Of a DNA stretch of 44,727 nt, positions 1 through 44,727 are shown piece after piece (position 1 is the stretch's first letter; each line of letters begins with the position of its first letter). Origin of the DNA: a virus; the IMG/VR virus record IMGVR_UViG_3300021433_000008, positions 1 through 44,727 of that record; one strand, given 5' to 3'. Below the pieces are notes generated by a model, which worked only from the letters and a program-made list of their open reading frames with translations, had not been told where the DNA came from and searched no databases. Both the position numbers and the translations under genes were made by a program.

Positions 1-798
1 GTCCCGCTTGCGCCGGAGGACATGAGCGAGAATGAAAGAGCCGTCCACGATTTGAAAGTGGCGCAAGCCGATGCCCAAACGTCCAAGGCCATGCTCGACA
101 AAATCAAAGCCGACCCAAACTCCCCGCAGAGCAAGGCCCTGCTTGAGCGTGTCCGCACTATGGCGAAAAACGCCGACACCGCGGCAGGAAAGCTCGGGCT
201 CGACAAGGACAAATTCCGTGCGGATTACTTCGGGCTCGACAAAGACGGGAATCCGCTGGCAGGCACGGCCACGGATGAAAAGACCGGAAAGCCCATCGGC
301 CCGCGAGTCGCCAACGCCAGCAATACCAGCGCCGACCGATTGAAGCGCTCCGACCTGGCCAGGAACGTAGAAACCAACGCCATCGGATTCAAGCAACTCA
401 TCAAGGACAATCCAAATCTATTCGGCAAAGTGGCCGGACACTTTACGACCGTCGAGCAGATGGTTGGCTCGGACGATCCAGCCATCGCGCGGGTTGGCGT
501 AGCGGTTCACAACATGGCGCTGGCTAGCAACGGAGCGCATGGCGTGCGTTCGCAGGAAGCTGTACAGGCAACGGAAAACGAGATCCTAAACCATTTCCGC
601 AACGGCCCCGAAGCGACCATGGCCGCGGTCGATGAGCTCGTCGGCAGCGTGCAAACGTTCCGCGAAGACGCCACGCACGGCAAGCGGCCAAACGAGACGC
701 CTATCAAGGGCTCGCCGCCAGCCGCCGCACCTGGACAAGCCAGTGCCACACCGCCCAAGACGGCCGAAGAGTATCTGAAGAAATTCCAGAAACCCTAA
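1..798 (+). CDS. C-terminal part of a virion ejection/pilot-type protein (5' cut by window edge)
   Basis: The frame is open from base 1, so the ATG at 22 is probably internal and this is the C-terminal part of a longer protein. It is hydrophilic, helix-rich and Ala/Lys/Asp-rich, with a Pro/Ala-rich tail. There is no signal peptide, no membrane segment and no recognised catalytic motif. The junction ELS-like segment (EDMSENERAVHDLK) followed by a coiled-coil stretch resembles the middle of podovirus ejection or internal virion proteins as I know them. The gene entering the right edge of the window (from 43956) ends in the style of the missing N-terminal half (ALRKQGLKTDDK). It shares a TAATG stop/start overlap with the next gene at 798, so the two are co-translated. 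The function is inferred from position and composition. Confidence 0.6.
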   Translation, partial: VPLAPEDMSENERAVHDLKVAQADAQTSKAMLDKIKADPNSPQSKALLERVRTMAKNADTAAGKLGLDKDKFRADYFGLDKDGNPLAGTATDEKTGKPIGPRVANASNTSADRLKRSDLARNVETNAIGFKQLIKDNPNLFGKVAGHFTTVEQMVGSDDPAIARVGVAVHNMALASNGAHGVRSQEAVQATENEILNHFRNGPEATMAAVDELVGSVQTFREDATHGKRPNETPIKGSPPAAAPGQASATPPKTAEEYLKKFQKP

Positions 799-2618
799 TG
801 GCCGACACACCACAAATCGACTGGCAGAACGATCCCGACTTTCATCAACTCCCCTTGGCTGAGAAGCATAAGGTCTTGCTCTCCGCCGATCCCGATTACA
901 AAGCGCTTCCCCCGCAGGAACAATCCAAAGCGCTGAACTCAATCCATTACGGAGCGGGCGGAGCGGGAACAGGCGCAGAATTTACAAAAAACAAGCTGTC
1001 AAACGAACAGGGCGGAGGGATCACCACAAAAGGGGCGGGCACGGCTGCTGGCAACGTCCTGAAGCAGCAAGCCGTCAGCACTTTCTCGCCAACCAACATG
1101 GCCAAGAGTGCAGGGCTGATGGCGATCGACCCGTTGAATGTGCATTCTTTGCCGGGAGCCTATGACGAAGCAAAAGCGGGATGGCAGCGCGGGCATGGCC
1201 TACTAGGAAAAATCGGGGAATCGGTAACTTCTGGCCTTGGCTCCTACGTGGGCATGAGCGGAAAAAGCGCGGCGGAGCACGGAGAACGCGGGGAAGGCGG
1301 AGCGATTCTCGGGGAAGCGGCTGTTCCGGTTGCGGAACTAGCGGCAGGAGAGGCAATCGGCCGCGGCGTCCCTGCTCTCAGAAAGGTTGGCGGAGAACAT
1401 CTCTACACTCCGGAAGGAACTTTGAAGCCAACCGTCAAAACCATTGGGCAGGTTGGCGGAATGGTTGGAGGCGGAGCTTACGGTGCGGCCCATGGCAATC
1501 CTGCCGCCGCAGTGATAGGTGCAGGGTCGGGATACAGACTTGGCCCAAGCCTCATAGAGAAGGCGTTTCCTTATCGTCCATCGCCGGAATTTCCTGGCGC
1601 GCCTCTGCCGGCAGCCAGCGACTTCTACGCCCACGAAGGGGCAGAGCGAAACGCTATCCGCACCAAGAACGAGGCACTAAACCGCCAGCAAGCCCGAGAA
1701 GCGGCCCGGCAAGAGAAATTGCAACCCATCCCAACCGATACCCCAACTCCCATCTCGCCCGGAGCCCCTTTGCCATCCGCAAATGACTTCTACGCCAAGG
1801 AAGGGGCAGAAAGAAACGCGATTCTTGCCCGAGGCGAAGGAGAGAAACCGGCTTCGCCAGAGTTCCCCGGCGCGCACCTGCCATCCATGGAGGACTTCTA
1901 CTCCAAACGCGGAGAGGAGTTGAATGCGATTCGCAGACGGGGCATCAATGAGCCGAAACCAACCGCGGGAGAAGTTGGGTCTGCTGGCACGGCCCCATCT
2001 CCAGAAGTTATGCACTTCCCCGAACCGCGCGCTTTGCAACCGGGAGATAAGCCGGGGTCGATGTATTCAATCCCACGCGACGAATTGACCGGAGCGGCGC
2101 AGCGCGGAGCTCCTGGAGCTGGCGACGTCCTGCGCAATATCAACAAGCCGATCATTTACACGCCGCGAGAAGGTGTGGGGTACCCCGGCCCGCGTACAGA
2201 ACCTCCGCCTACCTTGCCGCCGACCGTGACAGCCGCGCATCAGCCGGAGGTCGCTAAACTGGAAACTCCAGCCACAGAAGGCCCGCAACCCGTCGGAGTA
2301 AGAAAAGTTGGAACAGCCAACGACCGGCCACAGGTGCCTTACAAGGGCGGCATCAACGAAAAAGGCGTGGAAGCATCCATGCGGACGATTTCCCCGGAAG
2401 ATATGGTGACGGGATTATCTACGGAAGTTCAGCGGATGACTGACACGCTCAGAAATTCTCCAGGCAGGCCGGCGGCAGAGAAGGCGCAGATGCAACAGCA
2501 AATCGACCAGTACCAGCAGAGATTAGATGAATTGCGCAAATCCGCACAAACCAAAGGGGCCGCGCAAAGAGCCGAGCGCCAGCGGGTCGCAACTCTCAGA
2601 AGCGGCAGAGTTTTCTAG
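798..2618 (+). CDS. Large virion pilot/internal protein with triplicated motif
   Basis: A 606-residue protein starting at the ATG that overlaps the previous stop (TAATG). Residues about 215-250 are Gly/Ala-rich (GGMVGGGAYGAA), like a glycine-zipper membrane-inserting segment. Residues about 262-380 carry three imperfect copies of a unit with core PGAPLPSANDFYAKEGAERN. The C-terminus is Gln/Arg-rich and coiled-coil-like (residues about 545-606). There is no enzyme motif. The size, the position right after the ejection-like gene and the glycine-zipper suggest a pilot or DNA-ejection protein carried in the virion and inserted into the host envelope. This is inference; a structural tail protein is the alternative. 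Its stop overlaps the stop of a minus-strand small gene at 2615. Confidence 0.6.
   Translation: MADTPQIDWQNDPDFHQLPLAEKHKVLLSADPDYKALPPQEQSKALNSIHYGAGGAGTGAEFTKNKLSNEQGGGITTKGAGTAAGNVLKQQAVSTFSPTNMAKSAGLMAIDPLNVHSLPGAYDEAKAGWQRGHGLLGKIGESVTSGLGSYVGMSGKSAAEHGERGEGGAILGEAAVPVAELAAGEAIGRGVPALRKVGGEHLYTPEGTLKPTVKTIGQVGGMVGGGAYGAAHGNPAAAVIGAGSGYRLGPSLIEKAFPYRPSPEFPGAPLPAASDFYAHEGAERNAIRTKNEALNRQQAREAARQEKLQPIPTDTPTPISPGAPLPSANDFYAKEGAERNAILARGEGEKPASPEFPGAHLPSMEDFYSKRGEELNAIRRRGINEPKPTAGEVGSAGTAPSPEVMHFPEPRALQPGDKPGSMYSIPRDELTGAAQRGAPGAGDVLRNINKPIIYTPREGVGYPGPRTEPPPTLPPTVTAAHQPEVAKLETPATEGPQPVGVRKVGTANDRPQVPYKGGINEKGVEASMRTISPEDMVTGLSTEVQRMTDTLRNSPGRPAAEKAQMQQQIDQYQQRLDELRKSAQTKGAAQRAERQRVATLRSGRVF
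1581..1937 (+). repeat. Three in-frame copies of a 26-30 codon motif
   Basis: Copies begin at 1581, 1755 and 1854 inside the pilot-type gene. Each encodes a Ser-Pro start, then PGAPLPS, then D-F-Y, then an EGAERNAI-like helix. The third copy diverges most (SKRGEELNAI). The spacing is uneven (174 then 99 bases), so this is a duplicated protein motif, not a recent tandem DNA repeat. Confidence 0.8.
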
Positions 2619-2734
2619 CGTGGAGAATGGCTATAGAGCAAGTCGCGCAGCTTGCCGGGAACCTTCATAGGCGCAGCGGCATTCCAAGCTTTCTTTGGAG
2701 GCTTCGGCGGCTTGGGTGTGGCTGGCTTGGTCAT
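2615..2734 (-). CDS. 39-residue Lys/Pro-rich small protein
   Basis: Starts at the ATG at 2734, preceded by a full AGGAGG Shine-Dalgarno at 6-base spacing, the strongest ribosome site in this part of the window. The N-terminus is basic and proline-rich (MTKPATPKPPKPPKKAW), with no hydrophobic segment. Its start overlaps the stop of the upstream membrane ORF (ATGA), and its stop codon overlaps, in opposite orientation, the stop of the pilot gene. It is the last member of a three-gene minus-strand micro-operon inside an otherwise plus-strand late region. Function unknown; a soluble partner of the membrane peptides is possible. Confidence 0.55.
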   Translation of the reverse strand: MTKPATPKPPKPPKKAWNAAAPMKVPGKLRDLLYSHSPR

Positions 2735-2871
2735 TTCTTCCTCCTGACATGGTCGATCTTCGGGAAATGGAACACGACGTAAACAAATAATTGAAATATG
2801 ACCGCGAAAATGGCGATGGAAACCCACGCCAAGAACAGAAAAGCCGCCACCCACAGAGCCAGTTCGATCAC
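2731..2871 (-). CDS. 46-residue single-span membrane peptide
   Basis: GTG start at 2871, overlapping the stop of the preceding small ORF (GTGA), with a stop overlapping the next ATG (ATGA). Residues 4-36 are almost wholly hydrophobic and aromatic (LALWVAAFLFLAWVSIAIF), followed by a basic tail ending RRKK, as in an N-out/C-in single-span peptide. Too short for most gene callers. The coupling on both sides and the membrane-like composition argue that it is translated. It could be a holin-like or antiholin-like peptide or an envelope modulator; no family is recognised. Confidence 0.5.
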   Translation of the reverse strand: MIELALWVAAFLFLAWVSIAIFAVIFQLFVYVVFHFPKIDHVRRKK

Positions 2872-2957
2872 GAGCGCCCCTTGATGGCAGCAACCCACGT
2901 TCGAGTGAAATACACCAGCGCGCCAAGCGAGAGCAGCAGGATCATAGTGTTCAGCAT
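2868..2957 (-). CDS. 29-residue hydrophobic peptide
   Basis: ATG at 2957; encodes MLNTMILLLSLGALVYFTRT then a short basic end. One short hydrophobic helix (residues 5-17) is followed by Arg and Lys, as in tiny membrane peptides. It overlaps the GTG of the next ORF. No clear Shine-Dalgarno precedes it, so the true start may be the second ATG (residue 5). First gene of the minus-strand micro-operon; the 66 bases to the divergent gene at 3024 must hold promoters for both directions. Confidence 0.4.
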   Translation of the reverse strand: MLNTMILLLSLGALVYFTRTWVAAIKGRS

Positions 2958-3023
2958 GGACCGAGTCTCGCAGGAACGTATCTCAGCAGCAATGGTTCAG
3001 TCGTACTAGGGAGCATAGGACTT

Positions 3024-5018
3024 ATGAAACGGTACCTGTTTGCAATCGTTGTGACACTTTTTGGCTGTGTGGCGTGGGCCCAAGTGCCAAATGGCGCATA
3101 CGGACCCTCTAGCGGCGGGGGCGGCTCCAGCACAACCTCCGTTTCCGCTGTTCCGGGCTTTCCTGGCGTTACCTCCGTGCCGATTACTTCCGGCTTGATG
3201 GCGGAGTACCGGATGCTGCCCACAGAGAATCCTTGCGCGCTAGTGGACTACTCCGGCAACGGAAACAACGGGACAGGTTGCTCCGGGACAGCCCCAACGA
3301 TCATCGCCGTAACCGGGGGCATGAACTTCAACGGTGCTGCTGTTGAGTGGGCATCTCTGCCTGCGGCTCTTAATTCTGCTTTGAGCTTCATGGTCTATCT
3401 GACTTCCTACAACTCCAACGGCTCTACTGCCGTGCAATCCATTGTCCAGGGAAACGGGAACGGGTCATCCGGCAATGCTATCGGGTTGATGCTGACGCGG
3501 GATTGCACCGGGACAAACGCATCGCTAGCCCCTTGCCCGTTTGCTACTCAGCACGTTTCGAGTTACGGCAACAATGCCTACCGGACACAAGCCAAAATGA
3601 CTTTTGAAGGTTCCGGCACACTGGCTCTGACAATGGGCACCGCCGATGTCATCTATCTGAATGGGAATCCTAGCATCAACACGTGGAATACGTCGCCGTT
3701 TTCTTCCGCTGGGCTTCAGACGGTCGGAAACTACCAGATTGGCGGAGCTAACCAAAATAACGGCAGCAGCGTAGGGAATTTCACGAATTTCGTCGGACAA
3801 ATCTACTATGCGGCGTTCTGGAATCGCGTCCTTACCTCATCAGAAGTAGCTGCGGCTGCGCTCTACATGCAGAATGCTATGGCTGCAAGGGGCGTTCCGC
3901 CATCTTTGGGTGGCGGGTTAATTAAAAACACCAACAACCAATTTGTTCTCGACGGTGACTCTATTGCTGCCGGGCCGCTCGGGACCATCGTGCTAAACGG
4001 CGCGTGGCAAATCACCGATGTCGGGCTTCCTGGCGAAACTCTCGCAACCGTCAATGGAGTGACCTACGGGGCGAGCCTTGTAGACGATCCCACTTCGCGC
4101 CCAGGGGCAGAGCGCAACGTAACGGCTGTGTGGGCGGGCACGAACGACAACTGCACAACGGCTGCGGCTTGCGCTTTTCAGGTCGGCAATCTCAGGAACT
4201 ATTGCCTTGGGAGGCGCGCGGTTGGATACAAATGTCTGGTTCTGACCATGCTGTCGCGGACCAGCGAAGACGCCTCAAAGGATTTGTACAATCCGGAAAT
4301 GCGCCTGCAATGGCCGACGTTTGCCGATGGGCTTGTGGATGAAGCTGCTGACCCGCTGCTTGGCGCTGACGGAGCGTCGAGCAATACCACGTATTTCCCT
4401 GATGGCATCCACCCATCGGGATTTGCGGACGCAAACAATGTCGTCCCGATTATCCAGCGGGCCATCAATCGCCTGTACGGCAATAAGGATTTCTCTTCAG
4501 CGACCGTCTACACGTCAGCAGCCACAGCAGCGGTAGCAACCACAGCGGGAAGCCAGACTGGTTCGGTTGTTACTATCACGATTACTACGCCCGCTAACTG
4601 CCAAGTGGGAAACACGATGACGTTGGCGGGGGTCACGCCTGCAGGCTATAACGGAAACTGGACGATTATGACGCGCTCGGGAACCAACGTCACTTTTGTC
4701 GGCCCGTCTACGGCACTTGGCGTAATCACCATTCAGGGAACCGGAGTCTGCCCGCAGCAGCAGGATGCGGACATGTATGCGACACTGAACTTCGGTGTTG
4801 GGAACTTTTCCCTGGAAAGCTGTGTCGGCTACACCGGCCAGAGAATCTACCTCCAGAACATCAACGCCGTTGCGTCAACACTTTTGCCATTCGGCAGCGA
4901 GACGATTACCGGAGCCGGAGCAGCACCAACGACGGTAACAGCGCTTACGACAGCGATTCTAGAAAGCGAGCTTGTCAGTTCCGCGGCAGGAACGTGCAAC
5001 TGGCGTCGAATTCAGTAG
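3024..5018 (+). CDS. Secreted LamG-like plus SGNH/GDSL hydrolase protein
   Basis: 664 residues. Residues 1-19 form a Sec signal peptide (basic MKRY, hydrophobic core, cut near AWA-Q). Residues about 58-280 look like a LamG/concanavalin-type sugar-binding domain (DYSGNGNNGTG near the start, FVGQIYYAAFWNRVLT near the end). Residues about 305-480 carry the SGNH hydrolase blocks: GDS with Ser313, GTND at 372-375, and the D460-G-I-H463 catalytic pair. The rest is a beta-rich tail with a TPAGYNGNW module shared with other virion proteins of this phage. Family knowledge: SGNH enzymes deacylate carbohydrates or esters. A role in cutting or deacetylating host surface polysaccharide is likely. The signal peptide is unusual for a tail component. 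Confidence 0.75.
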   Translation: MKRYLFAIVVTLFGCVAWAQVPNGAYGPSSGGGGSSTTSVSAVPGFPGVTSVPITSGLMAEYRMLPTENPCALVDYSGNGNNGTGCSGTAPTIIAVTGGMNFNGAAVEWASLPAALNSALSFMVYLTSYNSNGSTAVQSIVQGNGNGSSGNAIGLMLTRDCTGTNASLAPCPFATQHVSSYGNNAYRTQAKMTFEGSGTLALTMGTADVIYLNGNPSINTWNTSPFSSAGLQTVGNYQIGGANQNNGSSVGNFTNFVGQIYYAAFWNRVLTSSEVAAAALYMQNAMAARGVPPSLGGGLIKNTNNQFVLDGDSIAAGPLGTIVLNGAWQITDVGLPGETLATVNGVTYGASLVDDPTSRPGAERNVTAVWAGTNDNCTTAAACAFQVGNLRNYCLGRRAVGYKCLVLTMLSRTSEDASKDLYNPEMRLQWPTFADGLVDEAADPLLGADGASSNTTYFPDGIHPSGFADANNVVPIIQRAINRLYGNKDFSSATVYTSAATAAVATTAGSQTGSVVTITITTPANCQVGNTMTLAGVTPAGYNGNWTIMTRSGTNVTFVGPSTALGVITIQGTGVCPQQQDADMYATLNFGVGNFSLESCVGYTGQRIYLQNINAVASTLLPFGSETITGAGAAPTTVTALTTAILESELVSSAAGTCNWRRIQ

Positions 5019-5070
5019 GGTGTACCATCTTGCACACCATTCGCCCAAGCCACAAGAGCATAATGGGACC

Positions 5071-5778
5071 ATGCGCAAACTTCTAGCCATTCTCGCTTTT
5101 CTCGCCGGTGCGGCCGCGGCGCGCGGGCAGGCGATCACCGTCCAGCCAACCAATGAAACCGTCACAGTGGGCTCTTCGGCGACTTTCTCTGTGACTGTCA
5201 GCGGAGGGCCGTGCTCGCCGTTCTGGACAGTAAACGGAGTTGGTCACTACGGCTCCAAAGGTTCGACCGTCACCTATGTCATCCCGCTGGCCACGATTGC
5301 CGAGAGCGGAACCACGCTGAGCGTCAACCTCTATGGTTGCACCGGGGGAACAGCCAGTTTGCAATCCAACACCGTGACGCTGACTGTGATTCCTGTTCCT
5401 CCGACTGTCAGCTTGACCGTTACCGGCCAGCTCGTCTTTGACGATTCAACCGCCGTGTACTCTGGGCCAGTTACCATCAGCCAGTGGAACGGGGTTACTT
5501 GGGTGTCTGCGGGAAGCGTGGCTAGTGACACGTTGGGAAACCTCACAGGCTCGCTCTCCATCAACACGGGCTTGGTGGACGCCAACGGGTATGTCGAACT
5601 TGAGTTCATTCTGCCGGGGACTTCCGCGCCGATCGCGCAATTCTCGAACACGATGGCGGTAGATCAATTCACGCAGGGCTCGACGGGGCTTACGATTCAA
5701 GTCGTTTTGTTCAAGGCGCCTATGCTCGCAAAGTTACTCGCCGTCACGAAAAGTTCTTCGTTTGCATTGACGCCCTGA
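5071..5778 (+). CDS. Secreted Ig-like domain protein
   Basis: 235 residues from the ATG at 5071; upstream in-frame codons exist but the signal peptide sets the start. Residues 1-20 are a Sec leader (MRKLLAILAFLAGAAAARGQ). Residues about 21-105 have an immunoglobulin-like pattern (VTVGSSATFSVTVSG, then a Cys pair and alternating Thr/Val strands). The C-terminal half is another beta-rich domain (ISQWNGVTWVS). There are no enzyme motifs. It lies between two other signal-peptide genes, so it probably acts outside the cytoplasm or on the cell surface. Ig-like domains in phages usually bind surface sugars; that role is inferred. Confidence 0.6.
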   Translation: MRKLLAILAFLAGAAAARGQAITVQPTNETVTVGSSATFSVTVSGGPCSPFWTVNGVGHYGSKGSTVTYVIPLATIAESGTTLSVNLYGCTGGTASLQSNTVTLTVIPVPPTVSLTVTGQLVFDDSTAVYSGPVTISQWNGVTWVSAGSVASDTLGNLTGSLSINTGLVDANGYVELEFILPGTSAPIAQFSNTMAVDQFTQGSTGLTIQVVLFKAPMLAKLLAVTKSSSFALTP

Positions 5779-5788
5779 TGGAGATTTT

Positions 5789-6016
5789 ATGAAATTGGCA
5801 TTCTTAATGCTTTTATTCGCTCTGCCCCAGGCCGGGCACGTTGAAAAGGGCAAGACCAAACTTGACGCTGACGGGAAAAGTATCGTCCGCTTCCACCAGA
5901 AATTCGATGCCATGCCCCATTGCGAGGCCACGGGCGGCAAGGTCAAGGCGTGGACCAGGGAATCTATTCACGTGATCGGGACACCGGGAAGTAAAGTTTC
6001 ATGGGTCTGCAACTAA
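5789..6016 (+). CDS. Small secreted protein of 75 residues
   Basis: ATG at 5789 with a GGAG ribosome site seven bases upstream. Residues 1-16 are a short hydrophobic leader (MKLAFLMLLFALPQAG). The remainder is beta-like with two Cys (HCEATGG and a C-terminal VSWVCN) that could form a disulfide after export. It is the third consecutive gene with a Sec-type leader. No family recognised. Its 3' end overlaps the next gene by 16 bases. Confidence 0.6.
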   Translation: MKLAFLMLLFALPQAGHVEKGKTKLDADGKSIVRFHQKFDAMPHCEATGGKVKAWTRESIHVIGTPGSKVSWVCN

Positions 6017-6369
6017 GACAATGTGTCGCCTTTCGGGAAGAGCACGCTTCGAGCGCGAGCGTGTATGTGCGCTGCGGGGAACGGACCAAGACCCACAAGG
6101 GCAGCCGGTTTTGCAGGGCGCACGAACAGGCGTACAGAGAAATCATACTCGGCATTCTGATGCAGGGCGGCCGGAACAAGCCGCCGCGGTCCTGGGGCGC
6201 TAACGGCAGACCTGTAAGGGTATATTTGCGCTCGCAGGAAACCAGGCAGAAGATTAGTGCCACAATGAAAGCCAGGGGAGTGGAGCCAAGCCTCGCAACG
6301 CTCCGCAAGGCGCACTCGGCAGAGTCGCGGCAGAAGATCAGTGCCACGCTGAAAGCTAGGGGCTTATGA
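6001..6369 (+). CDS. Zinc-finger-like protein with two NUMOD3-type repeats
   Basis: 122 residues. The N-terminal half has a possible metal site (C-x-R...RFCRAH). The C-terminal half holds two copies of a motif SQETRQKISATMKARG and AESRQKISATLKARG, the signature of NUMOD3, a DNA-binding helix found beside GIY-YIG and HNH nuclease domains in homing endonucleases. No nuclease domain is present, so this is either a stand-alone DNA-binding protein or what is left of a homing endonuclease. Starts inside the end of the previous gene; its stop overlaps the next ATG at 6366. Confidence 0.55.
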   Translation: MGLQLRQCVAFREEHASSASVYVRCGERTKTHKGSRFCRAHEQAYREIILGILMQGGRNKPPRSWGANGRPVRVYLRSQETRQKISATMKARGVEPSLATLRKAHSAESRQKISATLKARGL

Positions 6370-6791
6370 CCGCCTTCATCGAAGAATCATCCTCTCTGAA
6401 AACCGTTCTAGACTTCCTGCAGCCGCTACTACTGTCCGTTGTTGCGATTATCACGGCTTGGGGTATCTCGCTTGCAAAGGCTAGAGGGGACCGGGCGGAG
6501 CAAAAGGCGGAGCACGTTGCGGAAGTAGCGGCTGAAACAGCGCAGACTACCCAAGAGCAGAACGCTCAAATCCTCAAGACAACCGACAAAGTACACGTTT
6601 TAGTAAATAGCCAGATGGGCCAGCAGTTAATGATGTATGCTATCACCGCGCGGACGCTTGCCAATCTCACCAAAGACCCTGAGCACATCAAAGCCGCAGA
6701 TGAAGCGGATAAGAAACTGGCGCAGCATCAACTCAGGCAATCACTGGTAGACGATAAAGAAGTCAGACAAGGGGGGGGTAAGTTAACGTGA
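6366..6791 (+). CDS. Membrane-anchored coiled-coil protein (holin- or spanin-like)
   Basis: 141 residues, ATG overlapping the preceding TGA. A single hydrophobic segment at about residues 15-38 (LQPLLLSVVAIITAWGISLA) is followed by a charged Ala/Glu/Gln coiled coil (AEQKAEHVAEVAAETAQ). One N-terminal span plus a periplasmic-type coiled coil is the layout of an inner-membrane spanin, and short late membrane proteins are often holins. No partner lipoprotein or endolysin can be named next to it, so the lysis role is only inferred. Its stop overlaps the GTG of the next gene. Confidence 0.55.
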   Translation: MTAFIEESSSLKTVLDFLQPLLLSVVAIITAWGISLAKARGDRAEQKAEHVAEVAAETAQTTQEQNAQILKTTDKVHVLVNSQMGQQLMMYAITARTLANLTKDPEHIKAADEADKKLAQHQLRQSLVDDKEVRQGGGKLT

Positions 6792-6937
6792 GCACCTGCC
6801 CCATCTGCAGCCAAGAGATCAAGCCCGGCGAAGGCGAGTTGCACACCGTTTTGGGCAAGGCTTACGAGTATCACAGAACATGCCTTGAAGCCCTGATAGC
6901 CAAGGTGCAAGGGAAGCGGGACGGGCGCAAGAAATGA
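6788..6937 (+). CDS. 49-residue zinc-finger protein
   Basis: GTG start at 6788 overlapping the previous stop (GTGA). A CPIC pair at residues 4-7 and an H-R-T-C pair near residues 29-32 form a plausible four-ligand zinc site, followed by a basic tail (KRDGRKK). A small stand-alone zinc knuckle such as this often binds nucleic acid. The function is not recognised. Confidence 0.6.
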   Translation: MSTCPICSQEIKPGEGELHTVLGKAYEYHRTCLEALIAKVQGKRDGRKK

Positions 6938-6943
6938 GCTTCG

Positions 6944-7008
6944 GGGCAACTTGAGAGCTGTGGCCGTGCTGGGAAAAACATAGTGCCACAGGGGGCTTTG
7001 AGTTGCCC
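6944..7008 (+). other. Long intergenic hairpin
   Basis: GGGCAACT at 6944-6951 pairs perfectly with AGTTGCCC at 7001-7008, and the inner arms CTGTGGC at 6958-6964 and GCCACAG at 6985-6991 pair perfectly. The loop is A-rich. No T-run follows, so it is not a standard terminator; it could be an RNA stability or processing site between the zinc-finger gene and the next membrane gene. Confidence 0.55.
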
Positions 7009-7051
7009 TGGAGACTGACAGGATGACACGGACCTTGCAGCGATTTGCGAC

Positions 7052-7201
7052 ATGCTGGATTTGCTCGGAGCGCTAGTGCTCTTTATGGTGGTGGTGGTCG
7101 GCATATTCGGTGCGGCAGTTTTAGCGGCGTTGTTTCTAATGGAAGGGGTTCACTTCGCCGTGCGGGAGATCAGGAAGAGATTCGAAAGAGGCAAGATATG
7201 A
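7052..7201 (+). CDS. 49-residue single-span membrane protein
   Basis: ATG at 7052, stop overlapping the next ATG (ATGA at 7198). Residues 4-30 are hydrophobic (LGALVLFMVVVVGIFGAAVL), then a basic amphipathic tail (REIRKRFERGK). Together with 6366-6791 and 8138-8299 it makes three short membrane proteins in the post-tail region, where holin and antiholin genes are usually found. Assignment to lysis is inference. Confidence 0.5.
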   Translation: MLDLLGALVLFMVVVVGIFGAAVLAALFLMEGVHFAVREIRKRFERGKI

Positions 7202-7824
7202 ACAGGCGTAACTTTTTAGTACACGTGCCGCTCGTGGCTGGCGGCGTGGCGCTGGTGGATTTGGAAGGATGCGCGGCAGGGGATGCCGTGGTGAACATCC
7301 TTCAATTGATGGCTCCGGGCGTGGATGGCATACTTCCTATCGTGGAACTAGCTGACCCGGCCATCGGGCCTGCCGTCCAAGTCGTTCTCGGAATTTTTGA
7401 CGGCGGCGTGGCTACCGTTATCACGCTGTACAAGAACTACGAGGCTTCGCTTACCGCCAACGGCGGCAACTCTCCTAGCCTACTCCAGGAGTTCGAGAGC
7501 GGGTTGAGCACGCTGAATACGGATGTGCTGGCCATCCTGAAGGCCGCACAGGTGAAAGACCCTCTCCACTTGAATATCATTTCAGAAATTATCGCTGATG
7601 TGAGTACGGAGATTGGAAGGGTTATCGGCATCTTCAGCCCGACTGTGGCCACTTCGACTCCAGGCGTTGCTGTTAGAGTTACGGTAATGACGCCCCCAAG
7701 CCAAGCGCACTTGCAGGCCGAGCTCATTGCTTTCAAGTCCAGGATGACAGCGACGCTCAGCAGGCAAACCGGGAACGTGCCGCTCGACAGTGAAACCGCG
7801 GCGCTTGCGAAAGCGTACAAATAA
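7198..7824 (+). CDS. Twin-arginine leader, lipoprotein-like protein
   Basis: 208 residues from the ATG at 7198 (coupled by ATGA to the previous gene). The N-terminus MNRRNFLVHVPLVAGGVAL fits a Tat signal (R-R-x-F-L) and is followed by VDLEGCAAG, close to a lipobox with Cys as the lipidated residue. The rest is helix-rich with Gly/Ala/Val segments (GPAVQVVLGIFDGGVATVITLY), possibly membrane-associating, and no catalytic motif. A phage protein exported by the Tat route and anchored to the envelope would be suited to superinfection exclusion or an outer spanin-like role. Both are inferences. Confidence 0.6.
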   Translation: MNRRNFLVHVPLVAGGVALVDLEGCAAGDAVVNILQLMAPGVDGILPIVELADPAIGPAVQVVLGIFDGGVATVITLYKNYEASLTANGGNSPSLLQEFESGLSTLNTDVLAILKAAQVKDPLHLNIISEIIADVSTEIGRVIGIFSPTVATSTPGVAVRVTVMTPPSQAHLQAELIAFKSRMTATLSRQTGNVPLDSETAALAKAYK

Positions 7825-8039
7825 TGGCCTCTCAGCAAATCGTCTACGAGGACGCGGTAGTCACGGTAAACTATTCGATCTTCGGGAAAACTACCGTGGA
7901 TGTGGTGTGCAGACTTTACTCTGCCAAGGGCATGTCACTGGATGACTTCGCAGCCCTCGTGTATCCGGCCCTTGACGCCAAGGCCCACTTGCTCGATCCT
8001 GCCGTGCTCGGTGCTGACGGGATCTTGCGGGCCGGGTGA
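7824..8039 (+). CDS. Hypothetical protein, 71 residues
   Basis: ATG overlaps the preceding TAA (TAATG). Soluble alpha/beta composition (QIVYEDAVVTVNYSIFGKTT). There are no signal peptide, membrane segment or metal motif. Translationally coupled to the Tat-leader gene, which suggests a shared role. Not recognised. Confidence 0.55.
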   Translation: MASQQIVYEDAVVTVNYSIFGKTTVDVVCRLYSAKGMSLDDFAALVYPALDAKAHLLDPAVLGADGILRAG

Positions 8040-8137
8040 CTCTTTTTGGATAGCGGGCTGCTCCGGGCTGGCAGTTTAGAATGGTCAGTGTGCTCTAAGT
8101 GACAGTATTTCTAGCCAATCGGAAGGAGAATGAAACC

Positions 8138-8299
8138 ATGCACGGAATCAGAGAATTGCTCTTGGCTTTTTCGATTGTTTGCTTTGCCATTGGGGGCTTT
8201 ACTTGGCGGGGCGATCCGGCGTGGCCTTGGGGCGGACGATTGATTTCTGCGGGATTGTGTTTCTTTGCGTTGAGTTTCTGGCCTGGGCTGAACGGTTGA
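8138..8299 (+). CDS. 53-residue two-span membrane protein
   Basis: ATG at 8138 with a GGAG site nine bases upstream; an earlier in-frame ATG-like start lacks this site. Two hydrophobic segments, about residues 5-20 (LLLAFSIVCFAIGG) and 33-50 (ISAGLCFFALSFW), are separated by a short polar Trp-rich turn. A hairpin of two membrane helices is a common small-holin layout, though many small phage membrane proteins share it. Confidence 0.5.
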   Translation: MHGIRELLLAFSIVCFAIGGFTWRGDPAWPWGGRLISAGLCFFALSFWPGLNG

Positions 8300-8321
8300 C
8301 AACGGGCGTACAATATCTGCC

Positions 8322-8894
8322 ATGCGAGACGAACTGGAACGAAGTTTCCGGGCTGGCGAGATAGGCGAGCGGGAGAAGGAACAGGCCGAAGACGCCCGCG
8401 AAGAGATTCACATTTTGGGGCGCATCGCCCACGACTGGCATAGGCTGGTCGATGCGGCTATAAAGTTTTTCAAGACTTTCGAGAAATCAGCAGGACCGAC
8501 AGCAGTTCAAATCAAAGGAGATTCAATCATGGGATTCGCAATTCTACCAGGGGCAACCGGCACGTTTGGCTTGACCCTTACACCGCCGACCAGCGTTTTG
8601 CCGATGTCTTCGGTTATTACCTGGACAGCCGACAACAGCGCCGACGTTTCCGTGCCCGTTCCTTCGACGGCAACGGCAACGCAACCTGTGGGGGTTGAGT
8701 GCTCGTTTACCTCATCGACCGCTCCAGTCGCCACATCGTTCAACATCAGCGTTACGGTAGCCTTCGTCGATCCGGTCAGCTTGCAGCAAGTGAACCTGAC
8801 AGCAGGGCCGGCCAACGTCGTGCTGGGCACTGGCGTTGTGACGCCTCCTCCCGTTGCAGGGCCGACTGCGTTTGCCATTACGCAGATTTCGTAA
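8322..8894 (+). CDS. Helical N-terminus plus Ig-like domain protein
   Basis: 190 residues as one open frame. Residues 1-69 are charged and helical (EIGEREKEQAEDAREEIH). From residue 70 the protein is a beta-rich Ig-like or decoration-type domain (Thr/Val/Pro strands). An AAAGGAG site followed at eight bases by an ATG at 8529 lies exactly at that boundary, so the Ig-like part may also, or only, be made as a separate 121-residue protein. It is the last plus-strand gene before the strong terminator. No family is certain. Confidence 0.55.
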   Translation: MRDELERSFRAGEIGEREKEQAEDAREEIHILGRIAHDWHRLVDAAIKFFKTFEKSAGPTAVQIKGDSIMGFAILPGATGTFGLTLTPPTSVLPMSSVITWTADNSADVSVPVPSTATATQPVGVECSFTSSTAPVATSFNISVTVAFVDPVSLQQVNLTAGPANVVLGTGVVTPPPVAGPTAFAITQIS

Positions 8895-8903
8895 CCGGAC
8901 TCC

Positions 8904-8973
8904 GGGGGCTGGCACCTTCCGAAACCTCCCAAGAGCTCCCTACTCAGGAGCTCGCCAGCCAGCCCCCTTTTTT
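8904..8973 (+). terminator. Rho-independent terminator, nested double hairpin
   Basis: A perfect 10-bp stem, GGGGGCTGGC at 8904-8913 with GCCAGCCCCC at 8958-8967, encloses a second stem GAGCTCC/GGAGCTC (8933-8939 with 8947-8953). It is followed directly by TTTTTT at 8968-8973. It ends the plus-strand late transcripts just before the minus-strand early operon finishes at 8982. Confidence 0.9.
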
Positions 8974-8981
8974 CCTTTCGC

Positions 8982-9269
8982 TCATTTCGGCTCCCTGCTG
9001 GCTGGCGTGGACGGTGGAGCGGCCTCGCGGTCATACGCACCTTCAGTCTCAATCGCCAAGTGGACAAGCCTGTCAAGCAGTTGCGCTACGGTAGGCTGCG
9101 CCCCCTCTGCCGGGACGGGCTGGGCCATGAAAGCCTCCATCGCGGCTTTCGCGTCATCCCACTTTCTCGCTAAATGCCCAAGTGGGAACTCTGAGACACC
9201 GTATTCGTCATAACGCAGATCATCACCAGCACTTATTACCGCCTGCAACCGCTCTCTCAACTCATCCAT
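8982..9269 (-). CDS. Hypothetical acidic protein, 95 residues
   Basis: Last gene of the minus-strand early operon. Helical with an Ala/Pro/Glu-rich tail (MDELRERLQAVISAGDD at the start). Its start lies 13 bases inside the end of the upstream HNH gene, so translation may be coupled. No known domain is seen. Confidence 0.6.
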   Translation of the reverse strand: MDELRERLQAVISAGDDLRYDEYGVSEFPLGHLARKWDDAKAAMEAFMAQPVPAEGAQPTVAQLLDRLVHLAIETEGAYDREAAPPSTPASREPK

Positions 9270-9766
9270 GAGGGGACCCCCGCTTTCCTTCCATCACGCT
9301 TGTTGCGGTTTTGCTCTGCTCTAGTAGCCCACTTGCAATTTCCCGGTTCATAGTTGCCGTCGTTGTCGATGCGCTCTATCGTCAGTCCGGGCGGGCATAC
9401 GCCCATAGCCGCAAAGAATGAACTGAATGAATCTTGCCATTCTTTGCAAATCGAAATGCCTCTGCCGCCGTAATACGGCCAGTTTTTGGTGTGAGGATTC
9501 AGGCAGCGCGTTTTAATGCCCAACCAAATCTTGAATGTTCTGGTGGTGCTCATACCATGCAAAGTCTTCGCAGCCTGCCAGCGTTCTCTTGCCAGGCAAC
9601 CGCAACTTGCACTATTCCCTGTAAGAAGGGAATTACCCCGCACCTCTCGCATTTCCCCGCAAGTGCACTTACATTCCCAAGTGGTCCTGTTGCTGCGTCT
9701 GCGTGAAGCCAAACCGACGACGGTTAGCCGTCCGAATGTTTGCCCGACCAGGTCGCGAACCTTCAT
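9257..9766 (-). CDS. HNH endonuclease, homing type (copy 1)
   Basis: 169 residues. N-terminal FGRLTV element at about 11-16; then a zinc site of C32-x-C34-x-C36 with C55-G-C57; YGGRGI at 99-104; and an HNH core ERIDNDGNYEPGNCKWAT at 131-148, whose Asp/Asn-rich IDNDG loop is typical of phage group-I-type HNH nucleases. It cuts DNA to spread its own gene. A paralogue sits at 41786-42361. Free-standing here within the early operon, with no intron visible around it. Confidence 0.85.
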   Translation of the reverse strand: MKVRDLVGQTFGRLTVVGLASRRRSNRTTWECKCTCGEMREVRGNSLLTGNSASCGCLARERWQAAKTLHGMSTTRTFKIWLGIKTRCLNPHTKNWPYYGGRGISICKEWQDSFSSFFAAMGVCPPGLTIERIDNDGNYEPGNCKWATRAEQNRNKRDGRKAGVPSWMS

Positions 9767-9768
9767 GG

Positions 9769-9960
9769 CTAAACGTCTCCAAGGGCGCCGTCAATTTCGA
9801 TAATTCTAGCTTCACATTGCCGGCGAACATCCGCCAAAAGTTGCTTGGCGGGGTCGGGGTCGGTCGTGGCCAAGCCGATCAGCGAAACCACGGATTGAGC
9901 AATTTCAGCGAACACTAGCCGGTCATCGTTGACTGTGGGCTCGAGATTCTTTGTGCTCAT
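9769..9960 (-). CDS. Hypothetical protein, 63 residues
   Basis: ATG at 9960 overlaps the stop of the upstream gene (ATGA). Helical and soluble, with Ala/Asp-rich composition (VRRQCEARIIEIDGALGD). No motif recognised; placement in the operon and coupling support it being real. Confidence 0.55.
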   Translation of the reverse strand: MSTKNLEPTVNDDRLVFAEIAQSVVSLIGLATTDPDPAKQLLADVRRQCEARIIEIDGALGDV

Positions 9961-10445
9961 TGCGTCGCCTTTCCAGCTTTCTCCTCGAATGTGGCGTGGG
10001 CCACGGCGCCAAACAGGTAATCTTTGGTTTGCTGGTCGGGCGGCAAATCCTCATAGGGCACGAAGCAGGGATGCTCTTTCTTGGCAGGGTCTTTGACGGC
10101 GCCGTACTTCCAACCATCTGCTTCCTTGCCAGCCAGCCAGGAGTTGTGCGAAGCCGAAGGCGGCAACTCCTCGCCGCGCGCCAAAGCTTTCCAGTGTAGG
10201 GTAATCCCGTCGATGGCCGATCGCTTTTGCCAGTCCGGAGCATCTTCCCACGCGGGCTGAGACGTGTCGCCTAGCCGCAAACAGAAGGCCCGGTTCACTT
10301 CATGTGCTATCTTTGCTGCCTGCTCGATTTGCATGTTGCTCCTTTCAGATTTACAGATGTAGGCCAGCATTCCGGCCAAAAACTCATCGCTCAAGTGTAA
10401 GCCGCTTGCCTGCCAGGCCAGGCGAAGTTCGGCTAAAGTCGTCAT
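9957..10445 (-). CDS. RyR-domain protein
   Basis: 162 residues from the ATG at 10445, which overlaps the preceding stop (ATGA) and has an AAGGAG site. Residues about 45-150 match the RyR (ryanodine-receptor repeat) domain: AHEVNRAFC, QPAWEDAPDWQ, a SHNSWL element, then DGWKYG and KDPAKKEHPC with VPYEDLP. Known in eukaryotic calcium channels and as small phage and bacterial proteins. A role in sensing nucleotide-derived messengers has been proposed for prokaryotic forms, which is not visible here. A second in-frame ATG at 10334 with its own AAAGGAG site just before the RyR domain could give a shorter 125-residue form. Confidence 0.8.
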   Translation of the reverse strand: MTTLAELRLAWQASGLHLSDEFLAGMLAYICKSERSNMQIEQAAKIAHEVNRAFCLRLGDTSQPAWEDAPDWQKRSAIDGITLHWKALARGEELPPSASHNSWLAGKEADGWKYGAVKDPAKKEHPCFVPYEDLPPDQQTKDYLFGAVAHATFEEKAGKATQ

Positions 10446-10705
10446 CGCGGCGACTCCTTGGCGCGGGTGAGCTTTTCCTTCATGGCCCAATTCGGAGTTT
10501 TCGTCCTGAGAATCCATCGGATGTCTTTTGCTAACTGTGGCCGCGTTTTCGCGTGCGCTTTGGCGTATGCCTTCAATGCCGGGATGGCTCCCTCATCGTG
10601 TTCTACGTCGAGCACAAAATAGCAGCAATCCTTGTGCTTTCCTGTCGGATCACCGTCAGTGCGTTCAACTCTAAATTTCTCGTAAACTCCCCGCGCGTCA
10701 CTCAC
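10442..10705 (-). CDS. Conserved phage protein, 87 residues
   Basis: Begins MSDARGVYEKFRVERTDG and has a C-C-Y-F-V-L-D motif with a downstream Ala-rich helix. This pattern belongs to a widespread small phage protein of unknown function that I recognise from other phages. Coupled at both ends by ATGA overlaps. It lies in the early operon, so a role soon after infection is likely. Confidence 0.7.
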   Translation of the reverse strand: MSDARGVYEKFRVERTDGDPTGKHKDCCYFVLDVEHDEGAIPALKAYAKAHAKTRPQLAKDIRWILRTKTPNWAMKEKLTRAKESPR

Positions 10706-11334
10706 TTCTCCTCCTTGGCGCGATTGATGATGGCGTCGAGTTTGGCTATGACAACGTCTCGCAAAACGTCGTAAATAGTTGGCCCCACCTCTCCAGACTT
10801 TAGCCCATCCCGCAGCCCTTCCAGTTCCTTCAGCAGATCAGTCGGTGGGACTACTGGCACAACCTTCATGTGGCCGGGAGGGCATTCAGAATCGTTGCAA
10901 GGGACTTCTATAAACGAATCAGTCGGCGGCTTTTGTTCGTCGCTGGTCCACGCTCGCACCTCGTCAGGATAGAATTTGCCGTCAGGGCCGATAGCCCTAC
11001 ACCCACAAGCCCAATCGGTCGAGCCGTCTACCAGCCCAAAGCAAAGCCCCCTATATACCATGCTGACCGGATGATGACACGTAGGGCAGAGCTCTTGGGG
11101 CACCCCTTGCCGGTCAGCGAGCATGGCTAGCGCATCAGTTCCGCCGCGTAGTGCTGCATTGTGGGCCGCGACAATCTCCCTCGCGTCAAAATCCCACACC
11201 ATTTGAGCTATACTCATTCCTTCGGGCTCGCCCTCGCGTCGGATACCCCAATCGTCGTCAAGTTCTCCTGGTACCACCATCCATCGCTGTTTATCCCTTG
11301 GCACGTCCTGCTCTACGTCCGATTGTTCGCTCAT
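10702..11334 (-). CDS. Zinc-ribbon hypothetical protein, 210 residues
   Basis: Acidic N-terminus (EQSDVEQDVPRDKQRW); a helix REIVAAHNAAL seen in many small phage early proteins; then a metal-binding block with CPTCHHP, CFG and CGC at about residues 83-112; C-terminal helices end RAKEEK. The Cys/His spacing suggests a structural zinc site. No catalytic motif. Function unknown; probably early. Confidence 0.6.
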   Translation of the reverse strand: MSEQSDVEQDVPRDKQRWMVVPGELDDDWGIRREGEPEGMSIAQMVWDFDAREIVAAHNAALRGGTDALAMLADRQGVPQELCPTCHHPVSMVYRGLCFGLVDGSTDWACGCRAIGPDGKFYPDEVRAWTSDEQKPPTDSFIEVPCNDSECPPGHMKVVPVVPPTDLLKELEGLRDGLKSGEVGPTIYDVLRDVVIAKLDAIINRAKEEK

Positions 11335-11558
11335 CCCGCCCTCCAGCCTACAGAGCCTCCGCTAGGATGCAATTCCTGATGGTCCCCGGCGTGGCCATGC
11401 GGCAAATTGCAAGTAAAGCTGTCCTTTTCGGCTCCGCAAAGCCCCCGCGGCGGCAAGAAGGCTAGAATGTCTACGTGGAAATTTCGTTCCAGTTGCACCA
11501 GGACTTCGGTTGGGATCTGGGCCAGCGCGTCTCTAAGATCCAAGTTGCTTCGGCTCAT
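11331..11558 (-). CDS. Hypothetical protein, 75 residues, Cys/His-rich C-terminus
   Basis: ATG at 11558 (MSRSNLDLRDALAQIP), overlapping the stop of the HNH gene (ATGA) with an AAGGTGAG-like site; longer upstream frame readings are overlap with the HNH gene. The C-terminal half has C-G-A-E-K and C-N-L-P-H-G-H-A-G-D-H, like the short zinc-binding HxGxH motif found in small phage proteins. Confidence 0.55.
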   Translation of the reverse strand: MSRSNLDLRDALAQIPTEVLVQLERNFHVDILAFLPPRGLCGAEKDSFTCNLPHGHAGDHQELHPSGGSVGWRAG

Positions 11559-11893
11559 GGGCTCACCTTCTCTCCGAATCGTGGCTTGCGGGGGTCCAGT
11601 AAATCGTGATGGAACCTGCAAAGGGCCTGAAGTCCAGCCAAGCGGTCGTCGCGCAAGACAGACCTCCTGACCAGGTGATGCGGGTCGGCAGCCGGAGACG
11701 CGCACCGGAATAGGTCGCCCTTGCCTTCCGAATCTTTGCCTTGCTCGCACCGCCCGCCGCACCTCTCCAGCAACTCGGCCACTCGCACTTTCCAATCCTT
11801 GCCGTGTAAAATCTCCCGCCCATCCTTGGCCACGTAGGACTTGGGGTCCAGAAAATGCCTGTCGAGAGTCGCTTGCAGGTCAGCTTTGAGCAC
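11555..11893 (-). CDS. HNH endonuclease-like protein, 112 residues
   Basis: GTG at 11893 chosen because the longer frame (to 12079) overlaps the upstream gene by 200 bases. The region RCGGRCEQ, then DPHHLVRRS and LCRFHHDLLDP, gives Cys ligands, the HH catalytic pair and the terminal H of an HNH nuclease. Such proteins are common phage packaging-linked or homing nucleases; here the early-operon position is unusual for a packaging role. Catalytic activity is plausible, not proven. Confidence 0.65.
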   Translation of the reverse strand: MLKADLQATLDRHFLDPKSYVAKDGREILHGKDWKVRVAELLERCGGRCEQGKDSEGKGDLFRCASPAADPHHLVRRSVLRDDRLAGLQALCRFHHDLLDPRKPRFGEKVSP

Positions 11894-12125
11894 GGCCCGC
11901 CCTCGCTTTGGCCATACGGGCCACTCTATCTGGATGCAGCTTTTTCCATGATTCCAGCCATGCAGCTCGAAGGGGACGCCTGATTTCCTCTTTTGCGTCC
12001 CAAACCGTCTGTAGGCTAATGGAAATGCCCGGTTCTGGCCATTCCTTGCGCTTGTACGACCGCCAGAGGTGATGGCCAATGCGAATCAGGGCCATTTCGT
12101 GTTCTGCCGTCGGCCTTGCATCCAT
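11880..12125 (-). CDS. Basic helical protein, 81 residues
   Basis: ATG at 12125 (MDARPTAEHEMALIR). A longer frame to 12251 exists, but that stretch reads better as a small zinc protein in another frame. Rich in Arg, Lys and Trp (WRSYKRKEWPEP and RVARMAKARAGRAQS), consistent with nucleic-acid binding. No recognised family. Overlaps the HNH start by 14 bases. Confidence 0.45.
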   Translation of the reverse strand: MDARPTAEHEMALIRIGHHLWRSYKRKEWPEPGISISLQTVWDAKEEIRRPLRAAWLESWKKLHPDRVARMAKARAGRAQS

Positions 12126-12136
12126 GCGTTTGTCTC

Positions 12137-12247
12137 TCAATGTCTCACCCTCCCGTTTTTCCTCAGATACTCGGCGAATGCCGTAGGAGTCTCGCAGCAC
12201 GGGCAGCCCATCCCGTTCTTGTTCAGCCACCGCCCGCCTTTGTTCAC
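12137..12247 (-). CDS. 36-residue zinc-knuckle protein
   Basis: GTG at 12247. The frame encodes a basic N-terminus (NKGGRWLNKNG), then GCPCCETPTAFAEYLRKNG, a C-x-C-C metal knuckle followed by a helix. It is more protein-like than the overlapping N-terminal extension of the neighbouring frame, which is why I prefer it. Only 36 residues; the start is uncertain. Confidence 0.4.
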   Translation of the reverse strand: MNKGGRWLNKNGMGCPCCETPTAFAEYLRKNGRVRH

Positions 12248-12251
12248 CCAT

Positions 12252-12608
12252 TCAATCGGCCTTTGGCATGCACGGCGGAAGCACTTTATTGGTGGCCGTT
12301 TTAGCAAACCATCCCTCCAGATACTCCCGCGCCTTGCCCCGCTCTACTTCCCGGACTGTAAACCTGACTACCCGGATGCCCTGTTCCATGATGCCGTAGT
12401 TTTGCTTCTCGTGATCCGCACCCCATCCCACGCCATGAGCACCCTTGTAAAATCCGTCAATTTCTATGGCGATGCGGTACTCCGGCAGAAAAAAATCCCA
12501 CGTCCAGCGCCTACCAGGACAGACCGGAACCTGCTCGGCAAAAAGAAGATGCATCTCGGTTAGGTGCTTGGCCATCAAAATCTGCCCGACGTTAGGGCCG
12601 CGTTTCAT
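12252..12608 (-). CDS. PD-(D/E)XK (DUF559/Vsr-like) nuclease-like protein
   Basis: 118 residues. Residues about 36-55 read WTWDFFLPEYRIAIEIDG: an Asp on one strand and E-x-D on the next, the core of the restriction-endonuclease fold as in Vsr and DUF559. The motif is followed by a helix (KQNYGIMEQGIRVVRF) with the usual Gln and the conserved hydrophobic strand. Likely a small DNA nuclease used in host DNA degradation or recombination. Its start overlaps the preceding gene's stop. Confidence 0.65.
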   Translation of the reverse strand: MKRGPNVGQILMAKHLTEMHLLFAEQVPVCPGRRWTWDFFLPEYRIAIEIDGFYKGAHGVGWGADHEKQNYGIMEQGIRVVRFTVREVERGKAREYLEGWFAKTATNKVLPPCMPKAD

Positions 12609-12799
12609 GGCTCAACCGGAAACGTCTTGTTCAGCCAAGCGACTCTGTGCCGTTCGTTGCCGCCCCGTCCGCAAAGCAGCGGTATTTCGCTTGCGTGAAC
12701 CCATTTGTGGGCGACGCCGCCTTTGTGGGCGTAAACCCACTTCAGAACTACGGCCAAGTGCCAGCCGTTCCACTGCTCAGGAAGAACGACTTCAGTCAT
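12605..12799 (-). CDS. Hypothetical protein, 64 residues
   Basis: ATG at 12799; stop overlaps the next start (ATGA). Trp/His-rich, with a layout that could be a small winged helix (HLAVVLKWVYAHKGGV). Lies between a nuclease-like gene and a Trp-rich gene. No family recognised. Confidence 0.5.
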   Translation of the reverse strand: MTEVVLPEQWNGWHLAVVLKWVYAHKGGVAHKWVHASEIPLLCGRGGNERHRVAWLNKTFPVEP

Positions 12800-12884
12800 G
12801 CCCGCCCCCGCTCTGGTTTGCCTGCGTCCATCAGCCCCCCGATCTACACCTACCGTCCGATGGCATACCGCATCATCGATCGCC

Positions 12885-13148
12885 TCAAGTCAGACGCCAA
12901 TAATGCACCAATCCGTTTAGCTTCAAGACTCCCGTTTTCCATCCTCCGCGGAACATGTACTTCCACGAAGGAAACCAGACCGCAACCATCCACCACGATT
13001 CCCTTGCGCGGTTGCAATGGCTGCATTCGCATTTGGGCCAGTGGACTTCCCACAAGAAACAGTGGTGGCCTACTTGCCAATTCAATAGCTCCGCGAACCA
13101 CAACTCAAAACCCGTACCAGGAGGCCATTCCCTGCCAGAAAAATTCAT
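12885..13148 (-). CDS. Trp-rich hypothetical protein, 87 residues
   Basis: ATG at 13148 preceded by AAGGGGGG. Very aromatic (WEVHWPKCECSHCNRAR and WWMVAVWFPSWKYMF) with a CECSHC metal-binding cluster. Two other frames are open here, but this one has the better start and the protein-like Cys cluster. Function unknown. Confidence 0.5.
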   Translation of the reverse strand: MNFSGREWPPGTGFELWFAELLNWQVGHHCFLWEVHWPKCECSHCNRARESWWMVAVWFPSWKYMFRGGWKTGVLKLNGLVHYWRLT

Positions 13149-13215
13149 CGCCCCCCCTTTGCTGCGTAGTCCTCGCACCGCGCCCTTTTGGCAACTACTG
13201 CGTCAAGTACCATGG

Positions 13216-13455
13216 CTACCGCCCTTCAAAAGCTCCCGTCCAGGGTTCGTCCAAGTATCGCTTCTGCGCTAAGAACGTGCTGGCGTAGGGGATAAATTGC
13301 CCGTCTGCTTGGTGCCACTGCTCCGTTTGCTTCCAGAGCCGCAGCCCGCGCATCACTAAATCGTGGTGCAGCCTGCTCCTGTGCCAAATTTTCTCAGCTT
13401 TGAGCCTGCCAACTTTTCTTGGATACTCGCGCCAAAATGATTCAAAATCAACCAT
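13216..13455 (-). CDS. Replication loader/protein O-like C-terminal domain
   Basis: 79 residues from the ATG at 13455. FESFWREYPRKVGRLKAEKIW at the start and QFIPYASTFLAQKRYLDEPW at the end form the signature of the C-terminal part of phage replication initiators and helicase loaders. The usual N-terminal winged-helix part is missing, so the protein is either a minimal version or the remnant of a split gene. It directly follows the gene-free structured region 13456-14038, which would suit a replication origin or a split gene. Confidence 0.6.
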   Translation of the reverse strand: MVDFESFWREYPRKVGRLKAEKIWHRSRLHHDLVMRGLRLWKQTEQWHQADGQFIPYASTFLAQKRYLDEPWTGAFEGR

Positions 13456-14038
13456 GAGACACCCATTGCTTCCTACAGTCTCTCTTCTCCGTGGCAGTTG
13501 GCCTGTCTCCCGCAACTATTCCATCCCAAAGGCGTGTCAGGAGCTAAAAAGCTCGCTGGGCCAGTCTTATGGAAGCTTGAGACATCCCGACCAATGAGGA
13601 AAATAAATCGCGCGCAACCTGTAGTCGCAAAGTTGTCAGGGTAGGGACAGAGCCTGCTTTCGGATTGGACGCGACGGTCTTCTGCTGTTTCAAGGATGCT
13701 CGCCTTCCTTGCGTGGCACCCTCCGGCAGGGGCTTTTGTGGCCTTGTCCCGGAAGATTTCATCCTCAAGAAGGTTATCCGTCCGCAAGAGAAACGTGGAT
13801 TTGCCATCTTTAAGGCGAGCACCCATGAGGCAGCAGGAGACCAGCAAACTGCACTTGCACCCCTCATTGAAATGCGCAACGAGTGAGGGCCGTAGACGCC
13901 GGAAAGAAAATTGGAAAATGTCGGGGACATTTGCCGGTTGTCTTTCTACGAATTTGAGGGGCTGAGCACTGGCGACAACCGGCAAAGGCGATCTACCAGT
14001 AACGCCAGCCCCACGAATCCGCACCGCAAATCTATCTC
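13456..14038. other. 583-bp gene-free stretch inside the early operon
   Basis: All three minus frames are interrupted or read as unlikely protein, and no ORF has a good ribosome site. Every other gap in this operon is below 170 bases. The segment holds several long inverted complementary pairs (listed as the RNA candidate at 13690-14015) and a GAGCT/AGCTC hairpin at 13541-13554. A replication origin, a regulatory RNA or an intron-like element are the options. Confidence 0.7.
13690..14015 (-). ncRNA. Candidate structured RNA with H-type pseudoknot
   Basis: Read on the minus strand. Stem A pairs 13958-13964 with 14006-14012 (7 bp) and 13968-13972 with 13996-14000 (5 bp). Its loop contains GACAACCGGCAAA (13974-13986, plus sense), perfectly complementary over 13 bases to 13930-13942, giving a pseudoknot with loops of about 9, 1 and 15 bases. 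Downstream, 13694-13706 pairs with 13812-13824 (13 bp), enclosing 13708-13713 with 13783-13788 (6 bp) and 13718-13726 with 13749-13757 (9 bp). Five closing or internal pairs are G-U in the minus sense but A-C in the plus sense, which favours a minus-strand transcript. No known RNA family is recognised. Confidence 0.45.
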
Positions 14039-14254
14039 TCATTCTGTTTGCCTGTCAAGGGGTTTCTGCTCCAAACGCCTAGCTGCTTCTTTTTTCTCTA
14101 TCCGCTCACGTGCCATCTCTTCCCGAACCACTTCGTAGATGCCGAAAGCGTTCCAGCCGTGCATAGCCATCATCGTCACAATATCTCCGGGCACACGCAG
14201 GTGAACCTTGCGGTTCAGTTCGTGGCTGTAAAATTGTCTCTTCGCAAACATCAT
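14039..14254 (-). CDS. Hypothetical basic helical protein, 71 residues
   Basis: Two adjacent ATGs (14254 and 14251) follow an AAAGGAG site; the second has the better spacing. The segment LNRKVHLRVPGDIVTMMAMHGWN and a charged helix (REEMARERIEKKEAARR) suggest a small DNA-binding or ribbon-helix-like protein. No family is certain. It is the last gene before the gene-free structured stretch. Confidence 0.6.
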   Translation of the reverse strand: MMFAKRQFYSHELNRKVHLRVPGDIVTMMAMHGWNAFGIYEVVREEMARERIEKKEAARRLEQKPLDRQTE

Positions 14255-14278
14255 TTCTCCTTTCCGCTAAATACGGCT

Positions 14279-14431
14279 TCAATGTTTCTTGGTCCCGGTA
14301 TTAATCACTGCGTTACAGCGGACGCAATGTCCGCCGCCCTTACACCGCCAGCACTCGCAAGAGCATTCCCTATTTTTTCCTGGGGGCCATGTCTTTCGGA
14401 TGATCTTATTTACGTACGGTTCTGTACTCAC
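14279..14431 (-). CDS. 50-residue cysteine-rich zinc-finger protein
   Basis: GTG at 14431 with AGAGGAG at five-base spacing. Contains CSCECWRCKGGGHCVRCN, six Cys and one His in 18 residues, a clear metal-binding cluster, then a short basic tail. Its start overlaps the stop of a short upstream frame (GTGA). Probably nucleic-acid or protein binding. Confidence 0.6.
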   Translation of the reverse strand: MSTEPYVNKIIRKTWPPGKNRECSCECWRCKGGGHCVRCNAVINTGTKKH

Positions 14432-14433
14432 TT

Positions 14434-14591
14434 AATCTCCTCTCTCGCTTCAAGCAAAATCTTTTGTTGCGCTAGCCGCGATGCTGCCCGCTCTGAGGTT
14501 GTGTCAAAAGGCCCCCTCTACTGCCGCGCCCCCGCCAGCCGCTGCGCTTCACCCACCTCGACGTTCCGAGCGGCTCTTACCTAGCGGCTTC
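14434..14591 (-). pseudogene. Short coding-like frame interrupted by a TAG
   Basis: In one minus frame the codons read RAARNVEVGEAQRLAGARQ, then a TAG, then a helical segment ending SRLAQQKILLEAREEIK before a stop that overlaps the next gene's GTG. Both halves look protein-like but neither has a good start. TAG is used as a normal stop elsewhere in this genome, so a decayed gene is the simplest reading. Confidence 0.25.
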
Positions 14592-14801
14592 TTATGCTTG
14601 GTTTTCCTTTTGGTTGGCCATCGCCTTTTTTGCAAAGAAACAGCCTTCCTCTAGTTTGGTCTTGACGATGGCTATTTCTCGCCCGCCAGCGCCAGCAATC
14701 CCGACAACCGCGCTCAGTAAGCGGTCAAACTCCTCCGCCAATCTGCCAGCCTTAGTTTTGCCGACTTCATTGAGCATGTGCACTTCAAATAGTGGGTCCA
14801 T
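14592..14801 (-). CDS. Acb2-like small helical protein (putative cyclic-nucleotide sponge)
   Basis: 69 residues from the ATG at 14801, which has a strong AAAAGGAG site; the longer frame overlaps the upstream gene. Pattern: HMLNEVGKTKA, then a helix with LLSAVV, then REIAIVKTKLEEGCFFAKKAMA. The R-x-x-(A/S)-I-x-(K/R)-T-x-L-x-x-G helix followed by a Lys/Ala-rich end resembles the alpha-hairpin of Acb2/Tad1-type proteins, which bind cyclic oligonucleotide or Thoeris signals and block CBASS-type defence. That resemblance is from memory, not from a search. An unrelated small helical protein is the alternative. Confidence 0.5.
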   Translation of the reverse strand: MDPLFEVHMLNEVGKTKAGRLAEEFDRLLSAVVGIAGAGGREIAIVKTKLEEGCFFAKKAMANQKENQA

Positions 14802-15015
14802 TTTTCTCCTTTTTATTTCTTCTGCGGTACGCCAGAAGGTCGCGTCTTTTGTCTTGCTCGGCACGCATTACACTCACAAAATAATCCAGTGTCACCGTTT
14901 CATGCTCGCCGTTAGGGTAGAAACATCGCACTTTTTCCTCGCTCATCTGCCGGAAGAACACAAACCTGTACAGCCCGCCGTAGCAACCAGTCGTCTCCAT
15001 TGTTACGCGGTCCAT
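14785..15015 (-). CDS. Hypothetical protein, 76 residues
   Basis: ATG at 15015 (a second ATG lies at 15000). Aromatic beta-like N-terminal half (CYGGLYRFVFFRQM) and a basic helical C-terminus (DLLAYRRRNKKEKNG). Its end overlaps the Acb2-like start by 17 bases. No family recognised. Confidence 0.55.
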   Translation of the reverse strand: MDRVTMETTGCYGGLYRFVFFRQMSEEKVRCFYPNGEHETVTLDYFVSVMRAEQDKRRDLLAYRRRNKKEKNGPTI

Positions 15016-15041
15016 AGCCCTACCTAGCCTTTTTGGGTGCG

Positions 15042-15668
15042 CTAGCCATGCTGCTTCCTTTTCACTGCTTGCTGGGCGCAGAGCTTGCCCATGATGGCCG
15101 TCAGGCGGGTGCTGTGCTCGTCGAGCCGGGTGAAAATAGCTGCCAGCCGCTGGTTAATCGCCTCTACCTGCTCCGCTCTTGCCTTGAGAATCCCTGGCAG
15201 GGCGGCGGTAGCTTTGGCCTCGCGGTCCAGTAGTTCGTTTATCCCGGCCAGCAGCTCTTTGTATTGGGCTTCTCGGCGCTGGACGACTTCTACTCCATTT
15301 GCACCGATCGCGTCTATTGCCGCCAGCAATTTCACTTGGTTTGCGGCGATGGTTTCCATTTTGGAAATTGTCCGGCCATCGGCATTGTCGATTCGTTTCA
15401 CCAAGGCCAATTCCTGCTGTAAGTATGCCTGTCTGTGATTTTGAAGACCGACCGTCAACGTTTCCAGCTTCCCGAGCAGCAACTCCCTGAACCGCACGGT
15501 GTCTTTCTTGGCCTCCAGAAGCAAGTCCAGCTTTTCGTTGATCTTGCGAAGTGAGAGCATCTCCGTTGGCTGTTCAGGTTCTTTGTAGGGCTTCTGATTT
15601 TGGCTTCCGTGCACCGGGCAGGGCTGGCCGTGCCAGTAAACATCCCCGCAATGACAGGCTGCTTCCAT
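15042..15668 (-). CDS. Long coiled-coil protein with N-terminal Cys/His site
   Basis: 208 residues from the ATG at 15668. Residues 1-22 hold ACHCGDVYWHGQPCPVHG, a possible zinc site. From about residue 38 the protein is one long coiled coil, rich in Leu, Ala, Lys and Glu (LREAKKDTVRFRELLLGKLE-like heptads). Such proteins may bridge or scaffold nucleoprotein complexes. Function unknown. Confidence 0.55.
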   Translation of the reverse strand: MEAACHCGDVYWHGQPCPVHGSQNQKPYKEPEQPTEMLSLRKINEKLDLLLEAKKDTVRFRELLLGKLETLTVGLQNHRQAYLQQELALVKRIDNADGRTISKMETIAANQVKLLAAIDAIGANGVEVVQRREAQYKELLAGINELLDREAKATAALPGILKARAEQVEAINQRLAAIFTRLDEHSTRLTAIMGKLCAQQAVKRKQHG

Positions 15669-15698
15669 AGCCCCTCTCAATCCGATCCCGGCGCTAGC

Positions 15699-16280
15699 CT
15701 ACAGCGTCGGTCTTGCAAACTCTCCAAAACTTTTGCGCCGCATCTCTTCCAAAAATAGACCTTTCCCGGTTGGGACGTAGCCCATTCTGGTTTTGATCCA
15801 TGCATAAAACTCTGATTCTTTCGTATCCATGCGGATGGTGCGCCCGCTACTTCCAGTTGGACTGATAGCTGTCCCCACGACTACATCTAACGGCACAAAC
15901 ATCACGATAGCGCCGTCGGAGAGAACAATGCCAATTCCTTGAGCTGACCAGAAGTCGATGCGCCCTCCAAATTCCGCATAGAGAGCGTCAAGGCAGAATT
16001 TAGGGATACGCTTCGGGCGCATGGTCTTTAGGAGAGTCAAAAAGAACCTTTCAACGGAACGCGGCGGTGCTGCCTGCGTATTGACAGCCTTGCTCATGGC
16101 TGTTTTTAGGGCGTCCAGCAACCCGTTTATTTGAGCACGCTCCACGACGTTAATCTGCTCAGGAGAAAGAGAGGATTTCCACCAATCAGGCCCTTGCTCA
16201 ACGGTTTCAAATTTCCTGACTTCGGTTATAGCCAAGCCAAAAGTTATTTCCTCACCACAGCAAGGACACAGTAGCTTCAT
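15699..16280 (-). CDS. Zinc-finger hypothetical protein, 193 residues
   Basis: ATG at 16280. Starts MKLLCPCCGEEITFG, a C-x-x-C-type knuckle, followed by helices and a C-terminal beta-rich region (IGIVLSDGAIVMFVPLDVVV). No catalytic motif recognised. Sits between a small membrane protein gene and the coiled-coil gene of the early operon. Confidence 0.6.
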   Translation of the reverse strand: MKLLCPCCGEEITFGLAITEVRKFETVEQGPDWWKSSLSPEQINVVERAQINGLLDALKTAMSKAVNTQAAPPRSVERFFLTLLKTMRPKRIPKFCLDALYAEFGGRIDFWSAQGIGIVLSDGAIVMFVPLDVVVGTAISPTGSSGRTIRMDTKESEFYAWIKTRMGYVPTGKGLFLEEMRRKSFGEFARPTL

Positions 16281-16350
16281 CCAGCCTCTCCTCGATTGAC
16301 CCCGGCGCTAGCCATGATTGATGCGGACGCCGAGGTGTTCCCAAAAACTC

Positions 16351-16542
16351 TTACTGATTCGCCCACAACCCTAAACCAATCGCCACAACCGCCAGCGCTC
16401 CCAGCCAGCACAAAACCACCAGCAATTCTTCGCCAGTGATGTCGTGCCGTTCCCGCAACTGGGCTAGGATGGCTCGCGCGCGGCGGCGGTCGGCTTCCAG
16501 AGCGATGTCTTCGGATGTGAGCATGGGCCTAGGGTTCTTCAT
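16351..16542 (-). CDS. 63-residue protein with C-terminal membrane helix
   Basis: Start overlaps the end of the upstream gene by 14 bases. The N-terminal part is a charged helix (LEADRRRARAILAQLRERH), and residues about 38-60 form one membrane span (LLVVLCWLGALAVVAIGLGL). A small early membrane protein may act in exclusion or host takeover. Not recognised. Confidence 0.55.
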   Translation of the reverse strand: MKNPRPMLTSEDIALEADRRRARAILAQLRERHDITGEELLVVLCWLGALAVVAIGLGLWANQ

Positions 16543-16837
16543 TGCCAGCCTCCAGCAACGCTCTAATCGTCGTTTCCGGCACCGCAGCCAGGATGTCGCA
16601 CATTAGGCTTACAGTGACCGTCTTATTCACGCAAATGCCCATCCAGCGGTCCCGCTCGGCATTGAATCTCGAATAGGTCACTTCATCCACGTCCCAGATA
16701 ATCCGCTTGCGCTTCTCCCGGTTGGCTTTGCGCTTCTGAGCCTCGACTTTTGGCATGTACAGCACGGCTGGTTCTTCGCCTCGCCCCTTGTCGATCAGAA
16801 ACTTAACCTGAGCCAGCACGTCTAGTACGCTAGGCAC
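16529..16837 (-). CDS. Hypothetical protein, 102 residues
   Basis: ATG at 16837, eight bases inside the ERF gene's 3' end. Basic stretch in the middle (QKRKANREKRKRIIWDVDE), then helix. The basic segment suggests nucleic-acid contact. No known domain. Being immediately downstream of the annealing protein, it may be a recombination accessory; this is inference. Confidence 0.55.
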   Translation of the reverse strand: MPSVLDVLAQVKFLIDKGRGEEPAVLYMPKVEAQKRKANREKRKRIIWDVDEVTYSRFNAERDRWMGICVNKTVTVSLMCDILAAVPETTIRALLEAGNEEP

Positions 16838-17600
16838 TGGGGTTCGCCAGCAGCTTGATGGTTATGCCGCAATCCCCGGCCAGTTTATCGAGCAATTCAT
16901 CCATCTTCGAAGTTGAAACCAGAATGGTGTCGGACTTGGTTACCCGGGCAATGTAGGGCTTTAGGACTTGCTTCAGCCCTTCGGCGGCAACTTGATCCAT
17001 GCCAGAGCCAAATTCTTTGATGTTGATGAACTCGGCGAAGTGGCCGTTGTGTTCGTTGGGCACGGTGTAAAACAGCGTGGTGACGGGTTCGGACTTTGCG
17101 CCGTTGGCTCGCTTGGCTTTGTGCTCGGCGATCTTCTTGTCAGCGACAGCTTGCGCGGCCTGGGCGCTTCCAATACCCACCGCCGCGTTGCCGTCGTCAT
17201 CAGCCCTCGGTACCACGAAAATGTTTTGCAGGGCGTACCTGGCGGCGTACGTGAGGCCGGAACCAACGCTGTGGCCGTCGAACTTGTCCCGCTGGACAGC
17301 AGGAATCGACATTTCGGACTCTTCCCACTGGCCGGATTTGTGCTGGATGCGCGTTGTGATGGTTGAATAGGCTTCCACGCCATCGCCAACCGCTTTGTAC
17401 TCAAGAGACGGGTGTTGCCTAACGCCTATCCCTTCAGCGTTCAGGTGCTCAAGTGTAGCGTCGATGATGCTCGTTATATCGGCGTACTTCGATCGCGGGA
17501 AGGCGGGATTGATGCTGCTCTTGATGGCTGCGGTAAACTTGGCTTGCGCTCGGGCAAAAGCCTCGGCTAGTTCGTTGGTCAGTTCACTTGTTCGGATCAC
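16830..17600 (-). CDS. erf: ERF-family single-strand DNA annealing protein
   Basis: 256 residues, the usual size. Residues about 38-60 read SKYADITSIIDATLEHLNAEG, which is the conserved start of ERF proteins. Next come the KSGQWEESEMSIP and HSVGSGLTYAARYALQNIF blocks, then ADDDGNAA. ERF proteins form rings that anneal complementary single strands in phage recombination and genome circularisation. The gene is coupled to its upstream neighbour (ATGA at 17600). No exonuclease partner is recognised next to it. Confidence 0.88.
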   Translation of the reverse strand: MIRTSELTNELAEAFARAQAKFTAAIKSSINPAFPRSKYADITSIIDATLEHLNAEGIGVRQHPSLEYKAVGDGVEAYSTITTRIQHKSGQWEESEMSIPAVQRDKFDGHSVGSGLTYAARYALQNIFVVPRADDDGNAAVGIGSAQAAQAVADKKIAEHKAKRANGAKSEPVTTLFYTVPNEHNGHFAEFINIKEFGSGMDQVAAEGLKQVLKPYIARVTKSDTILVSTSKMDELLDKLAGDCGITIKLLANPSA

Positions 17601-17833
17601 AATCCCTCTTTTCTTTTGTCCAGCTCTTGCTCGGCTCGGTCGATCACTTCCGCTTCGGCTGCTATCCGGTCGCGCTCCTCAGCGCACAGCAGCATGACTC
17701 GGTCGGAGATGGCGTCTAACTCTTGTGCCGTGCAAGGTTCGTCACGATAGACTTTCTTGCACGTCCGCTGGACGATGTCTGCCATCTCTTGAAACAGGTC
17801 GGACGGCCTCACGGCTTCACCTTCAGATTCCAC
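17597..17833 (-). CDS. Hypothetical acidic helical protein, 78 residues
   Basis: ATG at 17833; stop overlaps the ERF start. Mostly helical and acidic (LFQEMADIVQRTCKK and AELEVIDRAEQELDK-like). A start at the in-frame GTG of residue 8 is possible. No family recognised; coupling to ERF suggests a recombination-linked early role. Confidence 0.55.
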   Translation of the reverse strand: MESEGEAVRPSDLFQEMADIVQRTCKKVYRDEPCTAQELDAISDRVMLLCAEERDRIAAEAEVIDRAEQELDKRKEGL

Positions 17834-18048
17834 TTGAACGGTTCTTTTGGGTCAATGAACATCGGCCTGACGTGGCGTTCTTCGTACATGCAGGCCGCCA
17901 AATGGCAGGCTTCGCGCAACTCGCTTGGCGTGTAATTGCACTGTTCCATTTGGGCGTGCAGCGTATCCACTAGGACATGGAAAAGTCCGTCGTTACGGTA
18001 GCGGTCGTAGGGGCTGAGCCTGTCCCATTCTGTCGGTTCGTGCTTCAC
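17809..18048 (-). CDS. Conserved phage early protein, 79 residues
   Basis: ATG at 18048 overlapping the stop upstream. Contains LSPYDRYRNDGLFHVLVDTL and YTPSELREACHLAACMYEE, a Cys/His helix pattern that I recognise from small early proteins of many phages, with no known function. Its 3' end overlaps the next gene by 25 bases. Confidence 0.6.
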   Translation of the reverse strand: MKHEPTEWDRLSPYDRYRNDGLFHVLVDTLHAQMEQCNYTPSELREACHLAACMYEERHVRPMFIDPKEPFKWNLKVKP

Positions 18049-18251
18049 AGCCCATGCCTCACGTTTCTGTTCGTCAAGCCCCGCCCGCCAAGCGCGCGCT
18101 CCAAGGCTTCCTTGACCTTTTTGCGCTGTTCGGCCAGCCAGGCACGCTTCAAGAGCCGTTCAAACTCGTCGGCGGACATCTCGCTGCCGTCGCATTCGCA
18201 CTCGTCCAGGTAGATGGTGGCCCCGCAGTGCGGGCAGACTCGGCCATCCAT
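18045..18251 (-). CDS. Zinc-ribbon protein, 68 residues
   Basis: ATG at 18251 (MDGRVCPHCGATIYLDECEC). C-P-H-C followed 11 residues later by C-x-C gives a zinc ribbon; the rest is a charged helix ending in a basic tail. An earlier in-frame GTG at 18284 lies within the upstream gene. Probably a small DNA- or protein-binding factor. Confidence 0.55.
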   Translation of the reverse strand: MDGRVCPHCGATIYLDECECDGSEMSADEFERLLKRAWLAEQRKKVKEALERALGGRGLTNRNVRHGL

Positions 18252-18262
18252 GGTTTCCAGGC

Positions 18263-18550
18263 TCAAGGCCGCACCACGCACCAAACACTCTTGTTGTCGC
18301 GCACGGTTGAGAATTTGCTGACGTGCGGCGTTCCTTTGGCTCGGAGTGCGGCGAATCGCTCATTGCGCGCGGTTTTATTGGCAAACTCCTCGACGGTCAT
18401 CTTCTGCTCGCCGTATTGGTGGCCACGACCAGCAAATGGCGTGCGAGAATGCCTCATCTTTGTGCGGCGTCCAGCCCATCCGGGGCGTTCTGAAGCTTCC
18501 TTCCAGTCCTGAAAGCTCAGAATATTCATGATTTTCTCTAGCAGGTTCAT
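18263..18550 (-). CDS. Hypothetical protein, 95 residues
   Basis: ATG at 18550 overlaps the stop of the upstream gene (ATGA), which decides between the several open frames here. Basic N-terminal half with Arg/Gly (WAGRRTKMRHSRTPFAGRG) and a helix TVEEFANKTARNERFAALR. Function unknown. Confidence 0.5.
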   Translation of the reverse strand: MNLLEKIMNILSFQDWKEASERPGWAGRRTKMRHSRTPFAGRGHQYGEQKMTVEEFANKTARNERFAALRAKGTPHVSKFSTVRDNKSVWCVVRP

Positions 18551-18792
18551 AGGCCCTCCTGATCAGCTCGAAAGCATGTTTTGCTGCAATACTTGTCGGA
18601 TTTGTCCGCAATCGCCCTACCGCAAAAGTGGCAAGCGTACTCCCGCAGGATGCTGTCGTAGCAGGCTTCGGCCACGCACAGAGCTTCGAAATCTCCCGAG
18701 ATTTGAATGTCTTCGTCAGCTTTGGCCAGCGGGCGCAAGTAGCGCACTATGCCTTCGAGTTGCGCCAGCCCTTCGTCTTCGTCAACGGTCAT
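18547..18792 (-). CDS. Zinc-finger protein, 81 residues
   Basis: ATG at 18792 overlapping the upstream stop. Acidic helical N-terminus, then ACHFCGRAIADKSDKYCSKT, with two Cys pairs and a nearby C, a typical treble-clef-like zinc ribbon. One of at least five such zinc proteins in this operon. No specific function recognised. Confidence 0.6.
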   Translation of the reverse strand: MTVDEDEGLAQLEGIVRYLRPLAKADEDIQISGDFEALCVAEACYDSILREYACHFCGRAIADKSDKYCSKTCFRADQEGL

Positions 18793-19085
18793 GGCTTGCT
18801 CGCTTTCTGGATGGCTGCTCGCAAATTGGTCAGCGGATAGCCTAAATCCGATAATCCTTCAAAGCTCGGCTCATCAAACGCCGATATGACGTTCTTCGCT
18901 GCCGCAAGCAATTCATCCCGTTCGGCTTTCAGCACGTCCCATTGAGCCAAGAGGTGTTCGGCGTCGGCTTTGTAGCGGTTGCGTTCGTCGGCGATGCGCA
19001 AGGCTGTGGCGCCTAGCTTGTCGATGTCCTGCTCGAGCGTGGTGAGTTCGGAGTTGGTGCCTAGGACTAGTTTTGGTTCGCTCAT
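18789..19085 (-). CDS. Coiled-coil early protein, 98 residues
   Basis: ATG at 19085 coupled to the upstream stop. A helical coiled coil (ALRIADERNRYKADAEHLLA) with a C-terminal NLRAAIQKA motif common in small phage early proteins. Function unknown. Confidence 0.6.
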   Translation of the reverse strand: MSEPKLVLGTNSELTTLEQDIDKLGATALRIADERNRYKADAEHLLAQWDVLKAERDELLAAAKNVISAFDEPSFEGLSDLGYPLTNLRAAIQKASKP

Positions 19086-19486
19086 GGTTTCTCCGACTGA
19101 AAGTCCAGAACAATGTCAGTTTTTTCTAGTGGTTGCGTCCACTTCCAGGAATTGCTGTTGGTGATGATGCGGTCCCACCCGTTGCATTCCATATTGGAAA
19201 CGAGAATACGATCTTCCTTCGTGGCTCGGGCCTTCACTTCCGCCAGCGTCTCGACTTTCCCGCCAAGGTAATACATCGGGCCGGTTGCGGTGACTTTGGA
19301 ATCAAGGTCGCCCGGCTTGCGCGTGCGCGTCGTAAAGCGGAATCCGTAAGGCAGGGCGTCGTAGCGTTCCTTGATGTTTTTGGCCATGACGATAGCCTGC
19401 TCAACGCTCCATGATTCGATTGGTTTTTCAGTTGTCTCGGCAACGAACGTTCCCGGACTGTAAAACGTCACAAAATGTCTTACCAT
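19082..19486 (-). CDS. Conserved hypothetical phage protein, 134 residues
   Basis: ATG at 19486, preceded by GGAGAGG; a longer frame starts with TTG at 19564 overlapping the upstream gene but lacks a good site. Pattern HFVTFYSPGTFVAE near the start, then AKNIKERYDALPYGFRF and TGPMYYLGGKVETLAEV, seen in other phages as a hypothetical protein. Function unknown. Confidence 0.65.
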   Translation of the reverse strand: MVRHFVTFYSPGTFVAETTEKPIESWSVEQAIVMAKNIKERYDALPYGFRFTTRTRKPGDLDSKVTATGPMYYLGGKVETLAEVKARATKEDRILVSNMECNGWDRIITNSNSWKWTQPLEKTDIVLDFQSEKP

Positions 19487-19560
19487 TTCAGCCTCTCCTC
19501 GGTTTTCTGTTGCGCTAGCTCGTAAACTACTGATCTTGCTGAGGTTTGTGCAAAACCTCT

Positions 19561-19956
19561 TCAAACATTTTCTCTTGCCGCTTTGCGTGCGAGATCGCCC
19601 TGCTCGACCAGGTTCACATCAAATCTCATGGAAGCTTCGGCAATCACAGCGTCAGCCCGCACCGGATCCAGCACGTCAAACGGGCATCCCCACAGCAGAA
19701 ACGAAACCTCATCGAGCATGGAATCAACTTTACGCTCGACTTGCGTGCGTTCGCGCCGCTCGGTGGCCGGGGCTGGCACAACGGGCTGTTCTGCTCGGGT
19801 ATGGCGCGGGCACCAGCCGCTCTGGCAACCCTTGGCAGGCACCATTTCGCGCGTCATAGGGTGGCAGACCAGCACCCGCCAGAGGCAGCGGTTCTGTTTG
19901 CAGAATCTTTCGGGGTGCTTTTCTTTGTCCAGGGCGACTTTGGCTTGGATGTTCAT
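19561..19956 (-). CDS. Zinc-ribbon protein, 131 residues, first gene of the early operon
   Basis: ATG at 19956, the first gene downstream of the divergent control region. A Cys/His cluster near residues 19-52 (HPERFCKQNRCLWRVLVC and GWCPRH) is a zinc-binding site; the C-terminal half is acidic and helical. As the first early gene it is likely among the earliest phage products made. Confidence 0.6.
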   Translation of the reverse strand: MNIQAKVALDKEKHPERFCKQNRCLWRVLVCHPMTREMVPAKGCQSGWCPRHTRAEQPVVPAPATERRERTQVERKVDSMLDEVSFLLWGCPFDVLDPVRADAVIAEASMRFDVNLVEQGDLARKAARENV

Positions 19957-20050
19957 GTACCGAGAATACGCTTATTTGAGTAGAATGCAAGAGAATAAAA
20001 GTCCTAGTACCAAAATAATCTTGCAATCAGCGTATTGGGGTAGTAGGCTT
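19957..20050. promoter_or_regulatory. Divergent promoter/operator region between early and HTH genes
   Basis: 94 AT-rich bases between two divergent genes. Two direct repeats, GCTTATTTGAGTAG (19970-19983) and GCGTATTGGGGTAG (20030-20043), match at 11 of 14 positions, exactly 60 bp apart. Each also carries an arm of an AATACGCT/AGCGTATT inverted pair. This fits an operator read by the Cro-like protein encoded next to it. Exact -35 and -10 boxes are not clear. Confidence 0.55.
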
Positions 20051-20233
20051 ATGGCCATGGACGTGATTCGGGAGTTAGAGAAGCAGGTGCGCAAGGCAGG
20101 CAGCCAGAAAGAGGCTGCGGATGCTTTGGGTATCTCGGCGCAATATCTTAACGACCTTTTGCGCGGGCGGCGTGAGGCTAGCGGTAATGTGCTAGAAAAG
20201 CTAGGGTTAAAGCGTATTGTGGTGCGAGCATGA
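20051..20233 (+). CDS. Small Cro/C1-type HTH regulator
   Basis: 60 residues from the ATG at 20051 (a second ATG at 20057). Residues about 18-46, SQKEAADALGISAQYLNDLL, are a canonical helix-turn-helix as in Cro, followed by a basic arm. It lies next to the repeated operator-like sequences, so it likely controls the early and perhaps late promoters. Its stop overlaps the next ATG. No larger repressor or integrase is seen, so a lysogenic switch is not implied. Confidence 0.8.
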   Translation: MAMDVIRELEKQVRKAGSQKEAADALGISAQYLNDLLRGRREASGNVLEKLGLKRIVVRA

Positions 20234-20667
20234 GACTGTCGCCGTGGGAATTAAACTGGCTCAAACAGATGAAACAGGCATTCCGTGGCAGTGCCGAAGA
20301 TTCGCGTTGGATACGCAATATTAGGCGTCGTCACGGGCTTTTGAAGCCGATCAAGCCCGCAATCGTTTCCATTAATGTCAATGCGCAGCGCACTCTAGAG
20401 GAACATCTCGTATATAAGCGGGCCATGATGCGGGCTGCTCAGATTGTATGCCGGGCCATCAAAGCAGGAAAACTCACTCACCCAACGAAACTGGTCTGCG
20501 TGGATTGCAAGATTCGTCCAGCAACATCCTACGAGCATAGGGATTACGCCAAACCGCTGGACGTGGACCCTATTTGTCAGAGTTGCAACATAAAGCGCGG
20601 TCCGGCGATTATCAGTCAGCCAGTCCCATCAAATCCAAACAAAGCGCGTGTGCGGGCGATAGCGTGA
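20230..20667 (+). CDS. HNH-like Cys/His protein, 145 residues
   Basis: ATG overlaps the preceding stop (ATGA). C90-V-D-C93, then H103 in SYEHRDY, then C116-x-x-C119 forms the zinc/HNH-like block of a widespread small phage protein. The N-terminal two thirds is basic and helical. HNH nucleases often sit next to terminase genes and assist packaging; here it opens the packaging side of the genome. Catalytic activity is likely but not certain. Confidence 0.6.
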   Translation: MRLSPWELNWLKQMKQAFRGSAEDSRWIRNIRRRHGLLKPIKPAIVSINVNAQRTLEEHLVYKRAMMRAAQIVCRAIKAGKLTHPTKLVCVDCKIRPATSYEHRDYAKPLDVDPICQSCNIKRGPAIISQPVPSNPNKARVRAIA

Positions 20668-20670
20668 GCG

Positions 20671-21069
20671 TTGTTCCTTATTGAACATCCGCTGATTGTT
20701 CTTGCATTCCCGCCCAAACTAGCGAATTATTTGTGCGCGCACTCCCTGACCACAGGCAGGGGCAGATTCCTGTTGCCTGGACCCGAGCACGTCGAAGGTT
20801 TTCTATTGCCGCACCGCAACTATCTGATTCGCTACCCGAACGGCTTCAAACGCCACGCCAGCCGGCAAGAAATCCTATTGCTCGGCTCATCCCTAGAGCA
20901 GACCGGCCCGCGAGAATACCAGGCCAAAACCATGGCGATGGATGGCGCGCGCACGGAGCCGGACTATTACCGAGGGCTCTTCATCTTCGAAGATCCCCGC
21001 CACAAGCGGCACACCGAGCGGCTAGAGAGTTCCGAAGCATTAGCATTGAGACTCCAAATTCAAATCTGA
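20671..21069 (+). CDS. Hypothetical protein, 132 residues
   Basis: The frame opens after a TGA at 20665 and the only early start is a TTG at 20671. Contains RGRFLLPGPEHVEGFLLP and a Tyr/Pro-rich N-terminal half, with an acidic helical end. No motif recognised. It precedes two virion-like genes. Confidence 0.5.
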   Translation: MFLIEHPLIVLAFPPKLANYLCAHSLTTGRGRFLLPGPEHVEGFLLPHRNYLIRYPNGFKRHASRQEILLLGSSLEQTGPREYQAKTMAMDGARTEPDYYRGLFIFEDPRHKRHTERLESSEALALRLQIQI

Positions 21070-21081
21070 GAGGAAACACCC

Positions 21082-21585
21082 ATGGCACCCACCGTAACGC
21101 AGGCTCCTTCGGCTTTTGACGGCCAGCAATTCTTTGCAACCTCAAGCGTAGGAACAAGCCCCGGCCCCTTCCCCGCTGTGGGCATGAACTACGCCAAGAT
21201 CAACCTGACTTCGGCGCAGATTCTCGCCTTGCTGACGACTCCAATCCAGGTCGTTGCCGCTCCGGGCGCGGGCTTCTACATCAACCCGATTGCCGTGACC
21301 ATCAACTTCATCGGCGGTTCGGTGGCCTACACCAACGCCGGCGGCGCGGTGACATTGACGGTTGGCTCGCGCACCGCTTTGACGGTGGCGGAGGGCATGA
21401 TTACGACTGTTTCCCCGAACCGCACACACCAATACACGCCATTTGCCGCCGGCCTCGACACTGCCGCCAGCCCGCCTACCGATGAAAACGCGGCCCTGTT
21501 CATCACCAAAGCGACGAACAACTACGCCGCGGGAACGGGGACGGCGTCGGTTGTGGTGTACTACACCGTCGAAGCCTTTGTATAA
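21082..21585 (+). CDS. Virion protein sharing a domain with the fibre protein at 34861
   Basis: 167 residues, GAGG site upstream of the ATG. Residues about 35-167 are clearly similar to residues about 314-446 of the fibre-like protein at 34861-36201: both contain LTSA-ILAL, the GGS-AYT-AGGAV block, the SPNR segment, PPTD-NAAL and a TNN-AAG-GTA end. A beta-rich decoration or fibre module. Located before the terminase genes, away from the main structural block, as if duplicated there. Confidence 0.7.
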   Translation: MAPTVTQAPSAFDGQQFFATSSVGTSPGPFPAVGMNYAKINLTSAQILALLTTPIQVVAAPGAGFYINPIAVTINFIGGSVAYTNAGGAVTLTVGSRTALTVAEGMITTVSPNRTHQYTPFAAGLDTAASPPTDENAALFITKATNNYAAGTGTASVVVYYTVEAFV

Positions 21586-21597
21586 TAAGGACTTAGC

Positions 21598-22296
21598 GTG
21601 CCAAATTACGTTCAGTCATCATTGCAAAATCCCCTTGCTGGGCTCATGCGTGGAGTTGCGGGTTACAGCTTCGGCAAATACCTCGCATCGACCATCTCAG
21701 CCTCACCGGGCGGATTGGTGCGCGCGGCCGGCGGAGTAGTAACGATTACCGTCAGCGCGGCGCATAATTGGCAAATCGGCGGGAACGTCTACATCGGGCT
21801 TGGAGTCATCAGCGGCGTAACCGGGCTCGAGCCAACCTCCGTGCTTGGAACTCGTTTTGACGGATGGTACACAGTGACGGCCATCGGCTCAGCGACAACC
21901 GCAACCCTGGTCCCCAACGATCCCGTCATTCTGCACCAAGCCCCGGACACGGGCGGCGTAGGTACGGCGATTGGCATTCAGTACGAATCTCCGGCAGCCC
22001 CGCAAGCTGGCCAAGCCTTTGCCCTGTCAGGCCCAGTTTCACTCAACTCATCGCTTGGCTTTGCGGTCGATGGCAAGTTCAGCGGAGCTCCCGGAGCCTT
22101 CGAAGTGGACATCCAGGGCGCCGACGCTGATGCTGACGCGAACTATCAGACGCTTGCCGGCTTCAACATCACGAGCGTAGACGCCACCAACAACACCTTC
22201 CACGCCGATTGCACCTGGAACATACCGAAGTTCGCCCGGGTAAGACTACTCAGCGTAACCAACGCGGTCGGCTTGGTAGCGGCGATCCGAGGATAA
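21598..22296 (+). CDS. Beta-rich virion or decoration protein, 232 residues
   Basis: GTG start at 21598 with AAGGA upstream. Alternating Thr/Val/Gly segments (VVTITVSAAHNWQIGGNVY) and a GWYTVTAIGSATTATLV strand pair give an all-beta protein like a head decoration or fibre domain. Its first repeat-like element echoes the GYNG/GWYT module of the other tail proteins here. Position between the early control region and the terminase; role inferred. Confidence 0.6.
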   Translation: MPNYVQSSLQNPLAGLMRGVAGYSFGKYLASTISASPGGLVRAAGGVVTITVSAAHNWQIGGNVYIGLGVISGVTGLEPTSVLGTRFDGWYTVTAIGSATTATLVPNDPVILHQAPDTGGVGTAIGIQYESPAAPQAGQAFALSGPVSLNSSLGFAVDGKFSGAPGAFEVDIQGADADADANYQTLAGFNITSVDATNNTFHADCTWNIPKFARVRLLSVTNAVGLVAAIRG

Positions 22297-22322
22297 TCTC
22301 ACTGCTAACAGTGAGTGGAACA

Positions 22323-22619
22323 ATGGCTAATACAGAAAATCTCAAGCCTTGGCAGCCTGGTCAGAGCGGCAATCCTTCAGGACGCCCCAAGACAAAGCCT
22401 ATCACCAAGGCATTGCAGGACTTATTTGAAGATCCGGAGTTTGCGAAGGCTTTCGCACAAGCGGCAGTAGACCACGCCAACAAAGGCAGCGGAACCCATT
22501 TCAAGGAAATCGCTGAGAGGCTCGAAGGTAAGGTGCCTCAAGCGATTGTCGGCGAGGATGGCAGTCCGCTTCAGGTTCAGTGGACCGGAATGCCGAGCCG
22601 CGGTGAATGCCCACCATAA
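22323..22619 (+). CDS. Terminase small-subunit-like (DUF5681-type) protein
   Basis: 98 residues from the ATG at 22323; a longer frame starts 114 bases upstream but overlaps the previous gene. The N-terminal WQPGQSGNPSGRPK is the signature of DUF5681, found in small proteins just before large terminase genes and taken as the packaging recognition subunit. The gene ends 13 bases inside the large terminase. The DNA-recognition role is family knowledge and inference. Confidence 0.75.
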   Translation: MANTENLKPWQPGQSGNPSGRPKTKPITKALQDLFEDPEFAKAFAQAAVDHANKGSGTHFKEIAERLEGKVPQAIVGEDGSPLQVQWTGMPSRGECPP

Positions 22620-24109
22620 ACATTGGAGAATTTTACACTCCTGACCACGGCGCATCTTGGGGGCCACAGCATCAATTCCATGCAAGTACAGCCAGATACC
22701 CACTTCAAGAAGGCACTCGCGGCGGCGGCAAGACGCTGGCGCTTCTTTGGGAAGGCATTCGCTCGGCTTGCGAAGTCCCTGGCTCAAACAATCTTCTGCT
22801 TCGCCGCACGCTCAAATCCAGCCAGCAAGGCGGCATTGAAGATCACTTCCTCAAGTACGTTCCGAAGGGCATCTACCGGCAGTACAACGGCCAGCAGCAC
22901 ACCGTCTATTTCCACAACAAGTCCAATCTTTTCTTCGGGCACATTAAAGCCGATAGCGACCTCAAGCAACTCCAGGGGCCTGAGTATCTCTACGTCGGCT
23001 GGGACGAACTCACGCAGTTTACTTATCCTCAGTGGGCTTTCATTAAAGGCTCCAATCGTTGTCCGGTTCCGCTCGATATTTACGGTGACAAGCCGCGCGC
23101 CCGTATGGCCGGGGGCACTAATCCTAACGGAATCGGGTCTGGCTGGGTCAAAGCTCTGTGGATTCAGCACAAGCTTCCGGCCGGCATAGTCGATGACACC
23201 TACAACCCAGCGGACTACGAAGTCATCCACTCAAGCTTTGCCGACAATCCCATCTATGCCAACGACGCCGAATACATCGCCGGACTTAGTTCGCTTCCTC
23301 CCAATCTCCGAGCAGCGTGGCTTGAAGGCAGTTGGGACATCCTTGCCGGGCAGTTCTTTCCGAACTGGGACATCCAGCGGCACGTCAAAGCTTTTACGTT
23401 TCAGGATTGGCAGCCTAGATGGATCGGTATTGATTGGGGCTTCAACCACGCCACCTGCGTACTTTGGTTCACCAACGCCGAAGTCGTTGATTCTTTTGGG
23501 CAAAAGAAGACGGTTATCGTTTGTTACCGCGAGCTGGTTAGGCGCGGAATTAATGAGCAGACGCTTGCAGAACTCATCGTCGAGCACTCCACTGATCCGA
23601 TAACCAAGAATGTTGAGCCGATCAGCCATGTTTACCTTTCTCCCGACCGATTCAACCGCGTCAACGAAGAGCACACGATTGCCGATAGAATGGGTGACGT
23701 GCTGGCCGGAAGTGGTTTACCTCGACCCGAGCGAGCAAACAACGACCGTGTGGGCGGCTGGCGGCTCATCTACACGCTACTCGACACCGAGGGCTTGGTT
23801 GTCTCTGCCAACTGCCGTGACGTTATCGAATCGTTCCCGCTGCTGATGCGGGACGACAAAGACCTGGAAGACGCGGCCAAGACCGATGATCTGGCAGACG
23901 ACGTACTCGAAAGTTTTAGGTACGCCACGATGTCGTACTTCAATCCCAGGCCCATTCCGCGAGCAATCCAAGACGATTTGCGCGTCAAAGCAATTCCCGA
24001 CATGACGGCTAAATATCTAGAAATCATGCGCTTAGAGGCGCGCAAGCCCGGAAGCGAGTTGTTCATCAACATGCCTAATCGTGTGGCTCCGTGGCGAAGA
24101 CAACAATGA
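22607..24109 (+). CDS. terL: Terminase large subunit
   Basis: 500 residues, usual length. Walker A GTRGGGKT at residues 36-43; Walker B with the catalytic Glu in YLYVGWDE at 127-134; then the RNase H-like nuclease: D276 in WIGIDWGF and D431/D432 in the C-terminal LADDVLESF segment. The ATPase drives DNA into the head and the nuclease cuts the concatemer. It follows the small-subunit-like gene, overlapping it by 13 bases. The C-terminus after about residue 450 is basic and variable. Confidence 0.95.
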   Translation: MPTINIGEFYTPDHGASWGPQHQFHASTARYPLQEGTRGGGKTLALLWEGIRSACEVPGSNNLLLRRTLKSSQQGGIEDHFLKYVPKGIYRQYNGQQHTVYFHNKSNLFFGHIKADSDLKQLQGPEYLYVGWDELTQFTYPQWAFIKGSNRCPVPLDIYGDKPRARMAGGTNPNGIGSGWVKALWIQHKLPAGIVDDTYNPADYEVIHSSFADNPIYANDAEYIAGLSSLPPNLRAAWLEGSWDILAGQFFPNWDIQRHVKAFTFQDWQPRWIGIDWGFNHATCVLWFTNAEVVDSFGQKKTVIVCYRELVRRGINEQTLAELIVEHSTDPITKNVEPISHVYLSPDRFNRVNEEHTIADRMGDVLAGSGLPRPERANNDRVGGWRLIYTLLDTEGLVVSANCRDVIESFPLLMRDDKDLEDAAKTDDLADDVLESFRYATMSYFNPRPIPRAIQDDLRVKAIPDMTAKYLEIMRLEARKPGSELFINMPNRVAPWRRQQ

Positions 24110-24225
24110 ATCGACACTCCCCTACGATGTATAGGGCAGGTTACGTACGACTGCAAGTAATCAAATTCAATAAGATGTTGTACAAGAATTGTGATCGGCT
24201 GTCTCCGGCCCCGGAGTGGCGATAA

Positions 24226-24531
24226 GTGAAACGCGCTAAACAACTTGAGCTTTACTCTCCTGAAGCCAGGCTGATAGAGATTCTCGACAGAGAACTCCAG
24301 CGCGCGCATGCCAAAGAAGACTTTCTGTCAGGAAAGATTGAACGCCTGGAGCTAGCCATGGCGGCATTCAGCAACGCCCCAGCCAAGGCTTACGTCGATC
24401 GCACCGACGCCAAGCCTATCACCGAGGTTCCCGTGCCCGAGCCAGCCAAGAAGACCTGGAAGCAGACCAAAGCGGAGTGGGACGCCTTGCCTGACGACAA
24501 GAAGCAGGCAGCGATTGAAGGAGCGAATTGA
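24226..24531 (+). CDS. Hypothetical helical protein, 101 residues
   Basis: GTG at 24226 with a GGAG site. N-terminal half is a charged helix or coiled coil (LIEILDRELQRAHAKEDF); the C-terminal half is Pro/Lys-rich (VPVPEPAKKTWKQTKAEWD). The 116-base gap before it has no clear terminator. No family recognised; it could be a packaging accessory. Confidence 0.55.
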   Translation: MKRAKQLELYSPEARLIEILDRELQRAHAKEDFLSGKIERLELAMAAFSNAPAKAYVDRTDAKPITEVPVPEPAKKTWKQTKAEWDALPDDKKQAAIEGAN

Positions 24532-24557
24532 CAACGCCTTATCACCTATGATAATCA

Positions 24558-25019
24558 ATGCGCATGAGTACGCACCGCGTTACGGTACTTCTCACAGACG
24601 AGGAATATGCGGAAGTGAGGCGTCTGGCTGGAATGGTACCGTTGAGTGCGTGGTTCAGGAGCGCTGGGCTTGGACATCAGGGTACAAATTCGGGGCTGTT
24701 GCGGGACCAAGGAGTACGTGTGGGTGGAGGGGGGGTTGATGCGGCTGGAGGACTACATGAGCAGGCGGGCGATACGAAGGCTGCGACTCCGCGAAGGCGA
24801 CGTGGTGCTGGTACGCGACAGCGAGACATTGCGCGCGCTCATGGAAACCTGCCGGGAAATGTCGGAGGTTCCGCCGTGCCCGATTGTGGTGGCGCCGGAG
24901 GGGGTACATCGGCTGAGCAGAGAGTATTTGCAAAGGCTGCTTGCGGGCATGACGCCGAACCGGGACTTGGCGGGAAATGTCGGAAGTGGGGATGTTCCAA
25001 CTACGCATATGCGAGGTGA
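24558..25019 (+). CDS. Ribbon-helix-helix frame, probably frameshifted after about residue 38
   Basis: The first 38 residues (HRVTVLLTDEEYAEVRRLAG, then PLSAWFRSAGL) fit an Arc/MetJ-type ribbon-helix-helix DNA-binding domain. Beyond about 24670 this frame becomes a Gly/Ala/Arg-rich reading with no protein-like features. The +1 frame, which overlaps it to 25026, is the protein-like one. Either the gene is frameshifted (naturally or by a sequence error) or an RHH protein lacks its normal stop. A regulator is likely for the N-terminal part. Confidence 0.4.
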   Translation: MRMSTHRVTVLLTDEEYAEVRRLAGMVPLSAWFRSAGLGHQGTNSGLLRDQGVRVGGGGVDAAGGLHEQAGDTKAATPRRRRGAGTRQRDIARAHGNLPGNVGGSAVPDCGGAGGGTSAEQRVFAKAACGHDAEPGLGGKCRKWGCSNYAYAR

Positions 25020-25026
25020 CCTGTGA
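24670..25026 (+). CDS. Hypothetical protein, 118 residues
   Basis: TTG at 24670 has a CAGGAG site seven bases upstream and continues a protein-like reading (LDIRVQIRGCCGTKEYVWVE, then RLREGDVVLVRDS and PPCPIVVAPEGVHRL). A GTG at 24646 and an ATG at 24739 are other starts. It overlaps the RHH frame in the preceding phase, and fusing the two by a +1 shift near 24665 would give one regulator-like protein. Coupled (GTGA) to the next gene. Confidence 0.5.
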   Translation: MDIRVQIRGCCGTKEYVWVEGGLMRLEDYMSRRAIRRLRLREGDVVLVRDSETLRALMETCREMSEVPPCPIVVAPEGVHRLSREYLQRLLAGMTPNRDLAGNVGSGDVPTTHMRGDL

Positions 25027-25376
25027 AAGGTGCGACGAGTTTTGACGGTAAGCTGTCCGGCAACGTGCAAACCGTAGGACGCTACGACGAAAGCAAGAAG
25101 CCTGCCGGCGGGGAAGACATCCATTCCGTAGTGGCCAAGCACGGCCCAGCCGACCGCCACGTCATCACCAAGACAGCCAAAGGCTTCCACTCAGAAACCA
25201 GCCACGGCGGGCACATCCACCACGCCGACCACGCCACGCTTGACGAAGCGCACCAGCACGGCAAAGTAGCCATGGAAGACGCCGAGCACAACACCATGGG
25301 CGAAGATGCGATGAGCAATGCCGGAGAGCGTGGAGCAGCGGAGAAGCCGATGGGCGGCAAGAGTTACATGGAATGA
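25023..25376 (+). CDS. His-rich hypothetical protein, 117 residues
   Basis: GTG overlaps the preceding stop. Middle region very rich in His and Asp (SHGGHIHHADHATLDEAHQH), which could bind metal; Gly/Lys-rich ends. Located between the terminase and portal genes. Possibly a virion or head-completion protein; not recognised. Confidence 0.55.
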   Translation: MKGATSFDGKLSGNVQTVGRYDESKKPAGGEDIHSVVAKHGPADRHVITKTAKGFHSETSHGGHIHHADHATLDEAHQHGKVAMEDAEHNTMGEDAMSNAGERGAAEKPMGGKSYME

Positions 25377-25504
25377 ACAATCTGCGCTGGCAATATCGCC
25401 TTTGGCTTTTTTGGAAAGCGTTCGAGCCTAATAGGAAAGTTGGCTGGGCTTGGCCGTGGCGTTGGGCGTGCTTCAAAGCCTGTATAGGTTTTAAGCGAGT
25501 CTAA
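25373..25504 (+). CDS. 43-residue Trp/Arg-rich protein
   Basis: ATG at 25373 overlaps the preceding stop (ATGA). Nine Trp and many basic residues (LRWQYRLWLFWKAF, then VGWAWPWRWACFKAC). Could associate with a membrane or nucleic acid. Too small for most gene finders; coupling supports it. Confidence 0.45.
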   Translation: MNNLRWQYRLWLFWKAFEPNRKVGWAWPWRWACFKACIGFKRV

Positions 25505-25506
25505 TC

Positions 25507-25665
25507 GTGCCCGCCACGTCTCGCGCGCAATTCAGGTGGCTCCATACTTCTGACGCGGCAAAGAAGCTTGGCAAATCCGGCGTCAAGGAATGGATAGGCG
25601 CAACCGGCAGTCCGAAGAAACTCCCTGAGAGGAAATCGACAAAGTGGGTCAATAAAGATGGATAG
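25507..25665 (+). CDS. 52-residue basic protein of head-gene neighbourhood
   Basis: GTG at 25507. Begins MPATSRAQFRWLHTSDAAKK and ends in a Lys-rich segment with LPERK, a layout seen in short MPAKS-type phage proteins encoded near terminase, portal and head genes. Function unknown. Its stop lies eight bases inside the next gene. Confidence 0.55.
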   Translation: MPATSRAQFRWLHTSDAAKKLGKSGVKEWIGATGSPKKLPERKSTKWVNKDG

Positions 25666-25978
25666 GCGAGGATTCCTGAGATCGCTTGTTGGCGGAGTTG
25701 CTGTTGGCGCGGCTGTGCGCACTTGGCCGTTCAGGGTTTACAGTTTCCCAAGCCAGATTAAATCTTCATCTTTCATCGTCAGTTCCAACCTTTTTCAGCC
25801 CGGCGACGATATTCTATTTCTGCATCCGACACAGGCAAAGGCATTGAACGATCTTGTGTACCGAATAACGGCAGTCGACCAAGTCGAGCGCACAATCTCT
25901 TTTGAAGCCATTCGCCAGTCGCAATACCACTGGAAAAATCTCAACCGTAGTCCGCAATGCCAAACACTGAAGAGTTAG
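25658..25978 (+). CDS. Tat-leader small protein in the packaging module
   Basis: 106 residues. MDRRGFLRSLVGGVAVGAAV is a textbook twin-arginine signal (R-R-x-F-L plus hydrophobic core). The mature part is beta-like (SSFIVSSNLFQPGDDILFL, then VYRITAVDQVERTISFE), resembling a small tail or adaptor OB/SH3-type domain. A Tat signal on a protein encoded between terminase and portal is unexpected. Its end overlaps the portal start by 22 bases. Either it is exported or the leader is a structural mimic. Confidence 0.6.
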   Translation: MDRRGFLRSLVGGVAVGAAVRTWPFRVYSFPSQIKSSSFIVSSNLFQPGDDILFLHPTQAKALNDLVYRITAVDQVERTISFEAIRQSQYHWKNLNRSPQCQTLKS

Positions 25979-28431
25979 CCGCTAGCCAAGGATCGCAAGA
26001 CCCTGAGCAGCAAAACGAGCAGGAACAGAAGTTCCAGCCTGGAGAGCTGTGCTCCGTCGATGCCACCAACAACCGCGTCGAGATCGCCGACGATGACGAA
26101 GAGGCGGAAGCCAAGCGCACCTGCATCAAGCATCTGTGCTCACGGGTAGCACAGCGGGACATGGTAAGCCGCCGCTTGGAAGTCCGGGACGCTTGGAAAG
26201 CGCGCTACTTCTACCGCGGCAACCAGCACTTGCTCGACGGCCCCAAAGGGACGCTCGTAACTCCTTCGATGGTCAGCCTTGGCGGGCAAAGCTTTGACGA
26301 CCACAACGACGAAACAAACATCTACTTGGGATTTGGGGACATTCTTGGCGCGGCTCTGACCGCTGCACTGCCTGCTGTCCGGTTCGAGCCCGAAGATCCC
26401 ACCAACGCCAGCGACATCTCAGCCAGTGAGAATGCCGAAAAAGCCCGCCAACTGATCGAACGCAACAACGACATGCTGACGGTCTTGGCCGACCTTTCGC
26501 GGTATCTCTACACCGATGGACGATGCGTGCTTGAAGCGAGACATGTTCTCGACGGGCAGCGCTTCGGCTATTCGAATCCCGGCGTCACCGAAGAGCAGGA
26601 AGAAGTAGCCTATTTGCCGGAGCAGGGCGAGAATCCCACGCCGCAGGAAAGCGGGCAAGCGGGAACAGGCGTGCCGCGAGGCTCGGAAGTCATTACTTGC
26701 TACGGAGTGCTTGAATCGAAAGTAGCTGTCCAATCGAACTGCCTTGCTGACACTTCTTACCTGCAAATCAGCAAAGAGGGCGACATAACCAAGTTCAAGA
26801 CGGAGTACCCCGACAAGGCCGATGAAATCAAAGCCGGGCAATCGCCTACGGCGGAATCCGAGTACGAGCGTCTGGCCAGAACCGCCATTATGATGGGTAT
26901 GCGGCCATCTGGGCAGAACCGCGACTCGATGGCGCACAACGCCACCAAGCAACGCACCTGGATGCGGCCAGAGTTTTACACCGAAGAGGAAGACGACGAT
27001 CTGAGAAACTGGCTGTACCAGGAGTTTCCCAAAGGGCTAATGGCCGTCATGGTTGGCAAGACGCTTTGCGAGCAGCGAAACGAATCCATGGACGACCATT
27101 TAACGCTGATCCATGCCCGGTCGGGAGACGGCGCGCACCGGCCAGCTCTAGGCAGTCCGGTCATTCCCATCCAGGAAAAGCTCAACGATTGCGTGGAACT
27201 GACGCACGAAAGCTTCATGCACCTGATCCCTCGGGTTTGGGTAGGCTCGGAGATTGATGTTGCGGCGTTGCAGGATGCGGAGCGCCGACCAGGGCAATAC
27301 TTGAAGGCTCCGAAAGTCACCGGCAAAGGCACCGCCGACCTGTTTTTCACCGAGCAGCAAATCGAAATTGCTCAAGGCATGATTCAGTACATGCAATGGC
27401 TGTTTGGCGAAGCTCCGCAATTCCTTTGTGGAGGAAGCCCGGCTCTTTTTGGCGGAGACACGCAAGGCAATAACACGCTTGGAGGAATCACCATCCAGCG
27501 CGATCAGGCGCTCGGGCGAGTGGGGCTGACCTGGCGGAACATCCGCGGCGGCTATGCGAATCTGATTCGCCAAGCGGTGCAAGCTGCAGCCACGTACCGC
27601 GAAGAGACCATGACTGGAACCGTTCCAGGCCAGGGCAAGCAGATGCAAAAGCTGGCCATCGACCCGAACGACCTCAGAGGGAACATCAGATGCTTCCCCG
27701 ACCAGGACGACAATTTCCCCGAGAGCTGGGTAGCGAAACGCGCAGTCTGGAACAACGCGATCGGCATGGCGGCAAAGAATCCTCTGCTGGCCAAAGTCTT
27801 GAGCACCGCGCGCAACATGATGCTGGCCAAGGACAAAGCCGGGTTGCCGGAAATGGTCATTCCCGGAGCGGACTCCAGCGAAAAGCAGATGGGCGAGATT
27901 CAGATTCTCTTGCAATCGGCCCCGGAGCCCAATCCCGCCCTACAGCAAGCCCAGCAAAAGATTCAGCAAGCGGCCATCGAGGCTCAGCAGAAGGGAATTC
28001 CCATTCCGCCCGAAGCAGCGCAGCAAGCCCAGCAGCAACTCGCACAAATCCCGCAAGTTATCTCGACGGTAAAACTCGGCAAGCTTGACGATCACGCCGG
28101 GGAGATGAATGAAATCGAAACGTGGGCGAGATCGAGCGACGGAATCCGAGCGGCAGCGGAACAGCCCGAAGGCTATGAAAACGTGATGACGCACTACGAC
28201 GAGCACGCCGCGGCGCTCAAGGCTCAGCAGGCAGGCAACCAACCGCAAGGCAAGCCGCCCAGCGATTCCTTGACTGTAAATTTCAAAGACCTCCCGATTG
28301 ATGGTAAAGTCCAAGCCGCCGGGAAGGTTGGCATCCAACTCGATGCTGGGAAGATGCAAGCCGAAGAGCAGCAGGAAGACGCCAAGGAATTGGCGGTTAA
28401 AGCAGCGCAAAAACCGCCGATGATTCAATGA
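25957..28431 (+). CDS. Portal protein
   Basis: 824 residues, near the size of podovirus portals. Acidic N-terminus, then a core with YFYRGNQHLLDGPKGTL-like region, GFGDILGAALTAALPAVRFE, long helices (QIEIAQGMIQYMQWLFGE) and a C-terminal Gln/Pro-rich and coiled-coil tail (ALQQAQQKIQQAAIEAQQKG). Position directly before scaffold and capsid genes supports portal. Twelve copies would form the DNA channel. The call is by context and composition; no single motif proves it. Confidence 0.8.
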   Translation: MPNTEELAASQGSQDPEQQNEQEQKFQPGELCSVDATNNRVEIADDDEEAEAKRTCIKHLCSRVAQRDMVSRRLEVRDAWKARYFYRGNQHLLDGPKGTLVTPSMVSLGGQSFDDHNDETNIYLGFGDILGAALTAALPAVRFEPEDPTNASDISASENAEKARQLIERNNDMLTVLADLSRYLYTDGRCVLEARHVLDGQRFGYSNPGVTEEQEEVAYLPEQGENPTPQESGQAGTGVPRGSEVITCYGVLESKVAVQSNCLADTSYLQISKEGDITKFKTEYPDKADEIKAGQSPTAESEYERLARTAIMMGMRPSGQNRDSMAHNATKQRTWMRPEFYTEEEDDDLRNWLYQEFPKGLMAVMVGKTLCEQRNESMDDHLTLIHARSGDGAHRPALGSPVIPIQEKLNDCVELTHESFMHLIPRVWVGSEIDVAALQDAERRPGQYLKAPKVTGKGTADLFFTEQQIEIAQGMIQYMQWLFGEAPQFLCGGSPALFGGDTQGNNTLGGITIQRDQALGRVGLTWRNIRGGYANLIRQAVQAAATYREETMTGTVPGQGKQMQKLAIDPNDLRGNIRCFPDQDDNFPESWVAKRAVWNNAIGMAAKNPLLAKVLSTARNMMLAKDKAGLPEMVIPGADSSEKQMGEIQILLQSAPEPNPALQQAQQKIQQAAIEAQQKGIPIPPEAAQQAQQQLAQIPQVISTVKLGKLDDHAGEMNEIETWARSSDGIRAAAEQPEGYENVMTHYDEHAAALKAQQAGNQPQGKPPSDSLTVNFKDLPIDGKVQAAGKVGIQLDAGKMQAEEQQEDAKELAVKAAQKPPMIQ

Positions 28432-28715
28432 AGACCGAAAACGCTTTCATTATGTATTCTGGCGAGTTCGAAAGCGACGGCGCCGAGCTGTACAGCCTGA
28501 ACGGGCAGAGGTTGTTTCCTCTTATTGGCCCAAGCGGCGGCCTCAAAGCGGTTATGGCTTTTTATGTCTGGGACGGCAACCCGACCGATAAACCACTGGA
28601 CGAAGTCGGCGTGCGCGGCGAGATTTTGATGAATGACACAGAGGAGAACGTCGAAAAGGTAGTCCGGGAAACGTTCGCTAAATTCCGTTTGAAACAAAAG
28701 GAGAAAAAGCAATGA
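28428..28715 (+). CDS. 95-residue protein homologous to the C-terminus of the major capsid protein
   Basis: ATG overlaps the portal stop (ATGA). Residues about 20-68 align with residues about 389-437 of the capsid protein of this phage (from 30652): both contain LY-x-x-NGQ, FP-x-IGPSGGL, then a FY/VW-x-GN stretch and an R-x-G-x-I-L end. The codons differ widely, so this is an old duplication. It could be a capsid-like minor protein or an assembly inhibitor; a captured fragment is possible. The last 25 residues are a basic helix (TFAKFRLKQKEKKQ). Confidence 0.7.
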   Translation: MKTENAFIMYSGEFESDGAELYSLNGQRLFPLIGPSGGLKAVMAFYVWDGNPTDKPLDEVGVRGEILMNDTEENVEKVVRETFAKFRLKQKEKKQ

Positions 28716-29032
28716 CGACACAAGCACCTCCAGCACCGCCTGTACCGACCGCACCGCATGCACCTCACGCAGCATCCGTTGTCGATCCTTCAATCGCAGC
28801 AGCCGCCGCTGCCGATGCCGCCGCCAAAGCCGAAGCCGCCCGCAAGGCCGCGCTTGTGGCTTCAACCGCCCCGCCACCGCCACTCTCAGCCGTTGACATC
28901 ATGGGCCGCATCCGCGAACAGTTGGCGTTTATGAAGAATCCCAACAACACTTCCGACATGACCTACAAAGGCTGCGACCGCATCGAAGCGTTGCTGGAAT
29001 TGCTCGATCCGTTGCTGCCTGTGGTGAAGTAG
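28712..29032 (+). CDS. Ala/Pro-rich protein, 106 residues
   Basis: ATG overlaps the preceding stop. N-terminal Pro/Ala region (PPAPPVPTAPHAPHA), then poly-Ala helix, and a C-terminal helical segment (IMGRIREQLAFMKN and RIEALLELLDPLLP). Between portal and scaffold genes; could be a minor head or scaffold-associated protein. Not recognised. Confidence 0.55.
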   Translation: MTTQAPPAPPVPTAPHAPHAASVVDPSIAAAAAADAAAKAEAARKAALVASTAPPPPLSAVDIMGRIREQLAFMKNPNNTSDMTYKGCDRIEALLELLDPLLPVVK

Positions 29033-29068
29033 CGTCAATTCAGGGGACAGGGAAGAAAGGAGTAGCCC

Positions 29069-30331
29069 GTGGATGGCGAAGACCTCGAAGTTCTTGACGT
29101 TGGTGAATCAGGTGATGAAGGGTCGTCAGCCCAAGACGTTCAGGTGGGCGATGAACCCGGAGCAGGAGACAGCGCTTCTGAAGGCGATAGTGAGGCGTCT
29201 CAGGAAGAATCTCAGGAGCAAGCTGGACAAGATGCTGCTGACAAAGGTGATGGCCGCAAAGTCGCAGCAGCCGTCCGGCAACACCTATCCGAAGTCAAGA
29301 AGACCAACCCAGTCCTTGCCAAAGAGCTTGAGCGCATCTACTGGAAGGGCCAAGCCATCGACAAGCTTGGCACGACCCAGGAACTCACCGCGCTCAAAGA
29401 AGCGGTAGAACTGCATGGCGGCGTGGAAGGACTCAGTCAGATGGCTGAGGAAGTCCAGGCTGGGCGGCAACTCGAGGAAGGCTTCAAGCGTGGCGATCCG
29501 AAAGTCATTGAAGGCTGGGCCACCGACTTCCCTGACGGGTTCAAGAAGCTTGTCCTGCCGGCGCTTGACCGCCTCGAGCGCATGGACCCGGCCTTTCACG
29601 AGCAGGCCGTTTCGACTGTCTCAACCAAGTTCCTTGAAAAGTACGGAGTCTTCGATGCCGTGGGCCAGATGGGCGAAGCCCTGCGCAACGGCAAGACCGA
29701 CGACGCCATACGCCTCTATAACGATCTTGTTGGCAAAGTGTTTCAGCCCATGCGGGGGCTGGCGACAAAAGCCGCTACAGATCCGCTAGCCAGCGAACGC
29801 GAGCAGATCAACTCGCAGAGAGAAGAGCTTGCCAAGCAGGAAAAGGCGCAGTTCTACGGCTCGGTACGGTCGGAAGTCAATCAGCAGGTTGGCCGGGCGA
29901 TGAATGCGGAGATTGGGAAGCTTCTCAGGGGCCGGAAACTCGATCCCGAAATGGGCAACCGGGTGCGCTCGGAAGTGACCGAAGAGATCAAGAAGCTTCT
30001 GGTAGCGCAAGCGGACTACGCCAAGAGATATGAAACCATCATGGGCGCCGGCAACCGCGACAAGGCTATAAAGTTCATTGTGGACAACGCTCAACGCAAC
30101 ATGCCGAAGGCCGTACAGACGGTTCTGAAGTATCGCAACCTGCTGGGGACAAATGGCAACGGCGCGCGTCCACCGGCAAAGGTTGCACCGAAATCAGGCG
30201 CACCGCAAACGGTCGTCGGTCGGCCCAGCATTGCGGATGTGGACTTCACGAAAACGGACAAAGCCACGTTTCTCGGCTCGCGGCAGCATGGCAGAGCGTT
30301 TCTGAAGTCGGGGAAAATGGCTCAATGGTAG
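29069..30331 (+). CDS. Scaffolding-type protein
   Basis: 420 residues from a GTG at 29069 with a GAAAGGA site. Very acidic N-terminus (about residues 1-60, Glu/Asp/Ser/Gln-rich), then coiled-coil helices (EREQINSQREELAKQEKAQF) and a basic C-terminus, the typical layout of a phage scaffold located between portal and capsid. It would guide procapsid assembly. No protease domain is visible. Its end runs to the capsid leader. Confidence 0.75.
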   Translation: MDGEDLEVLDVGESGDEGSSAQDVQVGDEPGAGDSASEGDSEASQEESQEQAGQDAADKGDGRKVAAAVRQHLSEVKKTNPVLAKELERIYWKGQAIDKLGTTQELTALKEAVELHGGVEGLSQMAEEVQAGRQLEEGFKRGDPKVIEGWATDFPDGFKKLVLPALDRLERMDPAFHEQAVSTVSTKFLEKYGVFDAVGQMGEALRNGKTDDAIRLYNDLVGKVFQPMRGLATKAATDPLASEREQINSQREELAKQEKAQFYGSVRSEVNQQVGRAMNAEIGKLLRGRKLDPEMGNRVRSEVTEEIKKLLVAQADYAKRYETIMGAGNRDKAIKFIVDNAQRNMPKAVQTVLKYRNLLGTNGNGARPPAKVAPKSGAPQTVVGRPSIADVDFTKTDKATFLGSRQHGRAFLKSGKMAQW

Positions 30332-30651
30332 TTGCGCGGGAAGAACTCACCTTGGCGGCTGGGTGAACGCACGCGGAAACGATACCGCCAGCGAGTCAAT
30401 CGCTGCTTACCTAAGGCGAAAGCCCCAGAAGAGCACCGCGCACAAGGCAGCCGCAAAAGTTTCTCGTTCCTAGTCAGCGCTTCGTGATCGCGGGCCTCAC
30501 GTTAAACACGCAGGGCAGCAAACGCTAGCGAACGGATTGCAGCAACCCTTCCACGGAAGGGCACTACAAGCTAAACACTGCCCAGAGCGAAGGGCGCGCC
30601 AGGGGAAGCGCAAATCGCGGCAAGTAAGTCCACGAATCAAAGGAGTTGCCT
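30332..30651 (+). promoter_or_regulatory. 320-bp structured leader before the capsid gene
   Basis: No gene. The stretch can fold extensively: TGCGCGG (30333-30339) with CCGCGCA (30436-30442), TGGCGG/CCGCCA (30353-30358 with 30385-30390), a GGC-GAAA-GCC hairpin at 30415-30424, CCCTTC/GAAGGG (30546-30551 with 30556-30561), and GGGCAG (30513-30518) with CTGCCC (30578-30583). AAAGGAG at 30639-30645 is the capsid ribosome site. A long folded leader upstream of the most highly made protein could stabilise or regulate its mRNA; a promoter may also lie here. Confidence 0.5.
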
Positions 30652-31986
30652 ATGGCAGCTCTCTCAGAAAGCAGCTTGGAGGCGGTCGAGCTCGAGACAG
30701 TAAGAGACGATGTTCCAGATCTCATGCTGACCGAGGACACGCTTTACAGCCGTCTCAAAAAAGCGGGCCGCATGCTTCCCATGTCCACTTCCACCGGAGG
30801 CGGACCGGGAACAGGAAACTTGTGGGACCCGACGGGCCGACCTTCCCTGCGTATTCCCATGCGCATCAAGGCAGGCTCGGCATTCCTGCAAATCAACGCG
30901 GACGGCGGCGACATGGGCCGCGGCACGGGTTCGGCTTACGCAGCGCAGTTTCTCTTGCCGGTAGCTTTTGCAGAAGCCTGCGAGATTACCGCGCAAGCCG
31001 TATGGTCATCCGACTCCGGCAAAAAGTCCCGCATCAACGTCAAAGCCACGGAGTTCACCAACACCAACGAGCAATTCAAATCCAACCTGGATGCAGCTTT
31101 CCAGGGTGATGGCTCGGGAACTCTCGACACCGTCGTTCTCCCGGCTTCGGGCGGAGGTGCGGCTGGACCTTCGTTCTCGAACACAACCGTCGTCAACGCG
31201 AATCAGTTTTTCGACAACCAGGTCGTGCAAGTCTTTCCGGCAGTCGGAGGAGTAGCGCGGGGCAGTTTCCAAATCTCCTTCGTTGACGGCGTGACGAACA
31301 CGCTTTGGTCCGCAGACGCTTTGCCTCCAGGAACGGCAGCGGGCGACATCCTAGTCATCAACGGCGCAACTGGAGCGGCGGGCACTTCGATCATGGGCCT
31401 GCGCGCCTACCAGGTGAACGGCAACGGCGGGACTTTGAACGGCCTTGCCCGCGCAAACTATCCCGGAAGACTTTCCACTCCGCAAGTCAACCTTGGCGGG
31501 GCTTTCATCACCGAAGCCACTGGCCGATTCGTTACCAGCAAAATCAGCCTGGCGCTTGGGACAGAATCCCCGGCGCTTGCCGATCTCATCTGGTACATGA
31601 ACGTGGATCAGGCTGCGGCGGTCGAGAATCTTGCCGTGCAAGTGGCCATCACCAACCAGCAGGAAATCAAGGGCAACAGTTCGCAAGACATGCTGAAGCG
31701 CAACACGCCGAAAACGTTTGTCGATTACGACATCGTGCGAAGCGTCCACGCTTTGCCGGGGCGCGTCGATGCGCTCTGCCTACGCTACTGGGGAATGGGA
31801 GAGTTAAAGGCCCCCGACCTCTACGATGTCAATGGCCAAACGACATTTCCAACCATCGGCCCTTCAGGCGGACTCAACGCCAGTACTATCTTCTACCATG
31901 TATGGGCGGGTAATGTCTTTTCATCTAATGTACGTGCCGGAGCAATACTCTTGAATTGCCAGATCCCAACCGGCGTATTCGGCTGA
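30652..31986 (+). CDS. Major capsid protein
   Basis: 444 residues from the ATG at 30652; an upstream TTG is rejected because it touches the ribosome site. N-terminal arm with acidic helix, then GRPSLRIPMRIKAGSAFLQIN, a Gly/Ala-rich beta core, RYWGMGELKAPDLYDVNGQ near the C-terminus and an AGAILLN end. Size, single large ORF after a scaffold gene and the strong AAAGGAG site support capsid. The C-terminal 50 residues recur in the small protein at 28428. Confidence 0.85.
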   Translation: MAALSESSLEAVELETVRDDVPDLMLTEDTLYSRLKKAGRMLPMSTSTGGGPGTGNLWDPTGRPSLRIPMRIKAGSAFLQINADGGDMGRGTGSAYAAQFLLPVAFAEACEITAQAVWSSDSGKKSRINVKATEFTNTNEQFKSNLDAAFQGDGSGTLDTVVLPASGGGAAGPSFSNTTVVNANQFFDNQVVQVFPAVGGVARGSFQISFVDGVTNTLWSADALPPGTAAGDILVINGATGAAGTSIMGLRAYQVNGNGGTLNGLARANYPGRLSTPQVNLGGAFITEATGRFVTSKISLALGTESPALADLIWYMNVDQAAAVENLAVQVAITNQQEIKGNSSQDMLKRNTPKTFVDYDIVRSVHALPGRVDALCLRYWGMGELKAPDLYDVNGQTTFPTIGPSGGLNASTIFYHVWAGNVFSSNVRAGAILLNCQIPTGVFG

Positions 31987-32001
31987 TACAATTGATGTTT
32001 C

Positions 32002-32073
32002 CTCAGAGCCTAATTAACTCTGAGCACGGGCGGGGAGAGCGACCGCAGATTGCTCTCCCTACTCCTTCTGCGG
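32002..32073 (+). promoter_or_regulatory. Hairpin cluster between capsid and endonuclease VII genes
   Basis: CTCAGAG/CTCTGAG (32002-32008 with 32018-32024) is followed by GGGAGAGC/GCTCTCCC (32033-32040 with 32052-32059). The latter competes with CCGCAGA/TCTGCGG (32043-32049 with 32067-32073), whose 3' arm touches the GGAGGGG ribosome site of the next gene. The mutually exclusive stems look like an attenuator or a translation control switch. No T-run follows any of them. Confidence 0.55.
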
Positions 32074-32080
32074 AGGGGAA

Positions 32081-32596
32081 ATGTCAACTGCGCAACAGAA
32101 GTTCCTTGCACGGAATGCAATCGTTTGTCGCAAATGCGGTAAGCCCAAAACAAATAACGGGAAACACGCTTGGTGCAAACCCTGCCAAGCGGAATATTAT
32201 CAAGAACGCTGCAAGACTCCAGGATACAGGGAGAAACTTGTACAGAAGTCAAAAGAGTGGGCCGCTAAGAACCGAGATAGAGCTACTCTCGCTTCCCGCA
32301 AAAGTGGCCTCAAAAGAGAATTTGGCATCACCATCGAGCAGTACGATGCGATGCATGCCGCGCAAAACGGCCTTTGCAAGATTTGCGGACAGCCGGAATG
32401 CTTTGTCAATCGCTCCGGCAAAGTTCAACGTCTCGCCGTCGATCATTGCCACAAGACGGGAATTAATCGTGGCCTCTTGTGCGCCAAGTGTAATCATGCT
32501 ATTGAACGCATTGAGAACATTTCCGACTGGTGCGCGAAGGCCAGAGCTTACCTAGATGAAACTCGAAATCATCCGCCAATCAAAAACCTGCCCTGA
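32081..32596 (+). CDS. Recombination endonuclease VII-family HNH protein
   Basis: 171 residues from the ATG after GGAGGGG. A first zinc site C16-x-x-C19 with C32-x-x-C35, then the endonuclease VII block: QYDAMHAAQNGLCKICG, LAVDHCHKTGINRGLLC (D121, H122) and AKCNHAIERI, with C99/C102 and C134/C137 as ligands. The family resolves branched DNA and is also spread as a free-standing homing-like gene. Sitting between capsid and head-tail genes, and with an extra zinc finger, it is probably an inserted mobile nuclease. Confidence 0.85.
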   Translation: MSTAQQKFLARNAIVCRKCGKPKTNNGKHAWCKPCQAEYYQERCKTPGYREKLVQKSKEWAAKNRDRATLASRKSGLKREFGITIEQYDAMHAAQNGLCKICGQPECFVNRSGKVQRLAVDHCHKTGINRGLLCAKCNHAIERIENISDWCAKARAYLDETRNHPPIKNLP

Positions 32597-33254
32597 AAGC
32601 TACGCGAAGTTTCTCGAGCGCGTTGGCGGGATGAATCCCTACGGCGAGCCAAATTTTTTATTGCAATGGGGTCCGTCAACTACAGAATTTATCTATGGGC
32701 AGATGGACGGCGGCTCTTGCGGGCAACACGTCAAGCTGAAGTACGGCCCCGACCCGATTTGGCACCTGTCGATGTGGAAGCCGCCAGAGATGTGCGGACT
32801 GTCTCCAGAGGAGTGGTACAGGCAATCCTATGATCCGGTTTCAGGACTCCACTGCTGCGGGGATTATCCTTTTCGCGGCTACTACTCGCACAACCGGAGA
32901 CTGAACCAGTTGAACTACCGCATCCTCGAGGAACTCATCCCCAAGATTGACGCAGCGCGCGGCATGACTTTCGAGCAGCGCAAGCGGCAGATCCTAGCTG
33001 AGATGGAAGCAGAAAAGCGGGAGTCGCGGCGCATCATCGCGGACGCCTACAGAAATGCAACCCCGGCCTTCGGGGGAGTCGCTGGCACTTACGAATCGAA
33101 CCGCGAACGGTGGACCAGAAAATACCAGCACAAGATGACCGCCGCCGAAGCTATGGCAAGACTCAGAAGCCGAATCGACCACGCCTTGTGGGCAAAACGG
33201 AATCCGCAACTTTCGCAGGAAGAGATCAACCGTCGAGTAATCCAAGGAGCCTGA
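32556..33254 (+). CDS. Hypothetical virion-region protein, 232 residues
   Basis: Start overlaps the endonuclease end by 41 bases in another frame. N-terminal Trp/Cys-rich domain (GGSCGQHVKLKYGPDPIWHL, with HCCGDYPF) and a basic helical C-terminal half (FEQRKRQILAEMEAEKRE). Between capsid and head-tail genes, so probably a head or connector component. No family recognised. Confidence 0.55.
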   Translation: MKLEIIRQSKTCPESYAKFLERVGGMNPYGEPNFLLQWGPSTTEFIYGQMDGGSCGQHVKLKYGPDPIWHLSMWKPPEMCGLSPEEWYRQSYDPVSGLHCCGDYPFRGYYSHNRRLNQLNYRILEELIPKIDAARGMTFEQRKRQILAEMEAEKRESRRIIADAYRNATPAFGGVAGTYESNRERWTRKYQHKMTAAEAMARLRSRIDHALWAKRNPQLSQEEINRRVIQGA

Positions 33255-33255
33255 C

Positions 33256-33987
33256 ATGCCAGCACGACCGGACATCGCAAGAAACGTGGAAACGGGAATG
33301 AACGGCGTAGTCGAGTACCAGCCGAATCCGCTCAACCAGTTTGCCCCGAAATACAAAGTATACATTTTCAACATCGGCCCGATGAAGCACGAAGTACCGA
33401 AAGGCTCTTGGGGAACGTTCAAGATTCCCGCTTGCGAGCCCGGCCAGCGCTACAGCAGGCCGCTCATCCTGCCATCCATCTTCCGGTCGAGTTACATGGA
33501 CGCGGCATCACTTGCCATGAAAACGGACGACATCGAAGGCAAGCACGTGGCGCAAGACATCGTGAATCCCTTCCTTGGCGGCGATTGGTCGGAAGGCCAA
33601 GACCTGACGGAAAAAGGCGTGTTCTGGACAATGAACGAAACGCCCACCGAGGAAGAGTTGGCGACAGCCAAAGCCAAAATGGAGGCTTTCTTCAGAAAGC
33701 TTCTTGTGGCGGCTACGGAACTTGAAACCAGCGGACGGATAAACGCCATCACGCCGACAATGCGGCTGGCAGCGACGTATTTCAAGGAAGACCGCAAGTG
33801 GAATCCTATTTTCCAGAAGATTGATACTTGCCCGGTTTGCGGCGATCCCCTACGCGAAAACGCCGTCAAGCATGGTTGCGGCTATGTTCCCGATCCCGAC
33901 CGCGCTTACAAGCTCGGGGCCATTGACGCGGCCACGAGGGATGATCTGAACGCTCGCCGCGCGGAGCCCAAGGGCAAGAAACAATGA
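33256..33987 (+). CDS. Hypothetical head-region protein with zinc ribbon, 243 residues
   Basis: ATG directly after the previous stop. A beta-like N-terminal domain (YKVYIFNIGPMKHEVPKGSW) is followed by a helical middle and a C-terminal zinc ribbon CPVCGDPLRENAVKHGCGY. Located between capsid and head-tail connector genes. A head-completion or connector role is inferred; not recognised. Confidence 0.55.
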   Translation: MPARPDIARNVETGMNGVVEYQPNPLNQFAPKYKVYIFNIGPMKHEVPKGSWGTFKIPACEPGQRYSRPLILPSIFRSSYMDAASLAMKTDDIEGKHVAQDIVNPFLGGDWSEGQDLTEKGVFWTMNETPTEEELATAKAKMEAFFRKLLVAATELETSGRINAITPTMRLAATYFKEDRKWNPIFQKIDTCPVCGDPLRENAVKHGCGYVPDPDRAYKLGAIDAATRDDLNARRAEPKGKKQ

Positions 33988-33988
33988 T

Positions 33989-34061
33989 CTTCGCGGGGCG
34001 GTGAGAGCTTCCGTGCGTATTCCCTGCGTGCGTGAAACTCACTTGCGCCGCGAGGCTTTTT
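33989..34061 (+). terminator. Rho-independent terminator
   Basis: CTTCGCGG at 33989-33996 pairs with CCGCGAGG at 34048-34055 (one G-U), and inner GTGAG pairs with CTCAC; TTTTT follows at 34057-34061. It separates the capsid-side genes from the head-tail and tail genes and may set their relative expression. Confidence 0.7.
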
Positions 34062-34072
34062 AAGGAGACGTT

Positions 34073-34864
34073 ATCTCCAATCTTCAAATCGGAGTTTATC
34101 CAACGGTCGAAGGCGTCCTGACGTTCACGAGGGCGATAATCAACGATCAACTTCGCAATAATTCTGGAAGCATTCTGACAGACAACGCCAGTTTCACTCT
34201 CGACTTTGTGAACATGGCGATTGAGGAGTGCCAGACTTATCTAGCCAACAACGGCGTCTCGACACAGATCGTCGATAATTTAGTTCTCACGCCCATTACG
34301 CCGACGCCAAACCTCGATCCTGACTGTCAAATATTCATCGGCTACAACGGATACTTTGATGGCTCGGTGATGCACGCAACACCAGTGCTTCCTCCAGACG
34401 TTATCGTCCCTTTGAAAATCTGGCAGCGGCAAACCGGAAGCGCACAGCAATTCTCGCCGATGAATCCCGCAAAGGATGGTTTGCGGTCGGCCCAGCCTGG
34501 CTCGGTCTTTGGCGAGTGGGAATGGCGGCAAGGGGCTATCTACATGGTAGGCTGCACTACCACGCAAGACATTCGCATCCGCTATGAGCAGTCTATTCTT
34601 GACTTGACGACCAATGCAGGATTCTCCCAGCAAACCATTATGATCCCGCGTTCTCGGCGCGCATTGGGATTCCTTGTAGCAAAGTATTACGCACTGGCGC
34701 GCGGCTCGCCGCAAGTTCCGGCAGTTCAAGCCATGGCTGAAGATGCGATGAATCAGATCATTAACCGGGAAATCCGCGCAGACCAAAGGAATCCGATCCG
34801 TCCGCGAGGTTATCGTTCTGGCGGGCGGGTAGATGGAGCCATGGGCGGGAGTAGCTTCCGTTGA
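34073..34864 (+). CDS. Head-tail connector/adaptor protein, start uncertain
   Basis: The frame is open from 34064, just after the terminator, and reads ISNLQIGVYPTVEGVLTF before the first ATG (34208) or GTG (34202). AAGGAG at 34062-34067 points to a start near 34073, where only an ATC stands. Later residues (CQTYLANNGVST, PADVIVPLKIWQ, WEWRQGAIYMVGC) fit small podovirus head-tail adaptor proteins, about 263 residues here. Either a non-ATG start, a sequence error, or a shorter protein from 34202/34208 is possible. Confidence 0.65.
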   Translation: MSNLQIGVYPTVEGVLTFTRAIINDQLRNNSGSILTDNASFTLDFVNMAIEECQTYLANNGVSTQIVDNLVLTPITPTPNLDPDCQIFIGYNGYFDGSVMHATPVLPPDVIVPLKIWQRQTGSAQQFSPMNPAKDGLRSAQPGSVFGEWEWRQGAIYMVGCTTTQDIRIRYEQSILDLTTNAGFSQQTIMIPRSRRALGFLVAKYYALARGSPQVPAVQAMAEDAMNQIINREIRADQRNPIRPRGYRSGGRVDGAMGGSSFR

Positions 34865-36201
34865 GTACTTACTTCCGCTACGACAAATCTGCAAGCAGCG
34901 TAGTAGGTTTAGCTCTGCCGGGAGTCAGTGTCGCTGTTCTAACACAGCCAGCAGTCATTACAACACAACCCGGCAGCCCGCTGGCAACAATCTGGAACGC
35001 CGCACTCTCTAATGCGCCCACACTTTCGCTGGCAACCTGGGCCAACGGCTACATCACCTTCACGCTGGGCAGTATTCCTTCCGATGTGGCTGTCGGAGCG
35101 TATCTCAGCGTCTCCGGCATCAACCCGGTAGGCTACAACGGCATCTGGCAAATCTACTCAATCACGGGGCTTCTCGTCACCGTCACGCAGAGCAACGGCA
35201 GCCTCATCACCGTAACACCGGGGACTTACGTGTCAGGCGGGACGGTAGCAACTTCGGCTTTGCCGAATCCATTTCTCACCGACCAGCTTGGAAACTTCTT
35301 TTTCTATGCGCTTCCCGGAATCTACACCGTACAACTCTACGGCACCGCCCTTCCGACTCAGCTCGTGCTTGCCGATCAGAACGTGGTTGCGGGCGGCGGA
35401 AGCGGAAGCGTTACCAGCGTTGGCCTTACGATGCCTGCGGAGTTTTCCGTTGCTGGATCGCCCGTATCGGCTTCTGGCACTCTGGCGGTCACAAAGTCCA
35501 CAGAGAACGCCAACACGGTGTGGGCCGGGCCAACCAGCGGCGGAGCGGCACAGCCAGCGTTCCGGGCTCTGGTAGCTGCGGACCTGACCGGCGTAGGCGG
35601 AACGGTTTCAAGCGTCTCGCACACGCTGACGGTGCCGGGGATCTTCAGTTCGTCGGTAACGGGCTCGCCTGTCACAACCACGGGCACGCTGGCCGACACG
35701 ATCACCCTCGTAAACGAAAACGCCAACACGGTATGGTCCGGACCGGCTTCTGGCGCTGCGGGCGTTCCGGCTTTTCGCGCCCTGGTAGCCGCGGATTTGC
35801 CGCAAACGGTTACGGCGCTAACTTCGGCAAACATCCTTGCTTTGTTCGGGACTCCGATTACCTTGGTTCCCGCACCGGGAGTTGGTTTCCGCATCGTTCC
35901 GCTGGTCATCCAAATTGTTTTCTTTGGCGGCTCGATAGCCTACACCGACGCAGGCGGAGCGGTTTCCTTTGTTGCTGGCAGCGCTTCGCAGGCACTCGTG
36001 AGCAACGGAATTTTCCTTGTCACCATCTCGCCCAACCGCGCCATTCAGCAAATCGGAAGTTTCTCGGCCACGGACACCGCCGGGAATCCTCCGACGGATG
36101 ACAATGCCGCCCTGGTCATTTCAAAAGTGACGAACAATTTTGCCGCCGGAAACGGAACGGCGAAGATCACAGTCCAATATCTAATCCTGGCAACTACGTA
36201 A
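34861..36201 (+). CDS. Tail-fibre-type protein with repeats
   Basis: 446 residues from a TTG overlapping the previous stop. N-terminal beta domain with a NPVGYNGIWQI module, a middle with two copies of a repeat (ENANTVWAGPTSGGAAQPAF and NENANTVWSGPASGAAGVPA) followed by RALVAADL, and a C-terminal domain homologous to the protein at 21082. The ANTVxxGP...FRALVAADL repeat is typical of phage tail fibres. Likely a receptor-binding or fibre protein. Confidence 0.75.
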   Translation: MSTYFRYDKSASSVVGLALPGVSVAVLTQPAVITTQPGSPLATIWNAALSNAPTLSLATWANGYITFTLGSIPSDVAVGAYLSVSGINPVGYNGIWQIYSITGLLVTVTQSNGSLITVTPGTYVSGGTVATSALPNPFLTDQLGNFFFYALPGIYTVQLYGTALPTQLVLADQNVVAGGGSGSVTSVGLTMPAEFSVAGSPVSASGTLAVTKSTENANTVWAGPTSGGAAQPAFRALVAADLTGVGGTVSSVSHTLTVPGIFSSSVTGSPVTTTGTLADTITLVNENANTVWSGPASGAAGVPAFRALVAADLPQTVTALTSANILALFGTPITLVPAPGVGFRIVPLVIQIVFFGGSIAYTDAGGAVSFVAGSASQALVSNGIFLVTISPNRAIQQIGSFSATDTAGNPPTDDNAALVISKVTNNFAAGNGTAKITVQYLILATT

Positions 36202-36215
36202 AAAAGGAGAAATAG

Positions 36216-36620
36216 ATGGCCACCGCCACTTTCAAGTTCAACACGACAAACAAATCGCCGCAAGGGGACGTGACGCAAGATTGTGTGACCTACTATGGGA
36301 CGGTCACATTTTCCGCTTCAGGGGATACTTACGCTACGGGCGGCCTGCTGCCTCTAACTGGTTTTGCGATGGCCAACCTCGGGCCATATGCCAACCGCAC
36401 GCCACTCTACGTTGACTTTCAATCGACGGCAGGAAGTGGCTGGTGGTATCAATGGAACTACGGCACCGGCAAGCTGCAAATCTTTGGCGGCGGAGCGTCC
36501 GGCGCAGCTACCACATCCAACATTGAGTTCAGTAACGCCACGGCGCTAAGCGGCGGCACGCCATCCATTTTCGCCGACACTGTGAACTTCAAGATAGTAT
36601 TCCCCAAGACCATATCGTGA
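36216..36620 (+). CDS. Small beta-rich virion protein, 134 residues
   Basis: ATG at 36216 with AAAGGAG. Strand-rich, aromatic protein (TFSASGDTYATGGLLPLTGF, WWYQWNYGTGKLQIF), with a shape like a small tail or decoration protein. No signal peptide. It follows the fibre gene and precedes the giant tail gene; role by position. Confidence 0.6.
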   Translation: MATATFKFNTTNKSPQGDVTQDCVTYYGTVTFSASGDTYATGGLLPLTGFAMANLGPYANRTPLYVDFQSTAGSGWWYQWNYGTGKLQIFGGGASGAATTSNIEFSNATALSGGTPSIFADTVNFKIVFPKTIS

Positions 36621-36630
36621 TTAGCTGGAC

Positions 36631-39600
36631 ATGAACAACGCAAGCGGTGCTTCCGATGTCGCGCTAACTGTATGGGGTGGTGCGATTCCAGAGATGGATC
36701 CGGCAGATTTGCCGGAGGGTGGAAGTCCGCAAAATCAGGACGTAGACTACTCCGTCGGGCGCGTCTTCACGCGCGGCGGCACGCTCGGGCAATTCGTGTT
36801 TGCCGGATTTTCCCAGGAAAAAATCACGGGCTACGCGCAATCCCTGCCAGGGCCGTTCACACCCAACGAAGCTCCGTGGAACTCGCCAACCAACGCCACG
36901 CTGGGCATTCCCGGAACCTACGCCAACGTCACGTTAAACGGCACGAACACAACGCCAAACCTCGTGCAGTACGCGCAAGGCAGCGCTGCACCGATTACCG
37001 TAAACCACGAAACCGACAGCCCAACCATCCAGAACGTTACGACTGGCGCATTCCTCGAGCCGGGTTTGGTGAAAGGCAACACGCTGTTTGTTTTCCCGGT
37101 CATCACATCGGCCTCGCAGCCCATCGGGAATATCATCTTTCCCATCAGCGGAATCACGGACAATTCAGGAAACACCTACATCCCCATGGGCACGCCGGCG
37201 GGATTTGGCGTTGCAGGTCCGGCAATAGATTGGTGCCAGCCGTTCTATTGCGTGCTGAACCAGACCGTCAATAACCTGACGATTAACTACACCTACATTA
37301 TCGGTCAGCAGACCTACGTAACCGCAGTGACGAGTTACTTTTCGGCTGTCGGCGGGCTTGGCGCGGTCGATGTTCCGTTCACGGTAGCGCAAGGAACTGC
37401 CGCGGGGGCAGGCGCAATCGCTTCACCCAGTTTCACCACAACGAACCCGAGCGACGTGCTGGTTGGCTTTTCGATCTCTGCCGCTGGCGTAGGGCTTGGC
37501 CCAAGCTGGACTAGCCTTGTCTCGGCGGTAGGTGAATATCTGGCCGTCACCGCCGTAGGAACCTACAGCGCTGCAGCGACGGTCGGCGGGGCTGGGGCAT
37601 GGTTCTGCTGGGGCGGAGCTTTCAAGGCGCAAGCGCTTTGCAGCATCACGTTCCCAAATCCCGTCGCCAAAGGAAGCATTGTCGTTGCCGAACTTTTCAG
37701 CCAGGGTCCGGGAATCTCTCCGGTTTGCAATGATTCGCAAGGGAATGAGTATCAGCTTGCCGTTTCGAACACTTCAAACGTCAACGGACAGCAGGCATTC
37801 ATGTTCTACACCGTCAATCCTGTTTCGGCTGGGACACTGACCGTTTTAATCACTTGGAATGGCGCATTTACGCTGTATGGATTGATCCACGAAGTCGCTG
37901 GCGTCACGGTTCTCGATCAGGTCAGCTCCAACGCCCAGAACAGCGCGAGCGTAGCGGCGCCAACTCTCACTATTGGACAGAATGAGTTTTGTATCGGCGC
38001 GGCCTCGACGCAATTCTCCGCCACGGTTTCAGGGGCATTTGCCGCCATCCAGAACATCACCGGAAATTATTCGTCTTCGTATCTCATATCGGCAGGGCCG
38101 ACGGTCCAAGCAACCTGGACGCAGACCAGCGGCGGCTGGGTTGCGCTGATGGCGACGTTTCGCTCGGGAACTGCTTCTCCCAACCGCTCGCAGATACTTG
38201 CCTCTTCCAATTTCCCTTTCACGATCCCCGCAACGGAATCCGTTCTTGGCTTGCAAGTCGAAGTTTTCGGGCATCAATCGACGCTGTCGCCGGACGCCAT
38301 TCTGACCGCTCAGATTCTCTTGCCAAACGGAACGCTTTCGCCTAAAACCGTGGCTTTCCAACTAACTCTGGCCGACACGGAGTTTGTAGCCGGAGTTACC
38401 AGCTTCTCCTGGGCGATTCCGCTGACTCCGGCACTGCTCGACAATCCAACCTTGACTGTCAATCTCGTAGCTACAGCCTTGGGCGGTGAAGTAGCCAGCT
38501 TCTTTATCTATGCCGTGAAACTCAAAGCTTGGCTGTCTCCTGCGCCCGCCTCGAACATAAATTGGCTCAAGACGTATGAGCAGACAGACGGCGAGATAGA
38601 TACTCTCCTGCTCGACGCTAACGGTCTCTTGTGGGATGAGAATGTCAGCGCAAATCCAGGAGTTTTGAACAACATTTCAACAGCCATCCAGCCGGGCAGC
38701 TACGCCAAGTCAGTGACTTTCGATGACGTGGAATATATCGGCATATCGAATCTGATTAACGGCACCGACGTTCCAAGGCTGTGGAACGGGCAATGGCTTG
38801 ACCGGGTATCTCAAGTAGGGCCTGGCGCTCCGCCGTCGGTGACCACGACAAGTTCCGGCAGCGCTGTACTCACGATCACGCAAAACGCGGCTACAGCTCT
38901 GCCAACCGGAGCGCACGACTGGCTGCTGGTCAGTGCCGCTCCATCGGCTACCGGGACGTTCAGCGCTCCGGCAACTCCCGGAAACGTGATGACGATTATC
39001 GTTCATGCCGCTTTCGTCCCGCCAACCACGGGAAGCCCTCTTGCTCCAGTCTATAAAGTAGGAACCAACATCCAGATTCTAGGGTTCCCGTCCATCGCTG
39101 GAAACAATGTCAACAACGATCCCGCAGGCGTCTTCAATCCGGCCTATTACACCATCACTAGCGTTGGCTCGACCGTTGCAGGCCAGCAAAGCTATGACTG
39201 GATCACCTTTCAGGTTCCGTTTACGGCTTACTACAACGCGCTGACTCCCGGCGGCTGCACCATTCAATCGACGCTTGCAACACTGACCGCGGCAGTGCAG
39301 GTTCCGTTCCTAGAAGTCGGCAACCAGATGACCGTCACCGGAGCGGGCACGGCTGGATACGACAACACGTTTGTGGTGGCAGCCACGCCCAACGCCGCGC
39401 AGTTGCAAATCACGCAAACCAGCCTGACAGCCAACGTCGCCAACTACGTCTTTACCATCATCACCGGAGTTGCGCCTGTTTTGGGCCAATTTGCCACGGT
39501 GACAGGAACTCTCAATGGCAACGGGATCTTCAACGTATCGAATGCCGTAATCACTTCTGCCAGTCCGACCAGTTTCTCCGTGTCTCTGGTTTCTTCATCG

Positions 39601-41814
39601 AACATTTCGCCGGCTGCTGAGACAGGAACGGGAATCATTTCTGGAACCATCTTCCAGTTCGATCCCGCCGGCACAGTGACCAATCCAATCCTGGGCAACT
39701 CCACCGGAGGACTGGTTTCGACAACCGGCGTGATGGGCGTCGGTACAAGGCAATGCGTCGTTATCTTCCAGACCAGAAATGGAGCACTGACCGCTCCGTC
39801 GCCTTTTGTGCAGTTCACCATCACAGCCTCGGCGGGAGCCATTGTCGTTTCAAACATTCCCATCGGACCGCCAAACGTTACCGCGCGCATTCTTGCGTTT
39901 ACCGGAGCGAATGGCGGCAATTTCTTCTGGATTCCCGAGCCTGTGCAGGTAACAACCAACGGCCAGCTTATCACCTACCCGGCGACACTCATCAATGACA
40001 ATATCACCACGCAGGTGACGCTGTCGTTTCCCGATGCGGTTCTCTTGGCAGGCGATGCCATCGACGTAGCGGGAAACAATCTTTTCGAACAGGCCGAACT
40101 TGGCTCTTGTGTAGGCTTTCTCAGTTACTCCGACCGGCTGATAGCCTGGCAGGAACAGAACAAAATCCAGAACTTGCTCAATCTTTCCTTTGATGGCGGC
40201 ATAGGCGTTCTCTCTAGCGCCGTGCAGGGAACCACAACGACTTATCCGCTGGGCTGGACGGTTGACCCGATCAATGGCGGAGGGATATCGCTGATTGTCT
40301 CGCCCATCTTCGGCAGCGCGTTCTACATCAAGAATGCAACAGGTGTTTCACAAGCCATCTACGGAATGATCGAGCAGCCAGCCTATCAGGACATCTACCA
40401 GGTGCCGATTGTCACAACCAACACGCAATACTCGATTCGCGTGACAGCTTGCTGCCCTTCGGGAGTCACACTCGGCAACTTGGTCATGGATATTTACAGC
40501 CCGAAACTAGGAACCACGTTCGGAATCTTTTCCGTGCCGCTTGCGAGCATGACAACGACCATGCAGATTTTTACCGGAACTCTTGTTACGACGGCATTCA
40601 CGACCGTACCGCTTGATTTGGAGTTCAGGGTCTATGCCACAAATCTCCCGAACGGCGGAGATGTGGAAGTGGATCGCGTCGAGCCTTTTCCCACGGCAGA
40701 GCCTTCCTTTGCGACTTCCTTCACAGCCAGCTACGCGGACAATCCCGAAGCATTCGATTTAGTGACCGGGCACTTCGGGCCGTCGCAGAATCAGCAGCCG
40801 ATTCGGGGAGGCATGGTTCTCTTCGACACTTTATACGCGCTGAAAACAAAATCTTGGTACTCGACCAGCGACACCGGGAATTCCGAGCCTGCTTTCTGGA
40901 ATTGGCGGGAAGTTTCGAACAAAATCGGAACTATCGGCAGTCACTCCTATGACTACGGGGAGGACTGGGCGTTTTCAGCGTGCCGTGCCGGAGTCTACTT
41001 TTTTTCTGGTTCGGAACCACTTAAGGTTTCTCAGGAAATTGCGCCTGTTTGGGATCTCATCAACTGGCCTGCCGCGCAAAGCATCTGGCTGCGCAACGAT
41101 CCTGAGCAACGAAGGCTTTATGTTGGCGTTCCCATCGCTACACCGAATATTTACATGCCGCAGTTCCCAATCAATGCAAATCCACAGACGCCAAACGTAA
41201 TTTTGATGATGAACTACCGCGAACTCAACTCCGGCATGGCCATCGCCGACACTGCGCCTATCAGAAGTTCCTTTTCTGGCAGACTACTCGCACCGGAACC
41301 CGCTAGGAAGTGGTCATTCTGGAACCTGCAGAGCCCGTATGCTGATTTTTCGGATCGCGCCAACAATCAGACGCCGCTTTTCCTCTGCAATGGCGTCGGA
41401 AACTCGAAGGTCTACGCATTCTCCTCAACTGAACTGGATGACGATGGATTTTCTATTAACTCATATTATATTACCTTTGGCCTAGTAAAAGCTGACATGC
41501 AAGATGCAAAGGGCCTCGGCTTGCGTCGTATGTTGCTTGGATATTTGAGTATTCTGGCAGAGGGCAACGGAAATCTAAACGTGAGCGTGTACGTTCAGAG
41601 CCCTCAGAACTTACCGTACTTGCTCTCTTCCATTCCATTGAGTCAGTTTACGCTTGGAGATTTGGAAGCAGCAGTGAATCTATCCGGGGAAAGATTTTTT
41701 ATATGCGTAGGAACGAATGCGGTTGGCTCGAGCTTTTCATTGTCGAAAATTGTTGCATCGCTTCAAAAAGATGCGTGGTCGCCGATCAGAGGGGTGGCCG
41801 TTGCGAACCCTTGA
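36631..41814 (+). CDS. 1727-residue tail protein (nozzle/large structural)
   Basis: Longest gene here. Nearly all beta: many Thr/Val/Gly strands, with a TGAGTAGYDNTFVVAATPNA module related to the GYNG element of other tail proteins. The middle and end carry YSDRLIAWQEQN, GIGSHSYDYGEDWAFS, YFFSGSEPLKV and NDPEQRRLYVGVP, a pattern of beta-propeller or tail-nozzle proteins of podoviruses. The N-terminal part (NASGASDVALTVWGG) follows a short gap. Likely the main tail-tube or nozzle component. Its last 29 bases overlap the antisense HNH gene. Confidence 0.65.
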   Translation: MNNASGASDVALTVWGGAIPEMDPADLPEGGSPQNQDVDYSVGRVFTRGGTLGQFVFAGFSQEKITGYAQSLPGPFTPNEAPWNSPTNATLGIPGTYANVTLNGTNTTPNLVQYAQGSAAPITVNHETDSPTIQNVTTGAFLEPGLVKGNTLFVFPVITSASQPIGNIIFPISGITDNSGNTYIPMGTPAGFGVAGPAIDWCQPFYCVLNQTVNNLTINYTYIIGQQTYVTAVTSYFSAVGGLGAVDVPFTVAQGTAAGAGAIASPSFTTTNPSDVLVGFSISAAGVGLGPSWTSLVSAVGEYLAVTAVGTYSAAATVGGAGAWFCWGGAFKAQALCSITFPNPVAKGSIVVAELFSQGPGISPVCNDSQGNEYQLAVSNTSNVNGQQAFMFYTVNPVSAGTLTVLITWNGAFTLYGLIHEVAGVTVLDQVSSNAQNSASVAAPTLTIGQNEFCIGAASTQFSATVSGAFAAIQNITGNYSSSYLISAGPTVQATWTQTSGGWVALMATFRSGTASPNRSQILASSNFPFTIPATESVLGLQVEVFGHQSTLSPDAILTAQILLPNGTLSPKTVAFQLTLADTEFVAGVTSFSWAIPLTPALLDNPTLTVNLVATALGGEVASFFIYAVKLKAWLSPAPASNINWLKTYEQTDGEIDTLLLDANGLLWDENVSANPGVLNNISTAIQPGSYAKSVTFDDVEYIGISNLINGTDVPRLWNGQWLDRVSQVGPGAPPSVTTTSSGSAVLTITQNAATALPTGAHDWLLVSAAPSATGTFSAPATPGNVMTIIVHAAFVPPTTGSPLAPVYKVGTNIQILGFPSIAGNNVNNDPAGVFNPAYYTITSVGSTVAGQQSYDWITFQVPFTAYYNALTPGGCTIQSTLATLTAAVQVPFLEVGNQMTVTGAGTAGYDNTFVVAATPNAAQLQITQTSLTANVANYVFTIITGVAPVLGQFATVTGTLNGNGIFNVSNAVITSASPTSFSVSLVSSSNISPAAETGTGIISGTIFQFDPAGTVTNPILGNSTGGLVSTTGVMGVGTRQCVVIFQTRNGALTAPSPFVQFTITASAGAIVVSNIPIGPPNVTARILAFTGANGGNFFWIPEPVQVTTNGQLITYPATLINDNITTQVTLSFPDAVLLAGDAIDVAGNNLFEQAELGSCVGFLSYSDRLIAWQEQNKIQNLLNLSFDGGIGVLSSAVQGTTTTYPLGWTVDPINGGGISLIVSPIFGSAFYIKNATGVSQAIYGMIEQPAYQDIYQVPIVTTNTQYSIRVTACCPSGVTLGNLVMDIYSPKLGTTFGIFSVPLASMTTTMQIFTGTLVTTAFTTVPLDLEFRVYATNLPNGGDVEVDRVEPFPTAEPSFATSFTASYADNPEAFDLVTGHFGPSQNQQPIRGGMVLFDTLYALKTKSWYSTSDTGNSEPAFWNWREVSNKIGTIGSHSYDYGEDWAFSACRAGVYFFSGSEPLKVSQEIAPVWDLINWPAAQSIWLRNDPEQRRLYVGVPIATPNIYMPQFPINANPQTPNVILMMNYRELNSGMAIADTAPIRSSFSGRLLAPEPARKWSFWNLQSPYADFSDRANNQTPLFLCNGVGNSKVYAFSSTELDDDGFSINSYYITFGLVKADMQDAKGLGLRRMLLGYLSILAEGNGNLNVSVYVQSPQNLPYLLSSIPLSQFTLGDLEAAVNLSGERFFICVGTNAVGSSFSLSKIVASLQKDAWSPIRGVAVANP

Positions 41815-42361
41815 GAAATTTTCTGGCGTGGAGCATGTTCCTGCGCGATGCTTTGACAAACTTTTCTGTGTACCGTCGATTTTTCATCTGCTCGGAGCGC
41901 GTTGCCCAGCGGATGTTCCCAATTTCATAATGGCCATCGTTGTCGATGCGGTCAATCGAATGATCTGGACTTGGTCGCCGACCAATAGAGGAAATAATGT
42001 CATCAACCGATTTGAGGCGAAACTCTATTCCTCTACCGCCATAGTTTTTGTACGAAATGTGGTTTTTGTCGTTGCATCTTCCTTGCGCATGTTGAAAAGT
42101 ATTGTATTCTGGAGACAAATTGCCGCGCGCACTCTCGCCATGTTTGGTGTTTGCAATTCTGGCTCTTTCAATGTGTAGACACCCGCAAGACAACGTCAAG
42201 CCACGCATTAAACTTGAAGAGCTTACTACTTTTTCGTTGCCACACTCACATCGACAGTTCCAGCAAGAATTGTTACGTATTTTGTACAGGTACGGACCGC
42301 GAGAAAGCACAGTGAGTCTACCGAAGATTTTCCCAGTTAGTTCTACTCTAGGTCCGCCCAT
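41786..42361 (-). CDS. HNH endonuclease, homing type (copy 2, antisense)
   Basis: 191 residues, minus strand amid plus-strand tail genes. FGRLTV at 14-19, zinc C36-x-C38-x-C40 with C59-G-C61, YGGRGI at 107-112, and core SIDRIDNDGHYEIGNIRWAT at 135-154. Clearly paralogous to the gene at 9257. Its 3' end overlaps the giant tail gene by 29 bases. A perfect TATAAT on its own strand at 42370-42375, just before the start codon, suggests its own near-leaderless promoter. A mobile insertion in the tail module. Confidence 0.85.
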   Translation of the reverse strand: MGGPRVELTGKIFGRLTVLSRGPYLYKIRNNSCWNCRCECGNEKVVSSSSLMRGLTLSCGCLHIERARIANTKHGESARGNLSPEYNTFQHAQGRCNDKNHISYKNYGGRGIEFRLKSVDDIISSIGRRPSPDHSIDRIDNDGHYEIGNIRWATRSEQMKNRRYTEKFVKASRRNMLHARKFLKGSQRPPL

Positions 42362-42377
42362 TTAAGTACATTATACC

Positions 42378-42995
42378 ATGGCGCTCGACACCAATCGCTT
42401 CCTGAACAGTCTACGCTCGGCGGTTTCCTGGGAGGAAGCGCGGCGCGGTGTGCATCTTTTGCTTTCCGATCTGACCGACCAAATCAGCAACGGATTCAAG
42501 CAAGCGGGCATTCAGCCAACAGGCAAGGTTCAGCCTCCAGCGCCTATTGAGAGTATGAACGTGGTTGCGAACAATGGCACGGTTCACGTAGTTTTAACTC
42601 ACAACGCGCCTGTCTCGAAAGGGATCAGGTATTTTGTGGCCGCTTCCGCGAACGACCCGTCTTTTGGCCAGCCAGGAACAACGCATATCTTTGACTTGGG
42701 CGCGAGCCGTTCTCTTTTCACTTCACTGCCAGGGAAAGATGGCTCGGGCACAAATATCAACTGGTACTTCAAATCGTTTCCACAAGTGCCGGGCAGCGAC
42801 CCGGCGGAACATACAAATTTTGGAACGAAGTATGTGCCAACTCCGGTAGTTGTCGGCGGCTCCGCGCAATTTACTCCACTGCCGAGCACGGGCAGCGGAA
42901 CTGCTAAACCGGATGGCTCTCAATCTAGCGCTGGCCTTGGCACAGTCTTGCAGCGCCCCGCACCCGGACCCAAGAGGCAACTGACAACAGTATGA
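42378..42995 (+). CDS. Hypothetical tail-region protein, 205 residues
   Basis: ATG at 42378 follows the HNH gene and its antisense TATAAT. N-terminal helix, then a beta domain (TVHVVLTHNAPVSKGIRYFV) with a fibronectin/Ig-like look and a Pro/Gly/Ser tail (STGSGTAKPDGSQSSAGLG). Possibly a tail or fibre accessory. Stop overlaps the next ATG. Confidence 0.55.
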   Translation: MALDTNRFLNSLRSAVSWEEARRGVHLLLSDLTDQISNGFKQAGIQPTGKVQPPAPIESMNVVANNGTVHVVLTHNAPVSKGIRYFVAASANDPSFGQPGTTHIFDLGASRSLFTSLPGKDGSGTNINWYFKSFPQVPGSDPAEHTNFGTKYVPTPVVVGGSAQFTPLPSTGSGTAKPDGSQSSAGLGTVLQRPAPGPKRQLTTV

Positions 42996-43369
42996 ACGTG
43001 CGGCCTTACGTCCCGAGCGACCTCCAACGGCTGAAACAGTTGCACGCCGGATGTGATTACGAATTGCCCGACCCCTACAATCCATTGGTGCTTGTCAGCG
43101 AATGCGGCGTTGATGAAAAAGAGATCATCCGCGTAGCTGGCATTGCCAGGATGGAGTTGAATGTCACGCTCTTACTTGACCACGGATGGAGCACGCCGGA
43201 AGCAAGGCTGGATGCTGTCAGGAAACTGCAACATATGATGAACTGGAAATCGTCCATCCTCGGACTTGATTGGGCTTACGCCGAAGCGAATCAGAGATTC
43301 GGCAAACGACTGGAAGAGTTGAACTGGATTCCGGCGAGAGACAAGCTCTATTTTCTGAGGATAAACTAA
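42992..43369 (+). CDS. GNAT-fold-like protein, 125 residues
   Basis: ATG coupled (ATGA) to the previous gene. The start MNVRPYVPSDLQRLKQLHAG and the strand-helix order with IIRVAGIARMELNVTLLLD match the beginning of GNAT acetyltransferases. The acetyl-CoA pyrophosphate loop (R/Q-x-x-G-x-G/A) is not clear, so catalysis is doubtful. Such domains occur in phage tail/ejection modules. A function is not assigned. Its stop overlaps the next ATG. Confidence 0.55.
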   Translation: MNVRPYVPSDLQRLKQLHAGCDYELPDPYNPLVLVSECGVDEKEIIRVAGIARMELNVTLLLDHGWSTPEARLDAVRKLQHMMNWKSSILGLDWAYAEANQRFGKRLEELNWIPARDKLYFLRIN

Positions 43370-43956
43370 TGGGCAACAGTCGCGTGAAAGCGGCGCAGAA
43401 CGCTGCAAACACAGCAACCGCAACCGGGGCAGGGTACGGCAGCAATGCAACCAACATCGGCTCTTCTCTTGTGCCCTTTGAGCAGAAACAACTTACCAAC
43501 CCCACGGGCATGAATCCCACGGACGTAAACAACATGCTGGTGGCAGGCGAACAGGGGGCTGGCGGAGCCAACGCGGGAATCACCGGACAGGCCAACCTCG
43601 AAGCAGCGCGTACGCACAATACTGGCGCACTCTCGGGAGTTCTCGACCAAGCCTCAAGAAATAAAACGCAGCAACTCAGCCAAAACGCTCTCGGCATGCA
43701 GAACGAAAACGCCAAAGTAAAACTCGGCCAGCAAGACGAAGCTGCAAAGAATCTCGGAGGGCTCTACGGCACGGATGTAAACGCGCAACTGAAGGCGGAG
43801 GGTCTTGTGCCCGCCGATATTGGGGCTTGGACGCAGGCAAACCAGACCAGCGGATTGCAGCAAGGATTGGGAGACGCTGAAGGCGTTATGGGTTCGCTTT
43901 CCAATGCAGCGAAGGCGGCATACGGCGGAGCCAACGGCGCAGGGTACATGACATAA
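43369..43956 (+). CDS. Ala/Gln/Asn-rich ejection-module protein, 195 residues
   Basis: ATG at 43369 overlapping the previous stop (TAATG); longer upstream frames overlap the previous gene. Low-complexity Ala/Gly/Asn/Gln helices (AAQNAANTATATGAGYGS, NKTQQLSQNALGMQNEN). The layout resembles the small internal or DNA-ejection proteins of podoviruses that precede the pilot genes. Stop overlaps the next ATG. Confidence 0.6.
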   Translation: MGNSRVKAAQNAANTATATGAGYGSNATNIGSSLVPFEQKQLTNPTGMNPTDVNNMLVAGEQGAGGANAGITGQANLEAARTHNTGALSGVLDQASRNKTQQLSQNALGMQNENAKVKLGQQDEAAKNLGGLYGTDVNAQLKAEGLVPADIGAWTQANQTSGLQQGLGDAEGVMGSLSNAAKAAYGGANGAGYMT

Positions 43957-44727
43957 TGGCTGATCCAGCAGGCGAACTCCAACCTATCGACCCGGAACGG
44001 CTAAAACAGCTTCAGCTTTTGAATGCTGCGCCTATTCCGATCACGCACACGGAAGCTCCGCCCATGCAGCCGATGCCCATGCCTGCACGGTCGGAAGCTC
44101 CGCCAATGAAACCGATGGGCGTGCATGGCATGGACCGCGATTTATTGCAGCCGGTTGCGCCACTGAAGCGCGTGGGTGGACCTCCTGAAGCACCAGACAT
44201 CGGTGGCGGTGCGCCAGTTGCGCCAAGTGGATTGCAGCCTGTAGGCACTCCGTCACCCGTCAAGCCGCTTACTTTTGCCGAGCGGCAGAAATTGCCGTTG
44301 GTCGGAGCTCCGGGCAGCGCGGAGAACTACCAATCACAACTTGCCCGCATTGCCGATCAGAAAGCGAATCCATTGGGCACGGCAGAAAATCATCCCGGAG
44401 TGCTAGGCAAGATTGGACATGCGCTCGGTAAAGTCGGAAACATAGCCGGGGATATTTTCGCCCCAGCGACCATGGGCCTCATTCCCGGCACGGATTTGAA
44501 CAGACGGATGCAGGAGCATGGCCTTGAAAGCAAACTCGGCCAAGCCGAGACACGCGAAGGCGCGCAGAAAGTCGCCGAAGCCAAAGAACAGCACGAGGAG
44601 CACGTAGACGACACCAACGAAACAAAACTAGATCAAGCCCAGCAAAAGATTGATGAAACGGAAAACAAGGACAAGGGCGCTCGAGAAGTCGCCCTCCGCA
44701 AACAAGGGCTCAAAACAGACGACAAGG
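43956..44727 (+). CDS. N-terminal part of ejection/pilot-type protein (3' cut by window edge)
   Basis: Open for 257 codons to the right edge, starting at a TAATG overlap. Pro-rich N-terminus (MQPMPMPARSEAPPMKPMG), a hydrophobic Gly/Ala segment (HALGKVGNIAGDIFAPATMG) and a long charged coiled coil (AEAKEQHEEHVDDTNETK). It appears to be the N-terminal half of the protein whose C-terminal half starts at base 1. Joining the edges directly is out of frame, so some bases are absent at the joint. Confidence 0.65.
   Translation, partial: MADPAGELQPIDPERLKQLQLLNAAPIPITHTEAPPMQPMPMPARSEAPPMKPMGVHGMDRDLLQPVAPLKRVGGPPEAPDIGGGAPVAPSGLQPVGTPSPVKPLTFAERQKLPLVGAPGSAENYQSQLARIADQKANPLGTAENHPGVLGKIGHALGKVGNIAGDIFAPATMGLIPGTDLNRRMQEHGLESKLGQAETREGAQKVAEAKEQHEEHVDDTNETKLDQAQQKIDETENKDKGAREVALRKQGLKTDDK

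Follow-up and report, generated by a model that had tools for sequence, protein, structure and literature searches.

The element and its setting

What does a phage keep between two genes of an early operon when the intervening segment appears to encode no protein? The question arises in the 44,727-base soil phage record IMG/VR IMGVR_UViG_3300021433_000008 (positions 1 to 44,727, referred to here as the window), where such a segment separates a 71-aa gene from a short replication-initiator gene, here called rep, in the early operon of the minus strand. The original prediction described a new minus-strand RNA with an H-type pseudoknot, which might be regulatory or origin-linked, or else intron-like or a ribozyme. 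We find that a minus-strand structured RNA is very probably encoded here, and all of the helices named in that prediction can be located in the sequence; the limits that it set (13,690–14,015) are too short, since the element extends from about 14022 to 13456, both ends of the RNA, near 14022 and at the start of rep, being predicted (Table 1).

Table 1. Features of the element and its neighbours in the window.
Feature	Coordinates	Strand	Remarks
Sigma-70-like promoter (candidate)	14029..14058	-	TTGACA (14058-14053), 18-nt spacer, TAGATT (14034-14029)
Upstream gene, 71 aa, function unassigned	14039..14254	-	Relatives in L002 (72%) and L003
Whole structured RNA	13456..14022	-	Inferred limits: predicted start to rep start codon
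Stem A, 7+5 bp	13958..14012	-	14012-14006/13964-13958; 14000-13996/13972-13968
Pseudoknot arm 1, UUUGCCGGUUGUC	13974..13986	-	Within the loop of stem A
Pseudoknot arm 2, GACAACCGGCAAA	13930..13942	-	5' UAGAAA and 3' UGUCC, both largely conserved
Central helix module	13676..13842	-	Arms 13842-13812 and 13706-13676; tip 13811-13707
3' domain	13495..13641	-	CCUGAC..CCUCAUUGGUCRGG..CUGGCCC..GACACGCC..GGCCAACUG
Conserved stretch GUAGGAAGCAAUGGGUGU	13459..13476	-	Immediately 5' of the rep start
Downstream gene, short replication-type protein	13216..13455	-	MVDFESFWREYPRKVGR..; PHROG matches

The protein encoded downstream resembles the C-terminal part of replication-initiation and primosomal proteins (PHROG 270, E 1.6e-15; PHROG 9474; PHROG 9327). 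The segment itself gives no match at a useful score in Rfam 15, and BLASTN comparison of the segment and its relatives with annotated phages and plasmids leaves them unmatched. The suggestion of an intron-like element or a ribozyme is not borne out, as neither the window segment nor three of its relatives has a useful Rfam match and the element is intergenic rather than placed inside a gene; for group I and group II introns and known ribozymes nothing rises above the gathering score, and the matches below it are at chance level.

Relatives were sought in IMG/VR by means of the neighbouring proteins and of short conserved DNA patterns, which yielded six (L002, L004, L005, L137, L219 and, for the 5' part only, L139), a small set in which some members are closely related to each other. 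The upstream gene varies from phage to phage, and a replication-type gene lies directly downstream in every copy; in L002 and L219 this gene belongs to a separate small protein family that we take to be of replication type, with 96% identity between L002 and L219. Several pattern matches were discarded. The pattern GTAGATCGCCTT..TAGAAAG led to L135, a chance match within a coding gene, its only other match being the L005 contig; GCCTT..AGAAAG..CAAATGYCC occurs in 22 stretches and is real only in the L004 and L005 contigs; and 23 matches in genome contigs are apparently due to chance, none of them resembling the 3' domain by eye.

A protein gene, or hairpins that act at the level of the DNA, could also occupy such a segment, given that a 189-aa open frame (13473–14042, minus strand) spans the element and that, in the window alone, the fold is equally stable on either strand. 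However, the frame has no protein relatives in PHROG or Pfam, the substitutions that separate the window from L219 in the 3' domain fall evenly on its codon positions (11/46, 12/47 and 13/48), indels of 1 and 5 bases between the same two sequences would break any frame, and both the promoters and the alignment fold described below favour a sense RNA. We therefore regard this reading as highly improbable, and the original description of the segment as one without a gene appears to be right.

A covarying pseudoknot in the 5' domain

As a structured RNA, the window element folds with a z of -4.07 on the minus strand, compared with values of -1.75 to +1.99 in ten coding segments. At its 5' end, stem A is present as originally described, with counterparts that differ in sequence in L004, L005 and L139. 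The two 13-mer arms of the pseudoknot are 100% complementary and form the sole perfect 13-nt inverted repeat with a gap of 15–80 nt in the window, where 0.025 would be expected per window-sized dinucleotide Markov shuffle.

Contiguous pseudoknot pairs number 13 in the window, 12 in L004 and 11 in both L139 and L005, and among these four sequences 6 of 11 pairs have changed on both sides, with the flanks near UAGAAA and AAAUG conserved around the arms. When arms are swapped between phages they pair less well (3–10 pairs), the best partner of each being its own. It is this preservation of the pseudoknot by compensatory mutations that makes the RNA very probably real. At the equivalent place L002 and L219 have shorter pairings between a loop and downstream sequence, and the pseudoknot of L137, with 6 pairs, is uncertain.

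The 3' domain and the start of rep

The covariation among homologues by which the prediction was to be checked is found not only in the pseudoknot arms but also in the 3' domain, a stretch of 147 nt that consists of a small hairpin followed by a long interrupted hairpin and ends about 20 nt 5' of the ribosome-binding region of rep. Across three sequences, 11 of its 38 pairs have changed on both sides, values that none of 500 shuffles reaches, and 93% of the cells pair, which drops to 31–45% when the structure is slid; these controls are flattering, because the structure came from the same alignment. Independent support for the predicted domain is the behaviour of R1, a model of the three 3'-domain sequences, which recovers L005, absent from its building, with an E of 2e-9.

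The domain is not universal, since L139 has the pseudoknot domain only and a search with R1 gives no 3'-domain match in L004 or L002. Over 396 genomes of one phylum R1 produced one weak match (E 7e-4), which was rejected as repeat-rich hairpins beside an unrelated gene, and the leaders of L007 and L009, once considered as kin of the domain, were dropped, both being unmatched by R1 and the L007 leader having a fold z of -0.5.

Between the 3' domain and rep, the GUAGGAAGCAAUGGGUGU stretch is identical in L219 and, in the alignment, shared in part with L137 and L005; it is probably the ribosome-binding region of rep. This region may pair with a loop of the 3' domain (GACACgCC/GGGUGUC), a short complementarity that was spotted by eye.

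Strand and promoter

The original prediction assigned the RNA to the minus strand from positions that pair as G-U on that strand alone. The assignment is favoured by our analysis, and the argument for it proves selective and insufficient by itself: it leaves the strand unsettled, because the outer part of the long helix points the opposite way: three of its cells are A-C on the minus strand but G-U if the plus strand is taken as the RNA. Single-sequence folding is stable on both strands (z -3.8 for minus and -4.4 for plus; -4.07 and -4.12 on repetition). What favours the minus strand is the fold computed from the 3'-domain alignment, with a z of -9.1 in the sense and -6.2 in the antisense direction, together with the promoters.

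In the window, a sigma-70-like promoter places the predicted start of the transcript near 14022. A promoter-like sequence of the TTGAC type, with a score of at least 9.5 and no more than 110 nt from the pseudoknot stem, is present in six of the seven copies, the window included, and its control frequency is 4.8% of random segments; the test used a simple consensus, with pseudoknot stems placed by hand, and the six copies do not amount to six independent events because some are interrelated. Just 5' of the promoter-like sequence, L002 (1016–1075) and L219 (reverse complement, 425–480) share a conserved ACTCGCCACCTTAAAGTATTTTCTAGCTTTCGC stretch, possibly a regulatory site. A separate motif, T/GGCGCTAGC, lies near minus-strand early gene starts in the window (14468–14476, 15038–15046, 15690–15698, 16304–16312 and 19511–19519); its one-mismatch count over the whole window is not above chance, and only the clustering is odd.

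With the pseudoknot, the most widely kept part of the element, just downstream of the promoter-like sequence and several early genes following on the same strand, the RNA might act on RNA polymerase at the 5' end of the early transcript as a processive antitermination element, akin to the put RNAs of phage HK022. Put sites are about 70 nt long, and the element is far larger; nor were nearby minus-strand terminators identified that such an RNA would have to overcome. We consider this role very unlikely.

Exchangeable modules

The 13-bp helix 13694–13706/13812–13824, named in the original prediction, forms part of the longer central helix, whose 31-nt arms are 84% complementary. Judging from the sequences compared, this helix is a swappable module, with a motif (GCUG..AUGGRUG / CAUCCUU..CAGC) that is present as a single copy in both the window and L002 and as two copies in L219. 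One copy of the module in both L002 and L219 is tipped by a tRNA-like fold that is circularly permuted, with T arm, acceptor and D arm; ARAGORN calls it as a tRNA once the halves of the tip are rejoined by a 7-nt loop. The tip in the window differs and is not tRNA-like. In L002 the module with the permuted tip lies at 1439–1559, and in L219 (minus strand, 701–820 and 993–1113, reverse-complement coordinates) the duplicated modules have differing tips, one of them the permuted tRNA-like fold. A permuted-tRNA pattern for viral contigs was set aside because its gap range lets tandem tRNAs through as well.

L219 joins an L002-like 5' half to a window-like 3' domain (74.6% over 209 nt), an indication that the two parts belong to one modular RNA. 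With lengths that reach about 900 nt, a helix module that has been duplicated and the tRNA-like tip that L002 and L219 share, this modular architecture would suit a large ornate phage RNA of the GOLLD or ROOL kind, one that is processed out of its transcript, accumulates by itself and acts in trans, with a tRNA mimic among its exchangeable tips. GOLLD, too, combines a conserved 3' region with a variable 5' region and a linker that sometimes carries tRNAs (PMC12286853). Every copy of the element, however, is joined directly to a replication-type gene, with no terminator found in the window; the window has no tRNA genes; and the Rfam models of GOLLD and ROOL leave the window segment, L002, L219 and L005 unmatched up to an E of 10. 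A trans-acting RNA is thus possible but doubtful.

A candidate leader of the replication gene

The most constant features across the copies are the promoter-like sequence, the 5' pseudoknot and the replication-type gene downstream, and a leader that controls this gene in cis is the most economical, and most likely, reading of the three together, one that we hold tentatively and at close to an even chance. The support for a cis-acting leader comes from the covarying pseudoknot and 3' domain, the promoters and the constant replication-type neighbour. It comes also from continuity with rep, which in sequence terms is suggested by a gap of near zero between RNA and gene and by the lack of any minus-strand terminator found in the window, and from the absence of a coding sign together with fold z values of -4.1 in the window, -3.8 in L005, -8.8 in L219 and -6.9 in L002. 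What weakens it is that the RNA is bigger and more elaborate than most leaders, that L139 consists of the pseudoknot only and L004 and L002 have no 3'-domain match, that the leaders of L004 and L137 taken whole are not unusually stable (z -0.9 and -1.6), and that the homologues are few and partly interrelated.

Comparison of the sequences establishes the structure, its position and the promoter-like sequence, and favours the strand; transcription itself, the limits of the transcript, action in cis and regulation are what we infer in the following scheme. Transcription of the minus strand from the element's own promoter would yield a leader of about 570 nt on the replication-initiator mRNA, arranged as a long 5' stem that includes an H-type pseudoknot, an exchangeable helix module in the middle and a long interrupted hairpin at the 3' end. 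The pseudoknot would fold once synthesized and fix the 5' end of the mRNA; how the ribosome-binding region of rep is presented would be governed by the 3' domain. By these means the amount of initiator, and hence replication, could be controlled.

A role that is regulatory or origin-linked, as first proposed, is a possible one that fits the constant place before a replication gene. The origin-linked version holds that an RNA made from its own promoter helps to open or prime the origin, as plasmid RNA II does, and it draws on the same constant neighbour and on the fact that the gene is short in the other carriers and full length in L139 (1297–2246), where the pseudoknot domain alone precedes the initiator gene. 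Near this putative origin no iterons were found, and the GC skew has no clear turning point there, so that we judge this role unlikely. A more far-reaching proposal is that the modular RNA took over part of replication initiation and would act with a C-terminal-domain protein to mark the origin or prime it, because carriers other than L139 have a short replication protein that lacks the N-terminal half and retains the C-terminal-type domain, with the RNA in its place; we think this decidedly unlikely.

Comparison with known systems

Like GOLLD and ROOL, the element is phage-encoded, large, pseudoknotted and modular. Unlike them, it precedes a replication gene rather than lying beside tRNA islands, and its versions in L005 and L137 are much smaller; by these comparisons it is not a member of either family. 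Membership would also entail a separate RNA molecule that assembles into multimeric cages. The permuted tRNA-like fold on a long stem in L002 and L219 resembles YrlA, a bacterial Y RNA (RF02553), which is the best Rfam match of both (27.7 bits, E 0.0014, against a gathering score of 69) and is unmatched in the window segment; in contrast to YrlA, the fold is embedded in a far larger RNA. No Ro60/Rsr gene (PF05731) is present in the seven virus records, which are possibly fragments, and a partner may be encoded by the host.

In plasmids of the RepZ type, a pseudoknotted leader stands immediately upstream of the initiator gene. The element may be analogous in having a pseudoknotted leader directly 5' of such a gene, but it is far larger and is known here without an antisense RNA or a leader peptide. 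It represents an RNA family that is unmatched in Rfam 15, has a covariation-backed pseudoknot and is linked with a gene for phage replication. The family is assembled from interchangeable modules, and in two relatives one of these is a permuted tRNA mimic. As such, it offers a small and concrete system in which to study what phages use elaborate RNAs for, a question that is still open for GOLLD and ROOL.
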